Virus record (IMG/VR): IMGVR_UViG_3300044730_000975
Coordinates: 1 to 25,586 of that record
Source: a virus
Length of the DNA stretch: 25,586 nt
Reading direction: 5' to 3' (one strand)
The notes under the pieces were generated by a model. It saw only the letters and a program-made list of their open reading frames with translations. It did not search any database and was not told where the DNA came from. Positions 1-25,586 of the stretch are shown in pieces. Position 1 is the first letter of the stretch. Each line of letters starts with the position of its first letter. Made by a program: the position numbers and the translations under genes.

Positions 1-114
1 TTGTGCCATATCATTCTTCTCTGATTCAGATAGAGAAAAGTAATCTCCTATTGTTAAATCATATTTAAAATCTAATTCCAATAAGAGTTTATGTAATCTT
101 GGATTCATTCTCAT
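1..114 (-). CDS. N-terminal fragment of an unknown protein, cut by the window edge
   Basis: The minus strand is open from an ATG at 112-114 to the left edge of the window, giving 38 residues that begin MRMNPRLHKLLLELDFKYD. A second ATG lies two codons in. The reading frame stays open upstream to a TAG near 157, but that stretch has no ATG, so 114 is the first plausible ATG start. Composition is ordinary and there is no signal peptide. I do not recognise a family from this fragment. The gene is divergent from the zinc-ribbon gene at 375 and shares its intergenic region. It could also be a short non-coding open stretch, but the amino-acid composition looks coding. Confidence 0.5.
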   Translation of the reverse strand, partial: MRMNPRLHKLLLELDFKYDLTIGDYFSLSESEKNDMAQ

Positions 115-156
115 AAATATCTGGTTACCAGAATATTTATTTATAAAATTATTATT

Positions 157-257
157 CTACTCGGTAAGAGAGTTTACCCCCCCTTTCCCCCCCATAACAA
201 ATTATGAGAAGTGAAAGGGGACTACTCGGACACACTGTTGAATGGTTTACCCCCCTA
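157..257. repeat. Direct-repeat and C-tract cluster in a divergent intergenic region
   Basis: Two direct copies of a pattern lie between the divergent genes: CTACTCGG, a spacer, then GTTTACCCCCC. They start at about 157 and about 222, with spacers of 8 and 16 bases. The first copy runs into two C7 tracts separated by TTT (177-193). CCCCTTTC (180-187) and GAAAGGGG (213-220) could pair as an 8-bp stem with a 25-base loop. The position between two divergent starts suggests a control region, but no clear -7 box was found for either gene here. Confidence 0.5.
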
Positions 258-374
258 TTATCCTTCAGTGCAGGGATTTAATGTTTGTTAAACTCCAAAC
301 CGACTAATAATAATTATAATAAAAAAAAGCAGAATAAAGTTCAAACAGAAAATTTTTTTTCTATACTTATTGAT

Positions 375-725
375 ATGAAACAATGTTATAAATGTAAGGA
401 GTTAAAACCACTTGATGATTTTGGTATAGTGGCAAAAAACAAAGATGGTAGGTCAGGATGGTGTAAAAAATGTTATTCAGAATATCATAGGGAATGGTTC
501 AAAAACTCAGATAGAAAACCACCTGAGGATTTAAACTATGGTCTCAATGGTGTAACGAAATCTGATTATTTGGTTATGTATGAATTTATGGAAAGTATGG
601 GATATAATCCGAATGAAGACATATCAAAACAATTCTGTGACAAGTATGGATTGAAATATAAAAAAAGAAGAACTAAGGATATAAACAGATTCACATACGA
701 GGAATTAAAAAAACCCCCAAATTAG
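375..725 (+). CDS. Small zinc-ribbon protein (116 aa), unknown role
   Basis: The ATG at 375 is chosen over a TTG 90 bases upstream because the upstream part is low-complexity Asn/Lys and the conserved part begins MKQCYKCKELKPL. Two CxxC pairs (C4/C7 and C30/C33) enclose an F and an RSGW motif. This is the layout of the short zinc ribbons found in many phage proteins, including the N-terminus of endonuclease VII-like nucleases. The rest (residues 45-116) is charged and ends KKPPN. It is one of very few plus-strand genes here, and its stop codon lies inside the terminator loop at 719-725. A DNA-binding or nuclease-associated role is plausible, but no nuclease active site is visible. Confidence 0.7.
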   Translation: MKQCYKCKELKPLDDFGIVAKNKDGRSGWCKKCYSEYHREWFKNSDRKPPEDLNYGLNGVTKSDYLVMYEFMESMGYNPNEDISKQFCDKYGLKYKKRRTKDINRFTYEELKKPPN

Positions 726-769
726 GGGGTTTTTGTTTTAATGAACACTATGACCTATGAAAAAAGATA
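706..769. terminator. Bidirectional terminator, copy 1 of a 64-bp repeat
   Basis: CCCCC (714-718), loop AAATTA, GGGGG (725-729) is flanked by seven A on the left and five T on the right, so it can terminate both strands. It serves the plus gene ending at 725 and the minus lipoprotein gene ending at 791. The hairpin and about 35 bases beyond it recur almost unchanged at 1584-1647. In both copies the stop codon of the minus-strand gene is 57 bases from the T-tract. Confidence 0.85.
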
Positions 770-790
770 GTCGATTCTTGGGGTTCTAAA

Positions 791-1522
791 TCACTTTACA
801 TTCGATTTGGGAGGTTGACAACTTGACAGAAGTGTAATCTCTGGTTGTGATAGAATTCCTGAGTAAATTCTCACCTCATCAACCATAACTCTTGAAGGTT
901 GTTTGTATGGGTTCTGAACCATTGGTCTGACAAAACAACTATTTCCGGCATTCCCGAGTGTAAGTTCAATGTTCTGAGTTTGAGGCCAGTTGAGTGATTT
1001 GGTCTCAACGAGAACACCATTGATATAGAGTTTGGTGATTGTCTCATTTACGGTGTAGAGAATGTGTGTCCATCCATTGCAACTCGGTGTCTGAGGGATT
1101 CTCATTCTGTTTTGAGATTGAGAACTCGTGGCGAGATACACACTACTTTGATGAATCCAAAACTGAGGATTGGAATTACATTGTCTGTTCTCAGTTAGTT
1201 CCATCACGGCTTGACCTTCATCATAACCATTCATCTTCATCCACATTGAGAAGGTGTATTGACCCCGTAGATTGAACGGAATGTTTCCTGAACGGAAATA
1301 CCCATTGGAAAATTTTAACGAGGAATTTGGGGTTCCAAATCGGTCTGATGATGGTTGTTGATTGGTGAACCCGTGAGCACCTGTTTGTGAGTGGTCAAGA
1401 ACATTCCCATCAAAGTTGAAGTGAGCGATTAGGGTTGATTCTTGAACATTCTCAGTTTGTTCTTCTTTGGAACAAGAGATGATTGTCATTGTGGTCAGTA
1501 GGACCAAGAGGAGTTTTTTCAT
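791..1522 (-). CDS. Surface lipoprotein with LamG/concanavalin-like domain
   Basis: The 243-aa product starts with a type II signal peptide: MKK, a hydrophobic run, then IISC with Cys17 as the lipidation site. The residues right after the Cys are SKEEQ. This fits the lipoprotein export signal (a Lys followed by two acidic residues, close behind the Cys) that sends lipoproteins to the cell surface in Flavobacteriia. Residues about 30-225 look like a LamG_3/concanavalin-like jelly roll: FNFDGNVLD near the start, then FSMWMK, GWTHILYTV, LYINGVLV and VDEVRIY. It has its own promoter-like TACCTTTG (1538-1545) and terminator. It would be made by the infected or lysogenic host and anchored in the outer membrane. 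Its job is unknown; receptor masking or carbohydrate binding is inference. Confidence 0.8.
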   Translation of the reverse strand: MKKLLLVLLTTMTIISCSKEEQTENVQESTLIAHFNFDGNVLDHSQTGAHGFTNQQPSSDRFGTPNSSLKFSNGYFRSGNIPFNLRGQYTFSMWMKMNGYDEGQAVMELTENRQCNSNPQFWIHQSSVYLATSSQSQNRMRIPQTPSCNGWTHILYTVNETITKLYINGVLVETKSLNWPQTQNIELTLGNAGNSCFVRPMVQNPYKQPSRVMVDEVRIYSGILSQPEITLLSSCQPPKSNVK

Positions 1523-1537
1523 TGTGTTTAGTTTTTA

Positions 1538-1545
1538 CAAAGGTA
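1538..1545 (-). promoter_or_regulatory. Promoter -7 element (TACCTTTG) for the LamG lipoprotein gene
   Basis: Read on the minus strand, TACCTTTG matches the Bacteroidota consensus TAnnTTTG exactly and lies 15 bases before the ATG at 1522. A TTG lies 23 bases upstream, which is a loose match for the -33 element. Confidence 0.55.
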
Positions 1546-1583
1546 GGGAATTAGGGTGAATAATTGACCAACAAATCAGAAAA

Positions 1584-1647
1584 TAAAAAAACCCCCAAAT
1601 TAGGGGGTTTTTCGTTTTATAAACACTATGACCTACGAAAAAAGATA
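1584..1647. terminator. Bidirectional terminator, copy 2 of a 64-bp repeat
   Basis: CCCCC (1592-1596), loop AAATTA, GGGGG (1603-1607) is flanked by an A7 run and T5. On the minus strand it follows the lipoprotein-like gene ending at 1675. Sequence and spacing repeat those of 706-769, with one inserted C and a short difference after the T-tract. Confidence 0.85.
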
Positions 1648-1674
1648 ATTGGTGTTTTGGGTATTAGAATCGTT

Positions 1675-2238
1675 CTAATTCGATTCCAAGTTGAGACCTT
1701 CAGTGTTGAATACAAATTGTCGTTTTCCTTCTGTATAGAAAGGTACTTCTAAGACAACCTTCTTTGAGTTTTTCAACTTGTTGATGAATCGAGAAGTATT
1801 GTTGAAAAACAACATTTCTCTTGAACCTGAAGCTGTTTCAGACATTGACCAAGAGACTGGAGCCTCATCATCGAATTTAACACGGATATAGGTTCCATCG
1901 TAGTCAGTATCAATTTGTCCTTTGCTGATGACGAACATAGCATCCCAACTTCCCTTCTTTCTCAATGAGATTTGAGCTAAAGAACCACCATTGTAAGGGA
2001 AATCGAAGAAAACCAAGTCATTAGCTTCGATATTCATAAAAATGGTCTTCTCTCCCATCTGATTCACAGAACTATCCTTTTGCCAAGTATTCTTCATTGA
2101 CTTGGTAGATGGGGTTTTTGTCTTGTCGAGAAGCTCTTTCTCCTTTGATGGAGGGATATCCGCATTAGCAGACAAACAAGATTTGATAATGACTGTCGAT
2201 GCAATTAGGGCGATTGCGACCACAACTTTTGTATTCAT
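1675..2238 (-). CDS. Putative exported or lipoprotein-like protein (187 aa)
   Basis: The ATG at 2238 is chosen because it begins MNTK followed by a hydrophobic helix (VVVAIALIASTVII). An ATG-less extension upstream would overlap the neighbouring gene. KSC at residues 19-21 could be a relaxed lipobox, although Lys two residues before the Cys is atypical, so secretion by a plain signal peptide or membrane anchoring is also possible. Residues 25-65 are Lys/Thr/Ser-rich and probably a linker. The C-terminal 110 residues look beta-rich (RVKFDDEAPVSW, MLFFNNTSRFINKL, VVLEVPFYTEG, FVFNTEGL). I recognise this only as a pattern seen in uncharacterised exported bacterial proteins. It sits 47 bases after the 128-aa gene, with the 41-bp repeat in between. 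Confidence 0.7.
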   Translation of the reverse strand: MNTKVVVAIALIASTVIIKSCLSANADIPPSKEKELLDKTKTPSTKSMKNTWQKDSSVNQMGEKTIFMNIEANDLVFFDFPYNGGSLAQISLRKKGSWDAMFVISKGQIDTDYDGTYIRVKFDDEAPVSWSMSETASGSREMLFFNNTSRFINKLKNSKKVVLEVPFYTEGKRQFVFNTEGLNLESN

Positions 2239-2242
2239 TTTT

Positions 2243-2283
2243 TTGATGTTCAGATTGTGTCCTGTCCCCGATGTTATTGTTTT
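2243..2283 (-). repeat. 41-bp leader repeat, copy A
   Basis: This is a perfect 41-bp direct repeat of 2678-2718, lying immediately upstream of the ATG at 2238. On the minus strand it contains a GGGGACAGGACAC core with a tandem GGACA. Because it lies between two genes read in the same direction, it acts as a 5' leader for the downstream gene. Confidence 0.85.
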
Positions 2284-2285
2284 GA

Positions 2286-2672
2286 TTATGCGGGAGTTAG
2301 TTCTGAACAAAGGTTGTCGAATAACCTCATCGCAGAAGTTTCGTTTCCAACGAATGCACAATCGATGTCAGTCGATATTTCATCTCCTTTATCACCAATT
2401 GCTATCAGGTAAAAATTTCCTTCTTCTTTGAATGAGTTCGTGATTTTGAGTAGAAGATAACAAGTATACAAGACCACAGTCCCGAATTCGTTTGGGTCTC
2501 GTCCTTTCATTGTCTGTTCAAAGAGATAATTACTGACATCCTCTCTTTCAATTCCTGAAGGTAGAGAGAGATAATGGTTTTCCATCGACTGTAGAAAATC
2601 TGATACATCAGTCAAAATTTTTGTACCTTTTGAACGATGATAAAATGCGAGGTAAAGTGGTTTGGTACTCAT
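2286..2672 (-). CDS. Unknown cytoplasmic protein (128 aa) between two 41-bp repeats
   Basis: ATG start at 2672, beginning MSTKPLYLAFYHRSKG. No signal peptide or obvious motif. The second half contains a hydrophobic stretch (TVVLYTCYLLLKI) and FYLIAIGDKGDE, suggesting a small alpha/beta globular protein. I do not recognise a family. The gene together with one repeat copy forms a unit bracketed by perfect 41-bp direct repeats. Confidence 0.7.
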   Translation of the reverse strand: MSTKPLYLAFYHRSKGTKILTDVSDFLQSMENHYLSLPSGIEREDVSNYLFEQTMKGRDPNEFGTVVLYTCYLLLKITNSFKEEGNFYLIAIGDKGDEISTDIDCAFVGNETSAMRLFDNLCSELTPA

Positions 2673-2677
2673 AATAA

Positions 2678-2718
2678 TTGATGTTCAGATTGTGTCCTGT
2701 CCCCGATGTTATTGTTTT
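2678..2718 (-). repeat. 41-bp leader repeat, copy B
   Basis: Identical to 2243-2283. It lies between a -7-like TACCTTCG (2721-2728) and the ATG at 2672, so it would be most of the 5' untranslated leader of the 128-aa gene. Confidence 0.85.
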
Positions 2719-2720
2719 TA

Positions 2721-2728
2721 CGAAGGTA
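2721..2728 (-). promoter_or_regulatory. Promoter-like -7 element (TACCTTCG)
   Basis: One mismatch to TAnnTTTG. It shares its surroundings (TTAC-CTTC-GTAA, then AAAAC) with the element at 2917-2924. The -33 region is a poor match, so this may be a weak or regulated promoter for the 128-aa gene. Confidence 0.4.
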
Positions 2729-2733
2729 AGGAA

Positions 2734-2901
2734 TTACTTTGATTGTATGAAATTTTCTAAACAATTTTCACATACTGCGTCATATTGAAACACTGATTGT
2801 AATACTTCTTTGTTCTCCAAGTCATAATCAGTCCAATATAGTTTAAGAGTATCTTCAGTTTTACCACAGCAATCGCAATTGTTGTAATCTATTGTTTTCA
2901 T
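2734..2901 (-). CDS. Zinc-ribbon mini-protein (55 aa)
   Basis: An ATG at 2901 opens 55 codons to a TAA at 2734. The protein starts MKTIDYNNCDCCGKTED and ends with CENC near its C-terminus. C9/C12 and C44/C47 form two CxxC pairs, the usual layout of a treble-clef or zinc-ribbon fold. It has a promoter match directly upstream and is otherwise acidic. Small phage zinc ribbons often bind host polymerase or nucleic acid, but no specific partner can be named. Confidence 0.75.
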   Translation of the reverse strand: MKTIDYNNCDCCGKTEDTLKLYWTDYDLENKEVLQSVFQYDAVCENCLENFIQSK

Positions 2902-2916
2902 TGTGTGTAGTTTTTA

Positions 2917-2947
2917 CGAAGGTAAGAAGTTAAAGTGATTCTACAAA
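2917..2947 (-). promoter_or_regulatory. Bacteroidota-type promoter for the zinc-ribbon gene
   Basis: On the minus strand: TTTG (2944-2947), 19 bases, then TACCTTCG (2917-2924), 15 bases before the ATG at 2901. Spacing equals the classic TTTG-N19-TAnnTTTG promoter, with one mismatch in the -7 box. It overlaps the 3' end of the upstream gene. Confidence 0.6.
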
Positions 2948-3193
2948 ATATATTCTATTCTCTTCCCAAAAATCACAGAAAATTTGAAAGGAGTTTTCGG
3001 GATTGACCATAATCATATAATCAGGACATTGTAAATGTGTCTCATAGTTACTGATATGGGTCAGTTCAATAATTAAATCCAACAAGTTTGATAATTGATT
3101 TCGTGTCAATTCGTATCCCTGTCCTGTAAGTGAAATACAGAGGTAGGAATACAACATATGCTGTCCATAGTTTAGAATTAGTAATCTGTCCAT
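2930..3193 (-). CDS. Unknown small protein (87 aa)
   Basis: ATG at 3193, 11 bases after the stop of the previous gene, so probably co-transcribed with it. The sequence begins MDRLLILNYGQHMLYSYLC and has an amphipathic helix (NQLSNLLDLIIELTHI) and an acidic, aromatic C-terminus (FCDFWEENRIYFVESL). No recognised motif. Likely a globular helical protein. Confidence 0.6.
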   Translation of the reverse strand: MDRLLILNYGQHMLYSYLCISLTGQGYELTRNQLSNLLDLIIELTHISNYETHLQCPDYMIMVNPENSFQIFCDFWEENRIYFVESL

Positions 3194-3204
3194 TGTCGTA
3201 TGTT

Positions 3205-3453
3205 TTAGTTTGTGAAGTAATCATTAGTTGTGAAGTTACGAGAAGAAGACATACCGACAATTGCGAAATAGGTTTTGTCGTCTGACCTCCAATCCACGAA
3301 TTTGACTTCCTTGTTCTTGAAATCAATCTCAAGTTGAGACCCGTTATCCAAGTGCCAATAAACAGAATCACCTTGTGTTGTATCGATACCTTGTCCTAAG
3401 AAAACTGAAATGTTGGAAATCATCCAAATGTCGAAAGTAGTTGTCTTTTTCAT
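3205..3453 (-). CDS. Unknown small protein (82 aa)
   Basis: The ATG at 3453 (MKKTTTFDIWMISN) is preferred to an upstream non-conserved extension because a near-perfect promoter ends just before it. The product is beta-rich (SVYWHLDNGSQLEIDFKNKEVKFVDW), consistent with a small beta-sheet domain. No family recognised. First gene of a transcript that likely continues through the 87-aa gene. Confidence 0.65.
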   Translation of the reverse strand: MKKTTTFDIWMISNISVFLGQGIDTTQGDSVYWHLDNGSQLEIDFKNKEVKFVDWRSDDKTYFAIVGMSSSRNFTTNDYFTN

Positions 3454-3472
3454 TGTTATGTGTTTTGTCCCA

Positions 3473-3505
3473 CAAAGATATGGGTTTAAACAAATACCAA
3501 CCAAA
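3473..3505 (-). promoter_or_regulatory. Bacteroidota-type promoter, TTTG-N21-TATCTTTG
   Basis: On the minus strand TTTG (3502-3505) and TATCTTTG (3473-3480) are 21 bases apart, and the ATG at 3453 follows 19 bases after the -7 box. An inverted repeat, TTTGT-CCC-ACAAA on the plus strand (3464-3476), overlaps the downstream edge of the -7 box and the likely start site. That is a suitable place for a repressor to bind. Confidence 0.65.
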
Positions 3506-3509
3506 TATT

Positions 3510-3791
3510 TTACAAAAATTTTAGGGGTAAAATTAGTTCCCCTATGAGGATTTCTTTCTGAACCTCTTTATCTCCCATTTTAAGACCTATTTTCTTGACC
3601 TGAGGGTTATCATAGATTCCTATGTGAACTCCCACTGGTGCGTCTGAGAATTGATTTAACGATAGGTCATAGAAAAGCGAATATATATCCACATTTTTTT
3701 TAACCATTTCTCCATAGAATTTGAGTTCCCAAACGACAAATTCTTCATCACCATTAGGGAACTCAATTCTGCATACTACTTTAGGATTCAT
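3510..3791 (-). CDS. Unknown small protein (93 aa)
   Basis: The ATG at 3791 overlaps the stop of the HNH gene by 11 bases (ATGAATCCTAA). A GTG one codon further upstream is less likely. The sequence begins MNPKVVCRIEFPNGDEEFVVW and appears beta-rich with hydrophobic ends. No family recognised. The overlap implies translational coupling to the endonuclease gene. Confidence 0.65.
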   Translation of the reverse strand: MNPKVVCRIEFPNGDEEFVVWELKFYGEMVKKNVDIYSLFYDLSLNQFSDAPVGVHIGIYDNPQVKKIGLKMGDKEVQKEILIGELILPLKFL

Positions 3792-4275
3792 CACTTAGAT
3801 ATTTTTTCCAAGAACCTCGTTTCATTGTTGTTTGAACATAGTTGATTGGAATGTCATAAAATTTCATAATATCCCAAGTGGACCAAAGACCTGCGTCATA
3901 CTTTTCTTGAATGAGTTTCTTATCTGATTTAGTTAGATTGTATTTGTTCTTGATATAATACTTTGATTTGTTGAGATATTGTTCTTTGTATGGAATACAT
4001 CTCAAATTTTTAAGGAAGTCATTTCCTCTGTCTCTATCAATATGGTCGATGGTATCTTTACACTTACAGTTGTTGAATGATTGCCATATCAATCTTGCAA
4101 CTCTGACAGTATATTTTTTCTTGTGGTTATAGATTGAAACCATTTTATATTCTTTACCATCTTGTCTTTGTTTTAAAACTTTCTCTGTTTTGCTGTTTCT
4201 AATCCTTCCGAAATTTGAAACTTCATAATTGGAAAATTCATAGGCTTCAATCCATTTTTCTTGTTCACTCTTCAT
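3781..4275 (-). CDS. NUMOD4-HNH homing-type endonuclease (164 aa)
   Basis: A free-standing endonuclease. Residues 7-50 are a NUMOD4 DNA-recognition module (EKWIEAYEFSNYEVSNFGRI). Residues 55-103 are an HNH domain: RVARLIWQSF, then DHIDRDRGNDFLKNLR with His78, Asn85 and Asn90 in HNH positions, then N102 in a YLNKS motif. Residues 113-160 look like a helix-turn-helix (LTKSDKKLIQEKY, WDIMKFYDI, VQTTMKRGSWKKYL) that would add DNA contacts. The ATG at 4275 is chosen because it directly precedes the NUMOD4 motif. It overlaps the upstream stop by 11 bases, and its own stop overlaps the next start by 11 bases. Such genes are usually selfish insertions; here it is woven into an operon. Confidence 0.88.
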   Translation of the reverse strand: MKSEQEKWIEAYEFSNYEVSNFGRIRNSKTEKVLKQRQDGKEYKMVSIYNHKKKYTVRVARLIWQSFNNCKCKDTIDHIDRDRGNDFLKNLRCIPYKEQYLNKSKYYIKNKYNLTKSDKKLIQEKYDAGLWSTWDIMKFYDIPINYVQTTMKRGSWKKYLSDES

Positions 4276-4480
4276 TGAATTTCGATTGAATATGTTTATC
4301 AATAGAATCCAATCTATTTCCAAGTTCTTTGCTATAACCATTCATTACATAATCGGTCATAACATTGTTGATTGCGACCACATCTTTGAGTGGTAAGTTG
4401 AGATTTATCTGTTTTAGATAATTCATCACAAGATTCAGTTGATTCATTCTTGCGATACTTTCTTCTTTGTTGTAAGCCAT
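4265..4480 (-). CDS. Unknown small helical protein (71 aa)
   Basis: ATG at 4480, beginning MAYNKEESIARMNQLNLVM. The sequence is predicted to be mostly helical with a Leu/Asn/Met-rich pattern and no cysteines or recognisable motif. It lies 20 bases downstream of the 46-aa gene and overlaps the start of the endonuclease gene by 11 bases. Probably a small cytoplasmic phage protein. Confidence 0.6.
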   Translation of the reverse strand: MAYNKEESIARMNQLNLVMNYLKQINLNLPLKDVVAINNVMTDYVMNGYSKELGNRLDSIDKHIQSKFNEE

Positions 4481-4500
4481 TTTGTTTTATTTTTTTTTGT

Positions 4501-4641
4501 TTATTGACAATATTGAAAATCTGTTTCCATTGATTCTTGTTCCATCTTCCATTTCTCATACCAAAACTCGGCATCAAGAGCATCGAGTTGTTCTTCGGTC
4601 ATTAAATCAAATTCTTCTGCGGTGATGTAATAATTTTTCAT
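4501..4641 (-). CDS. Acidic mini-protein (46 aa)
   Basis: The ATG at 4641 gives MKNYYITAEEFDLMTEEQL and a strongly acidic, helical protein ending DFQYCQ. The start fits a promoter 15 bases upstream. It is the first gene of the small-gene operon running left. Its size and negative charge resemble phage inhibitor or DNA-mimic proteins, but that is only a resemblance. Confidence 0.6.
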   Translation of the reverse strand: MKNYYITAEEFDLMTEEQLDALDAEFWYEKWKMEQESMETDFQYCQ

Positions 4642-4655
4642 TGTGTTTTTTTTTA

Positions 4656-4686
4656 TAAATATACGAGCACCACAATTTAGAATCAA
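4656..4686 (-). promoter_or_regulatory. Bacteroidota-type promoter for the small-gene operon
   Basis: TTG (4684-4686), 20 bases, then TATATTTA (4656-4663), 14 bases before the ATG at 4641, all on the minus strand. The -7 box has one mismatch to TAnnTTTG. It begins just after the late-operon terminator, as expected for a new transcription unit. Confidence 0.5.
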
Positions 4687-4706
4687 GCACAACAAAAAAT
4701 ATTTTT

Positions 4707-4736
4707 AAAAAAAAAAGGGAGGCTACTAAGCCTCCC
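4707..4736 (-). terminator. Rho-independent terminator of the late operon
   Basis: On the minus strand a perfect 8-bp stem (4729-4736 with 4717-4724, GGGAGGCT and AGCCTCCC, four-base loop) is followed by ten T. It lies about 110 bases after the last late gene and separates the virion operon from the small-gene operon. Confidence 0.85.
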
Positions 4737-4763
4737 CCCGTAGAATAATGGATTCAGACAACA

Positions 4764-4809
4764 TAGAGGTAAAAAATACAATGGGAATGTATAGATAAAA
4801 AAACCTCTA
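4764..4809 (-). other. Nested hairpin in the late-operon 3' trailer
   Basis: TAGAGGT (4764-4770) pairs with ACCTCTA (4803-4809), and inside it ATACA (4776-4780) can pair with TGTAT (4788-4792). It lies between the last late gene and its terminator. It may be a 3' stabilising structure or a processed small RNA. No U-tract follows, so it is not itself a classical terminator. Confidence 0.45.
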
Positions 4810-4846
4810 CGAACTTAAATATATCTATCTCATATAAAAAAATCAA

Positions 4847-5740
4847 TTAGGGTGTTGGTAATACAAGGAAATAACCTGCTGAATACGATGCACCTGGTAT
4901 TGTAATTAGTTTGGTATTCTTATTGACAGTTATCGTTGTATTCTCTGTATAAGGTAATACAGTTGTACCGGTCAAGTATCTTGTAACACCCGTATAAGTT
5001 TCAGTAGTCGCCCCACTTACAGTTCTTGTAAATCCTGACATAATTTGTCTATTGTAAACACCACTGATACCATCATCAGCCAAATAATATGCTCCAACAG
5101 GAGATGCTGAGAACTCAAGTGTAGATAAAGTTGCTCCAAGAGTTATCGATAATGTACCACCAGTGAAATCAACCTGCTTATTACTCACCACACTTCTCTT
5201 CGTAAGTTGAGAACCATTCACAAATAAGTTACCTGTAATTCCTGAAATTGTAGTTGAATCATCTGCTGCATAATAGAATGCTGTATTCTGACCAATTTTA
5301 TATGCTGGAGTCGCAGAAGGTGTAACAGATGGGGTATTAGTTGGAGTGTTGGTAGGAGTCACAGTCATTGTTGGAGTTACAGAAGGTGTCGGTGATGGAG
5401 ATGGTAAATCAGCTTCATCAACATTTATTCCGATTGTATCACCAGATTGTAATATTGGACCCTTTAACTCAATCATTCCTGAAGAATAATCATTAGCGGA
5501 AATAAGATTTCCATTTACATAAAATTCAATCTGAGCATTACCTTGTTGAAGGAATAGAAGAATTGAACCCTCTGGCGAACCTTTTCCGTTATTTATTTCT
5601 GTATTTGTTCCTGATACTGTTTGTCCACTGAATAATGGAAAACTACCAGATGTGACAGTAAAAGTTCCATAAGAAGAACTTAAACTTTCTATCAATGTAA
5701 TCACCGCATTTGCGGAGTTATTTGTTATTGAAAAACTCAT
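4847..5740 (-). CDS. Fibre-like virion protein with Pro/Thr linker (297 aa)
   Basis: ATG at 5740, last gene of the late operon. Residues 1-110 form a beta-rich N-terminal domain (MSFSITNNSANAVITLIES). Residues 113-145 are a Pro/Thr/Ser linker of TPT and TPS units. Residues 146-297 form a Gly/Thr/Ser-rich beta domain ending YFLVLPTP. This N-domain/linker/C-domain plan matches the other fibre-like proteins in the window, so it is probably a virion surface or receptor-contact protein. No enzyme motif is visible. The function is inferred from architecture and position. Confidence 0.7.
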   Translation of the reverse strand: MSFSITNNSANAVITLIESLSSSYGTFTVTSGSFPLFSGQTVSGTNTEINNGKGSPEGSILLFLQQGNAQIEFYVNGNLISANDYSSGMIELKGPILQSGDTIGINVDEADLPSPSPTPSVTPTMTVTPTNTPTNTPSVTPSATPAYKIGQNTAFYYAADDSTTISGITGNLFVNGSQLTKRSVVSNKQVDFTGGTLSITLGATLSTLEFSASPVGAYYLADDGISGVYNRQIMSGFTRTVSGATTETYTGVTRYLTGTTVLPYTENTTITVNKNTKLITIPGASYSAGYFLVLPTP

Positions 5741-5753
5741 TTTAGTTTATTTT

Positions 5754-6689
5754 TTATTTATCTTTTATTGGCACACAATTTGGAACCTCTCTGCCATCTA
5801 CAATCTTTGTTCCAATTGCTTCATATCCTTCCCAACAAGCACCTTCCAAACCCATTTGATATGTCATCAATTCTTGAACAACTTTGATATGACCATCCAT
5901 AAAGGAAACATTGTGTACCATACCTGTTTCCTCATCAATTTCGTGAATCAAATCTTTGAAATCCTGAACCAATATTTTCATCTGACCAAGTTCTTCAGGA
6001 GTTGTTTCATCACGCTCAATAGCTTCTTCCTCGATTCTAAATACATTGTCAGCAATCTGTGCCGCACTTCTTACCATACCTATCGTATCAGAATCCATTT
6101 GCATTGATGTTATATGTTGGAATAGTTCTACAGCGCCAGGACAGATATGGAAATATCTTGGTTTGAATCCAAATATATCCAAGTCCACCTCTGCAAATTC
6201 TACCGGTTCAATAAGAAGATTATCTTGACCCAATACAATTGCTTGACCTGCTCCGAGAGGTTTATTTCCAACCCTCGATGAACAATGTCTATATGCGGTT
6301 TTATAATCGAAACCCTTTGATTTTTCCTTAGCAATACAATTACCAAGTTGTGTATCTTCAGGGACCATTGCCATCTCAAGTTTGTTCCAATACTTGTAAT
6401 ACTCATTGAATGAAGTGAGACAATAACCCATTCTTTCTTTGAGATTGGGGTGTTCAGATTTAATTCTTGTATGTTTTGAACATCTTGTAAGATATAATCC
6501 CCTGTTCTCTGTTTTTCTTGGGGTCAAAACAAATAATTCTTCTTGTTTTCTCATTTTTTCAGATTTGTCAGAATAAGATTTGCATACAGCAAAACGCTGA
6601 GCATTATCAGGAAATTCATCTTTGATTTCACTCATACATCTTGAGATAAAATCCTTTTCAGTTTCATCTTTTCTTCTGTTTGTTGGCAT
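5754..6689 (-). CDS. Late-operon protein with four Cys-pair modules (311 aa)
   Basis: ATG at 6689 shares one base with the preceding stop (TGATG). Four modules each carry a Cys pair with nearly fixed spacing: C18/C36, C70/C90, C118/C136 and C285/C305. The first two read F/L-x-x-RC...R-x-x-x-C. The last is CWEGYEAIGTK...GR-VPNC, a short motif I associate with C-termini of phage virion-associated proteins. Residues 145-275 are a separate acidic helical region (FHICPGAVELFQHIT, IRMEEEAIERDE-like). The even Cys spacing suggests small metal-binding or disulfide modules. Its role in the virion is unknown; location places it among late genes next to the portal and connector. Confidence 0.75.
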   Translation of the reverse strand: MPTNRRKDETEKDFISRCMSEIKDEFPDNAQRFAVCKSYSDKSEKMRKQEELFVLTPRKTENRGLYLTRCSKHTRIKSEHPNLKERMGYCLTSFNEYYKYWNKLEMAMVPEDTQLGNCIAKEKSKGFDYKTAYRHCSSRVGNKPLGAGQAIVLGQDNLLIEPVEFAEVDLDIFGFKPRYFHICPGAVELFQHITSMQMDSDTIGMVRSAAQIADNVFRIEEEAIERDETTPEELGQMKILVQDFKDLIHEIDEETGMVHNVSFMDGHIKVVQELMTYQMGLEGACWEGYEAIGTKIVDGREVPNCVPIKDK

Positions 6690-6943
6690 CAGATATTAGT
6701 TCTTAGTTTTTTATTTTCTTCGTGCAATTCGTCGATTTTTTGTTCCAATTCCTGTATCTTCCTATTCAAACCCTCAATTTCACTCTTCAAATCGTCGATT
6801 ATTTCTTTATAAAGATTGACAGATATTTCAAGATTTCTTAGGACTTGATTATCTGCCTCTGCATTTGACCTTCTTCTACCAGTTAGAAAACTGACAATAG
6901 CAACAACTACATTCGAACTGAGTATTGTTAAAAGATTATCCAT
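6689..6943 (-). CDS. Small membrane-anchored coiled-coil protein (84 aa), possible holin/spanin-like
   Basis: ATG at 6943 shares a base with the preceding stop (TAATG); a TTG four codons upstream is less likely. Residues 4-20 are hydrophobic (LLTILSSNVVVAIVSFL), followed by a basic GRRR stop-transfer signal and a long heptad coiled coil (residues 35-82). One N-terminal membrane segment plus a coiled coil is typical of small phage lysis-associated proteins in Bacteroidota phages. It could instead be a structural anchor. No endolysin gene is nearby to support a lysis cassette. Confidence 0.6.
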   Translation of the reverse strand: MDNLLTILSSNVVVAIVSFLTGRRRSNAEADNQVLRNLEISVNLYKEIIDDLKSEIEGLNRKIQELEQKIDELHEENKKLRTNI

Positions 6944-7572
6944 TAGAATCCACAACCCTCACATAGATATGGATAAGTCGGGTCTGCATAACTTTTTAAA
7001 CCATACCTTTTATAAATTCCATAAGGAGAAGTATCACCCCAACCATTAGGAATATGTAAACCCATTTGATAATTCTTTCCAAGATGTGGAAATAAACCTT
7101 GATTAGAGGTTGTCTGAAATACCAATGGATATAGATTTGAATTAAAAATAAGTTCTTCAATCATTCTTTTCTCAAAGAATTGACTTCTATCATCTGCTCT
7201 TTGTTGCATATACTGCATCTCCTTGATAGTAACAGTATTCTCAGCACCAGTAACTATACCGTTGTTTTTTATTCTCATAAAAATGGACGGTAAGCACTCA
7301 GCGTATGCTGCCCATATTAGCATCGGTTGAGCAAAATAAACCAAGAAATTATAATCAGTAATATTGGAAGATATTGTTCCTCCTGATACCTGATAACATA
7401 ATTCCTTATAGTAACGGGCTCCTATGATATATTCGAGTTTTGTCTGTTGTACAACACCTATGAATGGTAAAAGAACTCCACTCGACACATTGGGGTCTAT
7501 ATCACTAAAATTTTTGAGCTTAGTTTCGCTTATCAGTAATACATTCTGAGGTACAATTCCAGGACTACTCAT
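6943..7572 (-). CDS. Head-tail connector/adaptor protein (209 aa)
   Basis: ATG at 7572 overlaps the portal stop by 8 bases (ATGAGTAG). The region NVLLISETKLKNFSDIDPNV, followed by LLPFIGVVQQTKLEYIIGARYYKEL, is the helical start I associate with head-tail adaptor-type proteins encoded next to Bacteroidota phage portals. PMLIWAAYAECLPSIFMRI and a helical region with QQRADDR follow. It would sit under the portal ring and link head to tail. The C-terminal 60 residues are Gly/Tyr/Pro-rich and end with a CEGCGF tail not expected of a minimal adaptor. Confidence 0.65.
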   Translation of the reverse strand: MSSPGIVPQNVLLISETKLKNFSDIDPNVSSGVLLPFIGVVQQTKLEYIIGARYYKELCYQVSGGTISSNITDYNFLVYFAQPMLIWAAYAECLPSIFMRIKNNGIVTGAENTVTIKEMQYMQQRADDRSQFFEKRMIEELIFNSNLYPLVFQTTSNQGLFPHLGKNYQMGLHIPNGWGDTSPYGIYKRYGLKSYADPTYPYLCEGCGF

Positions 7573-8770
7573 TTGTTGTTATATTTTCATTTTTGTTTAC
7601 TCCAACATCTTCAACTTTATCTACATTGATATTCTCAATAGGTTTCTCATCAGGAGTTGTAACCATTCTGAATTGAGTTATGTCAATCTTTGCAGGTATT
7701 CTGTCTCTTAGCAATAATAATTTTTCAAATACCTTTTTGATTTCAGTTTGAATTGGTTTGATTACCAAATGTTGGAAATGGTCCTGAGCTTCAAGATGGT
7801 CAGGCGTCCCAAGACCACCAGGCGTTATAATACCCAAGAGCTCAGGACTACTAATTTGATGTGAAGTAAGGATTGCTTGTTGTACAGCATCCGCCATTTC
7901 AATCCACATCTTATCAGAACTATTAGGTTGGATTTGTGTTATCTCAGGTGCTTCTTCTTTGTTATTTGCAAAGGACAAAAATAAACGCCCGCTATTATTT
8001 GAAGAACCATACTTAGCAACGAGATTATCATAAATCGACTGGCGTTCTTCAGGAGCGGGTATACCGTTATTGAGAGAAACCCATAAACTTGGAGATAAGT
8101 TATTACAGATATTGTTAAACCACCAATTATAGATTTCTATCTCAGTTGAGATTGCTGTTGCTCCGCCCCAATAGGAGGGAGTTGCGTAGAAATTATTGCC
8201 AGCAGAATGCGTTGTATAATAAAATACTTGTGATGGTTCTTCATTACTTGGGTCAAAGGCTACCAATTTTCTCGGAATAAATTTCTTTGGGAAATTCCAA
8301 TCAGCACAATAATAATAGTGATGAACTCTATCGTAGATGTCACTTTTCTCTGCTCTGAGTTTTGATGTATCCATATGATACATTTCAAATCCTAAGTCAC
8401 GGTCTTTGCGCCATACAATATTTAAACTGAACGCCCCATAGAGAATGAAGTCGAGAGCACATTTGCTCCATACATCATACAGAGTTTCACCCATTGAATT
8501 GACCATTACAATTCTTCTGTTATCTATGTCCTCTTGTAAAATCAAATCTTCACCTCTTACACCATACCACTTGGATTGAATTGATGCTCTATGTGTTGGT
8601 GATGAGTTGTATAATCTAATAAGTTCTTGTGGTGCTAAATTGGCAATTCCATAATAAACCCAAGGCGACCTTGTATTGATAACCAAATTTTCTTCAATAA
8701 TCGGAACATTTGCTGTATCGAAATCAAATACTTTTAAGGTATCATTCTTTATTGGTTCTTGTTCACTCAT
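7565..8770 (-). CDS. Portal protein (401 aa)
   Basis: ATG at 8770. The sequence has the portal signature IPRKLVAFDPSNEEPSQVFY, followed by YATPSYWGGATAISTEIEIYNWWFNNI and a later HQISSPELLGIITPGGLGTP segment. This is the order of the wing/stem region of PBSX/HK97-type portals. The protein forms the 12-subunit ring at the capsid vertex through which DNA is packaged. The length (about 400) is normal for Bacteroidota phages. Downstream the connector overlaps by 8 bases. Oddly, it lies after the major capsid and tail-tube genes rather than before them. Confidence 0.82.
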   Translation of the reverse strand: MSEQEPIKNDTLKVFDFDTANVPIIEENLVINTRSPWVYYGIANLAPQELIRLYNSSPTHRASIQSKWYGVRGEDLILQEDIDNRRIVMVNSMGETLYDVWSKCALDFILYGAFSLNIVWRKDRDLGFEMYHMDTSKLRAEKSDIYDRVHHYYYCADWNFPKKFIPRKLVAFDPSNEEPSQVFYYTTHSAGNNFYATPSYWGGATAISTEIEIYNWWFNNICNNLSPSLWVSLNNGIPAPEERQSIYDNLVAKYGSSNNSGRLFLSFANNKEEAPEITQIQPNSSDKMWIEMADAVQQAILTSHQISSPELLGIITPGGLGTPDHLEAQDHFQHLVIKPIQTEIKKVFEKLLLLRDRIPAKIDITQFRMVTTPDEKPIENINVDKVEDVGVNKNENITTNE

Positions 8771-8821
8771 ATTGATAAATATAATTTTTTAACTAAAAAT
8801 CAATCCTATTTTATAAATGCT

Positions 8822-10321
8822 CTAATATACATTTCTACCCAAAGATGTATTGAATGTATTTATTATTGAACTCAAGGTTGAAACCTGTGAACCACTCAAT
8901 CCATCTGCGAAGAATATAAATGCTAAAGTTTGTGGTGAAAATTCTTGGGTAGCACCACCTGACCCTTGTCTCGCAAATACATATATTGCATTTGGGGTTG
9001 TAGTCGCAGTATAACTATTACTTGTTGAATTTATCAAACTACCATTCCTATACAAATTATGAGTTGTAGTACTACCAGTTGTTCTTGAGATGACAAACAT
9101 TCCAGTATTTCCAGAATATGTTTGTGAGGTTATACTCGTACTACCCAATCTATAAGCATAATTTCCACCTAAAGTTGTTAAATAGGTTGAAAGTTGTATT
9201 GCAGGTAATCCACCAGTACTGAAATTACCAAATACAAATTCAGCTCCACCTGATAGTGAGGTTATCTGATAAACACCAGCACTCACACTGTTTTGAGTAA
9301 ATGCCGTTTGTATTAGATTTGTATTTCCCCAACCATTAGTTCCATTACCGGTTGCTCCTGAAACTCCAAATGACATTCCTCCAAACCAAGTAATATTATA
9401 TGTACCAGGACTAACTGCGTTGATTGCACAAGAACCCGAAGTTGAACCTATGAATGGATACATTGCCTTCATTGAAGTATAAAGACCATTAGATTTTAAT
9501 GAGGTAAAGAGTGTATTGGTTGCCGCAGATATCGTTGCATTGAGAGTTCCCCCTGTCGCAACAACAGCATTCAAAAAGGTTGTAGCATCAGAATCAAAAG
9601 GAGTAGGACTTGGAGTGATACTCGGAGTATTTGTATTTGTTGGCGTCATTGTGGTTGTCGGTGTAACAGAAGGAGTGTTAGTTGGAGTTTCTGTTGGAGT
9701 TACAGAAGGCGTATTTGTCGGAGTTTCCGATGGTGTTATGCTCGGAGTATTGGTTTGTGTTACAGAAGGCGTATTTGTCGGAGTTTCCGATGGTGTTATG
9801 CTCGGAGTATTGGTTTGTGTTACACTTGGGGTGACAGAAGGAGTTTGAGTTGTAGTAGGAGTGTTTGTAGTAGTTACAGAAGGAGTTGGACTTGGAACAA
9901 GCGGTTGAATCTCATCAGGAGCGAAGATATAATTTGAATTGAATTCATTATTTGAAATAAATGAATCGAATTGAGAATTCACTGTGATTGCTGATTGAAC
10001 GATAACTTGAGCATCACCATTCTCAACAACATTGGTCGCAAATGCAGGATTCAAGTTCCCGCTGCCGGCGGGTTGCTCCCAAATGGAATATAGATATTGT
10101 CCCTCATAGGGAAATCTAATTTGTCCTACACCATTTCCCTCAACAAAATAAAATTCATCATATCTACTTTTATGCGTTGAAATATCTGTAGGAATGAATG
10201 TTACATTTTCCTTTGAGAATATATGTGTAAAAGAAAATAGATACTCAGGATTGGTAAGTTCGGAATTCTGAGAAACAGTAACAACCAAAGTATTTGGTTG
10301 GTTTGTTTTGATTATTAGCAT
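8822..10321 (-). CDS. Lectin-like tail-fibre or head-fibre protein with Pro/Thr linker (499 aa)
   Basis: ATG at 10321. Residues 1-137 are a compact N-domain (LTNPEYLFSFTH, FYFVEGNG, YLYSIWEQ), of the kind that recurs at virion proteins of Bacteroidota phages and is likely the attachment module. Residues 142-241 are a Pro/Thr/Ser linker. Residues 243-499 (DSDATTFLNAVVATGG, LKSNGLYTSMKAMYPFIGST, YVFARQ-like, FADGLSGSQVSTLSSIINTF) resemble the concanavalin-like lectin domain on phage fibres. It probably binds host surface glycans. It is transcribed between the tail-tube and portal genes. Confidence 0.78.
   Translation of the reverse strand: MLIIKTNQPNTLVVTVSQNSELTNPEYLFSFTHIFSKENVTFIPTDISTHKSRYDEFYFVEGNGVGQIRFPYEGQYLYSIWEQPAGSGNLNPAFATNVVENGDAQVIVQSAITVNSQFDSFISNNEFNSNYIFAPDEIQPLVPSPTPSVTTTNTPTTTQTPSVTPSVTQTNTPSITPSETPTNTPSVTQTNTPSITPSETPTNTPSVTPTETPTNTPSVTPTTTMTPTNTNTPSITPSPTPFDSDATTFLNAVVATGGTLNATISAATNTLFTSLKSNGLYTSMKAMYPFIGSTSGSCAINAVSPGTYNITWFGGMSFGVSGATGNGTNGWGNTNLIQTAFTQNSVSAGVYQITSLSGGAEFVFGNFSTGGLPAIQLSTYLTTLGGNYAYRLGSTSITSQTYSGNTGMFVISRTTGSTTTHNLYRNGSLINSTSNSYTATTTPNAIYVFARQGSGGATQEFSPQTLAFIFFADGLSGSQVSTLSSIINTFNTSLGRNVY
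9699..9824. repeat. 60-bp tandem repeat in the fibre linker
   Basis: A perfect 60-bp period covers 126 bases (9699-9764 equals 9759-9824). It encodes 20 residues of the linker, such as VTQTNTPSITPSETPTNTPS, so copy-number change alters linker length without shifting frame. Confidence 0.9.
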
Positions 10322-10330
10322 AATATAAAT

Positions 10331-10362
10331 AAATCGCAGGGAGTTTTATCTCCCCACGATTT
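10331..10362 (-). other. Intercistronic hairpin after the tail-tube gene
   Basis: AAATCG (10331-10336) pairs with CGATTT (10357-10362) and GGGAG (10339-10343) with CTCCC (10350-10354), separated by a CA/CA internal loop, with a six-base TTTTAT loop. On the minus strand it lies between the tube gene and the lectin-like gene and is followed by a T/A-rich stretch rather than a pure U-tract. Partial terminator or mRNA stabiliser is possible. Confidence 0.55.
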
Positions 10363-10375
10363 TATTAGATTTTTA

Positions 10376-10912
10376 TTAGCAACCACAACTACCTGCTGTG
10401 ATACCAGATACCACTGAAGAAAGAGTTCCACTCAATTCATTCATCGGATTTGGTTCCATATATTGGAATGTAATGTTATAGCCGTTTTGGTCCCCCAGTG
10501 CCTTACCAGTGACAGATGTTCCTGCACTGATGAAGCAGCCGTAGGTTTGTCCAAGTAGGAAATAAGAACCATTATTATCTTCGATGCAAATTGCTAATCT
10601 CTGAGATTGAGCCAATACTTTGAGAACATTTCTCTTTGCTTGGTCAAGTTTTGCGAAATAAGCAACTGTTTCACCTTGATAGAATACTGTTCCATTCTCA
10701 AGTGAAGCGTTCACTGTTTCAGTATGTTGTGAGCTTGTTCTTATCAATTCGAAACAATAAAATTCACCTGTGCCAGAAATTGCGGTAATGGTGTCTCCTG
10801 TTGATTGAGTGATAGTGTTGATATTGCAGTAATCAGTAATCCACATTGTTTTGAGACCACCGATATTATCTCTACAACCCAACAAAATTCCGCTCGTTAA
10901 ATTACAACTCAT
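10376..10912 (-). CDS. Probable major tail tube protein (178 aa)
   Basis: ATG at 10912, directly downstream of the capsid gene. The N-terminus GILLGCRDNIGGLKTMWITDY, then SLENGTVFYQGE, LAICIEDNNGSYFLLG and ALGDQNGYNITFQYMEPNPM, match the layout of the tube protein in Bacteroidota siphophages: small, beta-sandwich, one gene after the capsid. It would polymerise around the tape measure. Six or more Cys residues, including the terminal CGC, are unusual. Confidence is moderate because the assignment rests on recall of the pattern and position. Confidence 0.6.
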   Translation of the reverse strand: MSCNLTSGILLGCRDNIGGLKTMWITDYCNINTITQSTGDTITAISGTGEFYCFELIRTSSQHTETVNASLENGTVFYQGETVAYFAKLDQAKRNVLKVLAQSQRLAICIEDNNGSYFLLGQTYGCFISAGTSVTGKALGDQNGYNITFQYMEPNPMNELSGTLSSVVSGITAGSCGC

Positions 10913-10952
10913 TTTATTTTGATTTGTTTGATTAGTTTATTTTTTTATTGAA

Positions 10953-10989
10953 ATGAGAGGGGAAATCAGTCCCGAATTCCCCTTCTCAT
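10953..10989 (-). other. Long intercistronic hairpin after the capsid gene
   Basis: ATGAGAGGGGAA (10953-10964) pairs with TTCCCCTTCTCAT (10977-10989) with a single bulged T, a 12-base stem with a 12-base loop. No U-tract follows on the minus strand. It lies just after the major capsid gene, where high transcript stability or partial termination would be useful. Confidence 0.65.
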
Positions 10990-10994
10990 AACAA

Positions 10995-11957
10995 TTATAG
11001 ACCATTAGTTACAAAGAACTCTTGGAATGCAACTTGTGTTCCGAGTTTCCAAGCTGCCATTACGCGGACTTCCTGGAAGTCCTGCGACCACCAACTACGG
11101 AACGAATCTTCATCCGATGCTAAGTCAGTACCAACGAGCATATACTGCATTGGTCCGATAACAATCAAATCAGAACCATTCAATCCTGGTACACCTACTA
11201 CTTTGTAGTTTGATTGAGGATGGAATACTTCATATACTTGACCGAGAGTTGGTTCTGTGAAATGGAAGTTGTTTACATTTCTCAATGCTACCATATAGCA
11301 CTTGAATGCGGATTGACTCATATACACAACGATGTCACTCCTGTCATAGACATTTCTATCCAATGCGTTGATTAAATTATCAACCTGAGCTAATGTGTTA
11401 TATGCTTTTTCAGTTGTTGTAGCACCTGTTACAGAACATAATGCTGTTTGACCTGTAAGTTTAACTACAGAACCTGAGTTGTTTAAGATTTCGATGAAAC
11501 CTGAGAATGATGATGTACCACTCGATGCGTTCCACAATAAATCTTCGTTATATCTTTTGATTTGCTTTGTTTGCAAATCGATGATTGCTTGTTCGAAGGG
11601 TGCATTTTCATTGTATGACCCTGCATTCAAATACTGACCCAACCAAAGGGTGTTTAATTGTTGTAAACACAATGATTGGTTTACTTTCAATGCTTGAACT
11701 GTAACTGGTGCTACAGTGAAAGTTACATCACCTTGAGAGTTCCATCCGCAAGTTGTTCCTGTTTGTACAGAAAGAGTTTCAGAAAGTAAGTTTACATTCT
11801 GAGTTCCTTTGATACCAGGAATAACATTCACATATTTCATTGTTACAGGAGTAAGAACCGCTTCTGAAATAATATCAGGAGACAGTTGGTCTACATAAGC
11901 ACTCAACCCGCCGAGGTCGTAATTGAAGTTCAGTTTGCTTAAATTTCCTTTTTTCAT
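10995..11957 (-). CDS. Major capsid protein, HK97 fold (320 aa)
   Basis: ATG at 11957, beginning MKKGNLSKLNFNYDLGGLSAYVDQLSPDII. Later elements fit an HK97-type capsid: a central helix region (EQAIIDLQTKQIKRYNEDLLWN), a spine-like DNLINALDRNVYDRSDIVVYMS stretch, the P-loop-like VVGVPGLNGSDLIVIGPMQYMLVGTDL and the C-terminal REVRVMAAWKLGTQVAFQEFFV. Length of about 320 is normal for this group. The order scaffold, capsid, tube is as expected for a head module, although the whole module sits downstream of the tail genes. No N-terminal delta domain is evident, which agrees with the separate scaffold protein upstream. Confidence 0.82.
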   Translation of the reverse strand: MKKGNLSKLNFNYDLGGLSAYVDQLSPDIISEAVLTPVTMKYVNVIPGIKGTQNVNLLSETLSVQTGTTCGWNSQGDVTFTVAPVTVQALKVNQSLCLQQLNTLWLGQYLNAGSYNENAPFEQAIIDLQTKQIKRYNEDLLWNASSGTSSFSGFIEILNNSGSVVKLTGQTALCSVTGATTTEKAYNTLAQVDNLINALDRNVYDRSDIVVYMSQSAFKCYMVALRNVNNFHFTEPTLGQVYEVFHPQSNYKVVGVPGLNGSDLIVIGPMQYMLVGTDLASDEDSFRSWWSQDFQEVRVMAAWKLGTQVAFQEFFVTNGL

Positions 11958-11972
11958 TTTAATTTGTTTTGT

Positions 11973-12998
11973 TTAGTTTTTAGACATATCCTCTCTCATT
12001 CTTCTGAATGCTTCTAATTTTGTCAATAGAGGATTTTCTTCTTCGTTTATTGTTTTTTGAGTATAAACTCTTGAACCCGCAGGTTCTTTAGAAAACTTAT
12101 TGAACTTTGATTCCAAAACTTCATTTTTCTTTGAAATCTCATCCAACTTGTTCTCAATTTTCTTTAATGCTTCAGAAAATAATGTAGCGATTTCCATCAT
12201 TTGATTTTCCATCTCTTCAACATTTTCTCTTTCGGTGATTTTACCATCTTTGGTGATGAATCTAATTTTGTTTTCATTACCACTTGTATCTCTCAATACA
12301 ATCTGATGTTCACCATCAGGAGCAGGTTTTTTAGAACCATCTTCTCCAATTACCATAACTTCTTCACCAACATCAAATGTCTTAGATTCAACTTTGACAC
12401 CTGTAGCAGTTTCAGCAATGGTAAATTCTTCAGATTTTTCAAATCCTTCTCCACGCTTTTTGTTGTCAGCCTTCGATTGAACGCCTTGGATTGCTCCACC
12501 CACAATTTGAAGAACTTTTCCACCTTCGGTTTCATATTCTCCATCAGAGATAGCAGATAAAGTTCCGTCATAACCGACCTTCTTTATTCTTCTACCAACG
12601 ATTTCACCTTCACCCTCCATACGGATTACAGTTCCATCAACGAGTTTCACATCACCAAATTCCAATTCTACAACTGACATATTTTCATCAACAATGGTTT
12701 CCTTCTCTTTTTCATCTTCGATTTCAGCATCTTCTGTTTTTTTCTCCATATCACCCATTTTGATTTTGGAGACAGTGCCGTTCTCGTCAACTTCAATTTC
12801 AGAACCATCATCGAGCTTGTGGACTCCTGGCGGAGCAGGAATCAGTCCTTCTTCCGTTGAAATATAAATTGGTTGTCCTACTTCCAACTCACCTTCCATT
12901 TTTACAGCCATTCCTTGTTCAGTTTTAGCTTCAAAAAAATTTTCAGTAGTTAGACCAAGCAACCTTTTAATTTTTTCAACTGCGTTTTTACTTGTCAT
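11973..12998 (-). CDS. Scaffold-like protein with three beta repeats and C-terminal coiled coil (341 aa)
   Basis: The ATG at 12998 (MTSKNAVEKIKRLL) overlaps the preceding stop by 11 bases; a TTG two codons upstream is less likely. Three copies of a beta-repeat unit lie at about residues 26-79, 116-173 and 198-256, each of the form G-x-x-x-VG-x-x-I-x..DG..P..DG.H.L.DG..I...G.I. Between repeats 1 and 2 is a highly acidic Glu/Asp/Lys spacer (about 85-110). Residues 259-300 form a coiled coil. An acidic protein with a coiled coil directly before the capsid gene is the usual scaffold arrangement, and the preceding gene carries the protease that would remove it. The repeats are not typical of classical scaffolds. 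Confidence 0.7.
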   Translation of the reverse strand: MTSKNAVEKIKRLLGLTTENFFEAKTEQGMAVKMEGELEVGQPIYISTEEGLIPAPPGVHKLDDGSEIEVDENGTVSKIKMGDMEKKTEDAEIEDEKEKETIVDENMSVVELEFGDVKLVDGTVIRMEGEGEIVGRRIKKVGYDGTLSAISDGEYETEGGKVLQIVGGAIQGVQSKADNKKRGEGFEKSEEFTIAETATGVKVESKTFDVGEEVMVIGEDGSKKPAPDGEHQIVLRDTSGNENKIRFITKDGKITERENVEEMENQMMEIATLFSEALKKIENKLDEISKKNEVLESKFNKFSKEPAGSRVYTQKTINEEENPLLTKLEAFRRMREDMSKN

Positions 12999-14544
12999 CT
13001 TCAATAGATTTTAGTATTTGCTTGATTTGGTTTATTTTTTTTGTTTCCTTTGAGAAAACAGATTTTTCTGCAAATAATCCTTCAACAGAAAATCCAGTAA
13101 GTGCTTTTTGTTTAATCATCTTCCAAATCTTGGGGTCTTCAACTTTCATCGAAACGAACCAAGTTCCGGCAGGTAACTCAAATCCAAAAGCAGCACTTTT
13201 ATCTTTAATTGGGTCTTCTGATACCCAAGATTCTGTAATATAAACTTTCTCAGAACCAAGTTTAACTCCATTATGTTCTATTGAAGTTTCATCAGTTCTT
13301 TTCTGTCTGAGAAATTTCTCAGCCATTTTCTTGATTGAGTCCTTTGAGAAATACACATAATACATATTCCCTAAGTCATCATATCTATGAATCATTTTAT
13401 TAGGCACCATTGCTGCTCCAACAAGAATTCTTTTGTCATCATCATAGAACAAAAGTTTTTTACTATCAAAATTCTTTCCACCCCAACCCATCATATCATC
13501 GATGGATAGTTCTCTATTGGATGCAGATTTTTCTATTATTGATAATTTTCTTTCAGCCCATCTAAGACCTGCTTCACCACCCCACGCATCATACATCAAT
13601 TTACCACAACCATCATCATAAGATTTTGAAGTTGTTAAATCCCCCTTGTGTCTTGATAAATAAGAATACATTCTTTTTACAGTATCTAAAGATATATTCT
13701 CACCCTTTGCAAGTTGATTAGCTCTTTGTTTACCTACTCCTGTTCCACAAGAACCCCATCCATTTTTGTTTGCATAATCTAATGCTCTTTGAGCTGCTTC
13801 AGATACACCCTTTGGATAGTCAGAAATTGTATCAATAAATTCATCTTGAGATGCAAAAGTGGAACCTACTCTTGGTGGGATTTTATCTCTCTGATTTAAT
13901 GGAACAGTATTCGGTTGAAGTGTTGGTCCGAGACCTTCTTCTCTTTCCAATCCTTTTGTTGATGATGCGGTATTTCTAATATCACCATCTTTTTTGTAAA
14001 TCAATCTCACCCATTGATGTCTGCAGTTAAATGAACCTCTCCAAGTAAAAATTTCATAGAATCCAAATTCAGGATTAGCAACATTGTCACTCAACGCATT
14101 GATATCTTCAATACGATATACTCTATTCTTCGACAACATTTCTCTACAGAATTGTCTATTCTTTTCATCTCTTGGACCGACATACTTGAATCTAACTCTG
14201 AAATTTTCTCTATCAAAATCAGATGGTTCATTAGGGGAACTGAATCTCTCTTGATTCATCTTCTGAACGACAGAAGTGGTCATTTTTTCGACTCTAACAA
14301 CACTCCATCCCTCTTCTATCAACTTTGAATAAGGCTCTCCCAATTCGTCTAATTTTGGGTTATGTGAACAGAAGTCATCTTCCACTATTTTATAGGGAGA
14401 CATTGTTTCAACTTCTTCATCAGCGTGATTAAACGCCAACCAAGTTTCATCGTGAGCAGGTCTTGATACCAATGAAATTGCTTCAATTCCACTCTCATCA
14501 TATTCATCATCGATGAATAACTCAACAATTTTAGTGTTTGCCAT
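12988..14544 (-). CDS. Head-morphogenesis/XkdF-like serine protease fusion (518 aa)
   Basis: ATG at 14544. Three parts can be seen. Residues 1-40 (GIEAISLVSRPAHDETWLAF) are the usual XkdF-family start. Residues 110-185 (RVRFKYVGPRDEKNRQFCREM and W-x-G-x-FNCRHQWVRLIYKK) resemble the minor-head-protein C-terminal region with C133, C174 and H176. Residues 243-334 (YPKGVSEAAQRALDYANKNGWGSCGTGV, then CGKLMYDAWGGEAGLRWAE) are a separate domain. Residues 365-495 are an XkdF protease domain: GAAMVPNKMIHRYD, YYVYFSK, SIEHNG (His423), ITESWVSEDP (Ser439) and GTWFVSMKV. It probably processes capsid and scaffold. Fusing head morphogenesis and maturation protease is economical. Confidence 0.82.
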   Translation of the reverse strand: MANTKIVELFIDDEYDESGIEAISLVSRPAHDETWLAFNHADEEVETMSPYKIVEDDFCSHNPKLDELGEPYSKLIEEGWSVVRVEKMTTSVVQKMNQERFSSPNEPSDFDRENFRVRFKYVGPRDEKNRQFCREMLSKNRVYRIEDINALSDNVANPEFGFYEIFTWRGSFNCRHQWVRLIYKKDGDIRNTASSTKGLEREEGLGPTLQPNTVPLNQRDKIPPRVGSTFASQDEFIDTISDYPKGVSEAAQRALDYANKNGWGSCGTGVGKQRANQLAKGENISLDTVKRMYSYLSRHKGDLTTSKSYDDGCGKLMYDAWGGEAGLRWAERKLSIIEKSASNRELSIDDMMGWGGKNFDSKKLLFYDDDKRILVGAAMVPNKMIHRYDDLGNMYYVYFSKDSIKKMAEKFLRQKRTDETSIEHNGVKLGSEKVYITESWVSEDPIKDKSAAFGFELPAGTWFVSMKVEDPKIWKMIKQKALTGFSVEGLFAEKSVFSKETKKINQIKQILKSIEDDK

Positions 14545-14582
14545 TTTAATTAAATATTAGATTTGATATTTTTTACCACTTA

Positions 14583-17198
14583 TTATATCGTAGAACGAGA
14601 TTTTATCAATCTATCCATCTGTTGTTGATTGCTCATATCCGTTGCTGATACATAAGTTTTAATTGGAGGGGTCATTCTATTCTCAGCATCTTCAGCCATA
14701 ACACTTGTTAAAGTTGTATTTCCAATTGCTTGAGTAAGTAAAGAACCCATATCAAATTGTGGTTGATTTCCCAATGAATTTAATTGAGATAGAATTGGTG
14801 CGAACATTCTCGATGCGTTTGCATTGATTACAAACTCACCATTTGACAATAGAGTTGGAATACTATCTGAGGTAGATGTTCCCGCTCCAGTAACAATACC
14901 TCCCATTGCTCTTCTCGCAACAACATTGATTACACCTGAACGACTACCCACTTCTGTAGATGTTGAATCAATCTCTCTAATTGCTCTTATTGCCCCACCA
15001 ATAACTGATAATGTTGAAGCTGCTGCGGATGCGATATTCAATCCAACCCAAGGCTGACCTGCAGTTAAAGGTGATGCGGCTACTGCCTTAGCATTAGCCA
15101 CAGCAGTTTCAGAAATAATTCTACCTATTGAAGCCGCCTTATCGATTATGACTGCAGCTTTTTGTGCTTTCTTATTTTTACCGGCTAAGTCATAAACAAA
15201 TGATGCGATGTTTTGCATTGTTCCTGCGACAGATTGAACAATCTCATTGTTATATTGAGCACGAGTTATTAAAATGTTATTATATCTTTCATTGTAATCT
15301 TTCTGTTGTTCAAGAAAGTTTTTTTGAATTTCATTTTGTTTTTTCGTACAATCCTCATCAGATTTTATTATTGCAGCATTCGCTTCTTGAACATCTTTTA
15401 CATTTTGTTGAATAAAATCTTTTTCTCTTTTGTTACCCTCTTCTGTTGAATTTATTGCAATATTCCTCTCCCTATCAGCAATACTTCTCAGTTCTTTAAT
15501 AATCTCCAATCTTTTTTTGAATGTGACAATAGAATTTTCTTGCCATTTAAATTGTTCTAATAATAATGTTCTTCTGTTATTTAAATCTTGTAAATTTCTG
15601 AGTAATTCGGCTTTTCTTAAATCTTCTAAATTTTTGAACTGTTCCTTGAATACTTCAAGATTTTTACCACCTAAATCTTTTTGAGCATTTAAGAAATCTT
15701 CATATTCTTTCATAGCGTCACTCGAAACTCCGAGTAACTCTTTCATTCTATCAACTTGATTTTTTGATAAACCTTCAACAGTTTTCTGATAACTAAAAAT
15801 TAAAGTTGATTCTCTTTGAATCAATTCTCTTCTACCAGATAATACAACCTCATATTGTGTTAAAGCCTCAAGTGAATCTTCACCATATAACCCTTTAAGA
15901 TATTCATAATAATTTTCTTTTTCTTCTTGAGCTCTTCTTAAATCTCTGAGTTCATTATCAATGAACCTTTGATTCGCTTGTCTTTTTTCCTCTAAACCTT
16001 TTTCATAAGCATCAACATCTCTCCTTATTTCTTCTTCGGCTTGTCTAAGAGCATCATCTTCTGCTGCTTTTTTAATCTCAGCAGTCATCTTTATTCCTTC
16101 TTTTTCAAGAAGGATTCTTTCCAAAATTAGTTTTCTTAGTTTCTCGACACTTGCTCTATCTCTTGTGTCTTTTGCTCTTTCAACTGCAATCTCCGCATTG
16201 AGTTGTTCCAATCTTTGTCTTCTACTTGCATCTGCTAAAGCCTTTGCATCATCCAAAGCCTTCTTCTTTGCGGCTTCTTGAGCTAATCTTTCATTGTTTC
16301 TGAGTTCAGCATTTGCAATTGCTAATTTTTGTTCATAATCTAATAAGATTTTGAACTTAGCATCTTCATCTTCTTTGAGTGCTTTGACAGCTGCCTTATT
16401 GAAAACTTCCGCGTCAATTCTTGCGTTATATGCCTGACGATAATTTTTCTCCGCTTGATTAAAAACATCTTGAAGACCTTTTATTCTCAACCTTTGTAAT
16501 TCCAAATCTGAAGCTCCAAGTGCTCTCGCATTAGCTATTTCCCTTTCATAATAATTTTCTGTGGATTGTCTTGTTCTATCTTGTTCTTCTCTGATTTTCT
16601 TTAATTGTTCTTCATACTTTGCACCGGCTTCCTCACTATTCATAAATGCGGTTACAAGATAACCTAATGCAACAACGAGTGCTCCGACTCCTGTCGCAAC
16701 GAGTGCAGTAGAGAATGCACGAACTCCGACTGATGCCGCAGTTGCTTGGATACCCACAGCTCTCAGAACTCCTGCTGTTGCTGCACTCGTGACTTGAAAT
16801 ACTTTTTGGATACCTGTAGCAGCAAAAATCTTTTTACCGATGTCTGCAATATCAGCACCCAATGCGACAAATTGTGCTCTGATATCTGCGAGTTTAAATC
16901 CTGAGAACACTTTCATCAAGGAAATCGCACCATCTATTTTACCGGCAAATAAACCAACAGGACCAGGAAGTAATGATAAAGTTGAGAACAATTCTCTTGA
17001 ACGAGCATTTACAGTTGCTGCTCTGTCCTTAGTTTCATTTAACTTACTTGATAAGATTTCAAATTCTTTACCATCAACTTTTCCAAGTTCTTTTTGTAAT
17101 ATCCTTACCTGCTGATTGAGGGATAACATCTCCCCACCAGCAATCTGAACCGAGCCGGAGTTGACATCTATTATGACTTCATATTTCTTAGCTGCCAT
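14583..17198 (-). CDS. Tape measure protein (871 aa)
   Basis: ATG at 17198 overlaps the preceding stop by 11 bases (ATGGCAGCTAA). The N-terminus (VIIDVNSGSVQIAGGEMLSLNQQVRILQ) and a Gly/Ala-rich helical zone with a hydrophobic stretch near residues 150-190 precede a very long coiled-coil region rich in Glu/Lys/Arg/Gln (about 190-640). The C-terminus has a hydrophobic Ala/Ile/Ser-rich part and then GGIVTGAGTSTSDSIPTLLSNGEFVIN (about 766-792), the typical end motif of Bacteroidota phage tape measures. It sets tail length and may enter the cell membrane. At 871 residues the tail would be of moderate length. No -1 frameshifted assembly-chaperone gene pair is visible before it. Confidence 0.88.
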   Translation of the reverse strand: MAAKKYEVIIDVNSGSVQIAGGEMLSLNQQVRILQKELGKVDGKEFEILSSKLNETKDRAATVNARSRELFSTLSLLPGPVGLFAGKIDGAISLMKVFSGFKLADIRAQFVALGADIADIGKKIFAATGIQKVFQVTSAATAGVLRAVGIQATAASVGVRAFSTALVATGVGALVVALGYLVTAFMNSEEAGAKYEEQLKKIREEQDRTRQSTENYYEREIANARALGASDLELQRLRIKGLQDVFNQAEKNYRQAYNARIDAEVFNKAAVKALKEDEDAKFKILLDYEQKLAIANAELRNNERLAQEAAKKKALDDAKALADASRRQRLEQLNAEIAVERAKDTRDRASVEKLRKLILERILLEKEGIKMTAEIKKAAEDDALRQAEEEIRRDVDAYEKGLEEKRQANQRFIDNELRDLRRAQEEKENYYEYLKGLYGEDSLEALTQYEVVLSGRRELIQRESTLIFSYQKTVEGLSKNQVDRMKELLGVSSDAMKEYEDFLNAQKDLGGKNLEVFKEQFKNLEDLRKAELLRNLQDLNNRRTLLLEQFKWQENSIVTFKKRLEIIKELRSIADRERNIAINSTEEGNKREKDFIQQNVKDVQEANAAIIKSDEDCTKKQNEIQKNFLEQQKDYNERYNNILITRAQYNNEIVQSVAGTMQNIASFVYDLAGKNKKAQKAAVIIDKAASIGRIISETAVANAKAVAASPLTAGQPWVGLNIASAAASTLSVIGGAIRAIREIDSTSTEVGSRSGVINVVARRAMGGIVTGAGTSTSDSIPTLLSNGEFVINANASRMFAPILSQLNSLGNQPQFDMGSLLTQAIGNTTLTSVMAEDAENRMTPPIKTYVSATDMSNQQQMDRLIKSRSTI

Positions 17199-17331
17199 AT
17201 AAGAACTTTTTTAAGAACTTGAAATTTTTAATATTCCCAACAACTTCAGGAAATATCAATCTGAGAATATTTAAATTCTCTTTTAGTTTACTGGCTTCTT
17301 CCAATCTTGGATTTTCGAATTTTATTTTCAT
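17188..17331 (-). CDS. Small protein before the tape measure (47 aa)
   Basis: ATG at 17331 opens 47 codons ending at a TAA (17188-17190) that overlaps the tape measure start by 11 bases. The protein begins MKIKFENPRLEEASKLK and ends FLKKFLYGS; it is basic and helical. The gap between the upstream gene and the tape measure is otherwise empty, and the overlap has the same 11-base form as three other junctions here, which supports it being real. Position suggests a small tail-assembly factor; no homologue recognised. Confidence 0.6.
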   Translation of the reverse strand: MKIKFENPRLEEASKLKENLNILRLIFPEVVGNIKNFKFLKKFLYGS

Positions 17332-17340
17332 AATTTAATT

Positions 17341-19941
17341 TTAAAAACAAGCTCCATCATCCGCAGTTATGGTCCAAGAACATCCACAATTCAGGTCAAC
17401 ATTTGTGAACAAGAAACTTCCACCACTTCCTGTTGTTTCTTGACATTGAATTATCTCATCACAATCCTGTAAAGTAATATTCTGTCCTGATATTGAACTT
17501 GTGAAGAACACCTCAACATCTACTGTTGCTCCCGTTTGTAATGTATAGAAATTACCTTGAGGGTCACCAGGTGCTATTGGGAAGTTTGTTCCTGATAAAT
17601 GAGTTACTGAAACTCCACTTACCTCGACATCAGTTATTGTTATATCCAATGAATTCAAACTACTCACACTCAAATAACAACAGAAATCAGGGGTTGGACT
17701 TGGGGTTTGAGTAGGTGTTGCAGTATTTGTAATAGTTGGCGAAGGAGTATTAGTTTGAGTTACATTAGGAGTTTGACTACTTGTAATAGAAGGTGTAACA
17801 CTCGGTGTCTGAGTTTGGGTTTGTGTATTGGTTTGTGTATTGGTTGGCGTAATGGATGGAGTGTTCGTTTGTGTGACACTTGGAGTTGGCGTCGGGGTGA
17901 TTGTACATTGTCCACCAGCAGTTATTGTGCCAAGTCCTCCTGATTGTGTTACAGTTCCATTTATCGCACATATTGTTGTTGATGCTCCAAATGATAGGGT
18001 AGTTGTTCCACTACTTCCATCACAATTAGTCCAATTAAATGTTGTTTGACCAAATCCATTATTTTGTATTGTATATTCTCTACAGAAATTTGGAGTTAAA
18101 CTCGGAGTTGCTGTATTGGTAGGAGTGGGCGTTTGAGTTACAGGTGCAGTATTAGAAGGACTCGGAGTAATTGTTGGGGTGTTGGTCAAAGTAGGAGTAG
18201 GCGTAGGCGTTGTTACATTATAAACTATATCAACACAAGGACAAGCAGCACTTATAGAATTTACTGTGAATGCTGTAATGTTATTTCCTGTATTATATGA
18301 ATGGTCGTGGTCATTGAAAACCATTATTGTTGAATATGGTTGATTGATTGCTCCACCATTTATATCATAAGTTCCTGAGAAACTATAATCACAAATCGCA
18401 TTAGCATTACCTGTGAAGTCAGGATTGTCATACAATCTGAATCTTATGTCACTACTTCCTTGTATCTCAGCTAATAAATATTGTGTTGTGAAAGTTCCAC
18501 AAGTTGGGGAAGGAGTTACTGTGGGTGTTAAAGTATTTGTTGGAGTGATTGATGGAGTGGGGGTATTACTTGAAGTAGGAGTTGGCGTAGGACAAACCAA
18601 TGGATATGTTATATATCCCCTATCATTTTGTCCTGCTCTTGGATAAATAACTCCACTGAAGGTTGTATTCAGTAATGTTCCCAAAGCAGTTGAACCACCC
18701 ACCCAAGTAACACCAGAACTTAGAATAGATTGTGATTGTTCCACTGAAATCCAACCAGAAGTTGTTGCAGTTAGTGAAGTCCATCTTTGTACAACAGTAT
18801 TATAATCACTACCATCATAATATTCAAATACAGCATAATTATTCCCATCAGGTGCAACTCCTGGTACGAATATTTTAACTCCACCCCCATCAATAGCATA
18901 ACCGTAGTTCATACTCTGACCTGATGCGGAATATTGTCTAATATAAGTTCCGTTATCAAATAAACCACTTGTAGAATTTGTTACAACAAACTCTTCAGGA
19001 CATATAGCATTTGGAGTTCTCGTAGGAGTTATACTTGGAGTGACAGTCGGCGTTTTAGTATTTGTCGGAGTTATTGTTTGAGTTGGGGTATTAGTTGGAG
19101 TTCTTGTAGGACTTGCGGTAGGAGTGCTTGTAGGACAAACCAAAGGATAGTATAAGTAAGCACTTCCTTTAAAACCTGTTGTTGGGAAACGAACTCCATC
19201 GAAAATTAAACTACCGATACCTAAATTGGTTATTCCTCCGACCCAAGTAGAACCCGAACTTAAAACAGATGGTAATTGTTCAGTTGAAATCCAAGATGAT
19301 ATTGTTGTAGAACCTGTGAGGAATCTCGCCATTACTGTATTATAATCTCCCCCATCAAAATATTCGAAGATTGCATAATTATTTCCGTCAGGTGCAGTTC
19401 CAAGAATAACTTGTTTTGTTGTCGCTGTCAGTGATATTGAACTCCATAGAGCATAACCATAGTTCATACTCTGTCCTGATGCTGAATATTGTCTAATATA
19501 AGTTCCACTATCAAAGGTAGAACCACCACTCAATACAATAAATTCTTCAGGACAAACAGGATTAGGAGTTTGTGTAGGAGTTCTCGTTGGCGTTCTCGTC
19601 AAAGTTGGAGTATTGGTTGCTGTGGTTGTAGGAGTTGCTGTATTAGAAGGAGTTTGTGTAGGAGTTAAACCAACTGTTACTGATGGGGTAGGAGTTACAG
19701 TTGGGGTTAAAGTATTTGTTGGGGTGACAGTAATAGTATTTGTCGGAGTTGAAGTAACACTCGGAGAACATACAGCAGAGAAAATAAGTGGTCCACAACA
19801 AGTATGAGGATTGGTTGTTTCAATACAAATACATTGTCCTAACACAAGATAGAATGCTCCAACAACTCCATCACAAGTTGTACCTGAGACATAAGCACTT
19901 CCACCATAAGTATTATCGTGACAAAAACTATAACAACTCAT
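17341..19941 (-). CDS. Modular Pro/Thr-linked virion surface protein with a duplicated domain (866 aa)
   Basis: ATG at 19941. Residues 1-60 are Cys-rich (MSCYSFCHDN). Five Pro/Thr/Ser linkers lie at about 61-128, 271-311, 451-480, 577-618 and 680-752. Between them are folded modules: two near-duplicate domains (130-270 and 314-451, both CPEEF...GTYIRQYSASGQSMNYGYA...APDGNNYA, ending YPLVCPT), an unrelated 481-576 module (GTFTTQYLLAEIQG), a Cys-containing 619-679 module, and a 753-866 C-terminal module with several Cys pairs. The DNA of the linkers is repetitive. Architecture and location between tail-tip and tape-measure genes suggest a fibre or adhesion protein exposed at the tail tip. No enzyme motif is visible. 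Confidence 0.75.
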   Translation of the reverse strand: MSCYSFCHDNTYGGSAYVSGTTCDGVVGAFYLVLGQCICIETTNPHTCCGPLIFSAVCSPSVTSTPTNTITVTPTNTLTPTVTPTPSVTVGLTPTQTPSNTATPTTTATNTPTLTRTPTRTPTQTPNPVCPEEFIVLSGGSTFDSGTYIRQYSASGQSMNYGYALWSSISLTATTKQVILGTAPDGNNYAIFEYFDGGDYNTVMARFLTGSTTISSWISTEQLPSVLSSGSTWVGGITNLGIGSLIFDGVRFPTTGFKGSAYLYYPLVCPTSTPTASPTRTPTNTPTQTITPTNTKTPTVTPSITPTRTPNAICPEEFVVTNSTSGLFDNGTYIRQYSASGQSMNYGYAIDGGGVKIFVPGVAPDGNNYAVFEYYDGSDYNTVVQRWTSLTATTSGWISVEQSQSILSSGVTWVGGSTALGTLLNTTFSGVIYPRAGQNDRGYITYPLVCPTPTPTSSNTPTPSITPTNTLTPTVTPSPTCGTFTTQYLLAEIQGSSDIRFRLYDNPDFTGNANAICDYSFSGTYDINGGAINQPYSTIMVFNDHDHSYNTGNNITAFTVNSISAACPCVDIVYNVTTPTPTPTLTNTPTITPSPSNTAPVTQTPTPTNTATPSLTPNFCREYTIQNNGFGQTTFNWTNCDGSSGTTTLSFGASTTICAINGTVTQSGGLGTITAGGQCTITPTPTPSVTQTNTPSITPTNTQTNTQTQTQTPSVTPSITSSQTPNVTQTNTPSPTITNTATPTQTPSPTPDFCCYLSVSSLNSLDITITDVEVSGVSVTHLSGTNFPIAPGDPQGNFYTLQTGATVDVEVFFTSSISGQNITLQDCDEIIQCQETTGSGGSFLFTNVDLNCGCSWTITADDGACF
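18589..19002 (-). repeat. Duplicated domain, copy 2 (coding repeat)
   Basis: Encodes residues 314-451 of the 866-aa protein. It is clearly related to the copy at 19132-19554, with identical blocks such as GTYIRQYSASGQSMNYGYA and APDGNNYA. Between them the sequence differs, so the duplication is not recent or is under diversification. Confidence 0.85.
19132..19554 (-). repeat. Duplicated domain, copy 1 (coding repeat)
   Basis: Encodes residues 130-270 of the 866-aa protein. Both copies are flanked on each side by Pro/Thr linker DNA, which would provide the homology for unequal crossing-over. Confidence 0.85.
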
Positions 19942-19960
19942 ACTCTTAAATATATTTTCT

Positions 19961-22900
19961 TTAACAAGACACTATAGATAATATCACCCCATTACTGTCA
20001 ACTCTACAAGCAATGAATGTTCCTGAACAGAATGGTATACCTGTGTTTATCGCAATCCAATTTCCTCCACCATTAAATGTGCTTGTGAGTGCTGAGTTAT
20101 TCCATATGGTTTGACCTACTGCGAAGAATGGTGCATCTCTGAAATAACTTCTTCCACAAGTTGCACTAAAACAAGCATCTGCTGAAGTTGCAAATACTGA
20201 CACAGTTCCACCATATTGAACAAAATTATCACGAGTGGGTGTGGGAGTGGGGGTTGGTGTTAAAGTTGGCGTAGGTCTATTTGGAGTGTTAGAAGGAGTA
20301 GGCGTTGGGGTTACCGGTATTTGTTGAACCAAATCAAATTCAGTTCTACCGGTACAACCACAATCAGGGAAAACATGCACCAATTCAGGGAAATATCCAT
20401 TGGAGAAAAAGTAATGTTTATAATCGTGAGTTGGGTCATAAACATCTTCATACACTTGATAACAATCAATGAAGTTTAAATTGTCATCATAAACTTTTAC
20501 GAAGTTTCCAATGTAAGCGTATAAATTATAGTTGTAGTCAGAACTTGAATATAATGTATCGCCAGGAGCTGTACAAGGGTCTAATCTATAATACAACTTT
20601 CTATGACCTTCATATTCTTTTGTGAGTTTTACAAGTTCAATATCACATATTGCCGGTTCAAGTGCGTTCCAATTCGTTATCTTATTTATTCTGAAATAAT
20701 TGTTATCAACCAAAATTACTTCATCATATCTTAGTTGTTTAACATCATCAGGATATAGATAAATCTTTGCAGCATATATCTTACTCTCAGGAGAAATCAA
20801 ATCATCAATATATGGTTTGTAATAGATGTCATACAAATCTTCTGCAATGAATTGAAATTCTGCTGGTGTGATTGTTGGAATATCTTCCCCTCTGAAATTA
20901 CAATAGTGAGAGAAGTTATTATAGTTGAATGGATATGTTGTAAATCTATTTATCTCAAGGAATCTATCTTCAGTATAATCAGTCCCCAAACTTGTCAAAT
21001 ACCAATATTGATATGCTGTTGTTGCGGAACCTAAAACAAATCCATAGTTATCTGTTGGTAATGTCAATCCTCTAAATACCAATCTAGGAAGAATCTTGAA
21101 TGGTAAGAATGTTTGTACTGATTGACCATTATTATCTTGAGTATTTACTTTTGAAAATGATGATAATGTCAACATCGATTCATACGCAGAATAAATTGTA
21201 ATGTCTATTGGTGATGAGAAGATATGTTCGAAGTTCGTTGTCTCATTCTTAAATGGTAGATTTAGATTTACTTTTTCAGTTCCAAATATCCTGTTGGTTG
21301 CAGTTTTGAAGTTCTGATTCGCATAATCTTGGTCTAATTGGAATAAGAAATTCAGTGTTCCATTTATGAGAGATGTGGTTGGCGTAACCCTTATTGGTTG
21401 AGAGTGGTCAATCTTTGTGGTCCAATCCAATAGTTGACCCTTTCCAATATAATTTATTATTGGTTCAACAATTAAAGTTTTTGGTTTCTCAGGTGATGGA
21501 ACTACGACCATATTAAAATACCTGTTGACCGATGTTATAAAATCAATTTGTTTGTAGTCATTCTCAGGGAATTCCAATGCATAATCTATCGTTTGTCCTG
21601 ATAACAAAAATCTCGGACTATCAACAATCTCAAATGTGAAACCTGATATTGTGCAATCTCTACCAACAAAATAAAAACTGAGTTCTGAATCTCCTGTGAC
21701 ATTGAATGTTTGTTGGAAATCTAATGATGCAGGAAATCCATTACAAGCAAAATCTGTTCTTAGTAATTCATTTTGATTTGGAGTTCCACTGAAGAAGAAT
21801 TTTGTTCCACCCTGACTTTGATAGGTGAAGTTTCCAATACCCAAGAAATTACTCGGACAACAACCTTGTATTACATAAGGTATTCCACATTGTGTATAAG
21901 GAATTGTAAATGTCCTTGTAGTACCATTATTATCAATGTAGTCAAATGCGAATGGAGCGAAACAAGATAGGTTCGTTGCTGTAAATTCACAAGTTCCTGT
22001 TGGAACAATAGTGTATCTAAATCTAAATGTGTATAATCCCTTATATTGATTTTCTATGAAGAAACTATTTGTACTTGAACTGAAGTTCAATGAATTACAT
22101 ATCTGTCCAACGGATGGATTTGTATATGCTGTTACTGCGGGGGTTGCTGCAGTTAAAGGAATTGCTGCTCCTGTATATGAGAAACAAACAGGTAATGAGT
22201 TCTTTGAATAGATTGTCTCATCACCGAATTTGAGTGGCATATAAAATTTCTGAAAGTAAGATGTATCAAAGAACTCACTTTCTATTGTATATCCCGCATC
22301 TCTACAAATTGACTCATAAAGAGTTTTAACTTGTATTGTTGGTTTGAAATAAAAATCGTTGACCGGTGTTCCTGTAAAATCGAAGTTACCTTCTGCAGGA
22401 TTATATGCTCCGTTCTTGAATGGTGTAAAATAAACTAATGGTGATGTCTGATAGTTTACAGAATTACCTGAGATATATTCATAACCAATATTATAAAGTC
22501 CCCAAAATGTTTGACCATTCTGATATGAATAATTTGTTGAACCTGATAATGGAAAAAGATTTGGGTCCAAAAGGGAATAATTGATAACCTCATTATTCCA
22601 AGGGTGTGATAAAGCACTGAGGTCAGTTTCAAATAAGAACTTATCACCAATGTTTGCTGATAAATCCCCTACTTGATTATAGAAGGTTGCCTCATAAAAT
22701 ATTTCTTCTTCATCAACAAGAACTGAATCCAATCTTATGTTTCCTCTCATTATTTCATATCCATCCCAAGTTATGATTGTCTCATACTTGTTATTTGGAT
22801 TGAATGTTGTCGGAACTTGGGGAACATTATAATAGTAGTTGAAAATCTCATTATTATTTTTCGAACCTGGTAATTTGAATGATTGAGAATATCCTGAATT

Positions 22901-23017
22901 CTTTTTTGTAATGTCTTGAATCTCCGCAAAAGAGAAGTTCATATTTATGGGTTCATTGTCATATAAATCCAAAAATCTGTTTTTACCTTCAATAATAACA
23001 ACAATTCTTAAAGACAT
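19961..23017 (-). CDS. Large tail-hub/baseplate-type protein with Pro/Thr linker and C-terminal module (1018 aa)
   Basis: ATG at 23017. The N-terminus (IVVIIEGKNRFLDLYDNEPINMNFSFAEIQDITKKNSGYSQSFKLPGSKNNNEIF) is the conserved start I associate with a large tail protein of Bacteroidota siphophages. The bulk (to about residue 900) is beta-rich, with many Tyr/Asn/Phe. Residues 901-929 are a Pro/Thr linker. Residues 930-1018 form a Cys-containing module ending GTFIACRVDSNGVILSIVSC. Its size, order and companion gene suggest it is part of the tail tip or hub. The precise role (distal tail or receptor-binding hub) is not shown by the sequence. Confidence 0.65.
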   Translation of the reverse strand: MSLRIVVIIEGKNRFLDLYDNEPINMNFSFAEIQDITKKNSGYSQSFKLPGSKNNNEIFNYYYNVPQVPTTFNPNNKYETIITWDGYEIMRGNIRLDSVLVDEEEIFYEATFYNQVGDLSANIGDKFLFETDLSALSHPWNNEVINYSLLDPNLFPLSGSTNYSYQNGQTFWGLYNIGYEYISGNSVNYQTSPLVYFTPFKNGAYNPAEGNFDFTGTPVNDFYFKPTIQVKTLYESICRDAGYTIESEFFDTSYFQKFYMPLKFGDETIYSKNSLPVCFSYTGAAIPLTAATPAVTAYTNPSVGQICNSLNFSSSTNSFFIENQYKGLYTFRFRYTIVPTGTCEFTATNLSCFAPFAFDYIDNNGTTRTFTIPYTQCGIPYVIQGCCPSNFLGIGNFTYQSQGGTKFFFSGTPNQNELLRTDFACNGFPASLDFQQTFNVTGDSELSFYFVGRDCTISGFTFEIVDSPRFLLSGQTIDYALEFPENDYKQIDFITSVNRYFNMVVVPSPEKPKTLIVEPIINYIGKGQLLDWTTKIDHSQPIRVTPTTSLINGTLNFLFQLDQDYANQNFKTATNRIFGTEKVNLNLPFKNETTNFEHIFSSPIDITIYSAYESMLTLSSFSKVNTQDNNGQSVQTFLPFKILPRLVFRGLTLPTDNYGFVLGSATTAYQYWYLTSLGTDYTEDRFLEINRFTTYPFNYNNFSHYCNFRGEDIPTITPAEFQFIAEDLYDIYYKPYIDDLISPESKIYAAKIYLYPDDVKQLRYDEVILVDNNYFRINKITNWNALEPAICDIELVKLTKEYEGHRKLYYRLDPCTAPGDTLYSSSDYNYNLYAYIGNFVKVYDDNLNFIDCYQVYEDVYDPTHDYKHYFFSNGYFPELVHVFPDCGCTGRTEFDLVQQIPVTPTPTPSNTPNRPTPTLTPTPTPTPTRDNFVQYGGTVSVFATSADACFSATCGRSYFRDAPFFAVGQTIWNNSALTSTFNGGGNWIAINTGIPFCSGTFIACRVDSNGVILSIVSC

Positions 23018-23019
23018 AA

Positions 23020-24696
23020 TTAGTACGGCAAATCGTAATAACGATAAGGAGTTTGTTTTATATCAAGTGTGTATTGGAATATTCTCTGATATTTTTGTTG
23101 GAATACTTGAACATCAGAATTCTGAACAACACAAGGGATTAGATAAGGATATGTAAGTGGTCTATTCGGTTCAGGAATATAGTTATCCATTATCATATAA
23201 ACATAAGGTGATAATAATAATTGTTCAATAATATCTCTGTCATTTTGATAAACAAATCCTGATGCGAATGTGAACAATTCATCTGCATCACCAAAGAATA
23301 CAGTTTCCGCACTATCGTAAGCCTGTCTGTTCCACAATCTTGTATTCAAAGATTTCCAAGAAGAATATGTTCTTCTTTTTGCTCTATATCTTTTCTGTGA
23401 TTTCTTTGTGAATGTATATGTATCCCAAACTCCTTGACGATTGAGAAATAAGAATGAATATGGGTCATTGAAACATTCTTTTCCAACCATCTTGTATTGA
23501 ACAATCTCAGATATTCTATCAATTTGTGTGGGGTCACAGGTTCCACTACTTAGATAAACTGCGACATCACTCATCTCCATAACCAATGGGTTTGCAGGAA
23601 TCACTCCATAAGCAATTCTCTGACCTAAGAATGAATTATATCCATTGGGGTTAGGTGTATCTACTACCGGTAAAGAATACGATGTATCGTAATTTAATTG
23701 ACCATTACCTTGAGATTTTAATAGATAGGTAATACCTGAAATAATTGTTGAGTTATTATACAGAGGATTTTCCCCATACATAAATCCAATTACAATCGGA
23801 CAATTATAATAGTGAGTTCTCCATCTTGTTTGTTGAACAGGTCCACCGAACGCTGTCATTGGTAATGTTTCTTCTCCAAAGGTTGCCATAAATTGTCCAT
23901 CAACATTGAATGGAGCAACTTTGATATTCATCGCATAGTTATAAACCTTTGTGTTTAGATAGTTATATCGACCATCCAAATTTGTGGCTGAGTAGTAATA
24001 GGTGAATGCTGTATTATTCGCAACCGCATATCTCTTGTTGTCCTGAACACCTGGCCATATCATCACACCATAAGGTTGTGTAGCCGCACTATATGGGTCT
24101 ATTGTGGTCCCCGTAAAACCCGAATAAACCCCCCAATTTATTGTATCTATTATTTGTTCAGTATAACCACTACTTGTGTATTGAACCCCGAAAATTAAAC
24201 GATATTCGTTTATATGATATATGTTCTCAAATCCATCGAATCCTCCATTAAAACCATTGGAGAATGATATGTTGGATAATCTGTTATTTACAACTGTGGC
24301 TTGTGATGTGTTCGCAGTGATTGGAAACAATGAACTCTGCATTGTCTCAACATAGTAAGGATTATTCTCCGCTTCACCAGTTTGTAAATTATCAATCATC
24401 GTCATATTACGAGGATTAGCCATCGTAAAATTTCTAATGATTGTTTCTACATTGAATATGCAATTTCCTAATTGATTAGGGGGAACTAATAACCTTGCTT
24501 TCTTTCCACTATCTTGAACTATTCCTGTGACATTGTTTGGACCAACATCATTGGAATAAGGATTGGAATAAATGTCCACAATGAGCCTTACATCGGTATA
24601 TGCAGAATAATCATTCAAGGATATGTTCCAAGTATGGTCAGAATGAGATTCAGTAACCGGTAATGGACTTTGTATTAAAGTTAAATCTAAACTCAT
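23020..24696 (-). CDS. Tail-tip associated protein (558 aa)
   Basis: ATG at 24696 overlaps the preceding stop by four bases (ATGA), and the next gene follows after two bases, so the three are translationally linked. Residues 1-100 (SHSDHTWNISLNDYSAYTDVRLIVDIYSNPYS, LLVPPNQLGNCIFNVETIIRNF) give a beta-domain pattern I have seen in Bacteroidota phage tail proteins. The C-terminal region is rich in Tyr and basic residues (KKSQKRYRAKRRTYSSWKSLN) and ends with RYYDLPY. A structural role at the tail tip is inferred mainly from position next to the 1018-aa protein. Confidence 0.55.
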   Translation of the reverse strand: MSLDLTLIQSPLPVTESHSDHTWNISLNDYSAYTDVRLIVDIYSNPYSNDVGPNNVTGIVQDSGKKARLLVPPNQLGNCIFNVETIIRNFTMANPRNMTMIDNLQTGEAENNPYYVETMQSSLFPITANTSQATVVNNRLSNISFSNGFNGGFDGFENIYHINEYRLIFGVQYTSSGYTEQIIDTINWGVYSGFTGTTIDPYSAATQPYGVMIWPGVQDNKRYAVANNTAFTYYYSATNLDGRYNYLNTKVYNYAMNIKVAPFNVDGQFMATFGEETLPMTAFGGPVQQTRWRTHYYNCPIVIGFMYGENPLYNNSTIISGITYLLKSQGNGQLNYDTSYSLPVVDTPNPNGYNSFLGQRIAYGVIPANPLVMEMSDVAVYLSSGTCDPTQIDRISEIVQYKMVGKECFNDPYSFLFLNRQGVWDTYTFTKKSQKRYRAKRRTYSSWKSLNTRLWNRQAYDSAETVFFGDADELFTFASGFVYQNDRDIIEQLLLSPYVYMIMDNYIPEPNRPLTYPYLIPCVVQNSDVQVFQQKYQRIFQYTLDIKQTPYRYYDLPY

Positions 24697-25259
24697 TGAG
24701 GTGTCGGATTTGTTATTATATTCTCTATTAGATTATTTATATCTTCCTGAACACTTTGAAATACTTCTTCGAATTGTTGTTCGAGTGCTGCAGGTGGTTG
24801 AGCGAAGAATGTTTCAAGTGAATCATAGGTTTTGTCAATTACATTAGCAGGTCTTATACCATATTTAAATATATTTTCTTGTATCGCAAATGCTAAAGAC
24901 CTTTTGTCCTTTATAGCATATCTACCTCTTCCTTTATACCCCTTCGGTCTAATACCTCTTATTGAAATCCATTGAAGAATCGCATCCAAAGGAACTTTTG
25001 TTACCTTCTTTTTTCTACCTCTGTTTACATAATCAAAGTAATCTAAATATTGAAACTCTATTACGAAATTATCTTCTCCTTGTTGAACAACTTTATAACC
25101 CAAAGAATTGTATAATTTACTTGACGCAACTTTGTTCCCCGTTCCTTTCACATCAGGATTACCATATGGATAAATCTTCTCCTTTATCTTTTTCTTCAGA
25201 TATTTGATAAAGATTTCTCCGAGTTTGTTTGCTGCGTCTTGTGTGAGTTTTAATTTCAT
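24693..25259 (-). CDS. HK97-gp10-like tail-completion protein (188 aa)
   Basis: ATG at 25259 (MKLKLTQDAANKLGEIFIKYLKK) is preferred to an upstream start that would run into the previous gene; it gives a 4-base gap after the preceding stop. Residues 72-102 hold the YFDYVNRGRKKKVTKVPLDAILQWI pattern, followed by RGIRP and GRGRYAIKDKRSLAFAIQENIF. This recalls the gp10/neck protein family, where a Gly-Arg and a Pro-x-x-x-I-x-x-W motif are conserved. It would cap the tail or join it to the head. The family assignment is moderate, since only the core motif matches. Confidence 0.55.
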   Translation of the reverse strand: MKLKLTQDAANKLGEIFIKYLKKKIKEKIYPYGNPDVKGTGNKVASSKLYNSLGYKVVQQGEDNFVIEFQYLDYFDYVNRGRKKKVTKVPLDAILQWISIRGIRPKGYKGRGRYAIKDKRSLAFAIQENIFKYGIRPANVIDKTYDSLETFFAQPPAALEQQFEEVFQSVQEDINNLIENIITNPTPQ

Positions 25260-25263
25260 AATA

Positions 25264-25586
25264 TTACGGACATCCGCCTTGGAATCCTGCTGGTTGTGGG
25301 AATCCACCGATTATGTTCCAAGAACCGAAGTTGTTTGTTGACATATCATTTGTAAACCATCCATTTGGAACAGGTATTGTAAATGCTTGGTCGAGATAAA
25401 CTTGTTGTGAAGTCATCAGACAAGGCCAGCAAGTTAGAGGAACGCAAGGTCCACACAATCCCAAATCTTGAGCATATACATTGAAGGTATTACCCAATGA
25501 ATAGTTATTACACGCATTGGATTTTGTTGTACCTGATGCAACCAAGAATGTCAATCCTGTGAATATCAAACTACTTGCGGTAGGTG
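25264..25586 (-). CDS. C-terminal part of a Cys-rich virion protein, truncated by the window edge
   Basis: The frame is open to the right edge (preceding codons read PTASS before LIFTGL), so the true start lies beyond the window and an internal TTG start is not credible. The visible 106 residues carry several Cys (ACNNYSLG, CGPC, CWPC and the terminal GGCP) and the pattern QVYLDQAFTIPVPNGWF. This is similar in layout to the C-terminal module of the 1018-aa protein (AC..., vG-x-x-I/V-x-x-x-A-L-T). The initial PTASS may be the end of another Pro/Thr linker. It lies four bases upstream of the gp10-like gene. Confidence 0.65.
   Translation of the reverse strand, partial: PTASSLIFTGLTFLVASGTTKSNACNNYSLGNTFNVYAQDLGLCGPCVPLTCWPCLMTSQQVYLDQAFTIPVPNGWFTNDMSTNNFGSWNIIGGFPQPAGFQGGCP

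Follow-up and report, generated by a model that had tools for sequence, protein, structure and literature searches.

A predicted minimal leader pseudoknot preceding unrelated genes in phages that mostly seem to infect Bacteroidetes

INTRODUCTION

The preQ1-I and other small H-type riboswitches have a second helix (S2) of 3 bp and an A-rich linker, and an invariant core with a weak helix is typical of ligand-stabilized pseudoknots. Mobile regulatory cassettes of T4-type phages, the PeSL cassettes that Arbiol, Comeau and Krisch reportedly described in 2010, are said to consist of a promoter plus a stem-loop. For phage T4 gene 32, a leader with a pseudoknot of ~28 nt and an unstructured part of >40 nt before the start is described, bound by the gene's own product (PMC535899). 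The E. coli rpsO (uS15) and alpha operon (uS4) leaders have a pseudoknot beside the start codon that affects 30S binding, according to the text of PMC10931766, which also ascribes a high affinity for pseudoknots to the ribosomal protein bS1. The STAXI motif (Weinberg 2010) is presented as occurring in two or three tandem copies near genes of DNA-binding proteins (PMC2864571).

Here, we analyzed a repeated gene leader in a stretch of viral DNA of 25,586 nt (IMG/VR record IMGVR_UViG_3300044730_000975, positions 1 to 25,586), hereinafter referred to as the window. As in T4 gene 32, a small H-type pseudoknot is predicted in a phage mRNA leader upstream of the start codon; in contrast to the T4 case, with one gene regulated by its own product, the element precedes many unrelated genes and is located 8–10 nt from AUG. 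A location before the gene of the binder itself, as in an operator of the gp32 type, was not seen, the downstream proteins forming at least 65 unrelated clusters. The rpsO and alpha operon leaders are alike in having the pseudoknot beside the start codon, but they are autogenous, whereas the genes found here belong to phages of a host class that does not use Shine-Dalgarno (SD) pairing. Size and topology resemble those of small H-type pseudoknot riboswitches such as preQ1-I, but the consensus differs, there is no Rfam match, and no metabolic gene set is present. Like PeSL, the element is a regulatory leader at junctions of phage gene shuffling, but it consists of an RNA pseudoknot that goes with the start codon and may or may not have a promoter. 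It shares with STAXI a pseudoknot near genes of the mobile-element type, whereas STAXI comes in tandem copies and the leader element had no Rfam match. By analogy, the leader may act in a way broadly comparable to the pseudoknots of T4 gene 32 or rpsO; we do not claim its membership in either group.

RESULTS

The repeat listing of the window contained two 41-nt direct repeats, 100% identical, on the minus strand at 2243–2283 and 2678–2718 (spacing 435). Their 3' ends are located 4–5 nt ahead of the start codons of two genes, in agreement with the earlier note, which had reported perfect 41-bp repeats before the genes of a 128-aa and a 187-aa protein. The upstream copy (2678–2718) is the leader of the 128-aa gene (minus strand, 2286–2672; ATG 2672–2670, TAA 2288–2286), which has no family match. 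The intercistronic copy (2243–2283) starts 3 nt past this TAA and is the leader of the 187-aa gene (minus strand, 1675–2238), which matches a single family, PHROG 1848 (of unknown function, E 1.8e-10), and whose product had been labelled as exported on an N-terminus judged by eye. The identity of the two copies extends past a 26-nt core by 11 nt on the upstream side and 4 nt on the downstream side. The core is separated by 9 nt (2673–2681) from the first ATG and by 8 nt (2239–2246) from the second. The sequence TACCTTCG (minus strand, 2728–2721), which we take to be a -7 box of the Bacteroidetes type (TAnnTTTG-like), is present in front of the upstream copy only; the intercistronic copy lacks it and follows a coding region, as had been noticed before. 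A search with the 25-nt core (up to 3 mismatches) detected only these two sites in the window and none in 100 dinucleotide shuffles, and the record contained no core copies beyond the two. Model R1 matched positions 2670–2709 (E 3.8e-11, this copy being included in the model) and 2236–2274 (E 1.1e-7).

The repeat is predicted to hold a minimal H-type pseudoknot with two directly adjacent helices, because the bases of the first helix (S1) covary and because CAG and CUG of S2 switch jointly to CGG and CCG. The pairing in the window copies was deduced from covariation in relatives. Read on the minus strand, the core of copy 1 (2682–2706) would comprise S1 UC (2706–2705), loop L1 GGGGA (2704–2700), S2 CAG (2699–2697), and S1' GA (2696–2695), followed at 2682–2694 by L3 CACAAU (2694–2689), S2' CUG (2688–2686), and AACA (2685–2682). 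In copy 2 (2247–2271), S1, L1, S2, and S1' would be located at 2271–2270, 2269–2265, 2264–2262, and 2261–2260, and L3, S2', and AACA (together 2247–2259) at 2259–2254, 2253–2251, and 2250–2247. The earlier description of the core as G-rich was correct; GGGG forms the loop of the pseudoknot, a fold that had been missed.

S1 is formed by the two bases ahead of GGGGACAG and the two bases behind it, the sequence of which varies with complementarity kept. In the 115 distinct leaders among the matches listed, the mean S1 length was 2.40 vs 0.84 in shuffled sequences, with a maximum of 1.14 in 2,000 shuffles. When one leader per protein cluster was taken, pair 1 was found in 62/65 and pair 2 in 65/65 leaders among the matches listed (shuffled means, 0.51 and 0.58), both this set and the 115 leaders retaining two chance-looking loci, L106 and L136. 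C-G, G-C, U-A, A-U, and G-U pairs were used. A longer S1 was rejected: pairs 3 and 4 were at the shuffle level in the one-per-cluster leaders among the matches listed, and S1 therefore consists of two base pairs.

In an alignment of 26 sequences, the covariation score of the two-helix structure was 0.421, compared to 0.102 for shuffled and at most 0.066 for slid versions; S1 and S2 were paired in 97.1% of the cells, and the covariation came mostly from S1. One gene family of small phages, the only one from which S2 changes are known, contained CAG:CUG in two leaders and CGG:CCG in seven, with no mixed form and the loop GGGAA in all; several of these leaders are close relatives. A scan with free S2 gave 115 matches vs 7 in the reversed control among the matches listed. 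Only 10 of the 115 were not CAG:CUG, and beyond four CGG:CCG these were at the noise level, so that the comparison of CAG and CGG within the single family is the better test. Overall, it is highly probable that the leader is a structured RNA element. The predicted secondary structure of the window leader is weak (z +1.30). Since S1 is only 2 bp long, the fold probably depends on a partner, the nature of which can only be guessed. Two other readings, a G-quadruplex and an upstream ORF, were dropped on inspection of the sequence.

The element keeps a nearly constant distance from the start codon. Among leaders collected with no constraint on spacing (48 cores, 3 of them truncated by a contig end, with 31 distinct downstream strings), ATG is located 8–10 nt past the core in all 31 distinct leaders (shuffled expectation, 1.6). 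Among the matches listed, a -7 box was present within 40 nt in 47 of the 115 distinct leaders (2.3 expected) and missing in 68, and its distance to the element, where present, ranged from 8 to 29 nt. Since the ATG distance is constant, while the box distance is variable or the box is absent, the element belongs with the start codon rather than with the promoter. Judging from these sequence patterns, it most likely acts in cis on translation. The option of a conserved translation-control leader, raised in the earlier note, is thus strongly supported by the covariation, the 8–10 nt to the start codon, and the variable promoter distance. The spacer is A-rich, with A at -6 in 45/65 and at -3 in 39/65 leaders (one per cluster, among the matches listed). 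A Shine-Dalgarno element was rejected, as GGGGA and AGGA are more than 20 nt from AUG and not 5–10 nt. In a crude comparison with 16S rRNA, which included the flanks and in which the 16S 3' end was located in one of three loci, only short wobble-containing complementarities were found.

At 1516–1559 and 2895–2938 of the window, other genes are preceded by a -7 box of this type and a short leader (TACCTTTGTAAAAACTAAACACAATG-like) without the pseudoknot; the pseudoknot element therefore looks like an insertion that separates the gene from a common promoter. An inverted repeat (CCCCC..GGGGG) with runs of A and T, by eye similar to a bidirectional terminator, is located past the 187-aa gene at 1582–1617. 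The two leader genes are adjoined by a gene (791–1522) for a 243-aa lipoprotein-like protein in which Pfam recognizes a Laminin_G_3 domain (E 4.7e-18).

Concerning occurrence in relatives, on which the earlier note had made its reading depend, the element was found to recur in many other IMG/VR contigs, with exact or near-exact cores in dozens of them. The exact 25-mer was present in 9 other IMG/VR stretches, its left half in 23, its right half in 11, and relaxed core forms in 31, 28, and 39; these sets overlap, and a few of the matches are due to chance. The consensus common to these contexts is TCGGGGACAGGA-NNNN-ATCTGAACA, followed by 8–10 nt and ATG, with unrelated genes behind. The generalized pattern GGGGACAG-N(3-14)-CTGAACA-N9-ATG was found in at least 119 viral stretches; in this set GGGGACAG, CTGAACA, and the 9-nt spacer are fixed by construction, so their invariance is built in, and the surrounding bases are free. 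A protein-based search yielded 14 loci, 12 of which were already known via the leader, and all 14 had the leader at 9 nt. Both new loci (L078 and L084) have one loop base changed, and L078 has 5 rather than 8 nt between CAG and CTG; 5-nt forms also occurred in loci collected earlier, with no matches in reversed controls. Five short-pattern hits (L024, L026, L027, L041, and L042) were set aside as chance by their context and are absent from the 45-leader set. Three loci of the generalized-pattern set (L106, L136, and L155) look like chance, with a GC content of 0.50–0.60 and a poor S1.

The copy number is mostly 1–3 per record. Records of 69, 162, and 335 kb had one copy each, and of 22 larger records searched whole, 18 contained one copy, 2 two copies, 1 three copies, and 1 none. 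Locus L180 had four model matches, several loci had two, and the record of L179 had none. Some contigs end exactly inside the leader (L014, 1–29, and L022, 10867–10892, of one 33.5-kb contig; L025, 1–27). Such ends are expected of an assembler at a repeat, and the true number of copies per genome may therefore exceed the count.

Bacteroidota chromosomes almost entirely lack the element. When up to 2 mismatches were allowed, matches were found in 4 of 395 Bacteroidota genomes (reversed control, 1); only genome G025 had exact ones (2 copies), and the other three had 2 mismatches. Model R1 matched 2 of 198 Bacteroidota genomes, G025 and, weakly, G093; the latter match was rejected, being by eye antisense within a coding region. 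In a single scan of genome contigs, the only hit was the MAG of a rumen Bacteroidetes, which has two copies at a distance of 442 nt. Near these copies (L050, 1655–1680 and 2097–2122; C7 of G025) there are, by eye, DNA-methyltransferase-, RepA-, and UmuC-like genes, probably of a mobile element. No convincing R1 match (best E 0.31) was found in four named isolates, covered over 33,633 of 38,268 bases of lillamy9-1, 35,700 of P12024S, 9,100 of 9,174 of FLiP, and 50,000 of 102,679 of crAss001. A similarity search with the leader region gave no DNA match in the GenBank phage collection; isolates may still carry the element. When proteins of leader-bearing contigs were compared with GenBank phages, four queries had no match and two had distant ones.

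The 113 downstream proteins among the matches listed fell into at least 65 clusters of unrelated proteins. They include ParB-like proteins (via phage relatives), a DNA polymerase (phrog_1252), and a TM2 protein; the others are mostly unknown small proteins. Among the matches listed, no functional coherence was seen in the controlled genes, most of which have no known function, and the gene set gives no clue as to an activating or a repressing effect of the element on translation.

The viruses with the element seem to infect mostly Bacteroidetes bacteria. In the window, the portal, head protease, and tape-measure genes match PHROG or Pfam, and the only GenBank phage relatives of the portal come from P12024S and P12024L, two phages of Nonlabens (28.6% over roughly half). 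In view of this kinship, the window probably represents a tailed phage of a Flavobacteria-like host. Several of its presumed structural proteins (4847–5740, 8822–10321, and 17341–19941) have long Pro-Thr repeat tracts of the PTPTPTNTPS type. Six of 11 inspected loci (L117, L142, L143, L165, L169, and L172) have exact terminal repeats of 70–127 nt, and these small phages therefore seem to be circular and complete at 12–13 kb. A lysozyme-like gene was recognized in them by eye, hardly any PHROG matches were obtained among the tested proteins, and they are possibly non-tailed. Two of them, L117 and L172, have two pseudoknot leaders each; six of their proteins were tested, and two had weak PHROG matches. 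In a search for a protein common to the carriers, one of all ORFs of L117 and L172 matched 2 of 50 other loci, which are fragments, and none matched more; a shared protein may lie outside these fragments, but the result favors a host partner.

The edges of the element coincide with junctions of gene swapping. Between the window and L005, which share the 128-aa gene and its leader, 147/150 positions are identical downstream and 53/150 upstream; for L006 and L008, the values are 148/150 and 48/150. With high downstream and low upstream identity and the break at the leader, the leader and the gene are seen to move as a unit. They would be exchanged jointly between phages, with the identical leader providing the homology. 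A recombination site, the other option of the earlier note, thus finds support as a side effect, in that the same leader and gene occur behind unrelated upstream DNA with the break at the leader.

DISCUSSION

The leader element is probably a kind of cis-acting translational pseudoknot that matches no catalogued RNA family tested. Rfam 15 gave no matches above the gathering threshold in the window and 9 other loci, and relaxed searches gave sub-threshold ones only. No description of the motif was found in the literature covered, which excluded most subscription papers and the supplements of PMC8040213 (a microbiome RNA survey).

The architecture would be a 2-bp S1 of free sequence, the loop GGGGA, an adjacent 3-bp S2 (CAG with CUG), a linker of variable length, and AACA, followed by 8–10 nt, mostly 9, to AUG. 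The best explanation, to which we give an even chance, is that the leader pseudoknot docks on the host 30S subunit and presents the start region, and that leader and gene are exchanged as a cassette. That the element works by docking on the host ribosome is proposed tentatively, at somewhat less than an even chance. The initiation of translation would be affected in cis. For a spacer of 9 nt, S2 would end at -14, and AACA would occupy -13 to -10, with AA at -13/-12. These two positions may correspond to the stimulatory upstream adenines of Flavobacterium johnsoniae; in this species, Baez et al. describe stimulation of initiation by A-3, A-6, A-12, and A-13, and they name bS1 as a candidate for reading the upstream adenines (PMC6847099). 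The coincidence at -13/-12 may be chance, because AACA could belong to the fold. The knot would dock on the platform of the 30S subunit or on bS1 and offer it the A-rich start region. Docking would replace Shine-Dalgarno pairing, unused by Bacteroidetes ribosomes; in Bacteroidia ribosomes the anti-SD is described as sequestered (PMC9976891). The sparseness of the element, mostly 1–3 copies per record, is odd for a general ribosome-docking device.

A broader proposal, which we consider possible but doubtful, is that of a viral RNA class among the smallest natural pseudoknots (2 + 3 bp), docking mRNA on non-SD ribosomes and moving as a leader-plus-gene cassette. It would be the prokaryotic counterpart of an internal ribosome entry element, used in tailed phages, on large-phage contigs of up to 335 kb, and in unrelated circular phages of 12–13 kb.

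Alternatively, the leader could be a ligand-gated riboswitch, which we regard as unlikely. The pseudoknot would be a tiny aptamer that closes on a metabolite, perhaps one responsive to infection, and masks or exposes the start region. This would fit the invariant core around a weak helix, the weakness of the predicted secondary structure of the window leader taken alone, the few copies per genome, and the fact that no phage protein common to all carriers was seen. However, no metabolic group is visible in the at least 65 clusters, with their DNA polymerase, ParB-like, TM2, and unknown proteins, and the near absence from Bacteroidota chromosomes contrasts with most riboswitches.

Rather improbable is a translational operator for a host- or phage-encoded RNA-binding protein, like T4 gp32 on its own mRNA pseudoknot. 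The invariant loop and tail resemble a binding site, and T4 gene 32, as described in PMC535899, is a phage precedent, but the T4 operator belongs to one gene only and answers to the product of that gene, whereas here at least 65 unrelated clusters are involved. Moreover, no protein is common to the two apparently complete 12–13 kb genomes and the 50 other loci, although these are fragments and a shared gene may lie elsewhere, and a repressor site would not require 8–10 nt to AUG.

We consider it very improbable that the repeat is a recombination or gene-shuffling site kept for DNA exchange without an RNA role. Such a site would explain why homology breaks at the leader, why the 41-bp identity runs beyond the core, and why contigs end within the leader (L014/L022 and L025), but homologous exchange wants identity and not two covarying base pairs, and its spacing to ATG would be unconstrained. 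A DNA operator or promoter part for a transcription factor, to which the enrichment of -7 boxes within 40 nt could point, is hardly credible, since the box lies at 8 to 29 nt or is missing and the ATG distance is fixed, and the intercistronic window copy has no -7 box.

The leader pseudoknot, with its support from covariation, its constant spacing to AUG, and its presence in unrelated phages, offers a concrete and easily testable part for understanding how translation is directed in phages of Bacteroidetes, whose ribosomes do without SD pairing. The knot poses a choice between a ribosome-docking device, a metabolite sensor, and a protein operator. Structural studies would gain a natural pseudoknot of very small size, and the element is a possible portable expression part for Bacteroidetes. 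In these phages, a regulatory RNA would also serve as a joint in gene exchange.

Follow-up and report, generated by a model that had tools for sequence, protein, structure and literature searches.

Our question was whether Pro/Thr-rich linkers, recurring in several virion proteins of one virus, mark a framework for the shuffling of protein domains. The DNA analysed, hereafter the window, is an entire virus record; it is linear, 25,586 bp long, and probably incomplete. In order of transcription, the - strand carries the edge ORF, p204, p558, p1018, p866, tape measure, protease, p343, capsid protein, p178, p499, portal, p209, p88, p311, and p297. Note that the capsid protein takes its name from position and conservation, without a family match. 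The original prediction placed linkers in p297, p499, p866, and p1018, all of which are present as - strand ORFs, with a possible fifth protein at the right edge. We applied one uniform Pro/Thr linker criterion to all window proteins. Linkers were detected in the same four proteins, at the expected positions (Table 1). By this criterion, there was none in the capsid protein, portal, tape measure, protease, or other named window genes. When residues were shuffled within each protein, the linker content of p499 (107 residues, against a shuffled mean of 21 and maximum of 86), p866 (293, against 66 and 225), and p1018 (50, against 3.3 and 35) was never reached. The p297 linker is weaker: its 37 residues compare with a shuffled mean of 5.8 and a maximum of 46, so the observed content was reached by shuffles. 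A 15-residue stretch of p1018 (aa 287-301) is probably due to chance. The domain at the right edge is homologous to domains of Pro/Thr-linker genes in relatives, where it occurs at the C-terminal and also the N-terminal position, as expected for a fifth protein. A literature search for Pro/Thr linkers in phage virions found nothing.

Table 1. Positions of linker-bearing genes, their domains, and the exchanged cassette in the window.
Feature	Position	Strand	Note
p297, Pro/Thr-linker virion gene	4847..5740	-	N-anchor aa 1-111, linker aa 112-148, C-domain aa 149-297
p297 Pro/Thr linker	5297..5407	-	Uniform linker criterion
p499, N-anchor, Pro/Thr linker, and lectin-like C-domain; between p178 and portal gene	8822..10321	-	
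p499 N-anchor, aa 1-137, conserved	9911..10321	-	Also a stand-alone ~140-aa protein without linker in relatives
p499 Pro/Thr linker	9590..9910	-	aa 138-244; uniform linker criterion
p499 linker 60-bp tandem repeat, length variation	9699..9846	-	2.1 perfect copies at 9699-9824; relatives' linkers differ by exact repeat units
p499 ConA/LamG-like C-domain, domain class D0	8825..9589	-	Predicted fold
Exchanged cassette, match to L089:870-1731	8810..9677	-	97.2% DNA identity over 868 bp
p866, N-anchor, five linkers, and five further domains (one ~130-aa domain in two copies)	17341..19941	-	
p866 N-anchor, aa 1-59	19765..19941	-	
p866 linker 1	19543..19764	-	
p866 linker 2	18997..19149	-	
p866 linker 3	18493..18612	-	
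p866 linker 4	18082..18234	-	
p866 linker 5	17683..17913	-	Detected as two pieces
p866 repeated domain copy 1, aa 134-264	19150..19542	-	Homologues in other phages' p499-slot genes
p866 repeated domain copy 2, aa 316-443	18613..18996	-	
p866 C-terminal domain, aa 754-866	17344..17682	-	
p1018, conserved tail protein (aa 1-896), short linker, and C-terminal domain	19961..23017	-	
p1018 Pro/Thr linker	20225..20329	-	aa 897-931; uniform linker criterion
p1018 C-terminal domain, aa 932-1018	19964..20224	-	
Edge ORF, C-terminal part of a probable fifth framework gene, cut by contig end	25264..25584	-	

Relatives were found by scanning with the major capsid protein of the window. This returned at least 80 loci, 76-100% identical, with strong synteny. 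All are metagenome contigs and the majority are fragments. In ten longer contigs (29-36 kb), which we read completely, the number of Pro/Thr-linker genes ranges from 3 to 6. Two scans of the cellular genomes in the collection, by capsid alignment and with the lectin-like domain described below, found no relatives. The nearest named phages, Nonlabens P12024L/S (Inhavirus), are distant (29% identity for the portal and 34% for the p1018 N-domain). From this link, our guess is a Bacteroidota host. Among named phages there was no match to the p499 lectin-like domain or to its companion small ORF. Two further observations concern gene content in the relatives. In L160/L161 (contig G001) and L166/L167 (contig G004), the 518-aa protease gene has a homologue divided between two ORFs. 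In addition, G004 has linker-bearing genes of one N-terminal type at both contig ends (19-2601 and 33748-36168, encoding 860 and 806 aa). This reflects either real duplication or overlapping contig ends from strain variants.

Logically, a shuffling framework should keep one part of each protein while changing the other. We clustered the protein segments between linkers into domain classes. The N-terminal domains stay in place: all 51 p499-type N-domains with a linker are in the p499 slot, and 9 contigs have a conserved p297 N-domain in that gene's slot. Several C-domain clusters, in contrast, occupy two or three gene slots, with the domains common to several slots mostly 60-90% identical. A further 21 relatives have no detected linker in the p499 slot; most of these proteins end at ~140 residues and are thus headless. 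The turnover is evident in 23 pairs with capsid proteins 93-97% identical. Here, N-domain identity averages 88%, while C-domains were gained or lost in 8 pairs, unrelated in 4, and at least 70% identical in only 2. For pairs in the p499 slot, the border is sharp: homology is lost at the N-domain/linker boundary, or within the linker, and mostly returns 13-50 nt ahead of the portal start.

The p499 C-domain allowed exchange to be followed across the family. The AF2 model (pLDDT 79, pTM 0.83) has a predicted ConA-like/LamG jelly-roll fold. Foldseek matched it to viral ConA/LamG-like proteins and, in the PDB, with moderate TM-scores (0.4-0.54), to a cyanophage tailspike, an arabinanase C-terminal domain, and lectin-like domains. 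Neither p499 nor another member of its domain class had a significant Pfam match to a curated LamG/ConA profile, and the end domains tested had no Pfam matches. Carbohydrate binding by this domain is thus suggested by the modelled fold. The p499 N-anchor is modelled as a beta-sandwich (pLDDT 79), with no confident PDB relative. Separately, a 243-aa protein of the window (791-1522, - strand) matches Laminin_G_3 significantly (E 4.7e-18) and has an N-terminus resembling a lipoprotein signal peptide; it may be a phage product located on the host surface.

A scan seeded with the p499 C-domain identified 93 ORFs in 71 loci. A Pro/Thr linker directly precedes the lectin-like domain in 87 of the 93, and 3 more are cut by a contig end. 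The domain lies behind at least 10 anchor types, a count that is no unbiased census because the scan was seeded with the domain itself. On the domain tree there are 31 anchor changes, where the minimum is 8 and the shuffled mean is 38.8. Therefore, exchange has been frequent and part of the inheritance is vertical.

A direct example involves the window itself. The p499 C-domain is 98.8% identical, at the protein level, to a domain encoded by locus L089 (Table 1), and 8 codons differ between the two cassettes. There is no second DNA match of note between L089 and the window, and the portals are only 29% identical. In L089, the lectin-like domain is on another anchor, and a gene of its own, 141 residues long and lacking a linker, encodes the p499-type anchor. 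The 5' junction of the match is inside both linkers, and the 3' junction is 12 nt past both stop codons. A second example comes from L029 and L033, with capsid proteins 98.7% identical. One 107-residue head, 88.8% identical (85% in DNA), is carried by the p866-slot gene of one and by the p1018-type gene of the other; the match runs from within the linkers to the stop codons. Further high-identity swaps between anchors were found for L131/L137 (92% DNA identity) and L102/L128 (89%). Note that only a few long, high-identity matches, of 198 cross-anchor matches tallied, are used as evidence of breakpoints. The weaker matches are no proof, because linkers are alike in composition and alignments extend into them regardless. 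We conclude that the linkers mark a domain-shuffling framework, as originally proposed: an N-domain is kept while its C-domain changes, and one C-domain is found behind many N-domains. The same linker with different C-domains, and breakpoints at or in linker DNA, were looked for in the relatives and found. The contrary pattern, of each C-domain tied to one N-domain with breakpoints scattered elsewhere, is not what the relatives show.

In relatives, the lectin-like domain mostly travels with a small companion. An ORF of ~70 aa lies just downstream of 56 out of 84 lectin-domain genes, compared with 1 of 100 linker genes that lack the domain by clustering. That one exception, L105, also has a lectin-like domain by profile search. 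In the reverse search, which began with the small ORF, the lectin-like domain was present in 50 of 51 distinct neighbours, and many belong to unrelated phages without Pro/Thr linkers. The ORF occurs in L025, L037, L058, L091, L113, and about 50 other loci, and often overlaps the stop codon of the lectin gene. Divergence of the ORF and the domain is correlated (Mantel rho 0.42, reached in 0 of 999 permutations). Across 11 long contigs, both are present in 6 and neither in 4; the window is the only one with the domain and no ORF. The small ORF is also absent in L089. In G004, the ORF sits in the gap between p499 and the portal gene, and the p866-slot gene carries the lectin-like domain. A non-coding element was also considered for the conserved DNA downstream of lectin-domain genes; this was rejected, as the conserved DNA is the small ORF. 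The ORF product has no Pfam match, no convincing PHROG match, and no homology to a known fibre chaperone family. By analogy with fibre-chaperone modules it is possibly a chaperone, and we regard it as a candidate new family of accessory proteins. Another small ORF, of ~90 aa, occurs downstream of domain class D1 genes only (L029, L045, G003, and G004). This suggests that different heads come with dedicated small proteins.

We consider it likely that the Pro/Thr linkers act as permissive joints, and that together they make up a combinatorial display system. A fixed N-terminal anchor is kept by each of several virion proteins, as conservation and synteny show. End domains behind the linker are gained, lost, and exchanged, both between phages and between non-homologous anchor genes. 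In the handful of high-identity swaps, the exchanged cassette starts inside the linker and ends at the stop codon, or up to a few hundred bases past it. In the relatives, most lectin-like cassettes also bring the ~70-aa ORF. From the products of exchange, we infer that short-homology recombination during co-infection joins the cassettes. Selection would then retain in-frame joints in the unstructured repeat, where the precise position of the joint is immaterial, and repeat slippage would tune linker length freely. The end domains would be surface-exposed heads for carbohydrate binding or adhesion, so that swaps may alter the surfaces or hosts bound.

Could the linkers instead be mere spacers or glycosylated stalks, providing reach or mucin-like decoration, with shuffling a by-product of general phage mosaicism? 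Thr/Pro-rich stalks are typical substrates for O-glycosylation, and linker length does vary freely in repeat units. The p499-slot genes of L058, L061, and L063 are otherwise identical, with linkers differing by exact 12-bp and 102-bp units. The pairing of lectin-like domain and small ORF in phages lacking the linker also fits. However, a stalk leaves unexplained why junctions coincide with linkers and why one head has many anchors. We think this account somewhat unlikely; it is in any case compatible with permissive joints, rather than exclusive of them.

A more specific proposal is classical homologous recombination, with repeated linker DNA providing homology arms for frequent crossovers between unlinked genes. 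The original prediction favoured this route, given the similarity of linker DNA between genes. That similarity exists, and linkers have repeated DNA units in common, but in the window it goes no further than encoded residues and codon usage predict. Thus, 9 15-mers are shared between window genes, compared with 3.9 in synonymous-codon shuffles, a level reached by 25 of the 200 shuffles. The longest exact matches are 10-18 bp. Because sharing is within the codon null, and exact matches are so short, the linker is disfavoured as a classical homology arm in the window phage. Five relatives (L028, L042, L044, L050, and L074) do exceed synonymous shuffles, in at least one of two k-mer tests, and swap junctions do fall in linkers. 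Conversely, the best-resolved swaps have their 3' junction at or shortly past the stop codon, where there is no linker; in one of them, the sequence shared at this point is 7 bp. Furthermore, a search of 15 contigs, mostly incomplete, gave no integrase, ERF, or YqaJ genes. We therefore judge the homology-arm route unlikely, and short-homology recombination with selection for tolerant joints is the most economical reading. One rearrangement concerns neighbouring genes: comparing L060:3512-5101 with L061:3602-5101, a 90-bp deletion fuses two adjacent p866-slot genes in L061. The deleted DNA comprises a short linker, a stop codon, and the next start codon, and the compared flanks are 100% identical.

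Metagenome contigs are the source of all data, and short-read assemblers might have linked different genes through the repetitive linkers. This is very improbable. The window p499 arrangement recurs in L004 and L005, contigs of two other IMG data sets, and the window cassette differs from that of L089 by its 8 codons; a simple assembly chimera is unlikely for these reasons, and would need two misjoins, one outside the linker. More broadly, domain associations recur over dozens of data sets, and the shared domains are too divergent to be copies. Scarcely credible is very fast evolution of end domains in place, by diversifying selection and without exchange: same-class C-domains in one slot are often only 50-60% identical, against 85-90% for N-domains, but it is contradicted by non-homologous C-domains in one slot, by C-domains gained or lost, and by different anchors with nearly identical C-domains, as in the window and L089.

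Returning to permissive joints, a broader version can be put forward tentatively, with chances a little short of even. This is a family-wide display system, with one linker standard and a common pool of sugar-binding-like cassettes, each with a chaperone-like ORF, mounted on head-proximal and tail proteins. If true, the phage population would recombine which glycan-binding heads are displayed, and where on the virion. Regardless, the analysis gives a sequence-level view of surface rebuilding in an uncultured phage family, identifying fixed parts, exchanged parts, and the positions of the joints. The linker could also be used as a marker for swappable adhesion domains in viromes.

Diversity-generating retroelements also vary surface-exposed C-terminal domains of phage proteins. 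Here, in contrast, whole domains are exchanged and there is no reverse transcriptase in 15 contigs, some of which are incomplete. The expectation of surface variation without a retroelement thus holds for the missing reverse transcriptase, while altered host contact is argued from the predicted ConA/LamG fold. Taken together, the virus can probably alter its host-facing surface without such an element. Nonlabens P12024L differs in having no Pro/Thr linkers by the same criterion. Domain mosaicism, combining conserved parts with exchangeable domains, is described for phage receptor-binding and other tail proteins, with the strongest signal of recent exchange in proteins that contact the host (Smug et al. 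2023, PMC10684548). Our phages share this logic but use one type of low-complexity linker on at least 10 anchors, in one phage family, including a portal-adjacent gene; a word search of that text found no mention of linkers. For tailspikes, where anchors and receptor-binding domains are exchanged, conserved DNA motifs flank the receptor-binding domain (PMC10408124). A fixed N-terminal anchor, a swapped C-terminal domain, and recombination at defined borders are common to both systems. Here, however, a degenerate Pro/Thr repeat forms the 5' border, and exchange spans non-homologous anchor genes. Distant Alteromonas phages have modules of tail fibre and cognate chaperone in common (PMC10579305). 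There too, a host-recognition module and a small accessory gene travel together between distant phages. The difference is that only the end domain and ~70-aa ORF move in our case, a chaperone role being suggested by analogy, and that the window has no such ORF. Hence, anchor-plus-exchangeable-head proteins, and the exchange of modules, are already well known in phages. What is new is a single linker type on many anchors of one family, movement of heads between non-homologous anchor genes, and the companion ORF.
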